In this document: positions 1 through 64,000 of the stretch, in pieces
Position numbering within the stretch: the first letter of the stretch is position 1
How the letters are laid out: each line of letters opens with the position of its first letter
Origin: Pseudanabaena sp. UWO311
GTDB taxonomy: Bacteria > Cyanobacteriota > Cyanobacteriia > Pseudanabaenales > Pseudanabaenaceae
Reading direction: 5' to 3'
Length of the DNA: 64,000 nucleotides
Assembly (NCBI RefSeq): GCF_006937785.1
Contig: NZ_SJEE01000006.1
Span: 62,001 to 126,000 of the forward strand
Made by a program: the position numbers and the translations under genes
Notes under the pieces: model-generated
What the model saw: only the letters and a program-made list of their open reading frames with translations
Databases searched by the model: none
Told to the model about the DNA's origin: nothing

Positions 1-312
1 GGCAGACCGCATCGAGAGAATCTGACCAAAGGTTGTGCCTTACCTATCTTTTCGCCTGAAGTAATTCGTTCTGAGGGCAGAGTGCGTTTTGCCTATCAAA
101 TGGAACTGGTAAAACTGAATGAAGCGATCGCGGCGGGTTTGACTATTGGTGATGAGAGAGAAAATCAGAATCGAGCTTGGGTGTTGATGGCTTTAATGAT
201 TGGAGGTGTTACTTTGGCTAGAGCAGTGCGGGATGATAGTTTATCCGATCGGATTGCTTTTGCTGTGCATGAAGGTGCATTGGCGATCGCAATACTTCAC
301 GAAGAAACTTGA
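1..312 (+). CDS. TetR/AcrR-family regulator, C-terminal part (5' end outside window)
   Basis: The frame is open from base 1 to the stop at 310-312, so this is the 3' part of a longer gene and not an ORF starting at the internal GTG at 82. The visible 103 residues start GRPHRENLTKGCALP, and GCALP followed by helices is typical of the ligand-binding C-terminal domain of TetR repressors. The DNA-binding N-terminus lies outside the window. Its end overlaps the convergent TetR gene by 16 bases. The target cannot be told from here. The family call rests on a short domain and is moderately sure. Confidence 0.55.
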   Translation, partial: GRPHRENLTKGCALPIFSPEVIRSEGRVRFAYQMELVKLNEAIAAGLTIGDERENQNRAWVLMALMIGGVTLARAVRDDSLSDRIAFAVHEGALAIAILHEET

Positions 313-905
313 GAATTCTTTTTTAGAAGCCTCAATGCCAAGGCTGATACTTGTCGTATAGCAACCAGATTAGCTCCCGTTCGTGCCATCATTCCCATTC
401 CCATCATTGTCGCTGTAAAAAATTGAGCCATAGCTTGAACGTCTTCATCTGCTGCCAACTGTCCTTCTATCTGAGCCAACCGCAATCGTTGATAAAGCGC
501 TGCTGTGGTTTCAGCATGACATTGATTTAAGCGACGCGAGATCGCCTCATAACGGTTCCTTCCACATTCCAAAGTGCAATTGGCAATCAAGCAGCCAGCG
601 GGATGATGAGGATCGGTTAGCAACTTTTCTACAGATGCAAAAAAAGCGGCGATCGCTTCACCGATATCTTTATATTCCGATAACTTACCAACACCATCCT
701 TTGCATAACATTCAATATATCGATCTAAGACCTTAAAAAACAGACTTTCCTTATCCCCAAACGTTCCATATAAACTGGGTCGATTGATATTCATCGCCGC
801 AGTTAGCTCGGAAAGTGAAGCTCCTTCATAGCCATCGCGCCAAAATACCAGCATGGCACTATCCAAAGCCCGATCCAAATCAAATTCCCTAGGGCGACCC
901 TTCAT
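297..905 (-). CDS. TetR/AcrR-family transcriptional repressor
   Basis: A 202-residue protein beginning MKGRPREFD, with an N-terminal helix-turn-helix around residues 20-50 (SLSELTAAMNINRPSLYGTF) and a C-terminal ligand domain containing GCLIANCTLE, both typical of the family. The frame extends upstream to 1010, but the extra codons cross the promoter region, so the ATG at 905 is chosen. It is divergent from the SDR gene at 1020. Two related palindromic motifs lie in the 114-base gap, which suggests it represses itself and the SDR/methyltransferase operon. The inducer is unknown. Confidence 0.85.
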   Translation of the reverse strand: MKGRPREFDLDRALDSAMLVFWRDGYEGASLSELTAAMNINRPSLYGTFGDKESLFFKVLDRYIECYAKDGVGKLSEYKDIGEAIAAFFASVEKLLTDPHHPAGCLIANCTLECGRNRYEAISRRLNQCHAETTAALYQRLRLAQIEGQLAADEDVQAMAQFFTATMMGMGMMARTGANLVAIRQVSALALRLLKKNSQVSS

Positions 906-910
906 GTTTT

Positions 911-1000
911 GTACTGACCGGAATATAAATAAAATATAATCCATTTTGAGCCATTGACAATTTATTTGCAAGCGTTTAATGTATTTGTACCGATTGGTAA
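911..1000. promoter_or_regulatory. Paired TetR-type operator candidates
   Basis: Two similar motifs lie between the divergent TetR and SDR genes: GTACTGACCGGAA at 911-923 and GTACCGATTGGTAA at 987-1000. The second contains the near-palindrome TACCGATTGGTA. Shape and position fit operators of the adjacent repressor. This is inference from symmetry and location. Confidence 0.45.
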
Positions 1001-1019
1001 ATAAATCCAAAGCAAGCTC

Positions 1020-1769
1020 ATGACAAGATTATCTGGTAAAACCGCATTAATCACTGGTGGCACTTCCGGTATTGGTTTAGCAACTGCCGAACTATTTGTG
1101 AAAGAAGGTGCCGAGGTAATAATCACAGGACAAAATCAAGAACGTTTAAATCAGGCAGTCTCTGCAATTGGTCATAGAGTTACAGGACTTCTAGTAAATC
1201 AAACTGATACAAATGATGCGAAATCCATTGCCAATCAGGTGAAAGCGCGATTTGAAGCATTAGATATTCTATTTTTGAATGCAGGTGTAACCATGCCCGC
1301 TGCAACCAACGATGAAAGAGAAGAACGCTTTGACGAGCAAATGACGATCAATCTTAAAGCACCGTTTTTTATCATGCAAAACCTCGCCCCCCTCATGCGT
1401 TCGGGAAGTTCAGTAATTGCTAATACAAGCTGCTTGGATCAAATGGGAATACCTGGGATGGCGGTTTATGCTGCCACTAAAGCAGGTTTGCGATCGCTGG
1501 TGCGGACATGGGCTGCCGAATTTGTGGGACACAAAATTAGGGTAAATGCGATCGCGCCCGGACCAATTAACACGCCAATTTATGGAAAACTAGGATTCAC
1601 CGCCGAAGCACTTCAGGAAATGGCGACAGATATTCAATCTAAGGTGCCCATGGGACGTTTTGGCAATCCCGAAGAAATCGCTAAAGCTGTGTTATTTCTA
1701 GCTAGCGATGAATCTTCTTATATGCTGGGCGAAGAAATTGTTGTTGATGGTGGATGGGCGGCACTATGA
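1020..1769 (+). CDS. Short-chain dehydrogenase/reductase (SDR)
   Basis: A 249-residue classical SDR. It has the Rossmann cofactor motif TGGTSGIG at residues 12-19, an NAG motif (FLNAGVT), a serine in the NTSCLD strand and the catalytic YAATK pair, ending in the usual VDGGWA. These are NAD(P)-dependent oxidoreductases acting on alcohols or carbonyls; the substrate cannot be read from sequence. It is the first gene of a compact operon (SDR, SDR-like, methyltransferase, DUF2798) with ATGA overlaps, divergent from the TetR repressor that probably controls it. Confidence 0.9.
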   Translation: MTRLSGKTALITGGTSGIGLATAELFVKEGAEVIITGQNQERLNQAVSAIGHRVTGLLVNQTDTNDAKSIANQVKARFEALDILFLNAGVTMPAATNDEREERFDEQMTINLKAPFFIMQNLAPLMRSGSSVIANTSCLDQMGIPGMAVYAATKAGLRSLVRTWAAEFVGHKIRVNAIAPGPINTPIYGKLGFTAEALQEMATDIQSKVPMGRFGNPEEIAKAVLFLASDESSYMLGEEIVVDGGWAAL

Positions 1770-2476
1770 ATCCGATCGTCGCAATTTTGGGCGTAGGCTC
1801 TGGTTTGGGTAAAGCATTAGCTAGAAGATTTGCTCGCGGTGGTTGTACTGTTGCACTTATGTCAAGATCTTTAGAGAATCTCCAAGTCATCCAAGCCTCT
1901 CTTGCCGAGGAAGGTTATAGAATCTTCAGTTTTGAAGCGGATGCCAGAGATAGCAATTCCGTAAGCGACGGATTTTCCCAAGTAAAAGAGCAATTGGGCG
2001 ATCCAGAGGTTTTCATCTATAACGCTGGCACATTTCAGATGGGCGGCATTTTGGAAATCACTCCTGAAAAGTTTGAAGAATGTTGGAAGGCAAATTGTTT
2101 TGGGGCATTCTTGGGAGCGCAGCAGGTTCTACCTGCCATGTCAGAAAGGCGGCAAGGGACTATTTTACTCACAGGAGCGACAGCTGCTTTGAGAGGTTCG
2201 GCTCGATTCTCTTGTTTAGCAGTAGGTAAATTTGGATTGCGCGCTTTAGCCCAATCTATGGCGAGAGAATTTAACAGTCAAGGCATACATATCGCCCACA
2301 TTATTATTGATGGACAAATTGATATTCCAAAACTCCGAGCAAAATCACCCGATCGCGCCGCTGACACGCTACTTTCACCAGACGCGATCGCCGAAACCTA
2401 TTGGCAACTCTATCAACAAGACCCATCGGTTTGGACTCTAGAACTGGACTTACGCCCATCGTTAGAAAAATTTTAA
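1766..2476 (+). CDS. SDR-family protein lacking the catalytic tyrosine
   Basis: A 236-residue SDR-fold protein. The ATG at 1766 overlaps the previous stop (ATGA); an ATG four codons upstream is less likely. The cofactor loop GVGSGLG (residues 9-15) and YNAG are present. Where classical members have YxxxK, this protein reads LAVGK, so lysine is kept but tyrosine is replaced by leucine; the serine position reads TGATAALRG. Similar atypical SDRs exist in bacteria. It may bind cofactor without ordinary SDR catalysis, or use another acid. Translational coupling suggests it works with the upstream SDR. Confidence 0.8.
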   Translation: MNPIVAILGVGSGLGKALARRFARGGCTVALMSRSLENLQVIQASLAEEGYRIFSFEADARDSNSVSDGFSQVKEQLGDPEVFIYNAGTFQMGGILEITPEKFEECWKANCFGAFLGAQQVLPAMSERRQGTILLTGATAALRGSARFSCLAVGKFGLRALAQSMAREFNSQGIHIAHIIIDGQIDIPKLRAKSPDRAADTLLSPDAIAETYWQLYQQDPSVWTLELDLRPSLEKF

Positions 2477-2490
2477 GGAGGATTATCAAG

Positions 2491-3135
2491 ATGTTTACAG
2501 GTCATAATTCCAAGTTTTGGGACGAACGCTACCAAGAATCAGAGTACGCCTATGGAATTGAACCCAACCAGTTTTTAACTTCCCAAATTAATCGACTCAA
2601 ACCGAATACACAAGCATTGGTAGTCGGGGATGGAGAAGGTCGTAATGGAGTCTGGCTGGCTACGCAAGGTCTTAATGTCCATACTATAGATTTATCCCCA
2701 ATCGGTATCGGAAAAGCTCAAGCCCTAGCACATAAGAATCAAGTTAAAATTAACGCTGAATGTGCTGATTTGACTAACTGGAACTGGTTAGAGAATGAAT
2801 ATGACCTAGTAGTATCTATTTACTTGCATTTCGCGGCAGATGTTAGACAGCGAATGCATCAATTAATGCTGAAATCCCTTAAACCTAATGGTCTGTTGAT
2901 ATTGGAAGGGTTCAATCTAGGACAACTGCAATATCAACAAGAGTATGATTCTGGCGGACCTAAAATCCCTGAGATGCTTTTTACTCCAGATATACTGCGT
3001 CAAGATTTCAGTGATGGCAAAATTTTAGAACTTACCGAGACAGTTACAGATTTGTCGGAAGGTCGATATCATAATGGTAAAGCTTCAGTAATTCGATTAG
3101 TAATGCAGAAAGCTCCCAATTTTAAATCCGTATGA
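2491..3135 (+). CDS. Class I SAM-dependent methyltransferase
   Basis: A 214-residue methyltransferase starting MFTGHNSKFW. The start is fixed by a strong ribosome site AAGGAGG at 2474-2480, although the frame is open further upstream. Motif I is ALVVGDGEGRNG near residues 41-52, followed by the acidic end of strand 2 (VHTIDLSP). The family resembles TehB/thiopurine-type detoxifying methyltransferases acting on small molecules. It is third in the TetR-controlled operon, 14 bases after the SDR-like gene and overlapping the DUF2798 gene. The substrate is unknown. Confidence 0.85.
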   Translation: MFTGHNSKFWDERYQESEYAYGIEPNQFLTSQINRLKPNTQALVVGDGEGRNGVWLATQGLNVHTIDLSPIGIGKAQALAHKNQVKINAECADLTNWNWLENEYDLVVSIYLHFAADVRQRMHQLMLKSLKPNGLLILEGFNLGQLQYQQEYDSGGPKIPEMLFTPDILRQDFSDGKILELTETVTDLSEGRYHNGKASVIRLVMQKAPNFKSV

Positions 3136-3419
3136 GAAATAGCAAGTTTTGGCGAAGTCCAAGGATTCCAAAACGCTTTATACCATATCTCTTTCCACTT
3201 CTGCTTTCTGGATTTATGACACTGATTATCACAGGCATCTCAATCTTCAAGGTTTTAGGGATAGATACTGTAATCGCTAATCCGATGAAATTTTTCCAAC
3301 TATGGCTAAATGCTTATATCTCAGCATGGTTGATTGCCTATCCTGTCCTCCTATTGGTGATTCCAGTAGTGAGAAGGCTAGTCAATTGGCTAACTGAAGG
3401 TGATACTTTGAGTCGCTAA
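3132..3419 (+). CDS. DUF2798 small membrane protein
   Basis: A 95-residue protein with two hydrophobic segments (about residues 17-40 and 60-80) separated by a polar stretch with NPMKFFQLWLNAYISAW. This pattern is the DUF2798 family, small inner-membrane proteins of unknown function. Its ATG overlaps the methyltransferase stop by four bases, so it is translated from the same transcript. No catalytic residue is evident. Confidence 0.8.
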   Translation: MRNSKFWRSPRIPKRFIPYLFPLLLSGFMTLIITGISIFKVLGIDTVIANPMKFFQLWLNAYISAWLIAYPVLLLVIPVVRRLVNWLTEGDTLSR

Positions 3420-3462
3420 CCGATCTGAGGTGTATAGTTCAAAGTTCCAAGGTGTAAAAATA

Positions 3463-3500
3463 GCGATCGCCTCTAGGAGATAGATAATTGAGGCGATCGC
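3463..3500. repeat. HIP1-based inverted repeat
   Basis: GCGATCGCCTC at 3463-3473 is perfectly inverted as GAGGCGATCGC at 3490-3500 with a 16-base loop. Each arm contains a HIP1 octamer. It follows the DUF2798 stop and may act as a weak transcription stop, but there is no T-run. Confidence 0.5.
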
Positions 3501-3622
3501 ACTTGACTTAAAGTATGGCTCTGCGGTATTTTGCCCTCAGTAGAGTAATTAAACCGCAATTGCGTTAAAACTATAAGTTATGCTGCTGGTCGATCGATGA
3601 AAGTGGAGGTTGATTTGGAACC

Positions 3623-4027
3623 ATGCGCGTATATCTAACCCACTGCTCCAAAGAAAAGGAGCCTAACCTTAAAGGAACTGACATTGCAGTCACTCCTGAT
3701 AAGCTGTACACAAATTCAGGTATTCAGCAATTTATGGAGAGGTGTCAAGAAAAGAATGTGAGTTGGGCTGTTCTATCCGATCTCTATGGAGTTTATCTAT
3801 CGAGCGATTGTCATGTCTGGTACGAAAAGCATCCTGATACTGTTACGCCACAAGAGGAGGAGATTGTCATTGAAGATTTCAATACCAAGTTAGATTCATA
3901 CGATGAAATCTACTTTTTTATCAGGCCAGAATCCTTCCACCCCTTCTATGAGAGGATTTTGAAAAAGACGATGCTTGCAGGTAAAGTAACGACTTTCGAG
4001 AATATTGAGTGTATTGAAAAAGCTTGA
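3623..4027 (+). CDS. DUF6884-like hypothetical protein
   Basis: A 134-residue protein starting MRVYLTHCSKEKEP. The HCSKEK start, LYTNSG helix and WAVLSDLYGVY strand resemble the DUF6884 group of small Rossmann-like proteins, recalled from pattern only. No signal peptide or membrane segment is visible. It stands alone between the TetR operon and the DUF4386 gene. Function is not known. Confidence 0.6.
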   Translation: MRVYLTHCSKEKEPNLKGTDIAVTPDKLYTNSGIQQFMERCQEKNVSWAVLSDLYGVYLSSDCHVWYEKHPDTVTPQEEEIVIEDFNTKLDSYDEIYFFIRPESFHPFYERILKKTMLAGKVTTFENIECIEKA

Positions 4028-4157
4028 AGGGAAACGAGTTGTGCAACATAACAATTCGGCAGCATTTAAAGTAGTTTGCACCTTACTCAATCAAATGCAG
4101 GTATACTCAACTCCACTGCATCTCAAGTAGTTGCTCACGAGTCTAAGCTAGGGAAAC

Positions 4158-4862
4158 ATGACCAATACCGACCGTAGAGCCTCAAAACCACTCCCGATGG
4201 GTTCTCTGAGGAAGACCGCGCTGGTCGCGGGCTTGTTATATCTGCTCACCTTTGTCTCGATCCCGACCCTCGGTCTCTATGCTTCGGTGCGCAGTCCGAA
4301 CTACATCACTGGTCCCGGTCCAGATGCTCCCGTAATCTTGGGGGCTATGTTGGAGATGATCGTGGCTCTCGCCTGTATCGGCACAGCCGTCACGCTTTAC
4401 CCAGTACTCAAGAGGCAAAACGAAGGGATCGCGATGGGCTTCGTTGGTGTGCGGATATTAGAAGCTGCCACGATCTACGCTGGCATCGTCAGCCTCTTGT
4501 CCGTAGTGACCTTGCGGCAGAGCGGAGCGGGTGCGGGTGCATTGGTCACGGGGCAGGCGTTGGTTGCCCAGTACTACTGGACGTTCCAATTTGGACAAGC
4601 GATGCTTCCAGCTATGAATGCACTGTTGCTCGGCTCCCTGTTGTACCAATCTCGTCTAGTGCCACGGGTTCTTCCAATACTAGGATTCATCGGAGCAGCC
4701 CTGCTCATTGTTGCCTCCATCGGCACGGTGTTCGGTCTCTGGGGTCAAGCGTCCTCGTTGACCGCGATCGCCACACTTCCGATCGCGCTGTGGGAATTTT
4801 CACTGGGCATCTATCTGGTTGCCAAAGGCTTCAAACCCTCCCCAACCACCTCTGGTATGTGA
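4158..4862 (+). CDS. DUF4386 multi-pass membrane protein
   Basis: A 234-residue protein with about six hydrophobic helices and the DUF4386 pattern (KTALVAGLLYLLTF near residue 19, then VILGAMLEMIVALACIGTA). Function of the family is unknown. The gene is visibly richer in G and C and poorer in HIP1 sites than its neighbours, and its nearest relatives in memory are proteobacterial or actinobacterial, so horizontal acquisition is likely. The next gene on the other strand is a MerR regulator of similar flavour. Confidence 0.75.
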   Translation: MTNTDRRASKPLPMGSLRKTALVAGLLYLLTFVSIPTLGLYASVRSPNYITGPGPDAPVILGAMLEMIVALACIGTAVTLYPVLKRQNEGIAMGFVGVRILEAATIYAGIVSLLSVVTLRQSGAGAGALVTGQALVAQYYWTFQFGQAMLPAMNALLLGSLLYQSRLVPRVLPILGFIGAALLIVASIGTVFGLWGQASSLTAIATLPIALWEFSLGIYLVAKGFKPSPTTSGM

Positions 4863-4921
4863 CGCAGTTCAATTTCGATTCGTCTTACGCATCTTCCAAT
4901 GTCAAGTGCTACAAACTTATT

Positions 4922-5365
4922 TTATGTCTTCTGCTCACCTCGTCCAAGTTTGTTTTTCTGCAATTGATTTGGTTGTCTAGACCGATTTTTGCCAGCAATA
5001 CGGAGAAGACGAAGAAATTTTGGACATTCAAAATGATTTGGCGCTTTGCAAACTGCGGCGTGACGAAGCCCATCACGCATTGAGGTAAGTTCCTTGATTT
5101 TCTTATCTAGATCCTCAGCCTTAGCAGAAAGCAGTGCTCTATTAATTACAGCCCCTTCAGTGGTAAATATTTCAGCTATCTCATCTAGAGAGAAACCAGC
5201 ACTCCGACCCAAAGATATTAAAGCAAGCCGATCCATAACATCATCGCTGAATAGACGGCGTAGCCCACTTCGACCATTTGATTGGATCAGCCCCTTCTCT
5301 TCGTAAAAGCGTAGCGTTGAGGCTGGCAACCCTGAGGCTTTGGCAACTTCAGATATATCCATCAT
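4922..5365 (-). CDS. MerR-family transcriptional regulator
   Basis: About 147 residues. The N-terminal MerR helix-turn-helix reads MDISEVAKASGLPASTLRFYEEKGL, followed by the wing (GLRRLFSDDVMDRLALI) and a dimerising helix. Near the C-terminus two cysteines (CKAPNHFEC) could bind a metal or sense redox state. The four-cysteine iron-sulphur motif of SoxR is absent. The frame can begin at a TTG at 5377, but the ATG at 5365 has a better ribosome site (AAAGAG). The gene is divergent from the TauE/SafE exporter, with a MerR-type operator between them. Confidence 0.85.
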   Translation of the reverse strand: MMDISEVAKASGLPASTLRFYEEKGLIQSNGRSGLRRLFSDDVMDRLALISLGRSAGFSLDEIAEIFTTEGAVINRALLSAKAEDLDKKIKELTSMRDGLRHAAVCKAPNHFECPKFLRLLRIAGKNRSRQPNQLQKNKLGRGEQKT

Positions 5366-5384
5366 GTCTCTTTGCAATTAATAC

Positions 5385-5415
5385 TTGACTTCAAGTTAAC
5401 TTGAACTTGTATTGT
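5385..5415 (+). promoter_or_regulatory. MerR-type promoter with SoxR-box-like palindrome
   Basis: TTGACT at 5385-5390 and TATTGT at 5410-5415 are separated by 19 bases, the stretched spacing that MerR regulators correct by DNA distortion. A perfect 16-base palindrome, TTCAAGTTAACTTGAA (5390-5405), lies in the spacer. Its core equals that of the classical SoxR box. It would drive the TauE/SafE gene at 5450. Confidence 0.7.
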
Positions 5416-5449
5416 AGCCTTGTACGCGACTTTTATGAGCTAAAAACAA

Positions 5450-6259
5450 ATGCTTGGGATTGAATGGATATTGTTATATATTGCTTTGGGCGGCTTTGTT
5501 GGTTTTATGGGGGGGTTGCTCGGCGTTGGTGGTGGTGGAATATTGGTTCCTCTGCTTGCCTCACTTCTTGTTTACCAAGGTATCGGTGGAGATCAAGTAG
5601 TCCACTTATCCTTGGGAACGTCATTGATGTGCATGATCATTTCGGCGATCGCAAGTACTCGCGCACATGCGTCTAGAGATGCCGTAGTGTGGAAAGTCGT
5701 TGGCGGAATGGCTCCTGGAATTATTCTAGGCAGTCTACTGATTACCCAAGTCGCGGCAAATCTTAAATCAGCTTACATTGCTCTATTCTTTGCGCTTTTC
5801 ATGGCGCTTGTAGCAGTGCAAATGTTTATGAATTGGAAACCGAAACCTAACTTAAAGCCAATTACATTTCGCGGATTACTGACCGCTGGAGTTGCGATCG
5901 GATCGGTATCCGCACTAGCCGCAGTGGGCGGCGGTTTTCTCACAGTTACCTACTTGAGCTATAAGAATATTGTCATGAAAAGAGCAATTGGAACTTCAGC
6001 CGCAATTGGTCTTCCCATCGCTATTTCAGGAACGCTTGGCTACATGATTAGCGGCTGGTCTAAGACATTGAGCGTTCCCTACACGATTGGATTCATTTAC
6101 CTACCTGCATTTTTGGCAATATCGATTGCCATCTCTATCACTGCTCCTTATGGCGCTCGTTGCTCACATCACTTGCCCGAAGCTTATTTGAAAAAGATAT
6201 TTGCTGTTATCTCACTCATCTTAAGCCTAATGATGCTGCGCTCATTTGTTAAATTTTGA
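5450..6259 (+). CDS. TauE/SafE-family anion exporter
   Basis: A 269-residue inner-membrane protein with about eight hydrophobic helices and two glycine-rich re-entrant motifs, GGLLGVGGGGILVPLL (residues 21-36) and AAVGGGFLTV in the second half. These mark the TauE/SafE family, which export sulphite, sulphoacetate or related organosulphur anions. The promoter is a 19-base-spacer MerR type, so expression is probably induced through the divergent MerR protein. The actual substrate is not shown by sequence. Confidence 0.85.
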   Translation: MLGIEWILLYIALGGFVGFMGGLLGVGGGGILVPLLASLLVYQGIGGDQVVHLSLGTSLMCMIISAIASTRAHASRDAVVWKVVGGMAPGIILGSLLITQVAANLKSAYIALFFALFMALVAVQMFMNWKPKPNLKPITFRGLLTAGVAIGSVSALAAVGGGFLTVTYLSYKNIVMKRAIGTSAAIGLPIAISGTLGYMISGWSKTLSVPYTIGFIYLPAFLAISIAISITAPYGARCSHHLPEAYLKKIFAVISLILSLMMLRSFVKF

Positions 6260-6406
6260 ACTAGAAGGATGAATATTTATTTATTCTGTTTTTAGCCGAG
6301 ATTAGATAGGCAAAAATGGTTGGCTTTGCTGTCGAATACGAAGAAGTTTTAGGCGATAAATGCAGTGATTGGTTTATTCTTGATTAGATTAAGAGTCGGT
6401 GTTTGT

Positions 6407-8059
6407 ATGGAATTTAACTACAGCTACAAGAGCAGTTCGACAATCTCTGGACAGGGCGATCGCACAGCGATGTCGTTCTCACCTGACCTGACAAGGCAAC
6501 CCACCTACTTTAGAGGCGAACTGCACCAGAATATTGCCTTTCGAGAAGCGATTAGTGCCTTGCATGACGTTGTAGTTTCTGACCTTCGTTTTAAGCCAAA
6601 GGATAAAGAAGCTTACAAAGCTTGGGCAGCCCAACGCAATGAGATTGACTGGCAACTGGTCGCCACCCAACGCCAAGAAGTTACAGACAGGATCAAAGCC
6701 CTCCAAGCCGATCTCACGGATCTAAATCGGCGCAGTTCGGAACGGATGTCTGGATTTTATCGAGCTACTGCGAGATATTTTGACTATCTCTATCAAAAGG
6801 ATCGAGATTATTGGTTTGTGCTTGACCCTGTAATTACCGTTCATCCCGATGAAGTTTTTTTTGAATGCTTTAGCCAAGATGAGTCTAGCTATGGTCGTCT
6901 GGGGGCTAGCTATGAGGTATTTAAGAATATTGATGAATTTGCCTGCGGCACTACCAACATCGATTACTCTGCCGCACTCTACGATGAGTTCCAAAAGATT
7001 CGCAGTTATAAACGGACGTTATTGGAGGTTGATCCTTCGGGATTTGAAGTAAAGACCTCAGGAGAGTCTGACTATAAAGAAGTCAAAATCGATCTGCCAG
7101 ATACTTGGGTGCGCGGCTTTTTGCAGGTTAGCTCGGCAATGTCACTTCCCGCAATTCGCTTTGACCTCCATCCCACCGATATTTACAACATCTGTTTTGT
7201 TTTGCGTCGTCGCAAAGAAAAGCAGGGACCGCGCAGTATGCGCTATATTCTCAAGCCGAACGAACCTATCCGAATTGTATTTGAGCCTTGGGGAACGGAA
7301 ATTGTCTGTTCCCGTTCGATTTATGAGGGCAATAGCGATCGCACGATCCGTGTTTGGGGTCGTCGTCGTCTCTTGATTTTGGAGCGTCTGATTCCCGTTG
7401 CGCGTAAATTCACCGTGCATTTACTTGGCAATGGAATGCCTTCTTTTTATGTCGCCGATCTTGAAGATATGTCCTTCACGCTGGGGCTATCAGGCTGGAC
7501 GGCTAATGACTGGGCGAAGGCGAGTAATTTTGATTTACTTGCGCCTAGGGCAAATGTTGATGACCGCACAAAACAGCAGATTTTTGAGGCGCTCAAGCAG
7601 AATTGGGTAGAATCCCCTGACGCGTTGGCGGCAAGACTCAGACTGGATCGCTCGGTGGTTCTTGGTGCGCTCAGTGCCTATACTCAGGCGGGTAGGGCGA
7701 TTTATGACTTAAATAAGCAGGTTTATCGCGTGCGCGAACTATCCAATGTACCTTTACCGATGGATAAACTGCGCTTTGCTAGCGATCGCGAAGCCCAAGC
7801 GAGTCGATTTTTAGAGCAAAAGGCTGTGCGGATTACCAGTGACAATATTGATACTTCGGGAACTCAATTCTTGCAAGGAGAAGTGCGCCACAAAAATCAA
7901 ACTTTCCTACCCGTGGTCACGCTCGATCGCGATCTACGCATTGTTCACGCCGAATGTACTTGCAACTGGCATCAGCAAAACAAGCTATTCAAGGGGCCAT
8001 GCGAACATATCCTCGCAATGCGAATGCATAGCGATCGCATTGCGACATCAATTGTGTAA
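6407..8059 (+). CDS. Winged-helix and SWIM zinc-finger protein (retron-associated)
   Basis: A 550-residue protein starting MEFNYSYKSS; a GTG 14 codons upstream is less likely. The N-terminal two thirds has no domain I recognise, with a coiled region near residues 75-110. Around residues 390-450 a winged-helix-like segment occurs (ALAARLRLDRSVVLGALSAY). Near the C-terminus is a SWIM finger, CTC followed 13 residues later by CEH. SWIM fingers bind zinc and often nucleic acid. It ends 21 bases from the convergent nuclease gene. From memory, WH-SWIM proteins accompany one retron class together with a repeat protein, which fits the neighbours here. Confidence 0.8.
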   Translation: MEFNYSYKSSSTISGQGDRTAMSFSPDLTRQPTYFRGELHQNIAFREAISALHDVVVSDLRFKPKDKEAYKAWAAQRNEIDWQLVATQRQEVTDRIKALQADLTDLNRRSSERMSGFYRATARYFDYLYQKDRDYWFVLDPVITVHPDEVFFECFSQDESSYGRLGASYEVFKNIDEFACGTTNIDYSAALYDEFQKIRSYKRTLLEVDPSGFEVKTSGESDYKEVKIDLPDTWVRGFLQVSSAMSLPAIRFDLHPTDIYNICFVLRRRKEKQGPRSMRYILKPNEPIRIVFEPWGTEIVCSRSIYEGNSDRTIRVWGRRRLLILERLIPVARKFTVHLLGNGMPSFYVADLEDMSFTLGLSGWTANDWAKASNFDLLAPRANVDDRTKQQIFEALKQNWVESPDALAARLRLDRSVVLGALSAYTQAGRAIYDLNKQVYRVRELSNVPLPMDKLRFASDREAQASRFLEQKAVRITSDNIDTSGTQFLQGEVRHKNQTFLPVVTLDRDLRIVHAECTCNWHQQNKLFKGPCEHILAMRMHSDRIATSIV

Positions 8060-8079
8060 TACCGTTTTGTTGCTCTTGT

Positions 8080-8973
8080 TCAACGCGCCAAATGTTCTTT
8101 TAGCCAAGCGCTTAAATCAGCAGTTGTTTGTAAGTCAAAGATTACTTCGGCTAAATTTTCTAGCTGCGCGACAGATAGTTTAGAAATTTTAGATTTTATG
8201 CTTGGAGATATTTTACCAAATTTGCGGGTTAGCATCCGTACCAACATCGCAGCCTGTCTTTGTAAACCCTCTTGTTTACCAATTTGCAAGCCCTCTTGTT
8301 TACCAATTTGCAAACCGCGTTGTTCGCCTTCCTGCATAGCCTCTTGGTAGACGCGGGTTTTCTTTAGATCGCTATGTGTAAACATTGATTCAACCTCTTG
8401 ACGACTTAGTTTTGGGAATTTGTATACCAACACTGCCTCTATGAATTCTACTACGTTATCTCTCAGTTCAGTGTTTGTTTCTTGCTCAACTTTTTGGGCT
8501 AGTTTTCTTGCCATGGTTGGTGCTTTTTTTTCTGTGGCTAAGATTAGCTGAATGATGGCTATGCCAAGGGAGTTTGTTTCTTCCCGTAGGTCTTCTAAAT
8601 ATATGCGGGTGATCCTTCCTGAGACAATTAGTTCTTGGCAGAATTTGTCGGGCTTTGGTTCGCTATTGTGTTTCGCGAAGATGGCTATGGCTTGCCAGTC
8701 TTGGATGGGGCGATATTGGTTGAGATAGAGGAAGATTTCGGCTAGGAATTCGGAGTAGAAGTCTTCTTTGGGTTGAAATTGGACTTCTACTAGAAATATT
8801 GGTTTGTCGTTGGCAGTGGGCATAAAGATACCATCAAACCGAAATGCCTTTTCTTTGATCTCGGCTGAGCTAAATTTGTATCCTTCGGCTTCTGCTATGG
8901 TGTGATCAATGAGCTCGAATAGTAGAGTGTTGAAGGATTGGAATAATTGATAAAATAAGGTGTCTGTCTTCAT
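8080..8973 (-). CDS. Rpn-family (DUF2887) PD-(D/E)XK nuclease with DUF4351 tail
   Basis: A 297-residue protein. The N-terminal half has the recombination-promoting-nuclease pattern: FDGIF followed by PIFLVEVQFQ (the D and ExQ of the PD-(D/E)XK core). The C-terminal part (AAMLVRMLTRKFGKISPS to LSAWLKEH) is DUF4351. Between them a seven-residue tandem repeat, GLQIGKQ, is duplicated. The gene starts four bases after the WGR-HEAT stop, with AAAGGA spanning the junction, so the two are translationally coupled. Such nucleases are common, multi-copy and mobile in cyanobacteria. It may therefore be a passenger, or an effector of the retron locus. Confidence 0.8.
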   Translation of the reverse strand: MKTDTLFYQLFQSFNTLLFELIDHTIAEAEGYKFSSAEIKEKAFRFDGIFMPTANDKPIFLVEVQFQPKEDFYSEFLAEIFLYLNQYRPIQDWQAIAIFAKHNSEPKPDKFCQELIVSGRITRIYLEDLREETNSLGIAIIQLILATEKKAPTMARKLAQKVEQETNTELRDNVVEFIEAVLVYKFPKLSRQEVESMFTHSDLKKTRVYQEAMQEGEQRGLQIGKQEGLQIGKQEGLQRQAAMLVRMLTRKFGKISPSIKSKISKLSVAQLENLAEVIFDLQTTADLSAWLKEHLAR

Positions 8974-8977
8974 TCCT

Positions 8978-11900
8978 TTATGATTTTGTGGGGGTAGCCA
9001 TTAGCTTGATGGGAAGCGGGATTTGAGGATATGTGAGATGGATTTTTAAGAGGGATTCTAGGGCTTTGGCTTTATCACCGATCGCGATCGTGGCGGACTG
9101 TCTGGTGAAGATTTGGGCGACGATATGCGCAGCAGCTTCGCTTTTAGTTGCTTCTTGATTGAGAAAAGCGAATACCCGTTGCTTGGTGACACGACCGCGA
9201 TTTACTTGGGCTAAGACTCTTGTGAAATAGGGAATTAGCTCCTGCAAACGACTGGGATTATTTGCCGCGTAGTTTTCTAGATAGTTGGTGGCAAATAGCT
9301 GCATATCCGTAGAAGGATGTTCGCTAAATTTAACTAGATATTCCTGTCCATCGGTTTCTTGAAAACAACGACTGACTAAATCGCGCCCAAACTTGCGCAC
9401 ATCAGCGCGAATGCTGTCACAAACACTGATAATCACCGCAGGCGTAAAGTCTTCAGGTTGCAGCAGTTCTCCAAACAGACGAAATCCAAATAGTCGCGCA
9501 TCATCCCATCGGGATTCTAGGAATGGTAATGCTGCAAGTAATTCCTCAGGCTGGCGGTGCAGGCGTGGGAGGATTTGTTCGCCCATGGGATAGGAAGCAT
9601 TGCGGACTGTGAGAGCTTCATGGTTGCCAAACTCAGCAATCTCTGATGTCGTGAAACTACTCGCCCAAATAGTTCCATTGGTTAAGAGAATAGACCCCGC
9701 TACTTCTTGAGCAGCAGTAGATTTGGATTGGAGAAGTTGCTTAGTCGTCTCTTGGGTAGCAGAAGACATCCATTCAGACAAATCATTTTGGAGCAACTGA
9801 CAGAGAAATTTATGCACACCTTCATCGGTTTCAGGCACAAGCAAGACTTGGAGCAGTTGTCCTGCAAGAATTAGGCTGAATTGATAGTTTTCACTAGCTA
9901 AGCGGCGAATGATCGGACGAATTGCTTCGCGCATATCCGCGATCGCATGGGTCGCGATGGTCAAAATTAGAGCCATGCGTTCTAGCAAAATGCGATCGGG
10001 CAATTGCCCAAAAAGCCTTACACCCAAAACTCGCACATTGTCATAGGGAGATTCTAATAGAGCTTCGATCAAACCAGATGGTAAATCCAATGCATTGACT
10101 TCGTGGTTCACCAGAATCTGCGCTCCCAAAGTTTGTAACTCTGGCAGAGGATGACGCAAGAGATCGAGAATGATTTCTAAGCCTAGCGATCGCAATTGCA
10201 TACTGAAGCTAAGTAAGAGAGTTTCTACGCCTTGCTTGGCTTGTTCTGCTTGATCAGGTTGCAGGGTCAACATCAGAGCAATAATCTGTCCAATTAGCGA
10301 ACGCGCAGTGATATCACTCACAATTGCCGCACCGAGTAACTGCCGTGCAAAAGTTCTAGTCTCCGCTTGTTTGCTCAGTACTAACCCCGCAATTAGTTGA
10401 CTATCCTCAGTTAAAAAGCGATCGCGCTGCTCGTTAATCCATCTATAAGCCGCAGTCCGCGCAGGCGCAAAAGCACAATTAGCCACTGCTAGAATCAGTT
10501 TCCCATCAGGTTGATCAGATTGATAGCGTGCCCCTGCTAGCTCAAATCCTAATTGCGCTGTAACTTCATAAGGACGGTCTAAAATTTTAATCAGATTCTC
10601 TAATGATAGTTCTGCACAAAACTGTTGGCATGATCGCATCGCTTTAACAGCAAAATGATGTACAGGACGACATTGACTTTCTAATAGAAGTTGTAATAAT
10701 GCAGTGGGCTGCTGTTCCCAAAGTTGAGGGAAGGCTTCTTCTCTGACTTTGGGCTCAGGATGTTCAGGCTTGTAGGGTGGAACGCATCGCCATGCTTTGG
10801 AATTGGGCTTTAGGTCGTAGCGGGGGCTATGCTCGAAGAGAATATGATTGAAGGTTAGGTATTTGGCATAAATGTCCCATTCAATTCTGGCTGATTCATA
10901 GCGTCGCCAATTGCGATCGTATTTATAGTAAACGGATTGCCGCACTTCCTCGACATCAGTATCAGAGTAATGCAAGAGAATGCTTACAGCTAAGTTAATG
11001 TAAGCTGGATCGCCTAATTCCCCAAGTTTACGAAGCGATCGCCAAACTCGCCGCCTTAAGTAACTGCGAGTTTTGTCAGTATAAACCTGACTTGTCAGAG
11101 CTGCTTCATATTCTGGATGTTCTCGAAGAGAGAATTCTTTCGTAACTCCTTCTTCTTCGATTAATATCATGATTTCGCGAGTTCTTTGATTTCGGTAAGA
11201 TCTGATGTGAGGAGCAGGCTCGTTTGTATCAAATCTTCGAGTCAGAATTGCAAAGGCTTCCGCATCTTGGCGATATTCGGCAATTTTAAAAATATGTCTG
11301 ACTCTTTGAAAGTAGTTATATCGCAGTGGAACTGTTCTCAAAACATCTAAGATGGCTGGGCGAATCTTCTCACTATCGATTTGATAGAGCAGTTCGATCG
11401 CCATAAAACGGTAGCGATCGTCGCTATTGAGAAGAGTCTGAAAAGCTTCCGCAAATTGCTCAGCAGTACCATGGCGAACTGGATCTTGCAGCGAGATCGG
11501 TAATTGTGCGATTAATTGCGATCGCATCTCCGCTTGTTTTGCACTATCAGCCAGTTTAAAAACAGCTTCAAAGGCAATACGCCTTACTGAGTCTGGCGTA
11601 GCAATATTTTGATACAGCTCTTCTAATGTGGGAATGACACTGCGATCGCCGCACCAACCTAATGACCATGCGATCACGTAGTTCCTAATTGGATTGCGAG
11701 AAGTGTTGAGCATCCGTAACAACAGAGGCACTGCTGCGGCAATCTTTAGCTCGCCCACCCGCCAAATCAATCGATCTAAGGGATGCTGGCGATTCTCTTC
11801 GGCAGCGCTAGTTGTACTACCATGTCTAGATACTCTGCTGGATCTGCCAGAAGCTCGACCAGATACTTGCCGAGTAGCAACGACCGTCGGCACGCCCACA

Positions 11901-12259
11901 TTTAAGATCGCCACTAGACGATTAAGAATTGCTTGGCTTCTGGCATCACTATCAATGGGAATTTCTATAGATGGCGGTGGTGTAATTGCGATCGGTGTAG
12001 AAATCGCCGCCGCTTCCCCAGTAGCATCACGGTAGCCTTTACTTACTTTTGCATTGAGTAAGCGATCGCACAGTTTCTGCGCCTGTTCTAGGGATACGGC
12101 TGTAACTGTCTCAGATTTTTCTTTGAGGACAGTGTCTTGTTTCCCATATCGCGAGTTGACTACATAGCGATTATCACCAATCTGACAAAGATCGATTTCG
12201 TAGACTTTAGCTGAGCTGCCAGCCTGATAAAGTAGCGTCGTTCGTTTAATTATTTGCAT
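8978..12259 (-). CDS. WGR domain plus HEAT/ARM-repeat protein (retron-associated)
   Basis: A 1093-residue soluble protein. Residues 1-75 look like a WGR domain (LLYQAGSSAKVYEIDL, then VVNSRYGKQ), a nucleic-acid-binding fold found in PARPs and bacterial defence proteins. The rest is alpha-solenoid, with many HEAT/ARM-like units such as RPAILDVLRTVPLR and DNVRVLGVRLFGQLP. No nuclease or ATPase motif is visible. It is divergent from the reverse transcriptase with the retron RNA in the gap, and is coupled to the downstream Rpn nuclease. I infer that it scaffolds or senses the RT-msDNA complex. Confidence 0.8.
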   Translation of the reverse strand: MQIIKRTTLLYQAGSSAKVYEIDLCQIGDNRYVVNSRYGKQDTVLKEKSETVTAVSLEQAQKLCDRLLNAKVSKGYRDATGEAAAISTPIAITPPPSIEIPIDSDARSQAILNRLVAILNVGVPTVVATRQVSGRASGRSSRVSRHGSTTSAAEENRQHPLDRLIWRVGELKIAAAVPLLLRMLNTSRNPIRNYVIAWSLGWCGDRSVIPTLEELYQNIATPDSVRRIAFEAVFKLADSAKQAEMRSQLIAQLPISLQDPVRHGTAEQFAEAFQTLLNSDDRYRFMAIELLYQIDSEKIRPAILDVLRTVPLRYNYFQRVRHIFKIAEYRQDAEAFAILTRRFDTNEPAPHIRSYRNQRTREIMILIEEEGVTKEFSLREHPEYEAALTSQVYTDKTRSYLRRRVWRSLRKLGELGDPAYINLAVSILLHYSDTDVEEVRQSVYYKYDRNWRRYESARIEWDIYAKYLTFNHILFEHSPRYDLKPNSKAWRCVPPYKPEHPEPKVREEAFPQLWEQQPTALLQLLLESQCRPVHHFAVKAMRSCQQFCAELSLENLIKILDRPYEVTAQLGFELAGARYQSDQPDGKLILAVANCAFAPARTAAYRWINEQRDRFLTEDSQLIAGLVLSKQAETRTFARQLLGAAIVSDITARSLIGQIIALMLTLQPDQAEQAKQGVETLLLSFSMQLRSLGLEIILDLLRHPLPELQTLGAQILVNHEVNALDLPSGLIEALLESPYDNVRVLGVRLFGQLPDRILLERMALILTIATHAIADMREAIRPIIRRLASENYQFSLILAGQLLQVLLVPETDEGVHKFLCQLLQNDLSEWMSSATQETTKQLLQSKSTAAQEVAGSILLTNGTIWASSFTTSEIAEFGNHEALTVRNASYPMGEQILPRLHRQPEELLAALPFLESRWDDARLFGFRLFGELLQPEDFTPAVIISVCDSIRADVRKFGRDLVSRCFQETDGQEYLVKFSEHPSTDMQLFATNYLENYAANNPSRLQELIPYFTRVLAQVNRGRVTKQRVFAFLNQEATKSEAAAHIVAQIFTRQSATIAIGDKAKALESLLKIHLTYPQIPLPIKLMATPTKS

Positions 12260-12384
12260 GGCAAGCTCAAACTAGTTAAATTGATAACGTGATAACAATT
12301 TAGCTATCCTAAATCGTTTGTATTTGACCCATTTACACAGTCTAGGTTATCGTTTAATAGTACATAATTTGTACGATTTTTATT

Positions 12385-12626
12385 GTCGCAACAGCAGTCA
12401 TAAGGACAAACAACCTTGCAATCCGAATGGTGGATCGCCATTCTTGCATTTAGTCTAAGCGCGCATCACTGGCTTGCTCTTAACTGTGCGTCTCTCGCCC
12501 CTAGTACGTCATCACAGTTTGGCTTCCGAAAAGCTGACGGACGTACTAGGGGCGGAGCCGCTGGAGTTGAGCAATCCAGTCCTGAGAGGTTTACGAAGGA
12601 GTAATCTGTTGACTGCTGCATGTGAC
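12385..12626 (+). ncRNA. Predicted retron msr-msd RNA
   Basis: The ends pair as a1/a2. GTCGCA (12385-12390) pairs with TGTGAC (12621-12626) with one G-U, and CAGCAGTCA (12392-12400) pairs perfectly with TGACTGCTG (12610-12618). Inside, GAATGG/CCATTC (12425-12430, 12438-12443) gives an msr hairpin. CGCCCCTAGTACGTC (12496-12510) and its perfect inverse (12540-12554) give a long msd stem, extended by CTC/GAG with one bulge and capped by a weaker inner stem. CTGGA/TCCAG (12561-12565, 12575-12579) is another hairpin. A guanosine just after a1 (12404 or 12405) could be the branch point. The retron RT follows directly. The fold was done by eye. Confidence 0.75.
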
Positions 12627-12632
12627 TTTTTA

Positions 12633-12708
12633 CAGCGCAAAGCGCTGAATAAGAACCCAAATTTCTATTTAAAAATGTTGCTTTGCAACATTTTTAAATA
12701 GAAATTTG
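12633..12708. repeat. Palindromic repeat between retron RNA and RT gene
   Basis: CAGCGC-AAA-GCGCTG (12633-12647) is followed by a 24-bp perfect inverted repeat (12658-12681 and 12685-12708) with a TTT loop. The same CAGCGC head followed by AACCCA recurs at 56785. The long stem ends 15 bases before the RT start codon and would fold in any RNA reading from the retron RNA into the RT. Confidence 0.8.
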
Positions 12709-12723
12709 ATTTTTGGTATAACT

Positions 12724-14160
12724 ATGACCAATCAACCCCGCAACCGTCAGGAACTATACGATCGCATTAGGCGTAGCTCCAGAGATGAAGTAATTCTGGA
12801 GGAAATGATTCGTTTAGGATTTTGGCCCGCCGCAGGTGAAATGCCCAAGGATCCTGCCGATGAGATTCGGCGCAAGGGCGAGATCATGCGGGAACTTGAG
12901 GATTTAAGAGCGCAAAATCGCCAACTACATAACGAAGAAGCACTAAAAAAAGAAGCTTTAGCACAAAGATTAGCGGAGTCAAAGCGCAAACAACAAGAAA
13001 CCAAAGAGCGACGAGAGCGAGAGCGACAAGAACGTCTAGAAATTTGGGAACTTAAGAAGCAGCAAGAAATTGTATTTCTAGGCGAAGGTGTTTCCGCAGG
13101 ACTCAATAAAACCGAATGCGATCGCGATCGCCTACAAAGCTACGGCTTACCAGAATATGGCACATCGGGCGAGATTGCTGCTGCTATGGGAATCAGCCTC
13201 GGAGAGCTGCGATTTTTAGCCTTTGCTAGACGGGCTAGCAATATCTCTCACTACATCCGTTTCAAAATTGCCAAGAAAACAGGCGGCGAGCGGCTGATTT
13301 CTGCGCCCATGCCAAAACTCAAACAAGCTCAGACATGGATTCTCTATAACATTCTAGAGCAAGTAGATTTACATGAGGCGGCGCATGGCTTTTGTCGTGG
13401 GCGATCGATTGTCACCAATGCCGAGCCGCATGTGGGAGCCGATGTCGTCATCAATCTAGATTTGCAAGATTTCTTTCCTTCTATCTCTTACAAGCGTGTC
13501 AAGGGGTTATTTATATCTCTAGGCTATTCTGAAGCCGCTGCCACAATATTTGGACTAATTAGTACTGATGCTGCTGTAGAAGCAGTGGAACTTGATGGCA
13601 AAACTTATTATGTGGCTCTAGGCGATCGCCATTTGCCTCAGGGTGCACCCAGCAGCCCAGCCATTACCAATTTAATCTGTCGCCGCCTTGACCTGCGCCT
13701 CACCAAGATGGCTGCAAGTCTGGGTTTTGTGTATACCCGCTATGCTGATGATTTAACCTTCTCTGGCTCTGGCGAGAATTTGCGACAGATCTGTAATGTG
13801 CTGAAACGGACGGAGGCGATCGCAACTCATGAGGGATTCACGATTCATCCCCAAAAGACGAGAGTTCTGCATAAGTCTCAACATCAAGAAGTCACAGGGA
13901 TTGTGGTAAATGAGAAACTAAATGTCGATCGAGAAACACTCAAGCGTTTTCGTGCCACATTATTTCAAATTGAGAAGGATGGATTAGCAGGAAAGCATTG
14001 GGGCAATCATCCTGATTTAATTCAATCAATTGAAGGCTTTGCGAACTTTGTGGCGATGGTCAATCCAGAGAAAGGTGGCAAGCTCAAGGAGCAAGTCCAG
14101 CGCATTAAAGCCAGGTACAAACCCAAACGAGTAAAGCGCGTAAGACGAAAAAATAAATAA
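12724..14160 (+). CDS. Retron reverse transcriptase
   Basis: A 478-residue RT starting MTNQPRNRQ at ATG 12724. The first 150 residues are highly charged and probably coiled coil. The RT core has FRRGRSI-like HGFCRGRSIVTNAEPH with the retron NAxxH motif at 232-236, motif A NLDLQDFFPSI (244-254), QGAPSSPAITN, catalytic YADD at 340-343 and the VTG motif at 390-392. NAxxH plus VTG separate retron RTs from group II intron and DGR enzymes. The length and N-terminal extension resemble, from memory, the myxobacterial Mx162-type RTs. It would copy the msd part of the upstream RNA into msDNA. Confidence 0.92.
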   Translation: MTNQPRNRQELYDRIRRSSRDEVILEEMIRLGFWPAAGEMPKDPADEIRRKGEIMRELEDLRAQNRQLHNEEALKKEALAQRLAESKRKQQETKERRERERQERLEIWELKKQQEIVFLGEGVSAGLNKTECDRDRLQSYGLPEYGTSGEIAAAMGISLGELRFLAFARRASNISHYIRFKIAKKTGGERLISAPMPKLKQAQTWILYNILEQVDLHEAAHGFCRGRSIVTNAEPHVGADVVINLDLQDFFPSISYKRVKGLFISLGYSEAAATIFGLISTDAAVEAVELDGKTYYVALGDRHLPQGAPSSPAITNLICRRLDLRLTKMAASLGFVYTRYADDLTFSGSGENLRQICNVLKRTEAIATHEGFTIHPQKTRVLHKSQHQEVTGIVVNEKLNVDRETLKRFRATLFQIEKDGLAGKHWGNHPDLIQSIEGFANFVAMVNPEKGGKLKEQVQRIKARYKPKRVKRVRRKNK

Positions 14161-14278
14161 GCGATCGCGACTTCATTATCTCAATTCTAAAAATGGCAAC
14201 GAAATTTTTAGAATCAAAACTCCTAATCCTTACTGAGTTTGTTTTTCTAGATAAAGTAAAGTTTCAGCCATTAATCAT

Positions 14279-14326
14279 AAAAAGAAAGAGAAGGGAGCGC
14301 TAAGCGCTCCCTTCTCTTTCTTTTTT
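14279..14326 (+). terminator. Strong terminator after the retron RT
   Basis: A 22-bp perfect stem (14279-14300 with 14304-14325) has a TAA loop at a GCGC/GCGC apex and ends in a run of T. The matching A-run on the other side makes it usable from gyrA as well. Confidence 0.85.
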
Positions 14327-14441
14327 AGCCTTGCACTCAAGTGCAGGCTAAAAGCTCAAACCCAATTGGAACGGGTTACAGAGAATTTTTCCATAGTCCA
14401 CTTAAGTGGACTTGAGCTTTTAGTCAAGAACTTGAGTTCTT
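14327..14441. repeat. Four-hairpin composite repeat, copy 1
   Basis: Consecutive short palindromes are an AGCC/GGCT hairpin, AACCC/GGGTT, AGTCCACTTAAGTGGACT (14395-14412) and AAGAACTTGAGTTCTT (14426-14441), linked by GAGCTTTTAG-type spacers. The same units occur in reverse order at 56023-56136. Confidence 0.75.
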
Positions 14442-14449
14442 AGCTTTTC

Positions 14450-17146
14450 TTAGGATTCAGTATCTCCATCTAATTCCTCAACTTCTGAAGCTTCGACTTC
14501 TGATGCTTCGACAACTACTTCAACAGCAGTTACCAACCCATCACCGTTTTGAATTTCCACTTCTTCGATTTCTTCTTCCAATGCAGGAGGAACCAGAGTT
14601 GCGCCAACGATCGCATCAGATGCATCTAATCTTTGTAGACGTACACCTCTTGCAGTACGTGACTGACAGGCGATCGCATCAGTAGATTGCCGCATGACAA
14701 TACCTCGACTGGTGACGATCATCAGTTCATTCTGTTCATCAACTAAACAGAGCGAAGCCAGTTGATCTTGTCCAGATTTGAACTTAGTGACACGCAAGCC
14801 TTTACCAGCACGTTTTTGAATACGGAACTGACTCACAGGAACTCGCTTACCATAGCCGCCTCTGGTTACGACTAATACCCAAGGTCCTTGAGATTTTTCG
14901 TTTTCAACCTCGGTAGTTTCAGTCTCTAGATTCTCATCTTCATTGACCACTACAGTCAAATCAATATCTTCTTCAGAACTTTCAACTTCCTCGATTTCTG
15001 CTAAACCAGCAGGAATAATGTCCATACTCACGATCAAGTCATCGCCAGTCAGACGCATTGATCGCACGCCGCGAGTATCGCGTCCCATCGGGCGCAACTG
15101 CTCATGATCGGTACGGAAGCGGATCGACATACCTTGGCGCGAACCGACGATAATTGTATTATCAGCTTTAGCACGGCGTACCCAACGGAGTAAATCACCT
15201 TCTTCTAAGGCGATCGCAATTAGACCATTGGAGCGAATATTTGCGAAGGCAGGAAGCTTGGTTTTTTTGATATAGCCGCCAGCCGTGAGCATGACCAGAT
15301 ATTCATCTTCACTAAACTCGCTGATGGGTAAAACCGTAGTGATTTTTTCGTCAGATGCGATCGGTAATAGCTGTACCACAGCAGTACCACGGGCGGCGCG
15401 ACCAGATTCTGGAACTTCATATGCCTTGACTCCATAGACCTTACCGCGATCGGTAAAGAAGAGAACTTTGTCATGACTACGACAAGCAAAGAAATGGGCG
15501 ATCGCATCATCATCCTTGACATTGGCGCTAGCTTTGCCTCGTGTGGCGCGATGTTGAGCCGTGAAAGTATCCACAGGCATCCGTTTTACATAGCCTTGCT
15601 CCGTCACCATCACAATCGTTTCGCGATTGGCAATCAAGTCGGCAGTATCGATATCACCTTCATTGGGCAAAATGCGGGAGCGTCGGGGTGTTGTAAATTC
15701 AGCTTTGATTGCTTCCAGTTCTTCACGGGTAATCGTGAGAATGCGATCGCGATTGGCGAGAATATGTTGCAGATCGGCAATTTTAGCGACTAATTGATCG
15801 TGCTCGTCATGAATCTTATCGGCATCTTGAGCTGTCAAGCGACGCAACTGCATCGCCAAAATTGCGTCAGCTTGAGCTTCTGAAAGTCCATAACTTTCTA
15901 TCAATCCCAACTTCGCAGAACTACTGTCATCAGCTCCACGAATCAGCGCAATTACTGCATCCAGATGGTTGAGCGCAATTAATAGACCTTGCAATAAATG
16001 ATCGCGTTCTTCAGCTTTCCGCAGTTCATACTGTGTACGGCGCGTAATTACTTCATAACGGAAATCGAGGAATACTTGTAGAGCATTGCGAAGCGTTAGC
16101 GTAATTGGTTCGCCATCTACCAGTGCCAACATATTGCAACTGAAATTCGATTGCAGAGGTGTGGATTTGTAGAGATTATTTAACACCACTTTGGGATAGG
16201 CATCGCGCTTCAGCTCGATGACTAAACGCATACCATCGCGATCGCTTTCGTCACGAATATCAGAAATGCCATCAATTTTCTTCTCATTGACCATTTCCGC
16301 AATGCGTTCGATCAGCGCTGCCTTATTGGTTTGGTAAGGCATTTCCGTAATGATAATCGCCTCGCGATCCTGTCGTCCAGAAGCCGAAATCGTCTCAAAG
16401 CTAGCCACTGCTCGCATAGTCACAGAGCCGCGCCCCGTCGTATAGGTTTCACGAGCACCATCGGTTCCTAAGATCAAAGCACCTGTCGGGAAATCGGGAC
16501 CTGGAATATATTGCATCAATTCCAAATCCGTCAGCATCGGATCAGCAATCAGTGCCACCAATCCATCTACCAATTCGCCCAAGTTATGTGGTGGAATATT
16601 TGTCGCCATCCCCACAGCGATCCCAGAAGATCCATTTAGCAACAATTGGGGAATTCTAGCGGGTAATACCAGCGGCTCCTGTTGCGAGCCATCATAGTTA
16701 TCGCCAAAGTTGACCGTATCGCGATCGATATCTTGAATCAGCCCAAACTGTGAGATGCGGGTCAGCCGACATTCGGTATATCGCATCGCGGCGGCGGGGT
16801 CATTATCGACGGAGCCAAAGTTACCGTGTCCATCGACCATGCGATCGCGCATCGAAAAGTCCTGCGCCATCCGCACCAGTGCTTCATAGACAGCGGTGTC
16901 ACCGTGGGGGTGATATTTACCGATTACGTCACCGACCACACGGGCACATTTCCGAAATGGGCGATCGGCGGTCATGCCCAACTCATGCATAGCGAAGAGA
17001 ATGCGGCGATGTACTGGCTTGAGTCCATCACGGGCATCGGGCAAGGCGCGACCGACGATCACGCTCATGGCATATTCCAGATACGATCGCGACATTTCGC
17101 CGCGCAGGTCTGTTGGAATAATCCGATCTTCTAAGATATCAGTCAT
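14450..17146 (-). CDS. gyrA: DNA gyrase subunit A
   Basis: An 898-residue type IIA topoisomerase A subunit that cleaves and religates DNA during negative supercoiling. The start [14 protein letters not shown] is at 17146; the frame extends to a TTG at 17206 without support. The catalytic tyrosine is Y123 in [10 protein letters not shown]. The C-terminal beta-pinwheel carries a GyrA-box-like QKRAGKG in place of QRRGGKG. A long acidic insertion ([10 protein letters not shown] and onward) interrupts the C-terminal domain, and the tail is also acidic. The gene stands alone, convergent with the retron RT. It could be a paralogue rather than the only gyrA. Confidence 0.93.
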
Positions 17147-17461
17147 ACGGCTACTCAAATTCTCCTTGCATTGCTTGGCAGTGCTTGCCCCGTGTGATCT
17201 AGGCAATTCTTACTAAGTGTCTCTACTATTATAAGGCTTTGCGGGTAAGCTTTGCGGTTGCTTAAGAGGCTTAGCGCTTAAGAGTAAAGCAAATGATTTT
17301 GGGCTAGCCAAACAATGTAAAAAATGTCCTATGAATCCTTTAATTTATTCAATTCTTAAAATAGCAACATCATTTTGAGAGCGAATCAAGTACATTTTTC
17401 TTTTTGTATAAGATCACTAACTTATTAGTTTTTCTCTTCAGCAAAGATTCAGATAGTTTTA

Positions 17462-17499
17462 GGATAAGAAAAACAAAATATATTTTGTTTTTCTTATCC
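17462..17499. repeat. Perfect 38-base palindrome without loop
   Basis: The 19-base arm 17462-17480 is exactly inverted at 17481-17499, with TTTT and AAAA flanks extending the symmetry after one gap. The sequence is A/T-rich and could form a cruciform. Confidence 0.8.
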
Positions 17500-17509
17500 C
17501 AAAATGTTG

Positions 17510-17660
17510 CTTGTATTCCAGCAATTCTCATTATGAAACCAATTTTGGATTTTCCAGCGCCTGCGGCGCTGGAAAATCCAAAATTGGTTTTTTGAAAGCA
17601 CGCCATAGGCGTGCTTTCAAAAAACCAATATTTGTAATGAGAATTGCTACTTGTATTCCA
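17510..17660. mobile_element. MITE-like element flanked by 11-bp direct repeats
   Basis: CTTGTATTCCA occurs at both 17510-17520 and 17650-17660, as expected of a duplicated target. Just inside are 14-bp terminal inverted repeats, AGCAATTCTCATTA (17520-17533) and its inverse (17635-17648). Within are two perfect hairpins, 17536-17590 (26 bp) and 17583-17629 (22 bp), that share the segment 17583-17590. No transposase is encoded. Confidence 0.7.
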
Positions 17661-17906
17661 ACCAACTTGACAAAAAACACCCACTAACTATTCTTTACAG
17701 AAAGTCTTGAAATCACTGCTCATACTATGGTTTCTCTAGAGAAAAATTGATGTAATCCCTGTAAGGTGCAAACCATCTTGATTAGCCAATTTGCTTACAC
17801 TAAAGTATGACAAATTGTTAACTCTTTAAGCTAATCTTAAGACTGTGTGATGTGAGAGTAGCTGCTTGTTTTACGACAGGCAAATTTTTATTATTGTCAG
17901 TGAGCC

Positions 17907-19892
17907 ATGAGCAAGCAAAAAAATAAGCCAGAAGATTTTAATAATCGCGTAGAAGAGACCGAAAATCTTAAACAAAAGCCAGCTTTTCGGCCTAAATTGC
18001 GACATATCTTAGTAATGCTGTTCTTAGGCGTTGTAATTAGTGGTGCAGCGGCAAGAACTTGGCAAATTAGTAACAAACCAAAATCAATAGAGCCGATCGC
18101 TCAAGATCCCAACTCGCCAATCAAACTGTTTGATAATAATGGGTATCCAATCTTAAACCCACCTCCACCAGCGGATGCCGAAGTCTGGGAATGCGAAGTG
18201 ACCATTGTTGGGGGGTCTTTGGGTGGAGTCGCAGCTGCTTATCACTCAATGAAAACTGGGGCAACAACTTGCTTAATCGAACTTACGCCGATGCTAGGTG
18301 GACAGGTGAGTTCACAGGGAGTTAGTGCGATCGATGAATCTTTACTCATGCGCTATCGTCAGAAATTCCCCCTTAGTTGGACGCATTTTAAAAACATTAT
18401 TGCCAGCCAGCCAGCTTTACCAGACAAATATTCGTACTTAAAGCCAGGGGGAGTGGTAGCAGATACCAATAGTTGCTGGGTTGGCAATCTTTGCTTTACG
18501 CCCTATTCAGGAGAACTAGCCTCCGAAGAATTTTTGCGTGAATCCCAGCGCTCTGCGCCAAAAAGCAGATGGAGTACGCAGATTGCTTTTAAAGGAGCAA
18601 GTTTTAATGAAAAAGGCGATCGCATTACGGCTATCCATGCTGTAGCTCGAACGCCTCGCGATCCAAATTATTTACCGCAAGGTCGCTTATCTCGCGAAAT
18701 AAAAAGCTGGTTTAACTGGAACTCTGACGAAACTTTTATCAAGAAGCCAATTCGTTTACAAGCTCCCGCAGGTAAGCAGATGGTCGTGATTGACTCCACT
18801 GATACAGCCGAAGTAATTGCTTGGGCAAATCTTCCTCACCGTTTAGGTGCTGAAGGTTTTGCCACAACAGGTGAAGTTCATGCCGTAGCCGACAATCCAG
18901 AATGCACGCAAGCATTTACATTCCCATTTGTTCTGAAAATTGCCGATGATGAAGGGCGATCGCTTAAGGAACTACGTAAAGTACAGCCAGGCTATTCCCG
19001 TGAAGAGCATCGCAAAGACTATGACTTGGGTAGATTCCCCATGTTTGAAGGCAACAGCGTATTCAACTATCGCCGTATTGTCAGCATGAAGCGTGATGAC
19101 CCATTTAAGGCAACTCCTGCCAAAGGCGATATGACCGTCATTAACTGGAATCGAGGTAATGATTGGGGGATAATGAATCCACCTTTAATTTTGACTGACA
19201 AACAAATTCAAGACTCTGGACAGCAACAGAACTGGCTAGGCGGCTTAAATACCTCAGCCCTTAAGGATGGCGAAAATCATGCTCTGTTATTTGCCGAATG
19301 GATCATGGATAAACATGCATCCGCACAATTTCCTTTACGGCTAATGTCTGGGCCTGATAGTCCGATGCCCACCGAGTCTGGATTAAGTATGTATCCATAT
19401 ATCCGCGAAGGTCGGCGTATTTTAGGGCGCTCAGCCTATGGTCAGGCAGAATTTCTCATGCGTGAGCAAGATATTCGTAATGATATGGATGGTGGACGAA
19501 ATTTTAATGCTACTTCGATTGGGTTGACACACTATGCGATCGACATGCATGGTTGTCGCTATCGCAATTGGGAACCATCGAAAGCACCAAGCTCGGCTCC
19601 TGCTAACGAAGACAAAGTCCGCCCAATTATTTTGCCGTTTGAGAGTTTAATTCCTCAACGTATTGATAATTTATTGATGGGTGGTAAGGCGATCGCGGTT
19701 AGTCACATTGTCAATGGTGCAACTCGCATTCATGTAGGGGAATGGTCAGCAGGTGCCGCCGCAGGAGCTGCGGCGGCTTGGATTGTCTTACAAGATGATC
19801 CGTCGCTAACACCGCAGGCAATTCTTGATCGCGGTAGGATTGGCGATCTGCAAGCGCTTCTAAAAGCACAAGGCATGTTAGTGGAATGGTAA
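17907..19892 (+). CDS. Membrane-anchored FAD-dependent oxidoreductase
   Basis: A 661-residue protein. A cytoplasmic basic N-terminus is followed by one membrane segment (about residues 33-52) and a linker. The FAD-binding Rossmann motif VTIVGGSLGGVAAAYHSM starts near residue 97, and a second signature near the end (IDNLLMGGKAIAVSHI) is typical of FAD-dependent oxidoreductases of the PF12831 type. The catalytic domain probably faces the periplasm or lumen. It stands alone, with a T-rich hairpin after the stop. Substrate and electron partner are unknown. Confidence 0.8.
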   Translation: MSKQKNKPEDFNNRVEETENLKQKPAFRPKLRHILVMLFLGVVISGAAARTWQISNKPKSIEPIAQDPNSPIKLFDNNGYPILNPPPPADAEVWECEVTIVGGSLGGVAAAYHSMKTGATTCLIELTPMLGGQVSSQGVSAIDESLLMRYRQKFPLSWTHFKNIIASQPALPDKYSYLKPGGVVADTNSCWVGNLCFTPYSGELASEEFLRESQRSAPKSRWSTQIAFKGASFNEKGDRITAIHAVARTPRDPNYLPQGRLSREIKSWFNWNSDETFIKKPIRLQAPAGKQMVVIDSTDTAEVIAWANLPHRLGAEGFATTGEVHAVADNPECTQAFTFPFVLKIADDEGRSLKELRKVQPGYSREEHRKDYDLGRFPMFEGNSVFNYRRIVSMKRDDPFKATPAKGDMTVINWNRGNDWGIMNPPLILTDKQIQDSGQQQNWLGGLNTSALKDGENHALLFAEWIMDKHASAQFPLRLMSGPDSPMPTESGLSMYPYIREGRRILGRSAYGQAEFLMREQDIRNDMDGGRNFNATSIGLTHYAIDMHGCRYRNWEPSKAPSSAPANEDKVRPIILPFESLIPQRIDNLLMGGKAIAVSHIVNGATRIHVGEWSAGAAAGAAAAWIVLQDDPSLTPQAILDRGRIGDLQALLKAQGMLVEW

Positions 19893-19896
19893 GACC

Positions 19897-19930
19897 AAAA
19901 CACAAAATGGCTACGCCATTTTGTGTTTTT
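19897..19930 (+). terminator. Terminator hairpin after the FAD oxidoreductase
   Basis: AAAACACAAAATGGC (19897-19911) pairs perfectly with 19915-19929 over a TAC loop, ending in T residues. A near-copy with paired substitutions in both arms is at 24267. Confidence 0.8.
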
Positions 19931-20045
19931 ACAGCTGTCACCAAGTGTACTAGGACATAAAACCCAAGAATTGGTTGGCGGCGCTCCGCGCCGCCAACCA
20001 ATTCTTGGGTTTTGATTTGTCCTAAGACAAGTGACATTAGCTATA
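19931..20045. mobile_element. MITE-like element inserted in a hairpin repeat
   Basis: Imperfect terminal inverted repeats begin AGCTGTCAC on the left and end GTGACATTAGCT on the right, with TAGGACA/TGTCCTA inside. The centre is a 26-bp perfect hairpin, 19959-19984 with 19988-20013, with loop TCC. It separates a hairpin and a CCCTTACAGGGTTT unit that are adjacent in the copy at 24267-24362. Confidence 0.6.
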
Positions 20046-20100
20046 AACCCTTACAGGGTTTGGTCTTTAATTCACAAAAGTGTTGTCACACTTATGTGAA
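20046..20100. repeat. Short double-hairpin repeat, copy 1
   Basis: AAACCCTTACAGGGTTT is followed by TTCACAAAAGTG and CACTTATGTGAA, pairing imperfectly. The same pair of units is found at 24304-24362. Confidence 0.6.
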
Positions 20101-20103
20101 TTG

Positions 20104-20164
20104 ATATAAATCAAGAAAAATGGGGGTAGTGCTACGCACTACCCCCATTTTTCTTGATTTATAT
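20104..20164 (-). terminator. 29-bp hairpin at the 3' end of the DUF3082 gene
   Basis: 20104-20132 pairs perfectly with 20136-20164 over a TAC loop. The right arm overlaps the last codons and stop of the DUF3082 gene. It is likely a bidirectional transcription stop. Confidence 0.75.
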
Positions 20165-20473
20165 TTGTGGTTTACTGAAAATATTGGAAAACATTTGCTT
20201 AATCGTTAGCAGTACCAAACCAATAGCAATCACAGCAAAAATCATAGTTGCGCCAGTACCGACCGCTAACAATAAAGTACGAACTAATGTTGCAAGCCGA
20301 TTGGCCAGAGTATTTGTTGTCTGTAAAGGGGCTAAAGACAGCTTGTGCGCCATCATATTTGTAAATGAGTAAAGCCCAGTGGCGAGAGTAGCCGAAATTG
20401 CTACCCCTGTAAGATTCTTAAAAAGAGATGGAGTAGTATCTTGTACAGATTTAGGTGGGGCTTCTTCAGTCAT
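20159..20473 (-). CDS. DUF3082 membrane protein
   Basis: A 104-residue protein with a polar N-terminus and two hydrophobic helices (about residues 22-45 and 68-92) joined by a loop containing TTNTLANRLATLVRTLL. The pattern matches DUF3082, a family conserved in cyanobacteria, of unknown function and probably thylakoid or plasma membrane. It is monocistronic. Its stop codon lies inside a 29-bp hairpin. Confidence 0.8.
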   Translation of the reverse strand: MTEEAPPKSVQDTTPSLFKNLTGVAISATLATGLYSFTNMMAHKLSLAPLQTTNTLANRLATLVRTLLLAVGTGATMIFAVIAIGLVLLTIKQMFSNIFSKPQI

Positions 20474-20607
20474 ATCTGGCTTGCAAATTCGTAACTAGAT
20501 TTTGTAACTAAATGAGAACAGGTAACGGCAAATATTGTCGTTACCTGTTCTTAACATATATTTGCGACTTGCGATCGCATAAAAATCACTTTAGAAGGCA
20601 AAAAACT

Positions 20608-20692
20608 TAATATCTTTGACCACAAAATGATTTAAGATATCCGCACTCAACACAAAAATGCTAGTCCCACTGGAAACAGTGGGCTTTTTTCT
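20608..20692 (+). ncRNA. Candidate small RNA ending in a terminator
   Basis: A 7-bp stem, ATATCTT (20610-20616) with AAGATAT (20634-20640), is followed by an unpaired CGCACTCAACACAAAAATGC. A clear terminator then occurs: CCCACTG-GAAA-CAGTGGG (20666-20683) and six T residues. No gene precedes this terminator on the plus strand. The layout recalls cyanobacterial Yfr1, but the conserved Yfr1 core is not intact. The 5' end is a guess. Confidence 0.4.
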
Positions 20693-20749
20693 GTGTACTT
20701 TTATCATTGCACAAATGTTTGTGCGGTGCGACAACGAAATTTATATGAC

Positions 20750-20806
20750 AACATTTAAAAAGACAAGAGGCAGTGCAAAGCACTGCCTCTTGTCTTTTTA
20801 AATGTT
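20750..20806. repeat. 27-bp perfect hairpin
   Basis: 20750-20776 pairs with 20780-20806 over an AAA loop at a GTGC/GCAC apex. Part of the arm (AAAAAG, GAGGCAG) is shared with the hairpin at 22455. Confidence 0.8.
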
Positions 20807-20978
20807 AGTCGCTTCAAGCATTATGGCTCTTGAGCGTAAGCAAATATTGCATATAACATTTACATAACTTCCATATATCTTTTTAATAACAAAACTATAC
20901 TGAGAATCGCTTTTAAATAGTTAAAAAAGTGAATAATATCTATAACAAATACTTTCCAAAGCTTTTTCCGTAAGAAAC

Positions 20979-21073
20979 TATAGCAATTCTAAATGGTTTA
21001 TGAAAGCGTACCCCAAGGTAGCGTGGCTCTCATAAACCATTTAATCTCACACCTCATTTAGAATTGCTGTATA
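20979..21073. mobile_element. MITE-like element, AGCAATTCTAAATG family, copy 1
   Basis: TATAGCAATTCTAAATG (20979-20995) is inverted as CATTTAGAATTGCT plus GTATA (21055-21073). A second inner inverted repeat is built on AAATGGTTTATGA. A related element is at 41301-41393. Confidence 0.65.
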
Positions 21074-21118
21074 AGCTTTAAGTATTGTCTAGCTAATACT
21101 TTAAAGAATGGAATCATC

Positions 21119-22447
21119 ATGTTCTGGACAGCAGATCGTATTTACTCTCAAGGAATTGAACAAGCGCAACAAAGAATTTATGAATTCTTTTTAGAAATAG
21201 TGCGCCGTAAATCCCCAGATGAAGTACTGGCTGATTTCAAGAATTTATTCGTAAATTTTAGTGAGAGTCATAACCCCGAGATTACTGAAGCACTAGATCA
21301 AATTTTGACTGCATATAATGAAAAAGAGTTTTTTTATACGCTAAGACGTTGCTGTTATATTCTCATTAACAATTGGACGGTTAGTAACAATCGAGTGAGT
21401 ATTCAATCATTGATTGATATTTTTAGCCATCCTTCAATTCATAAAAAGCCAAAATCTATTAAATTAAGAACAATTAGAATCTGGTTGCAAATGTTTATCC
21501 AGAGTGAAGATTTTCAATCTTTACAACTATTTGCGCTACATCTAGATGATCATCACAAACAAGATCAAAAGTGGGGAAATCGATTTGCCTCGTACTTGCT
21601 CGCTTATCAGTATACTAATCCTGCAAGTCCTCTAGAACAAAGACAAGCTGCAAATTTATTAGCCCAAAAACTAAAAAACAAGTTTAAGTTTGATTTGGCT
21701 ATGTATACTGCGCGTGTTGGCAACCATTCATCGCTACAAAATCAGCAAACAAATCCGACGAGTTTAAGCAATAACGTTATTAATCTTGTTACACTCATGC
21801 TCACTAAAAAGAGTGTATTGAACTGTCAAAAGCTAGCTATTAATTTTCTTGAGAATACTAAGGATTCATCTTATCAAGAATTCAAAATCAGCTTGCTTAA
21901 ATATCTTGATTTCTCTGTTACTGATGTCGAAATATCTGAGACAGTCCAAACTAAACTACAAGATGGCTTGTTGGAATTTAAATCAAACCATGATGATTAT
22001 CCTGTTAATATATCCTTGATTTTAAAAGCCACAAAGTACTTAATTAGCGAAATCACGATCAGCGATCGCGATCAACCAACTGAGTTATTTAATATTTTAC
22101 TGCATCATACAAACCCAATTAATTTAGTTGTATTACTCCTCAAGATTTTATTGATTAGTGAATCTATTCGTCCGTATCTAGAACTAAGAGTAGCAGCCAT
22201 AATTAAGTACTACAGTCAATATAGTGAAACCAAGTGTAAATCGGTGATTGCATTTATCGATATGCTTAATATCGCTTTAGCAATTTATGCTGGCGAAACC
22301 CGTTACAACATTGTGAAAATGAATCCATATGAATTGTCAAATTCACAGGAAAATGACTCTCAATCAGATTCAAATATTTCTGCTTCAGATTCAAATATTT
22401 CTGCTTTTGACACTAGAAAATATCGGATTTTTTCACAAGCTCGATAA
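21119..22447 (+). CDS. Hypothetical alpha-helical protein
   Basis: A 442-residue soluble protein I do not recognise. It is rich in leucine and isoleucine helices without membrane segments or cofactor motifs, which suggests an alpha-solenoid or scaffold. The C-terminus is low complexity and contains a 21-base tandem duplication (22364-22384 and 22385-22405) encoding SDSNISA twice. The gene is A/T-rich and monocistronic. It is followed by a strong hairpin shared with the convergent GMC oxidoreductase gene. Confidence 0.6.
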   Translation: MFWTADRIYSQGIEQAQQRIYEFFLEIVRRKSPDEVLADFKNLFVNFSESHNPEITEALDQILTAYNEKEFFYTLRRCCYILINNWTVSNNRVSIQSLIDIFSHPSIHKKPKSIKLRTIRIWLQMFIQSEDFQSLQLFALHLDDHHKQDQKWGNRFASYLLAYQYTNPASPLEQRQAANLLAQKLKNKFKFDLAMYTARVGNHSSLQNQQTNPTSLSNNVINLVTLMLTKKSVLNCQKLAINFLENTKDSSYQEFKISLLKYLDFSVTDVEISETVQTKLQDGLLEFKSNHDDYPVNISLILKATKYLISEITISDRDQPTELFNILLHHTNPINLVVLLLKILLISESIRPYLELRVAAIIKYYSQYSETKCKSVIAFIDMLNIALAIYAGETRYNIVKMNPYELSNSQENDSQSDSNISASDSNISAFDTRKYRIFSQAR

Positions 22448-22454
22448 TAAGACC

Positions 22455-22495
22455 AAAAAGCATGAGGCAGAGCATCGCTCTGCCTCATGCTTTTT
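22455..22495. terminator. Bidirectional terminator between convergent genes
   Basis: A 19-bp perfect stem (22455-22473 with 22477-22495), ATC loop, A-run on one side and T-run on the other. It reaches into the GMC gene stop. Confidence 0.85.
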
Positions 22496-24155
22496 AAAAA
22501 ATACCTTTACGCATTCCTTCGGCAATAAACTCACCTGCCCTTGCAGTAATCGCCATCTCAGTCAAAGTAGGACTTTGCCAGCCTGAAGATGCCCAGCAAG
22601 CTCCATCAGTAACAAAAAGATTAGGAGCATCCCATACTTGGTTGTTAGCATTCACTACTGAGTTTGTAGGAGAAGTTCCCATTCTTGCGCCACCCACTTC
22701 GTGAATGTAATAACCTGGAGGAGATGAAAACGCCATATTTTCTTCCATGCGGCTCACAAAATCCGCAAAGATTGGAACATGGAACATATCGGTTAACTTC
22801 ATATTCTGACCGCCAGCAAGCTTAATGATTTCATCAATCTGCTGATGCATATGGTCTAGCATAAGATGTTCATTTTCTGACCAAGCACATTCGATATGGG
22901 GAACAGGAATTCCCCATGCATCAACGACTTCATTGCTTAATTGAATTTGATTTTTATAACGAGGTAAAACTTCTCCATGGGCAATCAGAAAACCAATGGA
23001 ACCCGAACCAACTTTACGGACAATACTTGGTAAATCAAAGCGCTGCACCCCTCCCCAAATGCCATAGCCACGCAAAAAATTCTCCTGTTGTGATTCTAAA
23101 TTAGTAAAGCAGGGAATAAAAAAGCTATCACATCCCGAAAGGTCAAAGGTTTTAGGTTGCTTGATATTTGGTAAGAAAAAGAAAGTGGAAGTAGATACGT
23201 GATCCATCAGATAGTGTCCTAGCATTCCTGAAGGGTTGGTTAAACCCGCAGGTTGATATTGCTCGGTGGAATGTAAGAGAATCCTCACCGACTCAATCGT
23301 AGAAGCACATAAGACAACGGTTCGCGCAAATACCTCATGGATGGTTTTGCTGTTGCGATCGCGATATACCACACCACGAGCTTTGCGAGTATCTGGGTCA
23401 AAGATGACATGACTGACTACAGCATCCGATCGCAAAGTCACATTACCCGTTGCGATCGCTGCCTTGAGCGAAGAGCCAAGACTGGAATACATCGGCCAAG
23501 GTTGCTCTGGGGTGGGGCGGTGCAGAGCAAAGCCCCTTGATGGGATTAGGCAACGGTCAGACCAATTTGCTTCCACAACTTGCTTCAGATGCAGTTCGGC
23601 GGGAGTAAGCGGTAACGTGGGTTGATATTCGCCATCGGGAAGTTGGGCTAAACCTTCTTGGCTGCCATACACCTGAAAAAATCTTTCCAATTTACCGTAG
23701 TAAGGTGCGAGATCTGCATGGGCGATCGGCCAGTCTTGTTCATGTCCATCACGACTTGCTGCTTTAAATTCATAATCCGATAGCCGCAGTGTAATTCCAC
23801 CCCAAGTTAAGCTTTTGCCGCCCACCTGCCGACCACGAATCCAGAAAAATGGCTGATCTTCTGGTGTGGTATAAGGATTGTCTTTCTCATCAATAAACAA
23901 GTCAGGGTTTGCTTTCCAATACCCAGGGTGCATTGATTGGTAAGACTGCCGCTTAGAAATGGCAAGATTGTAAAAGCGCTTTGCCATATCTCTGACCTGA
24001 TGTCCTAGATCTGCCTTGGCATCGGGTGTGCGACCTGCCTCTAAGACAAGGACTTTGAGACCACGTTCGCTCAATTCTTTTGCCGCAACGCCGCCATTGG
24101 CTCCAGAGCCAACCACGATCGCATCATAAATTTCTGAAGAGGTATGGGTACTCAT
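22494..24155 (-). CDS. GMC-family FAD oxidoreductase
   Basis: A 553-residue flavoprotein of the glucose-methanol-choline family. The start MSTHTSSEIYDAIVV is at ATG 24155; a TTG four codons upstream is weaker. The FAD dinucleotide fold reads AIVVGSGANGGVAAKELSE, the second GMC signature region is GGKSLTWGGITLRLSDYEF, and the C-terminus has ARMGTSPTNSVVNANNQ with the expected histidine replaced by R in EVGGARM. The substrate is an alcohol or sugar by family analogy. Its first 13 codons and upstream region are duplicated at 35823-35963. Confidence 0.85.
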   Translation of the reverse strand: MSTHTSSEIYDAIVVGSGANGGVAAKELSERGLKVLVLEAGRTPDAKADLGHQVRDMAKRFYNLAISKRQSYQSMHPGYWKANPDLFIDEKDNPYTTPEDQPFFWIRGRQVGGKSLTWGGITLRLSDYEFKAASRDGHEQDWPIAHADLAPYYGKLERFFQVYGSQEGLAQLPDGEYQPTLPLTPAELHLKQVVEANWSDRCLIPSRGFALHRPTPEQPWPMYSSLGSSLKAAIATGNVTLRSDAVVSHVIFDPDTRKARGVVYRDRNSKTIHEVFARTVVLCASTIESVRILLHSTEQYQPAGLTNPSGMLGHYLMDHVSTSTFFFLPNIKQPKTFDLSGCDSFFIPCFTNLESQQENFLRGYGIWGGVQRFDLPSIVRKVGSGSIGFLIAHGEVLPRYKNQIQLSNEVVDAWGIPVPHIECAWSENEHLMLDHMHQQIDEIIKLAGGQNMKLTDMFHVPIFADFVSRMEENMAFSSPPGYYIHEVGGARMGTSPTNSVVNANNQVWDAPNLFVTDGACWASSGWQSPTLTEMAITARAGEFIAEGMRKGIF

Positions 24156-24266
24156 CTTTCTTGACAAACCTTAAGCTTTTTATTTGCATGGCAACCACAG
24201 CAATTTAATATCTTGCCTGAAAATGCCCCCAGAATTGCAAAGGTTTCGCGGATTAACGTTTTATCC

Positions 24267-24362
24267 AAAACACAAAGTGGCTGCGCCACTTTGTGTTTTT
24301 ACCACCCTTACAGGGTTTGGGTCTTAATCCACTGAAGTGTTGCCACACTTTTGTGAACTGGT
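24267..24362. repeat. Hairpin plus double-hairpin repeat, uninterrupted copy
   Basis: AAAACACAAAGTGGC (24267-24281) pairs with 24285-24299 over a TGC loop. It is followed directly by CCCTTACAGGGTTT and an ACTGAAGTG/CACTTTTGTG unit. It is the same order as at 19897-20100, without the inserted element. Confidence 0.7.
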
Positions 24363-24364
24363 GT

Positions 24365-24443
24365 TATAGCCAAGTGAGCTAAGAAATAAACTCCAAATAT
24401 AGAGTTGCGCCGCAACTCTATTTTGGAGTCTCACTTGGCTATA
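24365..24443. mobile_element. 79-bp MITE-like element
   Basis: TATAGCCAAGTGAG (24365-24378) is exactly inverted at 24430-24443. The centre is a hairpin, ACTCCAAATA and TAGAGTTGC with their inverses, over a GCC loop. It carries no coding capacity. Confidence 0.75.
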
Positions 24444-24460
24444 GCTGTTATACGTTCCAC

Positions 24461-24910
24461 CTAACGTCCTTTAGTCATAGCAATAAACGCGTTGATAGCT
24501 TGCCAACAGCGTACCGAACAAGTTTCTGGAGTGATCGAATTGATTGGTATCCATTGAATTCCCTTTACCCCTATTTCTGGATCAGAGCTACTCAAAACAC
24601 AAGATGCTCTATTTACAGAACATTGATAAATAATGTTAACGTTATGGAGTAATCGGTCTTCCATAAGTGGATCGGGGAAAAAACTATCCGTTGCGGCTAA
24701 TAATTGCTTAACCTCAAAGTGAGTTATTCCTGTTTCTTCTTCGACCTCTCGCCGTAGTCCTTCTAGAATAGGTTCAGATGGTTCAAGTCCACCTCCAGGT
24801 AAATCCCAACAATCTATCTCTGGTAATGTCATTTGGTGGATCAATAAAACCTCATCTAAATCCACAAAAAGACCGTTGACTGTTACTCTCAATCTTGTCT
24901 GTTGCATCAT
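24461..24910 (-). CDS. Nudix hydrolase
   Basis: A 149-residue protein with a complete Nudix box, GGGLEPSEPILEGLRREV followed by EEETGI near residues 40-63. The box binds metal and hydrolyses nucleoside diphosphate-linked substrates. The preceding CWDLP is also typical. It lies 31 bases downstream of the HD-domain gene on the same strand, so it may be the last gene of the phosphonate cluster, though Nudix genes are not standard members. Its substrate is not predictable. Confidence 0.85.
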   Translation of the reverse strand: MMQQTRLRVTVNGLFVDLDEVLLIHQMTLPEIDCWDLPGGGLEPSEPILEGLRREVEEETGITHFEVKQLLAATDSFFPDPLMEDRLLHNVNIIYQCSVNRASCVLSSSDPEIGVKGIQWIPINSITPETCSVRCWQAINAFIAMTKGR

Positions 24911-24941
24911 GCTAAGCCATTTAGTAAGACTTTTTCTTTGC

Positions 24942-25496
24942 CTATCCTATATCCAAAAGACTGCTTTCAACCGTAGTTCTAAAACTGTTTAAATCTGGAG
25001 TTCTCAATCCTTCTACCTTTGCGAGATCGTCCCAGATTCTAAGTTTTACAGCATCTTTAGCGTAAGGCTTTAAGATAAAGATCGATGATTCTTCCTTGGA
25101 GTAAGCCCCGCCTTGCAAAAGTAAACTGCTCTTAGAATTTTCTGATAAGCTTTCATAATATGCAGGGTCTACAGCACAAAGATATCGCTTTGCCTCTACA
25201 TGTAGTGAGATCGCCTCAGTGACTGCCTCGGAGAAGAGTTTTTGTAGATATTTTGCCCCTTCATGCTCATGGCGATCGTCGATTGCCTGCTCGGTTGGAT
25301 TTTCACCAAGATCATGCAACAAATGACCAAGATCGTGCAGAAGACAAGCGGTAATCAGCTCTGGACTGGCTTTATGCTCTTTGGCAAGAGTAGCGCATTG
25401 CAAACCATGTTCTAACTGGGTAATAGGTTCGCCGCCATATTGGGCGTGACCTCTAGTTGCAAATATATCAAAGATTTCGTCAAGATCTAGTCTCAT
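24942..25496 (-). CDS. HD-domain protein of the phosphonate-associated (PhnZ-like) type
   Basis: A 184-residue metal-dependent HD-domain protein. The metal ligands are visible as LEHGLQCA, LLHDLGHLLHD and DDRHEHEG. This arrangement is the phosphonate-associated HD group that includes PhnZ, a diiron oxygenase that cleaves hydroxylated aminoethylphosphonate to glycine and phosphate. No PhnY-like hydroxylase is nearby, so the exact substrate is open. It sits directly after the cupin-like gene in a run of phosphonate genes. Confidence 0.75.
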   Translation of the reverse strand: MRLDLDEIFDIFATRGHAQYGGEPITQLEHGLQCATLAKEHKASPELITACLLHDLGHLLHDLGENPTEQAIDDRHEHEGAKYLQKLFSEAVTEAISLHVEAKRYLCAVDPAYYESLSENSKSSLLLQGGAYSKEESSIFILKPYAKDAVKLRIWDDLAKVEGLRTPDLNSFRTTVESSLLDIG

Positions 25497-25540
25497 TCTA
25501 TTACTCCTAATTACAGACTATTGAGGCTTTAAATAATATT

Positions 25541-25587
25541 GAGAGAAGTTTAAAAGTGCCGCTTCGCGGCACTTTTAAACTTCTCTC
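25541..25587 (-). terminator. 22-bp hairpin between cupin-like and HD genes
   Basis: 25541-25562 pairs with 25566-25587 over a TTC loop at a CCGC/GCGG apex. The arm is related to that at 56816. It lies between two genes of the same operon and could attenuate downstream expression. Confidence 0.75.
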
Positions 25588-25614
25588 TGGGTTTAGTTTT
25601 AGCTCAGAGCGCTA

Positions 25615-26253
25615 TTATTTGAACTCAGCCTCAAGTAAACAATTAAATTCTCTCGCAAAATCAATAGAAACACGAGCGTGAACCGCACCCTGTTTGTCAA
25701 AAAAACGTTGTTTCCCAGATCTGGGAAATACACCTTCATGCCATACATTGGGATAGATATACAAGCCACAACTGCCATCAAACCGAAAGCAAACAAAATC
25801 TTCAGGCTTAACATCATCTCCTGCTAATGCTAACGGCACAAAGAAAGGATTCTTGTCGAGAGGAAAAAATAGCTGTCCGCCATCGGGATGGTAATTAGCG
25901 TGCCATAGGAGCATTTTTTCTGGTGGGCGATCGCTTGCCACATCAGCTAGGCATGGTTCGTTCGCATAAGCCAAAATGTAATGACCGTCTACCGCTTCGT
26001 TATGTCCAAAGAGAATTCCTCCTTTCCATTCGCTTAAAAACACTCCTTCTATAGTGCCACCACCATCGCCACTATCGGGATCGACAGCCCGCCAACCCTG
26101 CGATCGCCAGCGCACGATTTCCACCCGAACATTATCGGGATCGCTTACTAAGTATCCATATCCATCTAGATTTGCGTCGGTTGCATCAACTACAGGCATG
26201 GCAACACGCCTGAGATCTTTAGGAATATTAGGATTTAGATAGTCTATGGTCAT
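25615..26253 (-). CDS. Ureidoglycolate lyase-like cupin
   Basis: A 212-residue beta-rich protein resembling the ureidoglycolate lyase (AllA-type) cupin fold: an N-terminal substrate region, a central FGHNEAVDGHYILAY strand and a C-terminal YIYPNVWHEGVFP motif that ends the fold. No allantoin pathway gene is adjacent. It is 12 bases from the FAD oxidoreductase gene inside the phosphonate cluster, so it more likely handles a product of that pathway. The exact reaction is unknown. Confidence 0.65.
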   Translation of the reverse strand: MTIDYLNPNIPKDLRRVAMPVVDATDANLDGYGYLVSDPDNVRVEIVRWRSQGWRAVDPDSGDGGGTIEGVFLSEWKGGILFGHNEAVDGHYILAYANEPCLADVASDRPPEKMLLWHANYHPDGGQLFFPLDKNPFFVPLALAGDDVKPEDFVCFRFDGSCGLYIYPNVWHEGVFPRSGKQRFFDKQGAVHARVSIDFAREFNCLLEAEFK

Positions 26254-26265
26254 AAAGATCTGTAC

Positions 26266-27396
26266 CTAAAGCAAAGAGATATTTTCTTCGGCTAAGCCAA
26301 AGGATAAGGTCATTCCCGCTCCACTAAGCCCGTTAACGATGGTGACATTGGCTTCTGGCTCGGCAATAAATTCTGTTTTCCCAGCAAGCTTTGCATAGAC
26401 CCCATGCCATGTTTCGGAAATCTTGAGTTCTGGGAATTTTGCAAATGTTTGCAAATAATCGAGAACATAATTATTAATTTCGGCGCGATCGAAGGGATCG
26501 GGAGTCAATCCATATTCATGGGAATCACCGAGAATTAATTCTCCTAAGCCATTTTGCGAAACCATCACATGAATTCCCCATTCTGGAAAATGTGGAGTTT
26601 CTAGTTCAATTCTTTTTTTCAAAGCGTCTAGGGTTTGACAATGACTGAAAGAACCATAGTGAGTTAATGTCAGACCAGCATAGAGGGAAGGACCTAATCT
26701 CCAATTTGCAGGTTGGGATACGGTTCGCATCATTTGCAACTTTACTTTGGTAATGTTGCTTTCTGCATAAATTTGTGGATAGAGGGTTTCAAAATCTGCA
26801 CCGCTACAAACAAAAATGCGATCGGCAGTCCAAGACTCATTGCCCACTTGCAGATTGGGATAAGCGATCGCATTGACGACTTTGCCAAATTGAAATTCAA
26901 TTGGATAATTACTAGCTAAAAATGCTGGCAATTTTTGGATTACCTCCCTCGGATCGACGGTTACTTCAGTGCTGCTCCATAAAGCGCCTAGTAATCCTTC
27001 AGTGATGGCAGCTTCACTCTTTTTAGCAACAGCTTCGGCATTTAACAAAGCGATCGTGTCAACGCCTTCATTGGTTGCCATGAATTCCTCAAGTACGTCC
27101 AGTTCGTCTTGACGATAAGCAAGCAAGAGAGAGCCGCTGGGATCGTGATATAGTCCTGCTTTCTCGACAACTTCAAGCCAGATTTCTCTGGACTTGAAAG
27201 CGCGATCGCGTAATTTCCCATTTGGTTGACCTACTGGCCAAACCATCCCAAAATTACGGATCGAAGCGCCGACAGCCTCAAGATTCCTTTCAAATACTGT
27301 TACTTTGTAACCGCGTTTGGCGGCTGCTAGAGCATGGGCGAGCCCTACGATGCCTGCACCGACGATCGCAATTTCTGTATGATTTGTCTTACTCAT
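26266..27396 (-). CDS. FAD-dependent amine oxidoreductase of phosphonate cluster
   Basis: A 376-residue DAO-type flavoprotein. The N-terminal FAD motif is IAIVGAGIVGLAHALAAAKR (residues 8-27), and the C-terminal GLSGAGMTLSFGLAEE closes the flavin site. It matches the TIGR03364 type, from memory found beside phosphonate genes and related to enzymes that oxidatively deaminate aminoethylphosphonate or its N-methyl form to phosphonoacetaldehyde. The next gene encodes the hydrolase that would use that aldehyde. The two genes are 8 bases apart. Confidence 0.8.
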   Translation of the reverse strand: MSKTNHTEIAIVGAGIVGLAHALAAAKRGYKVTVFERNLEAVGASIRNFGMVWPVGQPNGKLRDRAFKSREIWLEVVEKAGLYHDPSGSLLLAYRQDELDVLEEFMATNEGVDTIALLNAEAVAKKSEAAITEGLLGALWSSTEVTVDPREVIQKLPAFLASNYPIEFQFGKVVNAIAYPNLQVGNESWTADRIFVCSGADFETLYPQIYAESNITKVKLQMMRTVSQPANWRLGPSLYAGLTLTHYGSFSHCQTLDALKKRIELETPHFPEWGIHVMVSQNGLGELILGDSHEYGLTPDPFDRAEINNYVLDYLQTFAKFPELKISETWHGVYAKLAGKTEFIAEPEANVTIVNGLSGAGMTLSFGLAEENISLL

Positions 27397-27404
27397 AAAT
27401 GATT

Positions 27405-28145
27405 TTAGGAGATTAAGCTGGATAATTTATTTTGGAATTCAGATAGGGATACAACTAAGCCATCATTGGGATAAATGGCTAATTGCTCGTGGGTATGAGT
27501 GCCATTAGTAACTCCAAAAGTATAAAGGCAATTTGCATTGTGCCCTGCCAAAAGATCGGAAGGAGTATCACCAATACAAATCACTTGTTGTGGATTAGCG
27601 ATCGCCAACTGATACATTGCCTTTTGAATCATATATGGGGCTGGGCGACCTTCTTGGTTATAAATCTCCGATGGAGTGATCGAGGCTTGAATCAACGAGT
27701 TATCAGAGCCAACATAATCAGAATCGAGTCCCTTATTCCAACCAAGACGACTGAGAATAATATCTGTCACTTCGCGATAAAAGCCTGTGGTCAGAGCAAT
27801 TTTAATTTGATGAGATCGCAGCCATTCAAATAGCTCTAAGCATCCCTCAGTCGGCTCAACAGGTTGAGTACGATAATGATCTTCCAAAATTTGTTTAAAC
27901 TCGATAAAGGAAGTTTCTACTTTAGAAATGTAGCTGGGATCTTCTTTGTCGATCTGTTCAGCCCACAGAGTCTGAAAAACCACCTTTTTAGAAATTCCCA
28001 TCATTGCAATAACTCTGTCGGTCTGAGCCTCTAGCCCAGTCTTAGCCGCAGCTTGCATAAAGCATTCTTCTACTTCGCGATCGTCTTTGACGGTCGTACC
28101 AGCCATATCAAAAACGACTAATTTTATTGCAGTCACGATTTTCAC
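27405..28145 (-). CDS. Phosphonatase-like HAD hydrolase
   Basis: A 246-residue HAD-superfamily enzyme. The nucleophile is D13 in VVFDMAGTT, with the cap domain after it. The motif MGISK keeps a lysine at residue 53 that corresponds to the Schiff-base lysine of PhnX phosphonoacetaldehyde hydrolase. CIGDTPSD is the metal-binding loop. It would cleave the C-P bond of phosphonoacetaldehyde to acetaldehyde and phosphate in the cytoplasm. It lies between the FAD oxidoreductase and the ABC permease genes. Confidence 0.82.
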   Translation of the reverse strand: MKIVTAIKLVVFDMAGTTVKDDREVEECFMQAAAKTGLEAQTDRVIAMMGISKKVVFQTLWAEQIDKEDPSYISKVETSFIEFKQILEDHYRTQPVEPTEGCLELFEWLRSHQIKIALTTGFYREVTDIILSRLGWNKGLDSDYVGSDNSLIQASITPSEIYNQEGRPAPYMIQKAMYQLAIANPQQVICIGDTPSDLLAGHNANCLYTFGVTNGTHTHEQLAIYPNDGLVVSLSEFQNKLSSLIS

Positions 28146-28213
28146 CTTTTTCTAATTGCTATTATTTGCGATACTAAAGATATAGTTGTACGCTTTATAC
28201 GAAACTATATCTT

Positions 28214-29986
28214 TTATCGTTTTAGCCAAGTCTGTGTGCTTTTTGATAAACCTTTTGTTAACAACCAATAGAGAATTCTCACCGCAATACTTGTCAAAAC
28301 TAGAGCCGTAGACATCGCCGCTGCGGGAGCAACATCACCTGCGTCATCCATATTGACAATCGCCACGGCAGCTAGAGGAGCATTTGGGGGATACAAGAAA
28401 ATAATTGCTGAAATAGTAACCATCGAATTTACAAAAAAGTAACTGCCTAATTCTAAGATTGCAGGAATAGTTAAAGGAATCGTCACGCGCCAAAAGGTTT
28501 TGTAAAATGGAACGCCCATAGAAGCTGAGACTGACTCAAATTCTGGATCGATTTGCTTCAGGGCAGTGCTTGCAGTTAAGAAGCCAACAGTATAAAAATG
28601 GATGATATTACAGATGACCAACAGAGAGATCGTTCCATAAAGTCCGTTAAAGGGATTGACTAAAGCGAGATTTGTATAGGGAATATTCCATAATGGCTTG
28701 TTAAAGAAAAATACATAGGATAGTCCTAATACTAGACCAGGTAGAGCTAGAGGAATTGTCGATAAGAAATAGTTAAACGATCGCATCAGTTTAAATCCTT
28801 TACCTTTCTCGACTAGGTACGCTCCCATAAATACTGCGATCGTGCCAAAAAAAGCCGTATAGAGAGAAACCTGAATACTATTCCAATAAGCATCTAGTCC
28901 GCCGCCGCCAACTGCATTAAAATCGTAATGCTTAGTGGTGAGGGTGAAATTATAGGGCCATACCTTAACCAAAGAGGCAAGAATAATTGTGCCAAATACT
29001 AACAGAATGAAACTAACAATTAAGCTGCAAAAAGCAAACATTAGCCAGTCTAATTTTGGATTAGGGCTGGGTTGAAAAGGAACAGATCGACTACTTACTA
29101 AAGCGGTTTGGCGACCTTGGAAAATACGATCAAGAATATAAGCGATCGCGGTAGGAAGCAATAAAAACACCCCAATCGTTGCACCCATCGAGAAGTTCTG
29201 CTGACCAATCACCTGCTTATAAATATCAGTTGCAAGAACATTAAATCCGCCACCAACTACTTTAGGTACACCAAAGTCAGTAAAAGCTAGAGTAAAACAA
29301 ACAAAAATTGCACTCATCAAGCCATACTTAACGCTTGGTAAAGTCACTGTAAAAAATACGCGATGGGCTGGTGTCCGCAGAGCTGATGCTGCCTCATAAA
29401 GTCTGGCATCAGTAATATTTAAAGCTGTCATCAACAAAATTACGGCTTGGGGAAAGCAATACAGAACTTCACCAATAATGATCCCATTGGAACCATATAG
29501 ATTAATATCAAATCCTGCAATCAACGAAAAAAATCCAGTAGTTATTAAGCCCTTATTCCCAAACAGATAAACTAATCCAATACTGTGAGCTAGGGGTGGG
29601 ATAAACAGAGGTAGCAAGCCAATAATGCGAAAGAAAGGCTTGCCAAACATCGCAGTTCGAGTTAAGGCATAAGCATATATAAAACCTAAAACAACGGAGA
29701 TCGTTGCACTAATGATCGCGATATAGAAGGTGTTAAATATCGAAACCGAAAGCGCTGGAGTCTGAAAATAGCGAATGTAATTATCTAGCCCTATCCATAG
29801 CCCATCCGTATCCTGAAAGCTGCGGATTAACATTGGATATAGCGGCAGTAATACGCCAACCAAAAGCCCAAGCGTACTTAAAACAATAAACCCTCTCAAG
29901 ATCCAATCTTCTTTGGTTAGGATTTGCTGAACTTGGGCTTGAGGCTTCACTGGAAAGCTGCTTTTTTTTTCTGGTGCTAATGTCAT
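28214..29986 (-). CDS. Phosphonate ABC transporter permease (fused double domain)
   Basis: A 590-residue inner-membrane protein with about twelve hydrophobic segments. It has two copies of the binding-protein-dependent permease domain, each with an EAA-type loop (ALRTPAHRVFFTVTLP and ASMGVPFYKTFWRVTIP). Double-domain permeases of this kind serve iron and the 2-aminoethylphosphonate type 2 transporter. The neighbours favour phosphonate. It follows the ATPase gene by about 100 bases. Confidence 0.82.
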   Translation of the reverse strand: MTLAPEKKSSFPVKPQAQVQQILTKEDWILRGFIVLSTLGLLVGVLLPLYPMLIRSFQDTDGLWIGLDNYIRYFQTPALSVSIFNTFYIAIISATISVVLGFIYAYALTRTAMFGKPFFRIIGLLPLFIPPLAHSIGLVYLFGNKGLITTGFFSLIAGFDINLYGSNGIIIGEVLYCFPQAVILLMTALNITDARLYEAASALRTPAHRVFFTVTLPSVKYGLMSAIFVCFTLAFTDFGVPKVVGGGFNVLATDIYKQVIGQQNFSMGATIGVFLLLPTAIAYILDRIFQGRQTALVSSRSVPFQPSPNPKLDWLMFAFCSLIVSFILLVFGTIILASLVKVWPYNFTLTTKHYDFNAVGGGGLDAYWNSIQVSLYTAFFGTIAVFMGAYLVEKGKGFKLMRSFNYFLSTIPLALPGLVLGLSYVFFFNKPLWNIPYTNLALVNPFNGLYGTISLLVICNIIHFYTVGFLTASTALKQIDPEFESVSASMGVPFYKTFWRVTIPLTIPAILELGSYFFVNSMVTISAIIFLYPPNAPLAAVAIVNMDDAGDVAPAAAMSTALVLTSIAVRILYWLLTKGLSKSTQTWLKR

Positions 29987-30085
29987 AGGACAACTTACTC
30001 AAAAATGAGGGAGTGATAGTGATGGCAGAGAGATTTCATGGTTAGGATTGGTAGTGAAAAGCGCCGTCCATCCTAAGGGAATTTA

Positions 30086-31303
30086 TCATTTAGGAAAAAT
30101 TTGCAAATGCTCGCTAGGGATTTGGATTGTTAATGTTGTTCCCAAATTTAATTCGATCTGTCTTGCCTGATGAATAGAAACCTCAATCGTGATAGTTACC
30201 TTAGAATTACCTTCAGGGCGCAAGGTAATGTGATATACAGAGCCAAGAAATTCTATGCCTTCGATATCAGCACTGACAATGTTAGCTAAATCCTCATTTT
30301 GCTTGTTACTATCTAATAAATGAATCGACTCAGGACGAATTGCAATTTCAATCTGGCTATTTACTTCAAATTCTCCAATATTTGCATCTAGCAAAATATT
30401 GCCACATCGTATCTGTGTAGAAGAAATAACTTCGCCAGTCCAAAGATTAGTAGAACCAATAAAGTTTGCCACGAAAGGAGTCTTAGGATTTTGGTAAACT
30501 ACGCGGGGAGTTCCAACTTGAGCGATTACACCTTTATCCATAACCACAACGCGATCAGCCATCGTCAAGGCTTCCTCTTGATCGTGCGTTACCATAACAG
30601 TCGTTACACCCAAACGCTTTTGCAATTGAGTGATTTCAACACGCAGACGACCTCTGACTTTGGCATCCAAAGCTGATAATGGTTCGTCTAAAAGTAATAA
30701 GCTCGGAGATAGAGCTAAAGCTCTCGCTAGGGCAATTCTCTGCTGCTGTCCACCAGACATTTGGGCAGGATATTTTTTGCTAAAACCTTCTAAACCGACT
30801 GTCTCAAGCAATTCCTTTACCCGTTGCTCGATCTGTCGCTTAGGCATAGGTGTATTCTGCAACCCATAGGCGATATTTTGCGATGCCGTGAGATTGGGAA
30901 ATAAAGCATAAGATTGAAATACTATACCAAAATCTCGTTTTGCAGGAGGTAAATGAGAAACATCTTTACCTCCTTGCATTACCAGTCCAGTGGTCTGCTG
31001 TTCTAAACCAGCGATGATTCGAAGTAATGTTGTTTTACCGCAACCACTGGGACCTAATAAACAGACAAACTCTCCAGCATAAACATTGAGATTTATATCA
31101 TTAAGAGCTATAAATTGCCCAAATGACTTATGAACATTCTCAATTTGGAGATACGGTTGCCCAAGATCCTTCTTATTCATTGATGAAGCAAAAGTAGAAT
31201 TTGGCTCTTGGATTTTTTGTGAGCTTTGCTGAATGTCAGCAAATTCTCCCTGCGAGCTAGCTTGACTTGCGATCGCGTCTGTCCCGTCCGAAGAATTTGT
31301 CAT
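30086..31303 (-). CDS. Phosphonate ABC transporter ATP-binding protein
   Basis: A 405-residue ABC ATPase: Walker A GPSGCGKTT, signature MSGGQQQRIALARAL, Walker B LLLLDEP, and a C-terminal TOBE-like domain. The first 40 residues are Ser/Gln-rich and not conserved; a second ATG at 31180 gives the usual length, but no clear ribosome site separates the two. It energises import with the adjacent permease and binding protein. Confidence 0.83.
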   Translation of the reverse strand: MTNSSDGTDAIASQASSQGEFADIQQSSQKIQEPNSTFASSMNKKDLGQPYLQIENVHKSFGQFIALNDINLNVYAGEFVCLLGPSGCGKTTLLRIIAGLEQQTTGLVMQGGKDVSHLPPAKRDFGIVFQSYALFPNLTASQNIAYGLQNTPMPKRQIEQRVKELLETVGLEGFSKKYPAQMSGGQQQRIALARALALSPSLLLLDEPLSALDAKVRGRLRVEITQLQKRLGVTTVMVTHDQEEALTMADRVVVMDKGVIAQVGTPRVVYQNPKTPFVANFIGSTNLWTGEVISSTQIRCGNILLDANIGEFEVNSQIEIAIRPESIHLLDSNKQNEDLANIVSADIEGIEFLGSVYHITLRPEGNSKVTITIEVSIHQARQIELNLGTTLTIQIPSEHLQIFPK

Positions 31304-31359
31304 GATTTTGTTAAGCCTCAGAAGTTTTTTATGATTGCGTTCTAGTCTTAAATGTTTGT

Positions 31360-31394
31360 TTTCGAGAAAGATTGCAAAGCAATCTTTCTCGAAA
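31360..31394 (-). terminator. 16-bp hairpin between binding protein and ATPase genes
   Basis: TTTCGAGAAAGATTGC (31360-31375) pairs with 31379-31394 over an AAA loop. Placed within the operon, it may stabilise the binding-protein mRNA and reduce readthrough, a common arrangement in ABC operons. Confidence 0.7.
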
Positions 31395-31411
31395 TTCTCT
31401 CGAAGTTTTAT

Positions 31412-32536
31412 TTACTTCTTCTTTGCTTCAGACTTGGAATCATAGCGCTTAGTCCATTCTGCTAAAATCTTATCGCGGTTAGAAGCAGCCCATTTCAGAT
31501 CGTTCTTAGTAGATAGCTGCTTGAGTGGATCTTCGGGGAAGCCAGCAGGAATCGGCACATCGGTCTTGACGGCAGTTAAGGGGAAGTTTTTAGCATACTT
31601 TTTGGAGATTTCAGGAGAAATTGCCCAATCCAAGAAAGTCTTAGCCGCAGGATTGATATTAGCTTTCTTAACCAAAGCATTAGCCTCAACATCCCACCCA
31701 GAACCTTCTTTAGGGAAAACTGGCTGGATTGGTTCACCAGCATTTTTTTGCTTTACAGCACGATATCCAAAGGAAATACCGATCGCATATTCGCCAGATC
31801 CTGCAAGTTTGCAAGGCTTAGAACCAGAATGAACATATTGAGCAATATTTTCATGTAGGGCATCTAAGTACTTCCAACCTTCTGCATCTCCCATCATTTG
31901 CAAAATAACTGATACTGAGAGAAAGCCAGTACCCGAAGATGCAGGATTGGACATCACAATCTGACCTTTGTACTCAGGTTTGATTAGATCTGCCCAAGAT
32001 TGAGGGATTGGTAAATTCTTTTTGCCAGCTTCAACCGTATTGACGCAAAAAGCTGATTCCCATGCATCAATACCTACCCAATGTGGTGGATTTTGACTAT
32101 CTCTAAACATGGGCTGAACTGCATCTAGTCCCTTAGGAGCGTAAGGCTCTAGCATCCCTTGCTTATCGGCAACAAGTAGACTTGAGGCAGCAAGTCCCCA
32201 AACTACATCAGCAGTAGGGTTATCTTTCTCTGCGAGAAGTTTGGCAGTAACTACGCCAGTAGAGTCGCGAACCTTGTTAACCTTGATGTCAGGATATTGC
32301 TTCTGAAATAAAGGCAAATACTCTGATAATTGGTCATCTTCGAGAGCAGTATAAACCGTAATACCGCCAGTAGTAGGTTTAGCTACTTCGGCTGGCTTAG
32401 TTGCGTTAGTACCCGTGGTTGTTTTAGTTTTATTTTCGGGAGTCTGTGTCTGGACGCAGGCAGTTACAAATACTGTTATAAGAAAAGCTGACACTAGACT
32501 TAAGGAAAAGCGAAGCCACTTTTTATTGATAAACAT
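31412..32536 (-). CDS. Phosphonate ABC transporter substrate-binding lipoprotein
   Basis: A 374-residue extracytoplasmic binding protein. The signal peptide ends in a lipobox, VTAC, near residue 27, so it is lipid-anchored. A threonine-rich linker leads to the binding domain ([14 protein letters not shown], then [13 protein letters not shown]). The family includes iron-binding FutA and the 2-aminoethylphosphonate protein PhnS2; the cluster favours the latter. It is the first gene of the transporter group. Confidence 0.82.
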
Positions 32537-32625
32537 AATGAATTACTCCCTGTAAAAATAATCACTGCAAAAAGGAACTTGGTTTGAAGAGAATCATATT
32601 TATTTCTCTAACATCCTCATAAACA

Positions 32626-32655
32626 AAAAGAGAGTAAAAATTTCTACTCTCTTTT
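32626..32655 (-). terminator. Terminator after the phosphoesterase gene
   Basis: AAAAGAGAGTA (32626-32636) pairs with TACTCTCTTTT (32645-32655), giving a T-run when read on the minus strand. Confidence 0.75.
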
Positions 32656-32659
32656 CTGT

Positions 32660-33778
32660 TTAGCTATTCCAACTAATGTCTCCGCGATCGCGAACGGTTG
32701 TAGGATATTTGTCGCTTGGAGCTAGATACCCATCTTTAGGAACATCTCGACCATAACTAGTGACCATCACGCGATTGTCTTTCATTACGCTAACTACGGT
32801 ATAGCCAAAAGCGTTGTTTTTAGCTTGATCGACAACCTTATCAAGCTTGCTGCCACCATTACCTGCAATGATCTGCCATGTATTACCATTTGGCCCTTTG
32901 GCGCGATAGTAAACATGATTGTGAGCAGCTAGCATCGCTTCTGCTTTGTTCTTGACAAGACTTGTCCAGAACTCATCGCGATCGCTTGGATACAATTTAC
33001 CCAATCCATCTTCCTTATCTTCGGCAGGGCTGTATAGATTTTTAGGATAGGAATAAGCAGGTTTGTGCCCAATCGCAAAGATATGCTTAGCAAAACGCGA
33101 TTTTGCCTTATCCAGATCCTGAGCGATCCAATTTTTCGGCACGCTCCAATCTCGACCGACAGGATCGGTATTAAGGACAAGAAAATGCGTTCCTTTGTAA
33201 TCAAAGGAATAAGTCAACTTGCTTTGGTCGGTTTTGAGATTATCTTTACCACCAGCACGAGGGCCATTCCCAGCATATTTGAGGTAAGGAGCCATTACCT
33301 TCAGCCAAGATTTCTCTGCGCCTTCATAGGAGACTTTCTTTTCATTCTGGGTCTCGTGGTTGCCCGTAACAGGGATTAAGGTTGTCTTGCTAGAAGCTAA
33401 AGGCGAACTTTCGTAAAGTTCGCGCCAACCTTTTAACTGAGATTCAAGATTTTTAGTGTCAGAAGTGTAACCAAAAACTAAATCACCAGCAAAAAACATG
33501 AACTTTGGCGGCGGATTTAATTCGGCTACTTCCTTGAATGTACGTTTTAACTGTTCGATATTAGCAGTGCTAGGGGAGGTCTTATCAACATCACCTTTGT
33601 CTACTCGATTACACCCAACTACCACAAAGGAAAATTCAACATCTTTGTTAGAAAATGCCGACTCGTTGATTTGCGAAAGACTTGGCTGATTTGCGAAGAA
33701 TATAATCATGCTAAAACTAGCGATCGCAAACAGAATAAATCTGAATATATGAGATCGGAACAAACGCTGAATTTGCAT
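32660..33778 (-). CDS. Secreted calcineurin-like metallophosphoesterase
   Basis: A 372-residue protein with an N-terminal membrane signal (about residues 12-32). The metallophosphoesterase motifs are FAGDLVFG, VTGNHETQ, AIGHKP and AAHNHVYY, which hold two metals. Such enzymes remove phosphate from external esters in the periplasm. Its place between the porin with a Pho-like promoter and the phosphonate transporter suggests a shared role in phosphorus supply. Confidence 0.82.
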   Translation of the reverse strand: MQIQRLFRSHIFRFILFAIASFSMIIFFANQPSLSQINESAFSNKDVEFSFVVVGCNRVDKGDVDKTSPSTANIEQLKRTFKEVAELNPPPKFMFFAGDLVFGYTSDTKNLESQLKGWRELYESSPLASSKTTLIPVTGNHETQNEKKVSYEGAEKSWLKVMAPYLKYAGNGPRAGGKDNLKTDQSKLTYSFDYKGTHFLVLNTDPVGRDWSVPKNWIAQDLDKAKSRFAKHIFAIGHKPAYSYPKNLYSPAEDKEDGLGKLYPSDRDEFWTSLVKNKAEAMLAAHNHVYYRAKGPNGNTWQIIAGNGGSKLDKVVDQAKNNAFGYTVVSVMKDNRVMVTSYGRDVPKDGYLAPSDKYPTTVRDRGDISWNS

Positions 33779-33809
33779 AGGATTTATGTTTTAGCTACTG
33801 AGTAAAATT

Positions 33810-33845
33810 AAAAAGCAGCGAAGAATATTCGCTTCACTGCTTTTT
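33810..33845 (-). terminator. Terminator candidate after the porin gene
   Basis: AAAAAGCAG (33810-33818) pairs with CTGCTTTTT (33837-33845), with inner GAAG/CTTC. On the minus strand it ends in a T-run but lies 70 bases beyond the porin stop. Confidence 0.55.
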
Positions 33846-33915
33846 ATTGATCTATAACCATTCTGCTAAGGCAAAGGATAAGTAGCGAATTATCAACTTA
33901 TTCTTACGACCAAGT

Positions 33916-35610
33916 TTAGAAAGTGAATAGTGTTCTAATCGTTGCCACCCAAGTTGTAGGGTTCAATGCATTATGGTTGGGATTGAAGATAGCAATTACA
34001 CCAGGAGTAACTGATATATTCTTGCTGACGCGAAAAGAATATTGGAGTTCTAGAAGATATGCAGTGTCTGGATCAACTCTCGTGGGGTCACTATTTGAAG
34101 TGACTTTTGGAGGCATTCCGAAAATAATTCCACCTCTATTGCCTTCAGCAAAGAGATCGGGAAATGCTAGGTTAACGCTCCAGTTAAACAAGTTAGCAGT
34201 ATTGCCAATATTTGCTCCTGACTCTTGTCGGGCATTGGCAAAACCAACCCAGCCGCCAAAGTTAAATCCTTTAGAAACTAGCCATTCAAATTGAGCACCA
34301 TAGCGATCGGCGGAAGTATCAAAAGCCCCAAATGGTTGATTCCCGAAATTACTGCCAGTGTTTGAAGATAGATTTACATCTTTGCCTGGTTCAAAACTAC
34401 GAGCATACATCGCTCCAATTTTAAAGTTTTGCGCAGGAGCGAAAACAACTTGCAAGTTTGCGATATAAGCACCGTTGAATAAGCCATTCTGCCCTGTCGC
34501 AACGTTAGCGCCAGTAGTTCCAGTATTGTTGCCAGACTTACCAAAGTAACTAGCGGCTACAGAGAATTTTGGATCGATTTTATAATTAAAACCAATGCCA
34601 ATACCTGATGGACCACGGAATGTTAGTGGATCGTAACGACCAAATCTCGATAAAGCACCCTTATCGCTGCTTTCAAAATATGGATTCAGAGTGTCGGCAA
34701 CGTCATCGGGATCGAGTTGATTGGCTCCTACATAGGCGGTCAAGCTATTCCCAATTGGGAAGCGATAATAAAACTTGTCAATCTCAAATGTGTTTGTCGT
34801 GTCTTGAGTAAAAGCCAAACGAGCCATATTAGTGCCTGATGCACTGCCCAAATTGGGCATATTTGCCGCTTGCAAACGAGTACGAAGTAAATCTTTACCA
34901 GTAAAGCTCGTATCAAAGTTCAATCTTGCGCGATAAGAAAGATTGAGGTTTGTAGAATTGGTGGTTTTTTGAGGGTTTTGGAGGGCTGTTCCTGTTCCCA
35001 CACTACCAAAAGTATCGGCAAGAGCAAAAATTACTGTAGCGCTTAGTTTGGTAGTGGTAGAAAACTGTTGGGCTTCTAACTTAGCGACTTTGGCATCAAG
35101 GGCATCAACTCGACCTCTTAGTGTTGCAAGTTCGGCAGCAAACTCTTCTTGAAGTTTTTTAAGAGTGGCGAGGTCTTCCTTGCTGACTTTATCTGCTAAA
35201 CCAGCAGAAATAATTTCGTTAACCTTATCAAGACAAGCATTTAAACCAGCCGCAAATTCATAACGCGACAAGGCTTGCTTACCTCGGTAAGTACGATCAG
35301 GGAATCCTGCAATACATCCATATCTTTCCACTAAGGACTGCAATGATGTAAAAGCCCAGTCTGTCGGTTTGACATCAGAAAGCTGTGATACTGAAGTAAC
35401 ATTTTGGGAGACTTTCTCTGGCTCTTGGATAGAAGAATCAGCTAGAGTATCTTTTTCGATTTTTTCTAAAGTATTGAGTACCTTAGCACTATTTTGGGAA
35501 GTTGAAATCGATATTACTTCTTTTGCACTGGCAGATCCAGTTGCGAATGGTAATAGCAGAACTGAAGCAACTACGAATGGTTGAACTGAAAACCTTTTAA
35601 AATAAAACAT
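33916..35610 (-). CDS. SLH-domain OprB-type outer-membrane porin
   Basis: A 564-residue outer-membrane protein: signal peptide, an SLH region (DWAFTSLQSLVERYG to RYEFAAGLNACLDKV), a coiled coil (about residues 150-185) and a C-terminal beta-barrel ending in aromatic RTLFTF. This is the standard cyanobacterial porin layout for small solutes or iron. The ATG at 35610 has AAAAGG at a good distance; an ATG ten codons upstream is possible. Three 11-base-period repeats just upstream suggest phosphate control. Confidence 0.82.
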   Translation of the reverse strand: MFYFKRFSVQPFVVASVLLLPFATGSASAKEVISISTSQNSAKVLNTLEKIEKDTLADSSIQEPEKVSQNVTSVSQLSDVKPTDWAFTSLQSLVERYGCIAGFPDRTYRGKQALSRYEFAAGLNACLDKVNEIISAGLADKVSKEDLATLKKLQEEFAAELATLRGRVDALDAKVAKLEAQQFSTTTKLSATVIFALADTFGSVGTGTALQNPQKTTNSTNLNLSYRARLNFDTSFTGKDLLRTRLQAANMPNLGSASGTNMARLAFTQDTTNTFEIDKFYYRFPIGNSLTAYVGANQLDPDDVADTLNPYFESSDKGALSRFGRYDPLTFRGPSGIGIGFNYKIDPKFSVAASYFGKSGNNTGTTGANVATGQNGLFNGAYIANLQVVFAPAQNFKIGAMYARSFEPGKDVNLSSNTGSNFGNQPFGAFDTSADRYGAQFEWLVSKGFNFGGWVGFANARQESGANIGNTANLFNWSVNLAFPDLFAEGNRGGIIFGMPPKVTSNSDPTRVDPDTAYLLELQYSFRVSKNISVTPGVIAIFNPNHNALNPTTWVATIRTLFTF

Positions 35611-35660
35611 GACACCTTTTCTCACACTAAAAGTCATCATACTTTTCAGTGGACATTCAT

Positions 35661-35690
35661 GATTTAACTTATGATTAAGCTTGATTTAAA
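35661..35690 (-). promoter_or_regulatory. Pho-box-like triple repeat
   Basis: On the minus strand TTTAAATC (35683-35690), CTTAATCA (35672-35679) and GTTAAATC (35661-35668) lie at exact 11-base steps. The middle copy fits the cyanobacterial Pho-box unit YTTAAYYW fully and the others partly. It is 50-80 bases before the porin start. Confidence 0.5.
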
Positions 35691-35811
35691 TTTTGGTAGC
35701 CTAGCCCTAAAAAAGAAACGATAGAACCGTAAACAAAGAAGCATTGTAATAGCGCCTCAAATCTTCTCGTTTGAAAATTAAAGGGCGATCGCTTTCTTGA
35801 GAATCAATCTT

Positions 35812-35862
35812 CTATTGTGAGGCGATCGCATCATAAATTTCTGAAAAGGGATGGGTACTCAT
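35812..35862 (-). pseudogene. Duplicated 5' end of a GMC oxidoreductase gene
   Basis: The frame MSTHPFSEIYDAIASQ stops after 16 codons and matches the first 13 codons of the GMC gene at 24155. The surrounding 35823-35963 matches 24116-24250, including the untranslated leader, with few differences and short insertions. It is the remnant of a duplication that kept only the gene start. Confidence 0.75.
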
Positions 35863-35900
35863 CTTATTCCTTGACAAACCTTAAGCTTTTAGATATTCGC

Positions 35901-36029
35901 TTAGCAACCACAGCAATTTAATATCTTGCCTGAAAATGCCACCAGAATAGCAAAGGTTTCGCGAAGGACAATTTGCATGAGGCCTGCGGCGAGTTGTTTG
36001 CGATGTTTGATTTTTTGTTCTAGTGCCAT
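35901..36029 (-). CDS. Small hypothetical protein, 42 residues, CCGC tail
   Basis: MALEQKIKHRKQLAAGLMQI begins a frame of 42 codons that ends with KILNCCGC. A basic start is followed by a hydrophobic helix and a cysteine-rich end. The last 20 residues also occur, nearly identical, in a frame truncated by a hairpin upstream of the GMC gene at 24155. No ribosome site is clear. Whether it is translated is uncertain. Confidence 0.35.
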   Translation of the reverse strand: MALEQKIKHRKQLAAGLMQIVLRETFAILVAFSGKILNCCGC

Positions 36030-36218
36030 ATTTTTCAAGGATTTGGGTAGATCGTGGCTATAACGGTAAAGCCTTCATTAGGGCAATTCTGCACATTTTT
36101 TAATGGTGTTTGCAGGTTGTCTTTCCTCCTACTGAGCAAAAGGGCTTTGTTGTCCAACAGAAGTGCTGGGAGATCGCAATATCCATAAATTTGTCAGCAA
36201 ACAAAAGGATCTCGCTAA

Positions 36219-36276
36219 CTAAACACCTTCTAAACGCTTACTAAACAGTTAAATCTTTACTAGGTTCAGAACCTAG
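36219..36276 (+). promoter_or_regulatory. kdp upstream region: 11-base repeats and a palindrome
   Basis: CTAAAC occurs at 36219, 36230 and 36241, spaced exactly 11 bases, as expected for an OmpR/PhoB-type response regulator site. Fourteen bases beyond is the palindrome CTAGGTTC-A-GAACCTAG (36260-36276). The kdpA start is 139 bases further. Confidence 0.45.
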
Positions 36277-36414
36277 ACGCAACTAAGTAAGATGGTTATA
36301 AACGCAAAGATATACCTTGTCAAGATAGAAAAATAGATTGATGATTAGATGGCTAGAAGTAATTTTTTAATGCTTCATCGGCAATTCATCGACATTAAGA
36401 GAAGAATCTCCACC

Positions 36415-38124
36415 ATGATACAAGGATGGATTCAGATAGGAATAACGCTAGTGCTGATTGTGACGATCGCGCCGATCTTTGGTGGTTACATCGCACGAGT
36501 GTTTTTAGGGCAAAAGACATTGCTGGATAGGGCTTTAAGCCCAATTGAAGGACTGATATTTAAGTTCAGTGGCATTCAGTCTCAAATGCAAATGACTGTT
36601 TGGCAATATATTCGTGCAGTTCTATATAGCAACTTTGTTATGGCGATATTGCTATTCCTGATGATCATCTTTCAGGGCATATTGCCACTAAACCCAACGG
36701 GAATGAGCGCTCCCAGTTGGGATACAGCGCTACATACGACGATTTCGTTTATTACCAATACCGATCAACAGCACTATTCTGGTGAAACTACCCTCAGTTA
36801 CTTTACTCAAATGTTGGGTTTAGGATTTCTATTTTTCACCTCGGCAGCGACAGGTATTGCTGTTGCGATCGCATTTATTCGTGGCTTGACTGGGCGATCT
36901 CTGGGCAATTTTTATGGAGATTTAACACTTTCCATTACCAGAATTTTGTTGCCGATCAGCATTATTGGGGCGATCGTTTTTATTGCCGCAGGTGTACCTG
37001 AAACCTTGTCAGTGCCTGTGATTGTCCCGACTTTAGAAGATGGAAATATTAGTCAGGCGATCGCGATCGGCACTGTGGCGCATTTCGAGATCATTAAGGA
37101 ACTTGGTGAAAATGGTGGTGGCTTTTTTGGCTCTAATTCAGCGCATCCTTTTGAGAATCCCAATGGCTTCACAAATCTAATTCAGATTTTGACAATGATT
37201 TCCATACCTACAGCGCTAATCTTTACATACGGAGAAATTGCCAATAGCCGTAAGCAAGCATGGCTAGTGTTTGGAATGGTGTTCATTCTTTATGTTGCCT
37301 TCATTATCATCGTAGGAATTGGTGAATATCAAGGTAATCCCCTTGTAAATGCGTTGCTCGGTTCACAGAGTCCAAATCTAGAAGGTAAAGAAGTTCGATT
37401 TGGTTGGGCGCAATCAGCCTTATTTGCCGTGACCACGACAGGAACAATGACTGGCGCAGTTAACTCAATGCACGATTCGCTGATGCCCAGTGGTGGCTTT
37501 ATCACTTTGTCAAATATGTTCCTGCAAATCATTTGGGGTGGACAGGGAACTGGAACTGCTTACTTGTTCTCCTATTCGATTTTGGCAGTATTTGTGACTG
37601 GATTAATGGTCGGCAGAACTCCTGAGTTTCTGGGACGCAAGATCGAGAAGAATGAAGTGGTGTTGACTAGTTTCTTGATTTTATTAATTCACCCAATTTT
37701 TATTCTGATTCCCAGTGCGATCGCTTTAGCATTTCCCGATCAGTTATCTGGAATTAGCAATCCAGGATTTCATGGACTCTCTCAAGTGGTTTATGAATAT
37801 GCTTCGGCAGCAGCAAATAACGGTTCTGGATTTGCAGGGCTAGCCAATAGTCAGCCAGCTCCAACGGCTCTTTGGTGGAATCTCAGCACTTCCGTTAGCT
37901 TACTAGGCGGTCGTTATATTCCTTTAATCGCGCTATTACTTTTAGCTGATGGAATTTCTCGTAAGCAACCTGTTGCCATGACTACAGGCACATTACGAAC
38001 TGATACGGTTCTTTTTACTAGCGTTACGGCTGGCGTGATTTTGATTATGGGTGCATTGACTTTCTTCCCTGTGTTGGCTCTCGGCTCTGTTGCTGAAGCT
38101 TTTTTGATTGCTAGAGGTGGCTAA
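36415..38124 (+). CDS. kdpA: K+-transporting ATPase subunit A
   Basis: A 569-residue membrane protein forming the potassium channel-like subunit of the Kdp pump. The start [14 protein letters not shown] matches known KdpA N-termini; the frame extends 22 codons further but without homology. Selectivity-type loops are visible ([39 protein letters not shown]). First gene of the kdp operon, followed four bases later by kdpB. Confidence 0.95.
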
Positions 38125-38128
38125 ATCT

Positions 38129-40210
38129 ATGAATAAAACTTCATCTCATGTACCAAGTGGAACTCGCGAGTCTCGTAGACATACGCCTAAAGCGTCGATG
38201 GCAGGACTCTATCCACGCGCTATTCGTGATGCCTTCCGTAAACTGAATCCACGTATTGCCGTTCGTAATCCTGTCATGTTTATGGTCTGGGTTGGCACGA
38301 TTGTCACATTGCTCGTAACCATTGATCCAAATCTCTTTGGCAATGTCCAAGCTGATCCCACTCAACAGCGTATTCTTAATGGCTCGATTACCCTGATTCT
38401 CTTTTTGACAGTGGTATTTGCCAACTTTGCAGAGGCGATCGCAGAAGGACGTGGTAAAGCCCAGGCGGACTCTTTACGAACTACGCGATCGGATACAATC
38501 GCTAGCAAAGTATTGCCTGATGGCACGATTCAACCAACCAGTTCTACAGAATTGCGCCGTGGTGATTTAGTCAAGGTTAAGATTGGTGAAATGATTCCCG
38601 CTGATGGTGAAGTGATTGCAGGTTTAGCCTCAGTGGATGAATCAGCCATCACAGGGGAATCTGCTCCCGTCCTCAAACAGCCAGGCACAGATATCGCCAG
38701 TTCCGTCACAGGTGGTACTCGCGTGGTTTCCGATGAACTGACGATCAAGATTTCGGCTGACCCTGGGCAAGGATTTATCGATCGCATGATTGCCCTTGTC
38801 GAAGGCGCAGAACGCACGAAAACTCCTAATGAAATTGCTTTGACGGTGCTGCTAACAGTGCTTACACAGGTATTTCTAATTGTGGTCGCAACGATCCCGC
38901 CGATCGCCAATTATGTGAATACACCCACGACGATCGCGATCTTAGTTTCTCTACTAGTTGCACTGATTCCCACCACGATAGGCGGTTTGCTTAGTGCGAT
39001 CGGTATTGCAGGTATGGATCGCGTCGCGCAATTTAATGTTATTGCTACATCGGGTCGAGCTGTCGAAGCTTGCGGCGATATTAATACCTTAGTACTTGAT
39101 AAAACTGGAACGATTACCCTTGGCAACCGCCTAGCTGATGAATTTATCCCAGTTAATGGACATTCACTTTCAGAAGTAGCCACTGTGGCTCTTGCCGCAA
39201 GCATCTTTGATGAAACTCCTGAAGGGCGCTCCATCGTTCAGCTAGCCGAACAATTAGGAGCGATCGCTACTTTTGATCGCGACCAAGCTAAAGGTATTGA
39301 TTTCTCCGCACGTACTCGCATGAGTGGCACTGATTTACCAAATGAGATCGAAGTTCGCAAGGGAGCAGTAGATGCGATTCGTGGATTTGTGCGATCGCGA
39401 TCTGGCCTAGTACCTGAAGAATTTGAAGCCGCCTATGAGAAGGTCTCAAAACTCGGTGGCACGCCTTTGGGAATATGTCAGGGTGGCGATCTTTATGGGG
39501 TAATTTATCTCAAAGATATTGTCAAATCAGGACTGCGAGAAAGATTTGATCAATTGCGTCGGATGGGTGTGCGCACGATTATGCTCACAGGCGATAACCA
39601 AATCACTGCTTCAGTAATTGCCGAGGAAGCAGGAGTCGATGACTTCATCGCAGAAGCAACACCCGAAGACAAAATCGAAGTCATTCGTCGCGAACAGTCT
39701 CAGGGCAAATTAGTCGCCATGACAGGAGATGGCACAAATGACGCGCCAGCCCTAGCCCAAGCTAACGTCGGTGTTGCCATGAATTCGGGCACGCAAGCTG
39801 CTAAGGAAGCCGCAAATATGGTGGATTTAGATAGCGATCCGACCAAGCTAATTGATTTAGTTGCGATCGGTAAACAATTGTTGATTACTCGTGGCGCATT
39901 AACCACTTTCTCGATCGCAAATGACATCGCTAAATACTTCGCGATTATCCCCACCATATTTGCCGCCGCAGGTATTGGTTCGCTAAATATTATGGGTCTC
40001 AAAAGTCCACAATCAGCAATTCTCTCGGCTTTGATCTACAACGCCCTAATTATTCCTGCATTAATTCCTCTAGCTCTAAAAGGAGTAAAGTTTAGACCGC
40101 TCACTGCCGATCAGCTTTTACAGCGCAATATTTTGCTTTACGGACTAGGCGGCGTAATCGCTCCATTCATTGCCATCAAATTTATCGATGTTTTATTACC
40201 AATCGCATAA
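38129..40210 (+). CDS. kdpB: K+-transporting P-type ATPase subunit B
   Basis: A 693-residue P-type ATPase. The phosphorylation motif [10 protein letters not shown], the TGES loop (AITGESAPV) and hinge [12 protein letters not shown] are all intact, and membrane helices flank them. It hydrolyses ATP to drive potassium uptake with KdpA and KdpC. The ATG at 38129 lies four bases after the kdpA stop. Earlier TTG in-frame is unlikely. Confidence 0.95.
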
Positions 40211-40229
40211 CTTACAACATCTGAATCAC

Positions 40230-40312
40230 GGATTAAATAGATTCTGGGATTTCATGGATTTTTATAATGCTGCAATTCTCAAAATTTAAGAATCCAAAAA
40301 TCTGCGTAATCC
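40230..40312. repeat. Imperfect inverted repeat between kdpB and kdpF-like gene
   Basis: GAATCACGGATTA before and TAATCCGTAATTC after a roughly 60-base centre form an inverted repeat with one mismatch. A further TAATTCAGG copy follows. It could be a small mobile repeat. Confidence 0.45.
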
Positions 40313-40359
40313 GTAATTCAGGTCGTAATTCAGGCTTTTTATTTACTCATCCATTACCT

Positions 40360-40614
40360 ATGAAAAACCCTCTTCCTCCTCATCTTACGATCGCTGATTT
40401 CACCGATCTATGGCAATTTGCAACTAAAAAGAAATATCCAAAATATTTGTTTCTCTCGCTCTGCCTGAATCTCATCGTTGCCCCTGCTGTCTATGCCGCT
40501 AACGCTGATAGTTTTACCCGCTTTCAAGCCTACGCCTTAGGATTATTGGGAATCGTTACTTTGAGCTTCTCGATTTATCTATTTGTTGTCATGTTTCAAC
40601 CTGAGAAATTTTAA
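40360..40614 (+). CDS. KdpF-like small membrane protein (cyanobacterial KdpG position)
   Basis: An 84-residue protein starting MKNPLPPHLT, with two hydrophobic segments. The last 29 residues (LGLLGIVTLSFSIYLF to PEKF) look like the single-helix KdpF peptide that stabilises the pump, which typically ends PERF or PEKF. Cyanobacterial kdp operons carry a small gene called kdpG between kdpB and kdpC, which this occupies. The frame starts upstream at 40267, but the repeat there argues against it. Confidence 0.7.
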   Translation: MKNPLPPHLTIADFTDLWQFATKKKYPKYLFLSLCLNLIVAPAVYAANADSFTRFQAYALGLLGIVTLSFSIYLFVVMFQPEKF

Positions 40615-40617
40615 ATT

Positions 40618-40645
40618 AATTACGAATTACGAATTACGAATTACA
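40618..40645. repeat. Seven-base tandem repeat before kdpC
   Basis: AATTACG is repeated three times and followed by AATTACA, ending 15 bases before the kdpC start. Slippage could alter the leader length. Confidence 0.7.
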
Positions 40646-40660
40646 AATCACTCAAAATCT

Positions 40661-41287
40661 ATGAACGAAATTATTAAAGCTATTCGCGTCACCGTTGTCC
40701 TTTGGGTGCTAGTTGCCGTGATTTATCCTGCGGGAATATTAGCGATCGCGCAATTACCGTTTCTCTCAAATCAAGCCAATGGAAGTTTGATTCGTAACGC
40801 TCAAGGACAAGTAGTTGGTTCCGCCTTAATTGGACAGCCATTTACAAGTGACAAATATTTCAATAGCCGCCCCAGTACGACTAATTACAGCACCGCCGAT
40901 CCTAAAAAAGATGATGCTGGCATTCTCAAAACAGGCGTTTCAGGAGCCAGTAACTTAGCGCCCAGCAATCCCGATCTTCTAAGTCGAATCAAGGGTAAAT
41001 CCGATCCCGATCCCAGTAAGGTGATTGTAGGCGATATACCTCGACTACAATCAGCAGGAATTCAACCAACCGCCGATCTGATTTACACCTCTGGTTCTAG
41101 TCTCGATCCACACATTACGCCTGAAGCCGCAAAAGCTCAAATTCAAAGAGTAGCTCTAGCCCGCAAAGTTGAACCTAGTAAGCTGGAATCACTCATTCAA
41201 CAAAATACCGATGGGCGTTTTCTAGGCATCTTTGGCGAAGATGGAGTGAATGTCTTGAAGGTAAATCTAGCTTTAGATTCTTTGTAA
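40661..41287 (+). CDS. kdpC: K+-transporting ATPase subunit C
   Basis: A 208-residue protein starting MNEIIKAIRVTVVLW, with one N-terminal membrane helix (residues 8-30) and a periplasmic domain. Characteristic patterns are GSALIGQPFTSDKYF, FNSRPS and DPHITPEAA. KdpC holds the KdpA-KdpB complex together and aids potassium affinity. The frame upstream from 40583 crosses a tandem repeat and is not used. Confidence 0.94.
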   Translation: MNEIIKAIRVTVVLWVLVAVIYPAGILAIAQLPFLSNQANGSLIRNAQGQVVGSALIGQPFTSDKYFNSRPSTTNYSTADPKKDDAGILKTGVSGASNLAPSNPDLLSRIKGKSDPDPSKVIVGDIPRLQSAGIQPTADLIYTSGSSLDPHITPEAAKAQIQRVALARKVEPSKLESLIQQNTDGRFLGIFGEDGVNVLKVNLALDSL

Positions 41288-41300
41288 TTTCGATAAGCTA

Positions 41301-41393
41301 TATAGCAAGCCCAAATGAATCGTGAGAAGTAAAAGTCTATAACAAGGGGCTTAAGCCCCTTGTCTTTCTCACATCTCATTTAGGATCGCTATA
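41301..41393. mobile_element. MITE-like element, AGCAATTCTAAATG family, copy 2
   Basis: TATAGCAAGCCCAAATGA (41301-41318) and TCATTTAGGATCGCTATA (41376-41393) are imperfect terminal inverses. The centre is ACAAGGGGC/GCCCCTTGT. It sits between kdpC and the degenerate nuclease gene. Confidence 0.7.
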
Positions 41394-41450
41394 CCAGTTT
41401 TCAACAGTAGCACTAAAAGCAAGATTTAGACACTCAAACCATCCAAAAAT

Positions 41451-42077
41451 ATGCCATACACAAACTATAAAAGAGTTGATGAAGTACTGAGAGAGTTTGA
41501 TATCAGCTACTCTGAACAAAACTTTATTCAAATGATGGAAATACCAGTTTTTGAATACTTTGAAGCTGAGATCAAATTAACGCTGAGTGAAAGCGTGTAT
41601 AAAAATTCAGAATCTGCTCTCTGTGAGTCCTTAATCTATCCCACTCTCAGAGAAGTCTGGAAACTATACAAAAAAGATTTGCTTTTATGGAGTCATCAAC
41701 CACTTAATTATGGAGATAATCGTTTCGTAGTTCCAGATTATTTGATTGCTAAGCGATCACCAATGGGAAACATCTTCTTAGAGAAACCTAGTTTAATCAT
41801 TATTGGGGTCAAACATGAGAGCTTTGAAGAGGCTTGGATTGACTGCATTTCTAATATGATGGCTGCGCGTAGAGCTAATCAAATGTCCAAAAACGAAGCA
41901 AATTTTGCCCCCATTTTTGGAATTGTATCTAACGGCGTAATTTGGGAATTTGCTATACTTGATACCAACTATTTTGTTAAAGAAATTACCATCTATACTA
42001 TCCAAAATCTAAAGCTGCTTTTTGCAGCCATTGGCTATATGTTTGAGCAGGCTAAATTAGCGATCGCTACACTATGA
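41451..42077 (+). CDS. Degenerate PD-(D/E)XK-type protein in the kdp operon
   Basis: A 208-residue protein resembling a cyanobacterial family of restriction-endonuclease-like proteins. It keeps VPDYLIAKRS, FEEAWIDCISNMMAARR and FGIVSNGVIWEF. In that family the catalytic strand usually reads like VVEAK; here it reads IIGVK, so the acidic residue is replaced by glycine and nuclease activity is doubtful. Its stop overlaps the kdpD start (ATGA), so the two are coupled. The link to potassium transport is unknown. Confidence 0.6.
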   Translation: MPYTNYKRVDEVLREFDISYSEQNFIQMMEIPVFEYFEAEIKLTLSESVYKNSESALCESLIYPTLREVWKLYKKDLLLWSHQPLNYGDNRFVVPDYLIAKRSPMGNIFLEKPSLIIIGVKHESFEEAWIDCISNMMAARRANQMSKNEANFAPIFGIVSNGVIWEFAILDTNYFVKEITIYTIQNLKLLFAAIGYMFEQAKLAIATL

Positions 42078-43183
42078 TTAAAGCTTATCGGCGCGGAAAG
42101 CATAAAATATTTATCGGTATGAGTCCTGGGGTTGGTAAAACCTATCGGATGTTGGAGGAAGGGCATCGCTTACGTTCCGAAGGAATTGATGTGGTTATCG
42201 GTTTACTAGAAACTCATAATCGGGCTGAGACTGAGGAAAAAGCAATCGGCTTAGAACTTATCCCACGCCAACAGATTAAGTGGGAATCAGTAGCGCTCAC
42301 GGAAATGGATACTGATGCGATCGTTAAGCGACAGCCTCAATTAGCTCTAGTAGACGAATTAGCTCATACCAATGTCCCTAATGCAGATCGCGAAAAGCGC
42401 TATCAAGATGTGGAGATCTTGCTCGAAGCTGGAATTGATGTCTATTCAACCGTAAATATTCAACATATTGAGAGCCTGAATGATACCGTAGCAAAAATTA
42501 CGGGCGTGATCGTGCGTGAACGCATTCCCGATCGCATTTTAGAAGCCGCCGATGAAATTGTGGTTGTCGATGTTACACCAGAAACCTTACAGGAACGTCT
42601 GCGTGACGGCAAAATCTATGCTCCTGAAAAAATTGATCAATCGCTAAACAACTTCTTTCAGCGTCGCCATTTGATTGCTTTACGAGAGTTGGCTCTGCGC
42701 GAAATCGCTGACAATATCGAAGATGATCTCGAATCTCACGATCAGTCAGGTTCCACAACAACTATTATCTGTAATATTCATGAACGGGTTTTAGTCTGCG
42801 TTTCCACCTATCCCAATTCACTCCAATTATTGCGAAGAGGAGCAAGAATTGCGGGATATATGCACGCTCAACTCTATGTTTTATTTGTGGATGATCCTGA
42901 TCGCTTTTTAACCAAAGCCGAAAGTCTACATATTGAGACCTGTGAACGCCTCTGTAAAGAGTTTGCAGGTGCTTTTATTCGAGTGCGAAATAGTCAGCCT
43001 TTAGATGCGATCGTGGATACGGCAAAAAATTATCGAATTACGCAAATTGTTATGGGTGAAAGCCAGAAGTCACGCTGGCAAATCCTGTTTAAGGGATCGC
43101 TCACGCAAAGGATTTTACGAGTTCTCAAAAATGTGGATATTCATATCATCTCCACTAGTAAAGCTGGAGATGGTGGTATATAG
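42074..43183 (+). CDS. kdpD: Short KdpD lacking the kinase domain
   Basis: A 369-residue protein with the KdpD sensor domain (Walker-like GMSPGVGKTYRM, residues 15-26; VDELAHTNVPNA) and a universal-stress-protein-like domain (about residues 230-365). The membrane helices and histidine kinase of full KdpD are missing, and no kdpE follows. Short KdpD forms are known in cyanobacteria. It may regulate through another kinase. Confidence 0.88.
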   Translation: MIKAYRRGKHKIFIGMSPGVGKTYRMLEEGHRLRSEGIDVVIGLLETHNRAETEEKAIGLELIPRQQIKWESVALTEMDTDAIVKRQPQLALVDELAHTNVPNADREKRYQDVEILLEAGIDVYSTVNIQHIESLNDTVAKITGVIVRERIPDRILEAADEIVVVDVTPETLQERLRDGKIYAPEKIDQSLNNFFQRRHLIALRELALREIADNIEDDLESHDQSGSTTTIICNIHERVLVCVSTYPNSLQLLRRGARIAGYMHAQLYVLFVDDPDRFLTKAESLHIETCERLCKEFAGAFIRVRNSQPLDAIVDTAKNYRITQIVMGESQKSRWQILFKGSLTQRILRVLKNVDIHIISTSKAGDGGI

Positions 43184-43185
43184 TC

Positions 43186-43218
43186 GCTTTAAACCCAGCA
43201 GATTGCTGGGTTTAAAGC
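43186..43218. terminator. Bidirectional terminator between kdpD and flavin reductase genes
   Basis: CTTTAAACCCAGCA (43187-43200) pairs with 43204-43217 over GAT. It overlaps the flavin reductase stop codon. Confidence 0.7.
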
Positions 43219-43820
43219 AGATTCTCATAGGGAATACGTGGAACTTCAAAGCGATCGCTAGTTCGACAATAGTAAGCTGGTGAACCCATTCGACCGATGG
43301 GAGCAAATCCATTAATATGGAGGCGATCGCCAAGCAGTGCATCATCCACATGAAACATGACCACTTGCCCGATGATCAGTGTATATATTCCCAAAGGTTG
43401 TTGGCTATGCAGTACACATTCTAAACTGGCTTTTGCCTCTTCTACTCGCGGAACCTTAATCCGTTTTGACGATGCTGCATGTAAACCAACTGCTGTGAGT
43501 TCACTTTCATCTAAAGGAAAGTTCGCCGCAGAAATATTCATGGCAGATACAAGATCTTCTGTCACCAAATTAACCACAAACTCGCCGCTAGTAATGATAT
43601 TTGCGGCTGTATCCTTCATGCTGCCATCGTCTTTATTGCCAATGCTGATGATCAGGTATAGAGGATCACTCCCGATCGCATTAAAAAAACTGAAGGGAGC
43701 AAGATTGATCACTCCTTTAGAATTTTGCGAAGTTACCCATGCGATCGGTCTGGGTACGACCAGATTTGTTAATAGTTTATAGTTGTCTTGCGGTGATGTT
43801 GAGTTGGGATCAATATGCAT
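43212..43820 (-). CDS. Flavin reductase-like FMN-binding protein
   Basis: A 202-residue protein of the flavin reductase/FMN-binding split-barrel family. The start YKLLTNLVVPRPIAWVTS and NLAPFSFFNAIGSDP are typical. These enzymes reduce FMN or FAD for partner oxygenases, or act on flavin-linked substrates. No oxygenase is nearby. A MITE-like element separates it from the aldo/keto reductase gene on the same strand. Confidence 0.85.
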   Translation of the reverse strand: MHIDPNSTSPQDNYKLLTNLVVPRPIAWVTSQNSKGVINLAPFSFFNAIGSDPLYLIISIGNKDDGSMKDTAANIITSGEFVVNLVTEDLVSAMNISAANFPLDESELTAVGLHAASSKRIKVPRVEEAKASLECVLHSQQPLGIYTLIIGQVVMFHVDDALLGDRLHINGFAPIGRMGSPAYYCRTSDRFEVPRIPYENLL

Positions 43821-43850
43821 AGGAAATAGTCAACCTCTGGATATTCTGAA

Positions 43851-43957
43851 TATAGCAGTTTCCCAATGAGCATATGCTTATTGGGAAAACTAAAGAATCA
43901 AACTCAGTAAGGGTTTTGAGTTTTCAGTTTGCCGTAGGCAAACTGAAAACGGCTATA
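43851..43957. mobile_element. MITE-like element flanking the aldo/keto reductase, copy 1
   Basis: It runs from TATAGCAGTTT to its near-inverse AAACGGCTATA. Inside are TCCCAATGAGC/GCTTATTGGGA and a GTTTGCC-GTA-GGCAAAC hairpin. The same design and orientation recurs at 45002-45106. Confidence 0.7.
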
Positions 43958-43971
43958 TGGTAAGTATAAAC

Positions 43972-44958
<987 letters not shown>

Positions 44959-45001
44959 GGATTTGTTCCTTTTTTGGTTGTAATAATTCGAGCATTCTCG
45001 A

Positions 45002-45106
45002 TATAGAGGTTCTCAAATGAGTGCATACTTATTTGAAAATAAAAAATCAGTCCCAGTAGGGTTTTTGAGTTTTCATTTTGCCTACGGCAAAATGAAAACC
45101 GTTATA
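45002..45106. mobile_element. MITE-like element flanking the aldo/keto reductase, copy 2
   Basis: It runs from TATAGAGGTTCTCAAATGAG to AAAACCGTTATA, with a TTTTGCC-TAC-GGCAAAA hairpin. Its end supplies the stop codon (45102-45104) of the MerR gene. Confidence 0.7.
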
Positions 45107-45617
45107 GAATTGCTGGATCGAGTTGATCAATCAATTCTTGAGCAGCAGTTTCGGCTTTGAGAGGAATGTGAACTGAATGATTGATTTTTCCTGCTTGAAC
45201 CATTGCGATATAAGTAGGAAGATGATACGAGTCTTCCTCATTGGTAATTTCTTTCTCCTCCAATTCTTTATAGTAAGCAATTTTTTTACTGATAATTTCA
45301 AGGCTATGATTAAGCTCTTGCTGGCTGGCAAGAACTGCATTGTAATGCTCTTCCAATAGCAATCGTCTTTGATGTGCTGAAGAAAGTCCTTGTCGGCGAA
45401 GCTCTGCAAACTGCTGCATTTGACGGATCGGCATTTTCGTAGCACGTAATTTAGTCAGAAACCTGACACAATCCAAATCATAGTTTGTAAATCTACGATA
45501 CCCACTATCATCTCGATTGATTGAATCAAGAAGATTCATTCGTTCGTAGTAGCGCAATGTATGTGCACTTACACCAGTCATCAGTGAGGCTTCTTGAATT
45601 GTGAATGTCCTTTCCAT
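45102..45617 (-). CDS. MerR-family transcriptional regulator
   Basis: A 171-residue MerR protein: helix-turn-helix FTIQEASLMTGVSAHTLRYY, wing with GYRRFTNYDLDCVRFL, and a long coiled coil. No cysteine cluster is present, so a metal or iron-sulphur signal is unlikely. It resembles the group that activates aldo/keto reductase genes in response to aldehydes. The stop codon lies in a MITE-like repeat. Its promoter is close enough that the transcript may begin at the start codon. Confidence 0.88.
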   Translation of the reverse strand: MERTFTIQEASLMTGVSAHTLRYYERMNLLDSINRDDSGYRRFTNYDLDCVRFLTKLRATKMPIRQMQQFAELRRQGLSSAHQRRLLLEEHYNAVLASQQELNHSLEIISKKIAYYKELEEKEITNEEDSYHLPTYIAMVQAGKINHSVHIPLKAETAAQELIDQLDPAIL

Positions 45618-45624
45618 AGAACTA

Positions 45625-45655
45625 ACTCTAAACGTTAGAGTGCACTCTAAGTCAA
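45625..45655 (-). promoter_or_regulatory. MerR-type autoregulatory promoter
   Basis: On the minus strand TTGACT (45655-45650) and TAGAGT (45630-45625) are 19 bases apart. The perfect palindrome TTAGAGTGCACTCTAA (45635-45650) fills the spacer. The predicted start site is at or next to the ATG (45617), which implies a leaderless message. Confidence 0.7.
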
Positions 45656-45694
45656 GTGTTATTTTTTAACATCACCTTAGTGGCTTACACAAAA

Positions 45695-45753
45695 TAAAAG
45701 CGCCAAGAATATAGCGGCGGGCTACGCCCGCCGCTATATTCTTGGCGCTTTTA
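45695..45753. repeat. 28-bp perfect hairpin
   Basis: 45695-45722 pairs with 45726-45753 over TAC at a GGGC/GCCC apex. Outside it, TAACATCA (45668) and TGATGTTA (45759) are inverted, suggesting a small mobile element. Confidence 0.75.
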
Positions 45754-45805
45754 AGACTGATGTTACGTGGGATTCAGATTGTGAATCTCCTACTGCTAGC
45801 GTGAC

Positions 45806-45885
45806 AGGGCTGGCACGGGGGCACAGCCCCTACCCCAACAATTTATTATATTCTTTAGGTACTGTGCCCCCCTCGTGCTAGCCCT
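45806..45885. repeat. GGCACGGGGGCACAG repeat, copy 1
   Basis: AGGGCTGGCACGGGG is imperfectly inverted as CCCCTCGTGCTAGCCCT about 50 bases on. A related copy is at 53510-53583. It follows the DUF4139 gene. Confidence 0.6.
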
Positions 45886-45901
45886 ATATACTATCTGTGA
45901 T

Positions 45902-47485
45902 TTATAGACCTTCGACATCAGGCGCAGCAGCAATTTTGTAGACTAGGATCACTTTGGCTTGAGAATAGGGTGGGAGATGTAAATTCCAATTGCAAAAACC
46001 GTTGATATCGGGTTGGATGCGATCGCTGGTTTCGTCCTGAACTACTTCAATTTTTACCTTCTCTAATTCTGAGACAGGCATCCGCTCGGTCATAGTGATT
46101 TTTCTAGCTTCATCACCAATATTCGAGAGAAAGATACTGACAGTGTTGGTAATAGTATTCCATTGGGTGAGATGATTCTTTTCTCGTTTTTGTGACTGGG
46201 TGCGCTGAACACGCATATTCGCATCAGTTCCCCAACCAAGGGCAAATTTTTCTTGGGGAGCGATAAAAGATACGGTTGTTCGCCCGACATATTCTGTAGA
46301 CCGCACTAGATCGACGGGGCCAGCCAAAATTGGTAATGTGGAATTATTAGTTTGTTCGCTTTTAAGAACGACTTGCAGAGCTATTTCTGGCATAAGCACA
46401 TACTCAATCTTGGCTGAGGATTGGAATTGGAATAGTGGCACACGATAGGGATTACCATCGGAGGGAATATTCGCTTTTTTAGGAGCGCGGAGAGTTCTCA
46501 CTTCTCCGCCATCATCAACCCCAGGTAAATCGATCGCATCTGGTCTTGCGCCTGCGCCTAGCCCCGTCGTTTTCACCGTTTGATCGCGCATTTCTACGGC
46601 AATTTTCTTTGCTTTTTCGCGAATATTCAGCCAATCATCGGTGAGTAAAGGTGGCTCAGTGCCAAGGGACGCACGAGCGGTGGAAAAGACTAAATCCACA
46701 TTTAGCCAGTCTTCGCCTGTGTTTTGCCAAACACAACCATCGGTACGGAAGGTTAATTGCGAATTTTCTCCCGTTTGCTTATCTCCCATCTGTAACTGGG
46801 CTTGATGATAGGGCCGCCAGAAGGCATTGGGAACGACGTAATCAAAAGATAGCTCGTACTCGCCAGTTTCAGCGATCGCTAAATCCGCTTCGAGATGCGC
46901 CGTAAAAATCTGATCGGGTCTAGCTTCAGCTTGAATACGGCTTACCAGCCGCTCGATCGCAGATTTCAACTTCGCCTGTGCATGGTAAGTATTGAGGATT
47001 TCGCTACGGGCTTCCCGCATTTTTTGAAATAGTGGCTGTAATTGCGATCGCCAAGCCATTGGATCAACTTGTCCCCATGCCGCGTCAATGGGCAGCTCTT
47101 GCAAAGCTTTTTCCAAAATTATGCCGATTTGTTGAAACTGGTCTTCGAGTTGTTGGCGATCTTCAGTGAGGACATTGTATTGATCGAATTGCGATCTCCA
47201 TTCAATCTTCAACTCTTCTAACAAACCTGAGCGATCTGATTCCTTAATTAACATCCGTCGGCGCACACGTACATCGTTTACTCTTGCACCAGATATGCGA
47301 TCGCTAAATTCAGCACGAAGGGATTTATCAGAGAGAATGGGCGCAACTTTGGCAACGTGAACGCGCCAAAGTCCTGATGTTAAAGTTACCTTTGCCATGC
47401 GTTGAACTTGAGCACGATCTTCGAGTAGCGTCACGGTAGTAACAGGAGCATTTAGATCTAGGGTCTGAATTTCGGTTGATATCAT
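45902..47485 (-). CDS. DUF4139 (mucoidy inhibitor MuiA-like) protein
   Basis: A 527-residue protein starting MISTEIQTLDL, with the N-terminal DUF4140-like strand (PVTTVTLLEDRAQVQRMA), a helical middle (about residues 85-190) and the C-terminal DUF4139 beta domain (YELSFDYVVPNAFWRPYHQA, VSIFLSNIGDEARKI). Function is poorly known; the family name comes from a mucoidy phenotype. It is three bases downstream of a second DUF4139 gene and certainly co-transcribed. Confidence 0.82.
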   Translation of the reverse strand: MISTEIQTLDLNAPVTTVTLLEDRAQVQRMAKVTLTSGLWRVHVAKVAPILSDKSLRAEFSDRISGARVNDVRVRRRMLIKESDRSGLLEELKIEWRSQFDQYNVLTEDRQQLEDQFQQIGIILEKALQELPIDAAWGQVDPMAWRSQLQPLFQKMREARSEILNTYHAQAKLKSAIERLVSRIQAEARPDQIFTAHLEADLAIAETGEYELSFDYVVPNAFWRPYHQAQLQMGDKQTGENSQLTFRTDGCVWQNTGEDWLNVDLVFSTARASLGTEPPLLTDDWLNIREKAKKIAVEMRDQTVKTTGLGAGARPDAIDLPGVDDGGEVRTLRAPKKANIPSDGNPYRVPLFQFQSSAKIEYVLMPEIALQVVLKSEQTNNSTLPILAGPVDLVRSTEYVGRTTVSFIAPQEKFALGWGTDANMRVQRTQSQKREKNHLTQWNTITNTVSIFLSNIGDEARKITMTERMPVSELEKVKIEVVQDETSDRIQPDINGFCNWNLHLPPYSQAKVILVYKIAAAPDVEGL

Positions 47486-47488
47486 GTT

Positions 47489-49786
47489 CTATTCCTCTCT
47501 CCGATTACCGTTAACCAATTCGTTATCCACAAAAGTCTTAATTGTATAGTCGGCGGTTAATTCCGTTTCACCACCTGCGGGAACGTTGATTTGCCAGCGA
47601 TAGCCGCCTTTAATCACGGCATTGCGTTCTTGCTGTTCGTATTTCTCCCATGCTGGGGCAACCTGTGTGACCGTCACATCTACTTTTACGTCAGCTTGTG
47701 GCACAGGAATACGTTCGCGTACTTCGATTCTGGCATCTCGTCCTAGTCGATTGGCGATCGCAATATGAATACTGTGACGTAATTCGTTAAAGGCAACCAG
47801 ACTCATGCCCGATCGCACTTCTTTAAAGGAAGTATTTCGGGCGACTTTGATTGACTGTTCCACGCCTAAGCCCAGTTCCATTTGTCCTCTGGGTGGCACT
47901 GTATTAATCTGCGTTGAGAGAATATATTCACCATCAACATAGACATCCGTAGAGCCTGCTAACAATGGCGATCTTAGAGGATTACGAAGTTGTGCTATCC
48001 GAAAAACATTAGTATCTTCACGGGGGACGACGATATAGCGCAAATCAATCTCCGCATTCTCTTCCAGCAATGCAACTGAATGAAACTGTCCATCGGATGG
48101 AATATCAACAAGTCCATTCCCAAGATATGCAAAGTCGAAAGTGCCTACCATTTGCCGCACATTGACCGTACCCGCAGGTAAATGAGTGTTCTGGCAAGCC
48201 GCCAGACTTAACGCTTGTTGTAAAACTACGGTTAGATCGAAGTTAACCGTCATTCGCGATCGCTTCAGCGACTCCAAATAGATCGTCTGCACATCAGGCA
48301 GGCTGAGTTTTCCGCGTTGCGAGGTATTACTAGGATCAGCCAATCGCATCAGACCATAGTTCGTAATCTCTTGGACAGGATCGAAGATAGATTCTCGCAT
48401 TACTGCCCCTGGACGATCAAGAAGAGTAGACATTTGTGCAGGAGCCATTGCCTTACTCATAGCTGCTTGTGGGGCTCTTGTTCGTATTGACTGTTTTTCT
48501 TGATATATTTCTTCATCCATAGCTCGTGCTTCCATTCTCCTTGGAGATGGAGCAGCTACTTCCTTGCTGAATGTAGTCTGCAACATAGATTCAAGATCAT
48601 CAAATTCGGCATCCATTTCCGTCGAAACACCTGCTCCTCTAGTGCTAGTAAGAACCCTTCCAAATAGTTCACGATTATCCGAAACTGAGTCTGTTTTAAA
48701 ATTTTCAATCCTCTGACTAAGAACGGACTGCGTGACTGTTGATAATGGTAGTAAAGTTGGAACTTGAAAATTTTGAGAAACTGAAGTAGTACTAATTGCG
48801 TTATAGGCGATATATCTCTGAAGATCATAATCTTCAAAAAGTATCTCAGCTCCCTTCGGTGGATTGCGCCAAGCTTTTTTGGACGCAAATGCTTGCGATC
48901 GCCCTAACCTCAGAGAAGGTAATTCTGGCAACTCACACCAACCCGTCGGCGTAGCAGTCGAAAGCTCGATCTGCACACCCGACCAATCCTCACCAGTACG
49001 CTGACAGATCAAAGCCCGCAAGGCGATCGCAGCTGTATTAGTGGCACTATTCAGCCGACAAACATAGGTGGGTGTCCATTTTGCCCCCTGCACAAAATAT
49101 TCCAAAATCAGTTGCAGATTGTCAGGTATGGCTAAAGATGCTGCCATGCGATCGCTAATTTGCAAACGAGCAACAATGGTTTTGCGTAACTCATTTTCTT
49201 TGGCGACATTCGCATTGGAAGCAAAGGTTTGTTGTTGTTGCAAATCTCGCAGATTTTCTATGGCTTTTCGCAATTGCAGATCAAGTTCGCGCTTTTCTTT
49301 GATGCGTAGTTGCTTTTGCTCATCCTTGAAATTTGCTAATGCGACCCTTGCACCTGTTGGTGAAATTGGTGGGGCTTTGCCCTCTTCTCCTATAGGGCGA
49401 TCGGGGACATTCAACACATTCAAAGCTGCCATTTCTAGAGCAATTACACTTTGGAGATCATTTAAGCGATCGACCTCAGCTTTTGCTGACTGGATTAATT
49501 CTTCTAAATCTGATATGGAAACTTCTACGGGTGATGGGACACTCAAACCAACCCGTACATCTATAACAATTACATTCTCGTCTGCCCCAGTTTCGCCATT
49601 GTCTACTCGCACCCTGACACTCGCATCATCCAGAGCCAGCGGTAATCCCACGATCTCGACTTCGACATTTTCAGTATTTTCATTTTGCCATGCGATCGCT
49701 GACAGACTTGCCAAACGCCTCACAGTGGAGCCTTCGGAATAAACTTTAACTTTTTCGATTTTGGAGGCAAGTTGGGCGATCGACAT
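47489..49786 (-). CDS. DUF4139 protein, longer paralogue
   Basis: A 765-residue protein with the same layout as its downstream neighbour: N-terminal strand domain (KVKVYSEGSTVRRLA), coiled coil (residues 90-200), and C-terminal DUF4139 region (VEVRERIPVPQADVKV near the end). A low-complexity insert rich in S, T, M and A interrupts it at about residues 380-480. The pair probably forms a hetero-oligomer. No signal peptide is seen. Confidence 0.8.
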   Translation of the reverse strand: MSIAQLASKIEKVKVYSEGSTVRRLASLSAIAWQNENTENVEVEIVGLPLALDDASVRVRVDNGETGADENVIVIDVRVGLSVPSPVEVSISDLEELIQSAKAEVDRLNDLQSVIALEMAALNVLNVPDRPIGEEGKAPPISPTGARVALANFKDEQKQLRIKEKRELDLQLRKAIENLRDLQQQQTFASNANVAKENELRKTIVARLQISDRMAASLAIPDNLQLILEYFVQGAKWTPTYVCRLNSATNTAAIALRALICQRTGEDWSGVQIELSTATPTGWCELPELPSLRLGRSQAFASKKAWRNPPKGAEILFEDYDLQRYIAYNAISTTSVSQNFQVPTLLPLSTVTQSVLSQRIENFKTDSVSDNRELFGRVLTSTRGAGVSTEMDAEFDDLESMLQTTFSKEVAAPSPRRMEARAMDEEIYQEKQSIRTRAPQAAMSKAMAPAQMSTLLDRPGAVMRESIFDPVQEITNYGLMRLADPSNTSQRGKLSLPDVQTIYLESLKRSRMTVNFDLTVVLQQALSLAACQNTHLPAGTVNVRQMVGTFDFAYLGNGLVDIPSDGQFHSVALLEENAEIDLRYIVVPREDTNVFRIAQLRNPLRSPLLAGSTDVYVDGEYILSTQINTVPPRGQMELGLGVEQSIKVARNTSFKEVRSGMSLVAFNELRHSIHIAIANRLGRDARIEVRERIPVPQADVKVDVTVTQVAPAWEKYEQQERNAVIKGGYRWQINVPAGGETELTADYTIKTFVDNELVNGNRREE

Positions 49787-50209
49787 AAATTTATGCTTTA
49801 TACAAATCTTGTCCTGTTTTCTTGAATTTATTATATACGGATAAAAACTAGGGACAACTTATCTGTGAAAGCATTAGATTTAGATCCCCGACTTTTTTTG
49901 TGAATTTGCAAATTGTCTTTGTTTGCTGAGAAAAAGTCGGGGATCTGAGCTTTTATAGGTTTCTTTTTCTTTGTCCAATACCTCGCAACGCAGGGACAAG
50001 CGATCGCTAAAAGCATAGGGCGCATAGGATTTGTAGAAATGTAGGGGCACAGCATTCCCGCAGAAATCTATAAATTTTCAGATCGCCTAAATTTGGGAAT
50101 GCTTTGCCCAAAACCTCACAACGCAGGGACAATTTATCGGTGAAGGCATAGAGGGCAAAGCATTTGCAGATCGATATTGTTGCGGGTTTTAAAAATTGTG
50201 GCGCAAATG
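49787..50209. other. Spacer between NACHT and DUF4139 genes
   Basis: A 423-base gap containing a 15-bp inverted repeat (GATCCCCGACTTTTT at 49883-49897, inverse at 49931-49945) and two imperfect direct copies of an AACGCAGGGACAA unit near 49987 and 50121. No gene was found. Confidence 0.7.
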
Positions 50210-53200
50210 CTATGCCCCTACGGGATTCTCACTCAATTTTGCTAATTCCTCCTTCGCAAATTCCTTTAATTTTTCATCGCGATCGTTGTTAGAGACTGTC
50301 TTCAATAATTCCAATGTTTGAGGTTTATCGCTGTAATGTTTGAGGATTCCTTCTAGTGCAGTTTGGCGGGGATTAGTTTCCCAATCTTCTGCACGTTTAA
50401 AGGGATCGTGGATGGCGAGATCGCATAAAAAATCAAATGTTTGTAGATCATCTTTCCAGCCTTTGGCAATCTCTTGTACCGCCGCCATTCGCACATCATT
50501 ATCCTGATCATTAAGAGCGCGATCTTTTAGCAAAGGAAGGGTGTCAGAGTCATCTTTCCAGACTTCGGAGATCGCTTGTACCGCTGCTTTTCGCACATAA
50601 TAATTCTGATCGTTAAGAGCGCGGTCTTTGAGCCAAGGAAGGGTATCAGAACCATCTTTCCAGACTTCGGAGATCGCTTGTACCGCTGCTATTCGCACAA
50701 ATTTATTCTGACCGTTAAGAGCGCGATCTTTTAGCCAAGGCAGGGTATCAGTGTCATCTTTCCATCCTTTAGCAATCTCTCGTATCGCCATCATTTGCAC
50801 AAATTCATTCTGACCGTTAAGAATGCGGTCTTTTAACCAAGGAAGAATTTCTGGGTCTTTTTTCCATATATGTGCAATCACTCCGACCGCCACCATTTGC
50901 ACATGCGAATTCTGATCATTAAGAGCGCAGTCTTTTAGCCAATGAAGGGTTTCTGAGTCTTCTTTCCATTCTTGTGCAATCACTCCTACCGTAACTATTG
51001 GTATAGAATTTGAATCGGAATCCAAACATTTTTTCAGCCAAGGTAACAAGTCAGAACTATCTTTCCAAATGCTTGCAATGTTAGTAATAATTGTCATTGC
51101 TAATTCAAAATTGAAACCATAAGGGATTTCTTGTTCAACTTCAACTTGTAAGATTTTTAATAATTTGCTTGATGTCGCTGCAATCAAATTCCTATTTCTA
51201 ACCTCCACAAAGCAATCTATCGCTAGTAAAAGATTCGATAGTCCTTCTTTTTGAAGATGGTTTTCCTCATCCAAAAAAGCACTTCTGTCAACTTTCTGAT
51301 CTAAAAGAAAATCAATAATCTCTGCAACAAACCTCGGCTCGATCATCCCAGAAATCAATCGCAAAACCTCATGCCAAGACTCATCCTGCCAATGGTTCCC
51401 AAACACATCATTGATTAACTGCTCAATCGTCAGCGTTTGCGACTCCTTAAACTGCCAAACAAACTCCCACGCACAAAAATATTCCAAAAAAGTCCGATGC
51501 ACAAAACCATAGGAATCCCCACCCAGATCGCAGAGAATGAAATTGCGCGTGCGAAGCTGACCGATCATGATACGAGCGATTTCCCTTGGCTTCTCCACCT
51601 CAATCGTCTTCAGGTAATCCGTTAAAATGCTCTCCAACTGCGCCGCACTAATCAAATTCCCCTCCAAACCCTTCGCACTCGACTGCATATAATAGGCAAC
51701 CTTCCGCAACATCGCCTGCTTATCGCGATAGTCAATCGTTTTCGGGTCAATCCGCCGATCCTCCACTAGCGCCCGTTCCACATCCCATTGATGCAACAAC
51801 ACCCTCGAAGCTTGGTTATACAGTTCAGGACGATCCCTCGGTAACTCCTGATTACGATTGAGAATCGCCATCATCGTTAATAACAAAGGATTTCCCGCCA
51901 ACTCCTTAATCGATCGCGACTCCCTAATCGCCTTCTGCAACCGCTCCCGCTTGCGATCCTTATCCGCACCCTCCGCAAAATTCAGATCATGCCAACGCAC
52001 CACAAACTCCTGCATCTGCTCATCATTCAACTCTTGCAGCATAAAGTGCTGAAACCCCGCATCCCTTAACCGTTGTGCCTTATAGCCCAACCACCGCGAA
52101 GTCGCAACAGCCCTCACCGCAGGATACTCATTCGTAAAGCGATGGATATCCGTCACCACCTCATCCCGCAACGCAGGATCGAACACCTCATCAATCCCAT
52201 CAAATAGGGCAATTACATCACCATTCTTCAGCTTTTCATGCAAATCCTGCTGATTCAGCCGACAGGTAATATTCCCCCCATGAATAAACGAAACAATATC
52301 CTGACATTTCCCTGCCTGCTTATCACGGGCATAGGTACGCAACTCCAACAAAAGCGGCAACGGATACAAAGGTAAATCTCGCACAGGTCGCTCCGCCCAA
52401 ATCAGCGCCAGATATTGCAACAGCGTCGATTTTCCCGAACCTGGATCGCCCAAGATCACTGCATATTTAGCAACGACCTCCTTCGCCAACTCCTGCGGAT
52501 CGCCCAATACCTCAAATACTCCCCGAATCGGTTGCTCGACATAGCGCTTGCGATGATTCTCTAACTCCGCTTCCGCAAGTTCCAACACATCCAACTGTCC
52601 ACTCTCCTGCAACAGCCGCGATCGATCCTTCGGCAACTCATACACCTGCGGAATAAACTCCTGACATTCCCGCAAATTCTGAGGAATAAAGATCTTCCAA
52701 AGCTTCAACTCGTTGTAATAAACTCCAGTCGTATCCAGAGATTCCAGCTTCAAGTTGCCATACTGCTCCCGCAACCCTTCCGCATACTGCCCCAAATTAA
52801 ATGTTGGTGCAATTCCTACTAATTCCTGTGTACCATCCGCGATTTTATCCAAGGTCTGCACCTCAAAAATCGGGCGCAACTTATCCGAATTCTGGACAAG
52901 TTTCTTGACCGATTTGATGTAGGACTTACACACAAAATCCCAATCCATATCCTCAGGCAAAAGTGGTGAATTCAAAGCCGCCCAAGTCCGCACCAACAGC
53001 GCCGTATCGATCGCCTTACATTCCACATCAAACGCCATCCCCAAAGCCGCAGCAACTTCTTCGCGATCGATAAACTTCTTCAAAAAAGGAACGTACTGCT
53101 TAATAATTGCTTCCTTATAACCCGCCCCTTGCAACTCATCCTGAATAAGTTCCAAAAAATTTTTCAGTGCTTTCCCATAGGCTTCCTTTAGCACATCATG

Positions 53201-53347
53201 TTCGGGCAAGCGGATCACCTTTTTCAGGCAATCCTTAAAAAAGTCCTTGCCATAATCCTTTGCCGCATCCTTTGCCAAATCCTGAAGGATGGGATAAACA
53301 ACTACACCCGCCGCCTGTGTCACGCCCCAAACAACTAACCATTCCAT
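50210..53347 (-). CDS. NACHT NTPase with HEAT repeats (candidate defence protein)
   Basis: A 1045-residue STAND-type protein. The N-terminal 250 residues are helical and unassigned. A NACHT module follows, with Walker A GDPGSGKST at 300-308, Walker B ALFDGIDEV and the GNPLLLTMM helix. The last third holds at least six HEAT units of 34 residues of the form DTLPWLKDRALN-Q--VR-AAVQAI, nearly identical at the DNA level. The ATG at 53347 has GGAG upstream; a TTG five codons earlier is less likely. Such proteins sense phage in other bacteria; the effector here is unclear. Confidence 0.82.
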   Translation of the reverse strand: MEWLVVWGVTQAAGVVVYPILQDLAKDAAKDYGKDFFKDCLKKVIRLPEHDVLKEAYGKALKNFLELIQDELQGAGYKEAIIKQYVPFLKKFIDREEVAAALGMAFDVECKAIDTALLVRTWAALNSPLLPEDMDWDFVCKSYIKSVKKLVQNSDKLRPIFEVQTLDKIADGTQELVGIAPTFNLGQYAEGLREQYGNLKLESLDTTGVYYNELKLWKIFIPQNLRECQEFIPQVYELPKDRSRLLQESGQLDVLELAEAELENHRKRYVEQPIRGVFEVLGDPQELAKEVVAKYAVILGDPGSGKSTLLQYLALIWAERPVRDLPLYPLPLLLELRTYARDKQAGKCQDIVSFIHGGNITCRLNQQDLHEKLKNGDVIALFDGIDEVFDPALRDEVVTDIHRFTNEYPAVRAVATSRWLGYKAQRLRDAGFQHFMLQELNDEQMQEFVVRWHDLNFAEGADKDRKRERLQKAIRESRSIKELAGNPLLLTMMAILNRNQELPRDRPELYNQASRVLLHQWDVERALVEDRRIDPKTIDYRDKQAMLRKVAYYMQSSAKGLEGNLISAAQLESILTDYLKTIEVEKPREIARIMIGQLRTRNFILCDLGGDSYGFVHRTFLEYFCAWEFVWQFKESQTLTIEQLINDVFGNHWQDESWHEVLRLISGMIEPRFVAEIIDFLLDQKVDRSAFLDEENHLQKEGLSNLLLAIDCFVEVRNRNLIAATSSKLLKILQVEVEQEIPYGFNFELAMTIITNIASIWKDSSDLLPWLKKCLDSDSNSIPIVTVGVIAQEWKEDSETLHWLKDCALNDQNSHVQMVAVGVIAHIWKKDPEILPWLKDRILNGQNEFVQMMAIREIAKGWKDDTDTLPWLKDRALNGQNKFVRIAAVQAISEVWKDGSDTLPWLKDRALNDQNYYVRKAAVQAISEVWKDDSDTLPLLKDRALNDQDNDVRMAAVQEIAKGWKDDLQTFDFLCDLAIHDPFKRAEDWETNPRQTALEGILKHYSDKPQTLELLKTVSNNDRDEKLKEFAKEELAKLSENPVGA

Positions 53348-53509
53348 CGCCTCAAACTCCAAGAATACGACTCAGATGCTTTGCCAATTACTAAGAGCGA
53401 CTAGCTCCTGATTTCAGCGATTATATCAAATTAGCTAAGGTTTAGCTGAAAGTATTTGACATACTCACTGATGTTACGTAGAAGGAATTCCTGTCATAGC
53501 ATAGGTTGG

Positions 53510-53583
53510 GGGCTGGCACGGGGGCACAGCCCCTAAGATAACCTTTAAATTTTGGGGTAGGGTCAATCCCCCCGTGGTTGCCC
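53510..53583. repeat. GGCACGGGGGCACAG repeat, copy 2
   Basis: GGGGCTGGCACGGGGGCACA is shared with 45806. The right side, CCCCCCGTGGTTGCCC, is its imperfect inverse. TGATGTTACGT precedes it at 53470, as also beside copy 1. Confidence 0.6.
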
Positions 53584-53611
53584 TACTTCGCTACCAGCTT
53601 TCCTATATAAC

Positions 53612-54796
53612 TCAATTGGACGCATCGCTGAACTCCATATACAGATTCTTGAATGCTTCAATCACGTCAGGCGACAAATTCTTTTCCCGATCGCTATAAA
53701 ATTTTTGAAACTCAGCGATCGCATCAAAGCGATCGTAATCCTTGGCTTCTGGTGCTGGGGCAGCGTCATTGACAATTAATTTTGGCTCCACCATTACCGC
53801 TTGGGGACAGACTTTTCGCACCCGATCCGCTAGTCCGATGGGCGGCGTATCCACAGCGATCGCAAATTTCAAATAGCCAACATAATCACGATGCAATTCT
53901 AATTGTTCATCAAGCTGATCGATATGACATTCCACCCTTTTAAGAGGCTTTTGGCAAGCAAGGGGCTGAAATTGCACTTTCGCAGGTCTACCCACTTCCA
54001 CTTCAATCAAATTAAATCCCTTCTCTTCGCCCACTTCGCCAAAATCTACTTGAATTAACGATCCTGCATAATAGGTCGGTGCGGCATTGGCAATCTGTTG
54101 AGGACGATGGATATGACCTAAGCCTACATACTGACATTCTGAAGGGATTGATTGTCCTGAAAGACTATAGACAGCACCACTATAAAAGGCAGCCTCTGAA
54201 CCTGTAAACTTTGCGCCATCAACGGTCATATGTGCCATCATCACATTCACGGCATCAGTTTTAAATGCAGTAGCCAAATCTTGCAAAACATAGGTTACTA
54301 AAGTTTTATAATCATTGCGTTGCTCAACAGCATCTTTATTCCAAACATCCTCGGCAGCTAATAAGCGCCGCTCTGAAGCAAAAGGCATCGCGCCGACACA
54401 AAGCTTTCCATTAGCAGTATCAATATTAACAACGCCCCCTTCTTCAGCAATTCTCGGTCTACCTAAAGCCCTCACTCCTGCAAGAGATAGTAAATGCGCG
54501 AGACTATCAATCCGATTTGCCGAGTCATGATTTCCTGCGATCGCAACTGAAGGAATACTTAACTGATTAAGCTTATAAAAAAATTCATAGGCAATACGTT
54601 CTGACTCAGTCGTGGGATTCGGCACATCAAAAATATCCCCCGCTACAAGTACGGCATCAACTTCAAATTCCTGAGCATATTTGAGGATTTCTTCTAATGC
54701 TAAGGCAATTTCAGGAGTGCGATCGACTCCTTTTAATTTTCTACCCAAATGCCAGTCAGAGGTATGGATTAAACGCATATTTTGGGTTTTACCCAT
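53612..54796 (-). CDS. sbcD: Nuclease SbcCD subunit D
   Basis: A 394-residue Mre11-family nuclease. The metallophosphoesterase motifs are intact: TSDWHLG, VAGDIFD, AGNHDSANR, MAHMTVDG and GLGHIHRP. SbcD with SbcC cleaves DNA hairpins and end-blocked DNA. No sbcC gene is in the window. The ATG at 54796 is used; ATG 54778 gives the common MRLIHTSDWHLG start. An imperfect hairpin covers the leader at 54807-54857. Confidence 0.9.
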   Translation of the reverse strand: MGKTQNMRLIHTSDWHLGRKLKGVDRTPEIALALEEILKYAQEFEVDAVLVAGDIFDVPNPTTESERIAYEFFYKLNQLSIPSVAIAGNHDSANRIDSLAHLLSLAGVRALGRPRIAEEGGVVNIDTANGKLCVGAMPFASERRLLAAEDVWNKDAVEQRNDYKTLVTYVLQDLATAFKTDAVNVMMAHMTVDGAKFTGSEAAFYSGAVYSLSGQSIPSECQYVGLGHIHRPQQIANAAPTYYAGSLIQVDFGEVGEEKGFNLIEVEVGRPAKVQFQPLACQKPLKRVECHIDQLDEQLELHRDYVGYLKFAIAVDTPPIGLADRVRKVCPQAVMVEPKLIVNDAAPAPEAKDYDRFDAIAEFQKFYSDREKNLSPDVIEAFKNLYMEFSDASN

Positions 54797-54806
54797 CAGA
54801 ACAACT

Positions 54807-54857
54807 TATAAAGCAATATTTTTAGAACGTAAAACGTTCCGAGAATATTGCTTTATA
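54807..54857. repeat. Hairpin in the sbcD leader
   Basis: TATAAAGCAATATT at the left pairs with AATATTGCTTTATA at the right, with an inner GAACG/CGTTC. It lies 10 bases before the sbcD start. Confidence 0.6.
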
Positions 54858-54924
54858 GATGAGAAATAGCATAAACATGGCGATTAGGCAACTTAAGGAA
54901 TGCTGTAGCGCAAGCCATATCCAA

Positions 54925-55992
54925 TCATTTCACCAATGTTAGCGACTTTAACACTTGCATATAGACTCCCATACCCACAGGTTCACAACGCTTAAATCCA
55001 CCATCTGCACTACTATCTGGAATACTTCCACCTGAGATGAGGGCTGGATTTCCTTTTAGCACTAAAAAGCTCGAAATACTCCTGATGCTGTTGTCACGAG
55101 CATTATCTGTATAAACTACCACTGAGCCAAATTCCGTCTGGACTTCATTTGCTCTTTGCAATCCTCGTGAGCCAGAGCTAGATGAGCTGATACTAATACA
55201 GGTGTTGTTTTCTCCTTGATAGGCGATCGTGTAACCAGAGTCATCATCACCATTAGCATATTTGTTCGCTTCTCCCTTGGCATAAACTAAGCGAAATCCC
55301 TCTGGAACAAAATTTGGGGCAACAATGGGGATTGGTAATTGCAGAAGTTTTGCCTTTTGTTCTGAAGTCAATAAATTCCCAGTTTCTTTCTTTGGCTGAC
55401 TTCCAGTTGAAGTAGAGATAGTATAATTAGGCGCGGTTTCAAAAAACTCGCCAGTACTATTCAAACAATTCATTAGTGATTCAGAATATTTTTCTCCACC
55501 ATCTTTTTGAAAGAAATTATATTCAGAGGGAGAACCACCATCTAGCGATATCGAGAGATTCTCCCCATTCTGACTTAAAGTTACAGTTCTTCCATATTTT
55601 TTCCAGCCATCGGCAACAAAATAATCCTTTTCAGCAGATAAGGAGCCAGTAGTCTCGCCAACTGCGACAGCATATCGCCCAGATGGCATAGAAACACCTT
55701 GATAACAGATACGGCTTCCCTGCTTTGCGATCGTAATGTATCTAGAGCCAGCATTATATACACCTGTGATTAGAGATATTTGCTTAGCTGACGATCGCCC
55801 ATCGGTTGCATCTGCTTTTATCACAGCTTGTTGATCATTTGTAGCTGCTTTTGTTTGAGATTCAGGTAGGTTTTTAGTTGTTTCTGCCTGAGTCGTGGCT
55901 ATCCCTGCGTTAACAGCAGGCTGTTGGGCGCAAGCAGTGACTTGAACAATGACATTTAGCAAGATAAATGGAATACATAGTTGCGATCGCAT
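54925..55992 (-). CDS. Hypothetical lipoprotein
   Basis: A 355-residue protein starting MRSQLCIPFILLNVIVQVTACAQQ-type, where VTAC is the lipobox near residue 20. AGGAGT eight bases upstream supports the ATG at 55992 over an upstream ATG at 56034. After a Thr/Gln linker come two globular parts, one with GVYNAGSRYITIAKQGSRIC and one with PIPIVAPNFVPEGFRLVYAK. I do not recognise the family. It is probably membrane-anchored in the periplasm. Confidence 0.65.
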   Translation of the reverse strand: MRSQLCIPFILLNVIVQVTACAQQPAVNAGIATTQAETTKNLPESQTKAATNDQQAVIKADATDGRSSAKQISLITGVYNAGSRYITIAKQGSRICYQGVSMPSGRYAVAVGETTGSLSAEKDYFVADGWKKYGRTVTLSQNGENLSISLDGGSPSEYNFFQKDGGEKYSESLMNCLNSTGEFFETAPNYTISTSTGSQPKKETGNLLTSEQKAKLLQLPIPIVAPNFVPEGFRLVYAKGEANKYANGDDDSGYTIAYQGENNTCISISSSSSGSRGLQRANEVQTEFGSVVVYTDNARDNSIRSISSFLVLKGNPALISGGSIPDSSADGGFKRCEPVGMGVYMQVLKSLTLVK

Positions 55993-56022
55993 TGACTCTA
56001 CTCCTATCAAATAAAGAATAAA

Positions 56023-56136
56023 CCAAGAACTCAAGTTCTTGGCTAAAAGCTCAAGTCCACTTCAGCGGACTACAGAATACTTTTAATTAACCCGTTTCAA
56101 CGGGTTTGAGCTTTTAGCCCGCACTTGAGCAGGGCT
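56023..56136. repeat. Four-hairpin composite repeat, copy 2 (reverse order)
   Basis: CCAAGAACTCAAGTTCTTGG (56023-56042), AGTCCACTTCAGCGGACT, AACCCGTTTCAACGGGTT and an AGCCCGC/GGGCT hairpin follow each other with GCTTTTAG-type links. This is the order of 14327-14441 inverted. Confidence 0.75.
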
Positions 56137-56143
56137 ACGTAAG

Positions 56144-56755
56144 TCATAATTTTATTTTAAAGGTTTTACGATGGAGATCGCTATAGCCAAGTTGCGCGAT
56201 CGCTTCTCGATGTTTAGGCGTGCCATAGCCCTTATTTGTCGCTAGATCATAGCCTGTATATATTTCTGCTAGTTCTACTATTCTGCGATCGCGCCATACT
56301 TTCGCGACAATACTTGCCGCCGCAATTGAAATTGATAGAGAATCCCCCTTAATCACTGTAGTTTGCGGAATCGGCGCAATTAGTTTAAATCGTAAAAGTT
56401 GGTTGCCATCAATGAGGCAGTGCTTGGGCTGTGGATTTAACTTTGCGATCGCCCTCTCCATCGCTAGTAAACTCGCTGCGAGAATATTCATTTCATCGAT
56501 TTCATCAACCGAAGCCGTGCCAATTTCACAAGCGATCGCAGTTTCACGAATGATCAGATCTAATTTTTCGCGCCGTTGGGAGGATAGCTTTTTGCTATCA
56601 GTCACACCAAGATTTTCTAAATAACCAAATTTATCAATGGGCAAAATCACTGCCGCTGCGACAACTTCGCCAAAAAGACAACCCCTCCCAACTTCGTCAA
56701 CTCCTGCTACAGGGTAATTTGCAATTTCTAGCGATCGGATGTCTTCTTGATTCAT
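56144..56755 (-). CDS. rnhB: Ribonuclease HII
   Basis: A 203-residue RNase HII that cuts RNA in RNA-DNA hybrids. It has GVDEVGRGCLFG (catalytic D and E), DSKKLSSQRR, CLIDGNQ and SIAAASIVAKVWRDR with the last acidic residues, ending YGTPKHREAI. Length is normal. It is monocistronic, 54 bases upstream of which lies a palindromic repeat shared with the divergent trpB leader. Confidence 0.94.
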   Translation of the reverse strand: MNQEDIRSLEIANYPVAGVDEVGRGCLFGEVVAAAVILPIDKFGYLENLGVTDSKKLSSQRREKLDLIIRETAIACEIGTASVDEIDEMNILAASLLAMERAIAKLNPQPKHCLIDGNQLLRFKLIAPIPQTTVIKGDSLSISIAAASIVAKVWRDRRIVELAEIYTGYDLATNKGYGTPKHREAIAQLGYSDLHRKTFKIKL

Positions 56756-56784
56756 GAAACTGATTCATCTTTTGGTATATGTTA

Positions 56785-56854
56785 CAGCGCAAAGCGCTGA
56801 GTTAAAACCCAGTGAAAATTTTGAAAGTGCCGCTTCGCGGCACTTTCAAAATTT
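56785..56854. repeat. CAGCGC palindromic repeat plus hairpin
   Basis: CAGCGC-AAA-GCGCTG (56785-56799), then AACCCA, then an 18-bp stem (56816-56833 with 56837-56854) over TTC. It is the same head as at 12633 and the same apex as at 25541. Confidence 0.75.
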
Positions 56855-56931
56855 GTTATCCTAAATACAGTGTCACAAGCACCACAAGCAAGTTTTAATA
56901 GTAGCTAACTCATCAGTCAATACCCACCGCA

Positions 56932-58164
56932 ATGACCACAACGCCGATCGCACCCAAAACAACTACACAAACCACACTCGTCAATCGTCCCGACTCATTA
57001 GGACGGTTTGGTATTTTCGGTGGCAAATATGTCCCCGAAACCCTTATGAGCGCCCTTGCTGAACTGGAAACTGCCTTTTATCATTACAAGAACGATCCAG
57101 ATTTTAACAACGAGTTAGACGGCTATTTACGAGACTATGTGGGTAGACCCAGCCCTCTATATTTTGCGGAGAGATTGACGCAGCACTATGGAACTGCTCA
57201 GATTTATCTGAAGCGTGAAGACCTCAACCATACTGGTGCGCACAAAATTAATAATGCCCTAGCTCAAGTTCTCCTCGCTATCCGCATGGGCAAAAAGCGC
57301 GTAATTGCCGAAACAGGTGCAGGACAGCATGGTGTAGCTACGGCAACTGTTTGCGCTCGCTTTGGTCTAGATTGCGTGATTTATATGGGCGTACAGGACA
57401 TGGAGCGCCAATCGCTGAATGTATTTCGCATGAAGCTCATGGGTGCAGAGGTGCGTCCCGTTGAGGCTGGTACTGGTACGCTCAAAGATGCTACATCTGA
57501 AGCAATTCGTGACTGGGTAACTAATGTCGTCGATACCCATTACATTCTCGGCTCCGTCGCTGGCCCCCATCCTTACCCAATGATTGTGAGAGATTTTCAT
57601 GCCGTGATTGGTAAGGAGAGCCGTCGCCAGAGTGAAGAGAAATGGGGCGGTTTGCCAGATATTTTATTAGCTTGTGTTGGTGGTGGCTCCAATGCAATGG
57701 GTCTATTCCATGAGTTCGTCGATGAGCCAAGCGTTCGTTTGATCGGTGTGGAAGCAGCAGGTAAAGGCACAAATACTGAGTTCCATGCCGCAACTTTAAC
57801 GCTTGGGCGCGTTGGTGTATTACATGGCGCAATGAGCTATCTATTGCAAGATTCAGAAGGACAAGTCCAAGAAGCACATTCCATCAGTGCTGGCTTAGAT
57901 TATCCTGGAGTTGGGCCAGAGCATAGCTATCTCAAGGATTTAGGTCGTGCTGAATATTACAGCGTCACGGATCAAGAAGCTCTCGATGCATTTCAAAGAC
58001 TCTCACGTTTGGAGGGCATCATTCCTGCATTGGAGACATCCCATGCGATCGCCTATCTAGAAACTCTCTGCCCACAACTAACCGCCGATCAGCGCATTAT
58101 CATTAACTGCTCTGGTCGTGGTGACAAAGATGTAAACACTGTAATTCAGCATTTACATCTCTAA
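56932..58164 (+). CDS. trpB: Tryptophan synthase beta chain
   Basis: A 410-residue PLP enzyme that joins indole and serine to make tryptophan. The PLP lysine lies in [14 protein letters not shown], with the glycine-rich phosphate loop [10 protein letters not shown] and the [11 protein letters not shown] loop. The extra N-terminal 15 residues ([14 protein letters not shown]) are low complexity. No trpA is adjacent, as is usual in cyanobacteria where trp genes are scattered. Confidence 0.96.
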
Positions 58165-58167
58165 CAA

Positions 58168-58200
58168 TAGTCATCGCCACGCAAAGCGCGGCGATGACTA
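58168..58200. terminator. Hairpin between convergent trpB and trxB
   Basis: TAGTCATCGCC (58168-58178) pairs with GGCGATGACTA (58190-58200), with inner CGC-AAA-GCG. The trxB stop lies in the right arm. Confidence 0.65.
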
Positions 58201-59139
58201 CATTGCAGATAGCCATCGCTCTGCTTCTAGTGCTGCCATGCATCCTGTTCCTGCCGCAGTAATCGCTTGGCGATATTCGTGGTCTTGGACATCGCCACAG
58301 GCATAGACACCTGCAATATTAGTAGATGTTGACTTTCCTTTTGTGATGATATAACCCGTCGCATCAAGTTCTATCTGTCCCGCAAATAAATCTGTATTCG
58401 GACTATGCCCGATCGCATAAAATAGTCCGCCCACAGCTAAATCACTCTCCTCATTAGTGACAGCATGGCGAAGCTTTACCCCTTTAACAATCTCTTCACC
58501 ATAAACATCAATCGGGATAGATTGCCAATGCACCGTAATTTTCGGATGTGCTAATACACGCTCTTGCATAATTTTACTGGCTCTCATGCGATCGCCACGC
58601 ACGAGCAGATGGACTTTTGAACCATATTTAGTTAAGAAAATCGATTCTTCCGCAGCCGTATCACCACCACCAACTACCGCTAACTCCACACCACGAAAGA
58701 TCGGCGCAGCGCCATCACATACTGCACATGCTGAAATTCCACGATTCCAATACTTCGGTTCACTGGGTAAATGGAGCCTTTTCGCGGTTGCACCTGTGGC
58801 GATGATCACGCTGTGGGTTTGGACTTCGTGAGATAAATATTTAATCGTAAAAGGGCGATCGCGGAAATCAACAGAAGTTACATCTTCCATTATCAATTCT
58901 GCACCACAATTGATAGCTTGTTCCTTGATATAGCTCATCAACTGGGGTCCCATTACTCCAGTAGGAAACCCAGGGAAGTTCTCTACTTCCGTCGTCGTCA
59001 TCAATTGTCCGCCAGGGATGCCCCCCTTCTGGAATCCCTCAAATACAAGTGGATTAAGGTTAGCTCGCCCAGCATAAATTGCAGCAGTATAGCCTGCTGG
59101 TCCTGAGCCAATAATCACTACGTTTCTAATATCTGACAT
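58198..59139 (-). CDS. trxB: Thioredoxin-disulfide reductase
   Basis: A 313-residue NTR-type flavoprotein that passes electrons from NADPH to thioredoxin. It has the FAD motif [18 protein letters not shown], the redox pair CAVC in [10 protein letters not shown], the NADPH fold [11 protein letters not shown] with arginines in VRGDRMRAS, and the C-terminal [13 protein letters not shown]. There is no fused thioredoxin domain, so it is not NTRC. It is divergent from remA. Confidence 0.93.
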
Positions 59140-59264
59140 AATTATTTGCCTTGTTGGCTGTTAGCTTTCTTTTATCCCAATTCACGAAAGTATGACAACT
59201 GAGTATATCTGCTTAATTAAGATAGGTTTCGCTATACGTGACAAAATATATCGCATCTAGTGGA

Positions 59265-59298
59265 TTTTTGTAGGATAATGTGATAATACCTACAAAAA
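59265..59298 (+). promoter_or_regulatory. remA promoter with flanking inverted repeat
   Basis: TTTTTGTAGG (59265-59274) is inverted as CCTACAAAAA (59289-59298). Between them is an extended -10, TG-T-GATAAT (59279-59287). An operator placed around a -10 suggests repression. Confidence 0.5.
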
Positions 59299-59341
59299 TG
59301 AAGCTACATCAACTCTAAATCGATTTTAGATCGATAAAATT

Positions 59342-59602
59342 ATGGATATTAAGCTCATCAACATCGGCTTTGGTAATATTGTTTCGGCAAACCGAGTTGT
59401 AGCGATCGTTAGCCCCGAATCTGCTCCAATCAAGCGTATCATTAGTGATGCGCGTGAACATGGTAAGTTGGTTGATGCTACCTATGGTAGACGCACAAGA
59501 GCCGTAATTGTTACCGACTCTAGCCATGTAGTTCTATCTGCAATTCAACCTGAAACTGTTGCTAATCGTTTTGTCATCAGTAAAGAAGGCGCTACAGATT
59601 AA
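59342..59602 (+). CDS. remA: RemA-family (DUF370) DNA-binding regulator
   Basis: An 86-residue protein starting [20 protein letters not shown], with [20 protein letters not shown] and [11 protein letters not shown]. This is DUF370, whose Bacillus member RemA forms DNA-binding rings that activate matrix genes. The remA-gmk order seen here is conserved in Firmicutes and cyanobacteria. Its targets in cyanobacteria are not known. Confidence 0.9.
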
Positions 59603-59607
59603 ACCAA

Positions 59608-59640
59608 TTTAAAAATCCTTGCAAAGCAAGGATTTTTAAA
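59608..59640 (+). terminator. Hairpin between remA and gmk
   Basis: TTTAAAAATCCTTGC (59608-59622) pairs with 59626-59640 over AAA. It could partly separate the two genes' expression. Confidence 0.7.
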
Positions 59641-59707
59641 TGTAATTTGACATTTGGTTAACGGGCAAAGTGCTGTCAACTCTATCTCTATAGGGAATTA
59701 CGAAACG

Positions 59708-60274
59708 TTGAGCCAAGATAAATTGAGCGGTAAATTAATAGTTGTAACGGGGCCAAGCGGTGTCGGTAAAGGCACTCTGTTGCAGAAATTGCTGGAGCGC
59801 TATCCCGATCGCATTCTCTTTTCAATTTCGGCAACGACCCGACCTCCCCGTGCAGGTGAAGAACATGGTCGCGAATATTTCTTTTGGGATCGGGCTGAAT
59901 TTGAACAAAAGCGAGATGCAGGCAAATTTCTGGAATGGGCGGAATATGCGGGAAATCTTTACGGTACGCCCCGCCAAGCAATCGATGAAGCGATCGCCTT
60001 GGGGCAAATAGTCTTGTTAGAAATCGAACTAGAAGGTGCGAGACAAGTTGCCCAGTCTTTTCCTAGCGCTAAACGAATTTTCATTGCCCCACCTTCGATG
60101 GAAGTTTTAGAAAGTCGCTTGCGGGATCGCAGTACCGATAGTAATGAACAAATTATCAAGCGCTTACACCATGCCAAATTGGAAGTAGCTGCGGCAAATG
60201 AGTTTGATATCACAATCATTAATGATGATCTAGAAATTGCGTTGCAGCAACTTGAAAGCGCCATGTTTAGCTAA
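59708..60274 (+). CDS. gmk: Guanylate kinase
   Basis: A 188-residue kinase converting GMP to GDP with ATP. The P-loop is VTGPSGVGKGTL, with the GMP-binding SATTRPPRAGEEHGREYFF and the lid near RLRDRSTDSNEQI. There is no ATG at the start. TTG at 59708 follows AGGGA at a fair distance and is preferred; TTG at 59654 or 59723 is possible. It is downstream of remA. Confidence 0.9.
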   Translation: MSQDKLSGKLIVVTGPSGVGKGTLLQKLLERYPDRILFSISATTRPPRAGEEHGREYFFWDRAEFEQKRDAGKFLEWAEYAGNLYGTPRQAIDEAIALGQIVLLEIELEGARQVAQSFPSAKRIFIAPPSMEVLESRLRDRSTDSNEQIIKRLHHAKLEVAAANEFDITIINDDLEIALQQLESAMFS

Positions 60275-60281
60275 AATCACT

Positions 60282-60334
60282 AAAACCAATTTTTTGAAAG
60301 CCCGCCTTCGGCGGGCTTTCAAAAAATTGGTTTT
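60282..60334. terminator. 25-bp hairpin after gmk
   Basis: 60282-60306 pairs with 60310-60334 over TTC at a CGCC/GGCG apex. The arm matches the hairpin at 17583 except for paired changes. Confidence 0.75.
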
Positions 60335-60352
60335 GATAATCAGGATTGCTGG

Positions 60353-60407
60353 ACTAGAATGATTGTGCTTTATGTGGCAAAGCCACGTAAAGCACAATCA
60401 TTCTAGT
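60353..60407. repeat. 26-bp hairpin before the PBP4 gene
   Basis: 60353-60378 pairs with 60382-60407 over AAA, with a single mismatch. It ends 13 bases before the next start codon and would cover its ribosome site. Confidence 0.75.
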
Positions 60408-60420
60408 TACGGTTTTCCTT

Positions 60421-61737
60421 ATGACTACGTGGAGTCTCGTTGGTGCTTTGCTATTATCGGTTTCGGCTCAAGCTCTCGATGGTCGTGAAGTCGCCGCAGT
60501 GCCTCGGTCAGTGATGAGCTATGCCAATCGCCCAGTACTCGCCTCAGAAGATCTCGCCAATAATCAGTCCGATCCTGTCGCAAAGCAAGCGATCGTAAAC
60601 CTGCTCAATGATATTAAGCAAATGGGGGTAAATAACCCTGATCAAGGTGTATGGATTCAGTCCCATGATGGAGCGATCGCCTCTGGTCGTCTATCGAGCC
60701 GCCCATTGCCATCAGCTTCGCTCACTAAAAATGTCACCACCCTAGCAGCTTTGCAAACTTGGGGATCAAACCATCGCTTTATTACTAAGATCAGCAGCAC
60801 AGGAAAACTTACTGGCGATACGCTCAAAGGCGATCTGATTATTGAGGGTAGTGGCGATCCGTTTTTTGTATGGGAAGAGGCGATCGGGCTTGGCAATAAA
60901 CTTAATCAACTGGGCATTAGGCGCGTTCAAGGTAATCTGATCATTACAGGACGGTTCTCCATGAACTTCGAGCCTGACCCTCAAGAATCAGCAAATTTTC
61001 TCCGTTTAGCCTTTGATAGCAGCCGATGGCAGGGTGAAGTTGCCGAGCAATATGCGACGATGCCCGCAGGAACATCTAAACCGCAGCTAGTAATTCTTGG
61101 CAATGTGCGAATAGTGCCAAATCTTGCTGTAGCTAATATTTCCACTAGCAACTTACTGATTCGCCATGCATCGTTACCGCTTTGGCAAATCCTAAAGCGC
61201 ATGAATACCTTTAGCAATAATGAGATGGCGGAAACTCTGGCAACGCAAATGGGAGGCGGGAAAGAAGTCGCCGCGATCGCAGCTAATGCGACAGGGCTAC
61301 CAATTTCCGAAATAAGGTTAATCAACGGCTCAGGTTTAGGGCAAGCCAATCAAATTTCCCCCCGTGCATCAGTGGCGATCCTAATGGCGGTTCATAATCG
61401 TGCCCAAGTCGAGGGGCTAACCCTTGCGGATCTTTACCCAAGCAGTCAATGCAACTGCGGCACAATCGAAGGTCGTAAAATGCCGAAAGGGGCGATCGTC
61501 AAAACTGGGACACTTTCTGATGTCAGCGCCTTAGCAGGGGTTGTCCAAACTCAAGAACATGGCGCAATCTGGTTTGCGATCATCAATCGTGGTGAAGGCG
61601 ATATTGATGCTTTTCACCGATCGCAGGATCGCGTATTACAAACTTTAGTTGCTAAATGGGGTTTACCTAAATTACCAATTGCTAGTTTTGCAGAAACACC
61701 TTGGCAAGATAGCGATCGCAACGAAATCGCAAAATAA
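60421..61737 (+). CDS. D-alanyl-D-alanine carboxypeptidase, PBP4 type (S13)
   Basis: A 438-residue penicillin-binding protein with a short signal peptide (ALLLSVSAQA). The active-site serine is in SASLTKNVTT (SxxK), followed by FSNNEMAE (SxN) and VKTGTLSDV (KTG). It trims or cleaves peptidoglycan peptides in the periplasm. The domain insertion between SxxK and SxN is shorter than in E. coli DacB. It is monocistronic. Confidence 0.88.
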   Translation: MTTWSLVGALLLSVSAQALDGREVAAVPRSVMSYANRPVLASEDLANNQSDPVAKQAIVNLLNDIKQMGVNNPDQGVWIQSHDGAIASGRLSSRPLPSASLTKNVTTLAALQTWGSNHRFITKISSTGKLTGDTLKGDLIIEGSGDPFFVWEEAIGLGNKLNQLGIRRVQGNLIITGRFSMNFEPDPQESANFLRLAFDSSRWQGEVAEQYATMPAGTSKPQLVILGNVRIVPNLAVANISTSNLLIRHASLPLWQILKRMNTFSNNEMAETLATQMGGGKEVAAIAANATGLPISEIRLINGSGLGQANQISPRASVAILMAVHNRAQVEGLTLADLYPSSQCNCGTIEGRKMPKGAIVKTGTLSDVSALAGVVQTQEHGAIWFAIINRGEGDIDAFHRSQDRVLQTLVAKWGLPKLPIASFAETPWQDSDRNEIAK

Positions 61738-61770
61738 GAGAGAGCTGAGCTTCGCTCAGCTCTCTCTTAT
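61734..61770 (+). terminator. Terminator containing the PBP4 stop codon
   Basis: 61734-61750 pairs with 61754-61770 over TTC. The stop codon TAA (61735-61737) is in the left arm. Confidence 0.75.
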
Positions 61771-61885
61771 CAAATCCAGTAAAAGCAATGCTAGCAAAGC
61801 TTTTACAAAAAATATGAGTTTAGTTTGTTTTATAGCGTAGACTATGAAAGGATTATGAAAAGATTGAATAACGCTCATAACAACG

Positions 61886-62248
61886 ATGTCTGCAAAGCCC
61901 GAATTGAAAAACCAAGAGCTTGAGCAAGCTCAAGTGATCACGACATCACCAGTAAAATCTCAGAGCAAATCTGAACACTGGCAAATTGTTACCACAACTT
62001 TTATCACCGTATTTCTAGCTGAAGTTGGAGACAAAACCCAACTAAGTGTTTTAGTGATTTCAGCGCAGTCACATCAGCCTTGGATCGTATTTGCTGGAGC
62101 CGCGATCGCCTTAGTTTCAACTAGCTTGTTAGGCGTAATCGCAGGTAAATGGCTAGCTAAAACCTTCTCGCCAAGTTTGCTAAACACCCTCGCTGGCTTG
62201 AGTTTTCTGATTCTGTCACTTAGTTTATTATGGGAAGCGATCGCTTAA
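61886..62248 (+). CDS. UPF0016 (TMEM165/GDT1) half-protein 1
   Basis: A 120-residue protein with a polar N-terminus and three membrane helices. It carries one copy of the family motif EVGDKTQ (near residue 47). Full-length members have two such repeats and export Mn2+ or exchange Ca2+ with H+. The second repeat is on the next gene, six bases downstream, so the two probably assemble as a heterodimer. Confidence 0.88.
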   Translation: MSAKPELKNQELEQAQVITTSPVKSQSKSEHWQIVTTTFITVFLAEVGDKTQLSVLVISAQSHQPWIVFAGAAIALVSTSLLGVIAGKWLAKTFSPSLLNTLAGLSFLILSLSLLWEAIA

Positions 62249-62253
62249 AAAAT

Positions 62254-62529
62254 ATGGACTGGCAATTATTATTTCTCAGCTTTGGTACGATTTTTTTGTC
62301 GGAGCTAGGAGACAAAAGTCAATTAGCAACTCTGAGTTTAAGTGGTAGCTCAGCAGCTCCAAGATTTGTTTTTATTGGCTCAGCTGCCGCCCTATTAGTA
62401 GCTAGCTCAATAGGAGTATTTCTTGGTGACAGCATTTCTGTGTTTTTGCCAACAAAATTGCTCAAGGCAATCGCAGCGTTGTTATTTGCGATTATGGCAA
62501 TGCGCCTGCTTATGAATAATGGTGACTAA
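62254..62529 (+). CDS. UPF0016 (TMEM165/GDT1) half-protein 2
   Basis: A 91-residue protein starting MDWQLLFLSFG, with three membrane helices and the motif ELGDKSQ (near residue 19). An upstream in-frame ATG at 62230 overlaps the first gene and is less likely. With the previous gene it would form the complete cation transporter, located in plasma or thylakoid membrane. Confidence 0.88.
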   Translation: MDWQLLFLSFGTIFLSELGDKSQLATLSLSGSSAAPRFVFIGSAAALLVASSIGVFLGDSISVFLPTKLLKAIAALLFAIMAMRLLMNNGD

Positions 62530-62608
62530 CTTAACCCAAAAAGGCAAAGCGCCAGCTTAGCATGTGCTTTGCCTTTATAATTGGTTGCTACTATGCACGC
62601 CACAAACC

Positions 62609-64000
62609 ATGAAACCTCTTGCCATCATCATTTTAGGAGAGAAAAGTATTGCGATCGCAAGACAAATTCAAACCGTAATTCCTGATGCAGTAATTTATGG
62701 ACTAGCACCGCGTACCCAAACTGCCGATTGCCAATACGACAAATTCAGCGAAACCGTCAGCGAATTATTTAGCCAAGGACATCCAATTATTGGCATCTGT
62801 GCCGCAGGAATCCTAATCCGATCGCTAGCACCTCTACTGTCAGATAAACGCGCAGAGCCCCCTGTAATTGCGATCGCGGAAGATGGTAGTGCCGTAGTGC
62901 CGCTATTGGGTGGTTTGAATGGGGCAAATGATCTCGCTAGGGCGATCGCGCAAGTATTGCAAGTCCAAGCGGCAATAACTACTACAGGCGACTTAAGGTT
63001 TCAAACTTCATTGTTAGCACCTCCAGTAGGATATCGACTGCTAAATGATGATGACCAAGCAAAGATATTTTTAGCAGATTTGTTGGCTGGCAAATCAGTG
63101 CAACTGATTGGTGATGCACCTTGGCTAAGCGAAAGTAATCTTCCCTTTGCGGATCATGCTACCCATAAAATTGAAGTGATTTCCAATAAAATTCAATTGG
63201 AAGAGATCGTCTCAAAATTAAGCTCTACTTATTTAATTTATCAAACTGAGCAAATCCAAGACCAGAAAATAAATGGCAAGCTCTCAATCATTGGCACAGG
63301 TCCAGGCGATGCCAAATGGATGTCTCCCGAAGTCAAGAAGATTCTGGAAGATGCAACGGATTTTGTTGGTTACAAAACCTATATCAATCTGGTAAAGGAA
63401 TTTACGAAAGGAAAGACAATCCATGCTTCCGATAATCGAGTGGAACTAGATCGCGCTCGTCTTGCCCTCAATCTAGCAACTGAGGGTAAATCAGTAGTGA
63501 TCGTCTCCTCTGGCGACCCTGGGATTTATGGCATGGCTGCCGCTGTATTTGAAGTATTAGATCATGAATCCGATTCTAAATGGAACCAAATCGATATTCA
63601 TGTTGCTCCAGGAATATCTGCTGCTCAAGCTGCTGCTGCTGCGATTGGCGCTCCCATCGGACATGATTTCTGCACAATATCTCTTTCGGATATTCTCAAG
63701 CCTTGGGAAGTGATCGAACAGCGATTAGCCGCCGCCGCTCAAGCAGATTTTGCGATCGCGATTTACAATCCGATTTCATCTCAGCGCAAATGGCAACTGC
63801 CTGCGGCTAAAGAGATTTTATTAAAATGGCGATCGCCTGACACACCTGTGATTTTGGGTCGCAAAATGGGGCGCAAAGGTGAAAATGTGCGGGTGATTAC
63901 GCTGGCGCAACTAGTTCCTGACCTTGCGGATATGCAAACCGTAATTATTGTGGGATCTAGTAAGACGAAGACTTTAGCATGGGGCGATCGCATACGAGTG
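62609..64000 (+). CDS. cobJ: CbiG-like/CobJ fusion, precorrin-3B C17-methyltransferase (3' end outside window)
   Basis: The frame is open from ATG 62609 to the last base (464 codons) and continues beyond the window. Residues 1-200 resemble CbiG (GICAAGILIRSLAPLL, VVPLLGGLNGANDLA). After a linker, the CobJ methyltransferase begins near residue 227 (KLSIIGTGPGDAKWMSP), with VSSGDPGIYGMA and APGISAAQAAAA. These act in ring contraction of cobalamin synthesis. The fusion is known in cyanobacteria. Confidence 0.9.
   Translation, partial: MKPLAIIILGEKSIAIARQIQTVIPDAVIYGLAPRTQTADCQYDKFSETVSELFSQGHPIIGICAAGILIRSLAPLLSDKRAEPPVIAIAEDGSAVVPLLGGLNGANDLARAIAQVLQVQAAITTTGDLRFQTSLLAPPVGYRLLNDDDQAKIFLADLLAGKSVQLIGDAPWLSESNLPFADHATHKIEVISNKIQLEEIVSKLSSTYLIYQTEQIQDQKINGKLSIIGTGPGDAKWMSPEVKKILEDATDFVGYKTYINLVKEFTKGKTIHASDNRVELDRARLALNLATEGKSVVIVSSGDPGIYGMAAAVFEVLDHESDSKWNQIDIHVAPGISAAQAAAAAIGAPIGHDFCTISLSDILKPWEVIEQRLAAAAQADFAIAIYNPISSQRKWQLPAAKEILLKWRSPDTPVILGRKMGRKGENVRVITLAQLVPDLADMQTVIIVGSSKTKTLAWGDRIRV

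What the first reader, a model, noticed from the sequence alone, without database searches (positions are those of the whole stretch)
12385..12626. Candidate msr-msd RNA with matched a1/a2 ends
The ends pair over 6 plus 9 base pairs with a small internal loop. Inside are an msr-like hairpin, a 15-bp perfect stem and another hairpin, and the RT gene follows. I know of no annotation for it. The msd copied from a2 backwards would be about 110-120 bases.
Basis: partly seen in the sequence, partly recalled or inferred. Interest (0 to 1): 0.8.

Follow-up and report, generated by a model that had tools for sequence, protein, structure and literature searches.

The report
Retron template RNA, type XIII
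The marked stretch is very probably the RNA template of a bacterial retron, a suspected anti-virus system that copies part of an RNA into DNA; one of its partner proteins is predicted to fold like the ring clamps used in DNA copying, and in some relatives the copying enzyme is encoded elsewhere in the genome.

Summary
Confirmed. Window 12385-12626 folds as described (z -6.5; 0 of 200 shuffles as stable). It precedes a reverse transcriptase matching PADLOC RT_XIII (2e-197), with SWIM_XIII and WGR_XIII genes beside it: a type XIII retron of a Pseudanabaena-like cyanobacterium. The RNA is a conserved family: 26 loci in several phyla hold a full core within 2.5 kb of the RT. 24 of 33 consensus pairs show changes on both sides (93% of cells paired; 32-43% when slid). 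a1/a2 pair best with their own partner in 14 of 19 loci. In 386 genomes of the phylum the RNA occurs in 15, all among the 22 with the RT. Rfam has no match.

Beyond the finding: (1) in 7 of 13 genomes with full RNA and SWIM gene the RT lies elsewhere, 639 kb away in one, so it would act in trans; (2) the predicted SWIM protein matches PCNA sliding clamps over their whole length (Z 19), though sequence searches find no clamp and half of that region is modelled with low confidence; (3) a T-run behind a2 makes the closing stem terminator-like.

The msd is probably about 140 nt, not 110-120. No expression or msDNA data were available.

The parts
12324..12353 (+). promoter-like site TTGACC-N18-TATCGT, 31 nt before a1
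   Evidence: consensus scan only: 3 sites found in the region against 1.2 expected in shuffles; a TTGACC block at a similar place is visible in the Pseudanabaena relatives L002, L042, L045 (sequences printed)
12385..12400 (+). a1 (6 + 9 bp with a2)
   Evidence: own-partner preference across species
12414..12419 (+). CCTTGC; CTTGC invariant in 25 aligned sequences; G12418 is the preferred candidate for the priming guanosine
   Evidence: alignment; role inferred
12425..12443 (+). msr hairpin
   Evidence: 100% of cells paired, 5 of 8 pairs with changes on both sides
12450..12467 (+). conserved linker with invariant G12453; likely end of reverse transcription
   Evidence: alignment; role inferred
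12468..12485 (+). 5' arm of the basal msd stem
   Evidence: helix 2, 94% of cells paired
12496..12510 (+). 5' arm of the species-variable 15-bp stem
   Evidence: helices 3 and 4
12511..12539 (+). tip with a small hairpin
12540..12554 (+). 3' arm of the 15-bp stem
12565..12580 (+). 3' arm of the basal msd stem
   Evidence: helix 2
12588..12599 (+). conserved GGTTTACGAAGG; probable start of the template about 12595
   Evidence: C, G, A and G of CGAAG invariant; role inferred
12610..12626 (+). a2
12627..12631 (+). run of five T directly behind a2, terminator-like together with the a1/a2 stem
   Evidence: T5 within 60 nt of the core in 11 of 20 linked loci against 1.2 expected, and in 8 of 8 unlinked copies
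12724..14160 (+). retron reverse transcriptase, type XIII (NAxxH, LPQG, YADD, VTG present)
   Evidence: PADLOC RT_XIII 2.2e-197; RVT_1; motifs; nearest solved relative retron Ec86 RT, 3e-44
6407..8059 (+). SWIM_XIII protein with predicted PCNA-like clamp fold, winged helix and SWIM zinc finger (ORF open from GTG 6365)
8978..12259 (-). WGR_XIII protein: beta-rich N-terminal head and long HEAT-like helical solenoid
   Evidence: PADLOC, Pfam HEAT_2, AlphaFold2 model, mean pLDDT 82.6

Best explanation
12385-12626 is the msr-msd RNA of a type XIII retron. Shown here: a structured RNA closed by a1/a2, kept by covariation in many phyla and found only in genomes that carry the type XIII RT. Inferred: it is transcribed on its own and ends at the a1/a2 stem plus T-run; the RT binds the msr hairpin, primes from the 2'-OH of an invariant G (G12418 preferred, G12453 second), starts at the conserved CGAAG next to a2 and copies back to about 12454, giving a branched msDNA of about 140 nt with a long hairpin. 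Inferred and weaker: the RT-msDNA complex keeps the clamp-like SWIM protein and the WGR-HEAT protein in check until phage infection disturbs it, as reported for effectors of other retrons.
For: Complete type XIII gene set. Fold z -6.48. 26 loci with a full core 26-2476 nt before the RT, 23 of them within 300 nt. 24 of 33 pairs with changes on both sides, 93.3% of cells paired against 75.9% in shuffles and 32-43% when slid. a1/a2 own-partner preference. Phylum sample of 386 genomes: 15 of 15 RNA-positive and 15 of 15 SWIM-positive genomes are among the 22 with RT_XIII. Retron hallmark motifs in the RT (hallmark status recalled). The predicted cDNA folds into one long hairpin, z -6.98.
Against: No RNA-seq or msDNA data. 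AGC, described around the priming guanosine of known retrons (PMC6868368, passages), is not conserved behind a1. 7 of the 22 RT_XIII genomes (G100, G125, G163, G218, G372, G395, G419) give no match to the RNA model, and two of those (G163, G218) do have SWIM; G094 and G249 match only weakly. In 5 of 19 loci, the window among them, the own a1/a2 helix is not the single best in its row.
Confidence: 0.92

Rival explanations
1. A structured non-retron RNA, such as a leader or attenuator that controls expression of the RT gene behind it.
For: It lies upstream of the RT on the same strand, and a terminator-like T-run follows it.
Against: In 7 genomes the RNA is kept without the RT behind it, yet only in genomes that have the RT somewhere. 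The layout with a1/a2, short hairpin and long variable hairpin is that of msr-msd.
Confidence: 0.05
2. An msr-msd RNA, but with a shorter msd (about 105-120 nt) or with G12453 as the priming base.
Against: The basal stem covaries down to 12468/12580, so a stop within it would split a conserved helix. The priming G is described as adjacent to the inverted repeats (PMC8989520, passages), which fits 12418 better than 12453.
Confidence: 0.25
3. In the unlinked genomes the RNA and RT no longer work together: the RT took another job and the RNA serves only the SWIM/WGR module.
For: The RT sits among ordinary chromosomal genes, in G064 and G364 with an RNase III gene as the next gene upstream; RT and SWIM distances agree only moderately in these seven alone (r 0.50; 161 of 5000 permutations as high).
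Against: RNA, SWIM and RT are never found apart between genomes in the sample; RT motifs are intact; the unlinked RNAs keep core, a1/a2 and T-run.
Confidence: 0.25

Closest known systems
Type XIII retrons (PADLOC RT_XIII, SWIM_XIII, WGR_XIII; type scheme of Mestre et al. 2020, recalled, paper not held)
   Same: All three protein families are present at the locus.
   Different: In the window the WGR gene is inverted and a DUF2887/DUF4351 gene lies between SWIM and WGR, whereas SWIM ends 47-480 nt before the RNA core in 16 of 26 loci. I could not check whether an RNA has already been modelled for this type.
Retron Ec86 (Eco1)
   Same: Nearest RT with a solved structure (3e-44). The msr hairpin resembles that of Ec86 (recalled, not tested).
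   Different: Other accessory proteins; N-terminal extension of about 135 residues on the RT (match starts at residue 135); no conserved AGC.
PCNA-type sliding clamps (SWIM protein only)
   Same: Model residues 33-364 align with whole PCNA chains: in the 50 rows shown Z 18.3-19.2, rmsd 2.7-3.3 A, about 230-240 residues.
   Different: No clamp found by sequence; extra helical stretch at about 66-138; C-terminal winged helix and SWIM zinc finger.

Membership tests
Retron | RT of the retron clade | tested here: met
   RT_XIII 2.2e-197 and other retron RT profiles; nearest solved chains are retron RTs; NAxxH, LPQG, YADD, VTG
Retron | ncRNA insulated between inverted repeats a1/a2 | tested here: met
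Retron | msr hairpin(s) and long msd hairpin, conserved structure | tested here: met
Retron | priming guanosine next to a1, in an AGC context | tested here: inconclusive
   an invariant G lies behind a1 (CTTGC) but AGC is not conserved there
Retron | branched msDNA made by the RT from this RNA | not testable with these tools
   needs an experiment
Retron | phage defence | not testable with these tools
   needs an experiment
Type XIII retron | RT_XIII, SWIM_XIII and WGR_XIII together | tested here: met
PCNA-type sliding clamp (SWIM protein) | two-domain clamp fold | tested here: met
   predicted model only, part of it with low confidence
PCNA-type sliding clamp (SWIM protein) | sequence similarity to known clamps | tested here: not met
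   profile against PDB sequences: FANCL at 0.033 is best; Pfam up to E 10 over 11 members lists no clamp
PCNA-type sliding clamp (SWIM protein) | closed ring around DNA | not testable with these tools
   no multimer prediction offered

The most novel reading that the evidence does not exclude
Type XIII retrons guard or load a PCNA-like ring: the msDNA is the DNA on which, or by which, a clamp-like SWIM protein and its WGR-HEAT partner are held until phage replication disturbs it. In many cyanobacteria this works as a natural trans retron: template RNA, clamp gene and WGR gene in one module, the RT by itself elsewhere in the genome. The compact cassette seen in the window and in the sampled loci of other phyla would be one lineage of this.
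Probability: 0.35. Interest if true: 0.85.

Novelty: new member of a known kind. Interest (0 to 1): 0.62.

Why it matters
It gives a concrete template RNA, with a covariance model and predicted ends, for a retron type on which my paper searches found next to nothing. The unlinked RTs are a natural test of retron function in trans, and mean that looking for retron RNAs only beside RT genes misses some. A clamp-like partner would point to the DNA replication machinery as what this retron watches or attacks.

Tried and rejected
Rfam at gathering score and up to E 10: only one noise match (sR14, other strand). Duplexfold energies as a cross-species control for a1/a2 were confounded by GC-rich species: 35% of cross pairs reach the window's own energy, and 51% that of L099; I replaced them by an ungapped helix score, in which the window is second in its row and first in its column, and in which the helix found for L121 and L118 lies away from the core. 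The RNA as a mere leader of the RT: rejected because of the unlinked loci. The 39 more distant relatives (L059-L097) gave no match to the seed RNA profile and were not studied further. Viral contigs gave one distant relative and plasmids one record, so spread by phages or plasmids has no support in these collections. The 'adjacent' RTs form one side of a branch in a quick tree (97*, 42 rows, midpoint root): the direction of the split is open. The distance comparison used 22 genomes; L048, L042, L113, L116 and L119 were left out beforehand. No fold search was run with the WGR model. The terminator scan does not list the a1/a2 stem (its loop is far longer than the scan allows).

Full report
What is there. 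As RNA it folds at -106.9 kcal/mol against -72.6 (sd 5.3) for shuffles (z -6.48). The gene behind it (ATG 12724) matches PADLOC's RT_XIII at 2.2e-197; the genes at 6407-8059 (+) and 8978-12259 (-) match SWIM_XIII (4.7e-242) and WGR_XIII (E printed as 0). Together this is a type XIII retron. The two nearest named relatives (RT 97% and 96% identical) are Pseudanabaena.

Conservation of the RNA. RT relatives came from 58 related genomes, 386 genomes of the phylum and the genome-contig collection. Of 45 locus records searched (window, L042-L058, L098-L124), 33 match an iterated profile of the RNA: 26 distinct loci with a full core, two second copies, and five with little more than the msr half (L108, L110, L111, L112, L117). 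By the titles and lineages printed the 26 include Cyanobacteriota, Acidobacteriota, Bacteroidota, Myxococcota, Thermodesulfobacteriota, Verrucomicrobiota and Pseudomonadota. On 25 aligned sequences RNAalifold gives 33 pairs, 24 of them with changes on both sides. Against controls: 93.3% of cells paired; shuffles 75.9%, 0 of 500 as high; partners slid by 1-3 columns 32-43%.

The ends. a1 and a2 differ between species but mostly stay complementary. For 19 non-redundant loci the own helix scores 12.9 on average, 342 cross-species pairings 6.2 (sd 1.3, maximum 12.3). The own partner is best in 14 of 19 rows and 14 of 19 columns; the window is second in its row and first in its column; L056, L118 and L119 are weakest. 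A run of at least five T follows within 60 bases of the core in 11 of 20 loci against 1.2 expected from the flanks, and in 8 of 8 unlinked copies, for which no control was computed. In the window the five Ts start at the base after a2, so the closing stem may double as a terminator.

How it probably works. In known retrons the RT primes from a guanosine 2'-OH next to the repeats (PMC8989520, passages; PMC6868368, passages). The invariant CTTGC behind a1 (G12418) is my first candidate; its CCTT could pair with the AAGG that overlaps the CGAAG motif before a2. A second invariant G is 12453. Copying from about 12595 to about 12454 would give about 142 nt; that DNA strand folds by itself into one long hairpin (-39.9 kcal/mol, z -6.98). 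All of this is inferred.

Coupling to the RT. In 386 genomes of the phylum RT_XIII at E up to 1e-120 occurs in 22, the RNA at E up to 0.001 in 15 (stricter filters), SWIM_XIII at E up to 1e-100 in 15. Every RNA-positive and every SWIM-positive genome is among the 22. Thirteen have the full RNA and SWIM; G094 and G249 have a weak RNA match without SWIM; G163 and G218 have SWIM without an RNA match; G100, G125, G372, G395 and G419 have neither.

The unlinked RT. Of those thirteen the RT is within 300 nt of the RNA in three (G000, G073, G090), 1.8-2.5 kb away in three (G091, G241, G243), and elsewhere in seven: G352 (639 kb away on one contig), G403 (28 kb on one contig), and G064, G178, G220, G259 and G364 (on another contig, distance unknown). 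In 17-18 kb around each of these seven RNAs tblastn finds SWIM in 7 of 7 and WGR in 6 of 7, but no relative of the RT at E up to 1. Each of the seven has one RT_XIII match, and these keep NAxxH, LPQG, YADD and VTG. In G064 and G364, and in the near-linked G241, the next gene upstream of the RT (33, 343 and 38 nt away) is an RNase III gene; G091 looks the same but was not scanned. In the RT tree the 22 adjacent rows form one side of a branch (97*, quick tree) that holds every row from outside the window's class, while split and near-split RTs lie outside it. RT and SWIM distances correlate over 22 genomes (r 0.96, 0 of 5000 permutations as high), over ten split or near ones (0.82, 1 of 5000) and weakly over the seven split ones (0.50, 161 of 5000); common descent alone could give this. 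If the RNA is the substrate of that RT, the reaction runs in trans.

The partner. AlphaFold2 on 11 SWIM proteins gives a model with mean pLDDT 63.9: 70-92 in blocks over residues 241-360, but 36-80 over residues 31-240, so the first half of the clamp is weakly modelled. The PDB matches that Foldseek lists (50 shown) are PCNA chains, best E 1e-9, target TM mostly 0.6-0.75. VIA-align puts residues 33-364 on whole PCNA and 9-1-1 chains at Z 18.3-19.2, rmsd 2.7-3.3 A, 7-14% identity. In a viral library the top matches are again mostly clamps. Sequence methods see the SWIM finger and weak winged helices, no clamp. A shared fold shows no function. The WGR protein is modelled as a beta-rich head and a long helical solenoid.

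In print. 'Retron' with 'type XIII' gives one paper that holds each term once (listing only); with 'ncRNA' added none; with SWIM and WGR none; with 'XIII' and 'reverse transcriptase' three, by title not about type XIII retrons (listing). A search for at least two of retron, PCNA-like, sliding clamp and SWIM zinc finger gives 42 papers; of the 25 shown three hold 'retron', and their titles are about group II introns in phages (two) and DarT/DarG (listing). The library holds only openly licensed papers and lacks the one that set up the type scheme.

Verdict. The RNA in the window is a new member of a known kind. The clamp-like partner and the unlinked RT of relatives are what a specialist would not expect.

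Noticed in passing
12661-12705: Near-perfect palindrome between the RNA and the RT gene. A search with 12640-12722 gives 18 matches in the own genome, two of them at this place itself: a dispersed repeat element. Relative L042 lacks it, with the RNA core 59 nt before the RT.
   Followed up: partly
8080-8973: Gene with DUF2887 and DUF4351 inserted between the SWIM and WGR genes; no PADLOC match.
   Followed up: partly
L174 (G220:C163, matches at 99604-99792 and 98278-98512): Two copies of the RNA about 1.1 kb apart behind one SWIM gene, with almost the same ends but different msd hairpins, one of them longer; one RT_XIII in that genome.
   Followed up: partly
L108, L110, L111, L112: Sister group of type XIII-like RTs with an N-terminal extension (TPR found in the one scanned, L112), no SWIM nearby, and an msr-like hairpin with a different msd downstream of the RT.
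   Followed up: partly
L117 (G094): RT_XIII-like gene with a partial msr-like match upstream, no SWIM, beside a 1360-aa ORF.
   Followed up: no
L113, L116 (G163, G218; genomes of 1.7-1.8 Mb): Divergent RT (36-37% identity) directly behind a SWIM gene (30-31%), with a large ORF before it and no match to the RNA model in the genome: a distant branch whose RNA is still to be found.
   Followed up: no
50210-53362: 1050-aa protein with a 102-base tandem repeat (5 copies) and a match to PADLOC HEAT-ARM_XIII at 8e-10; not part of the retron as far as seen.
   Followed up: no
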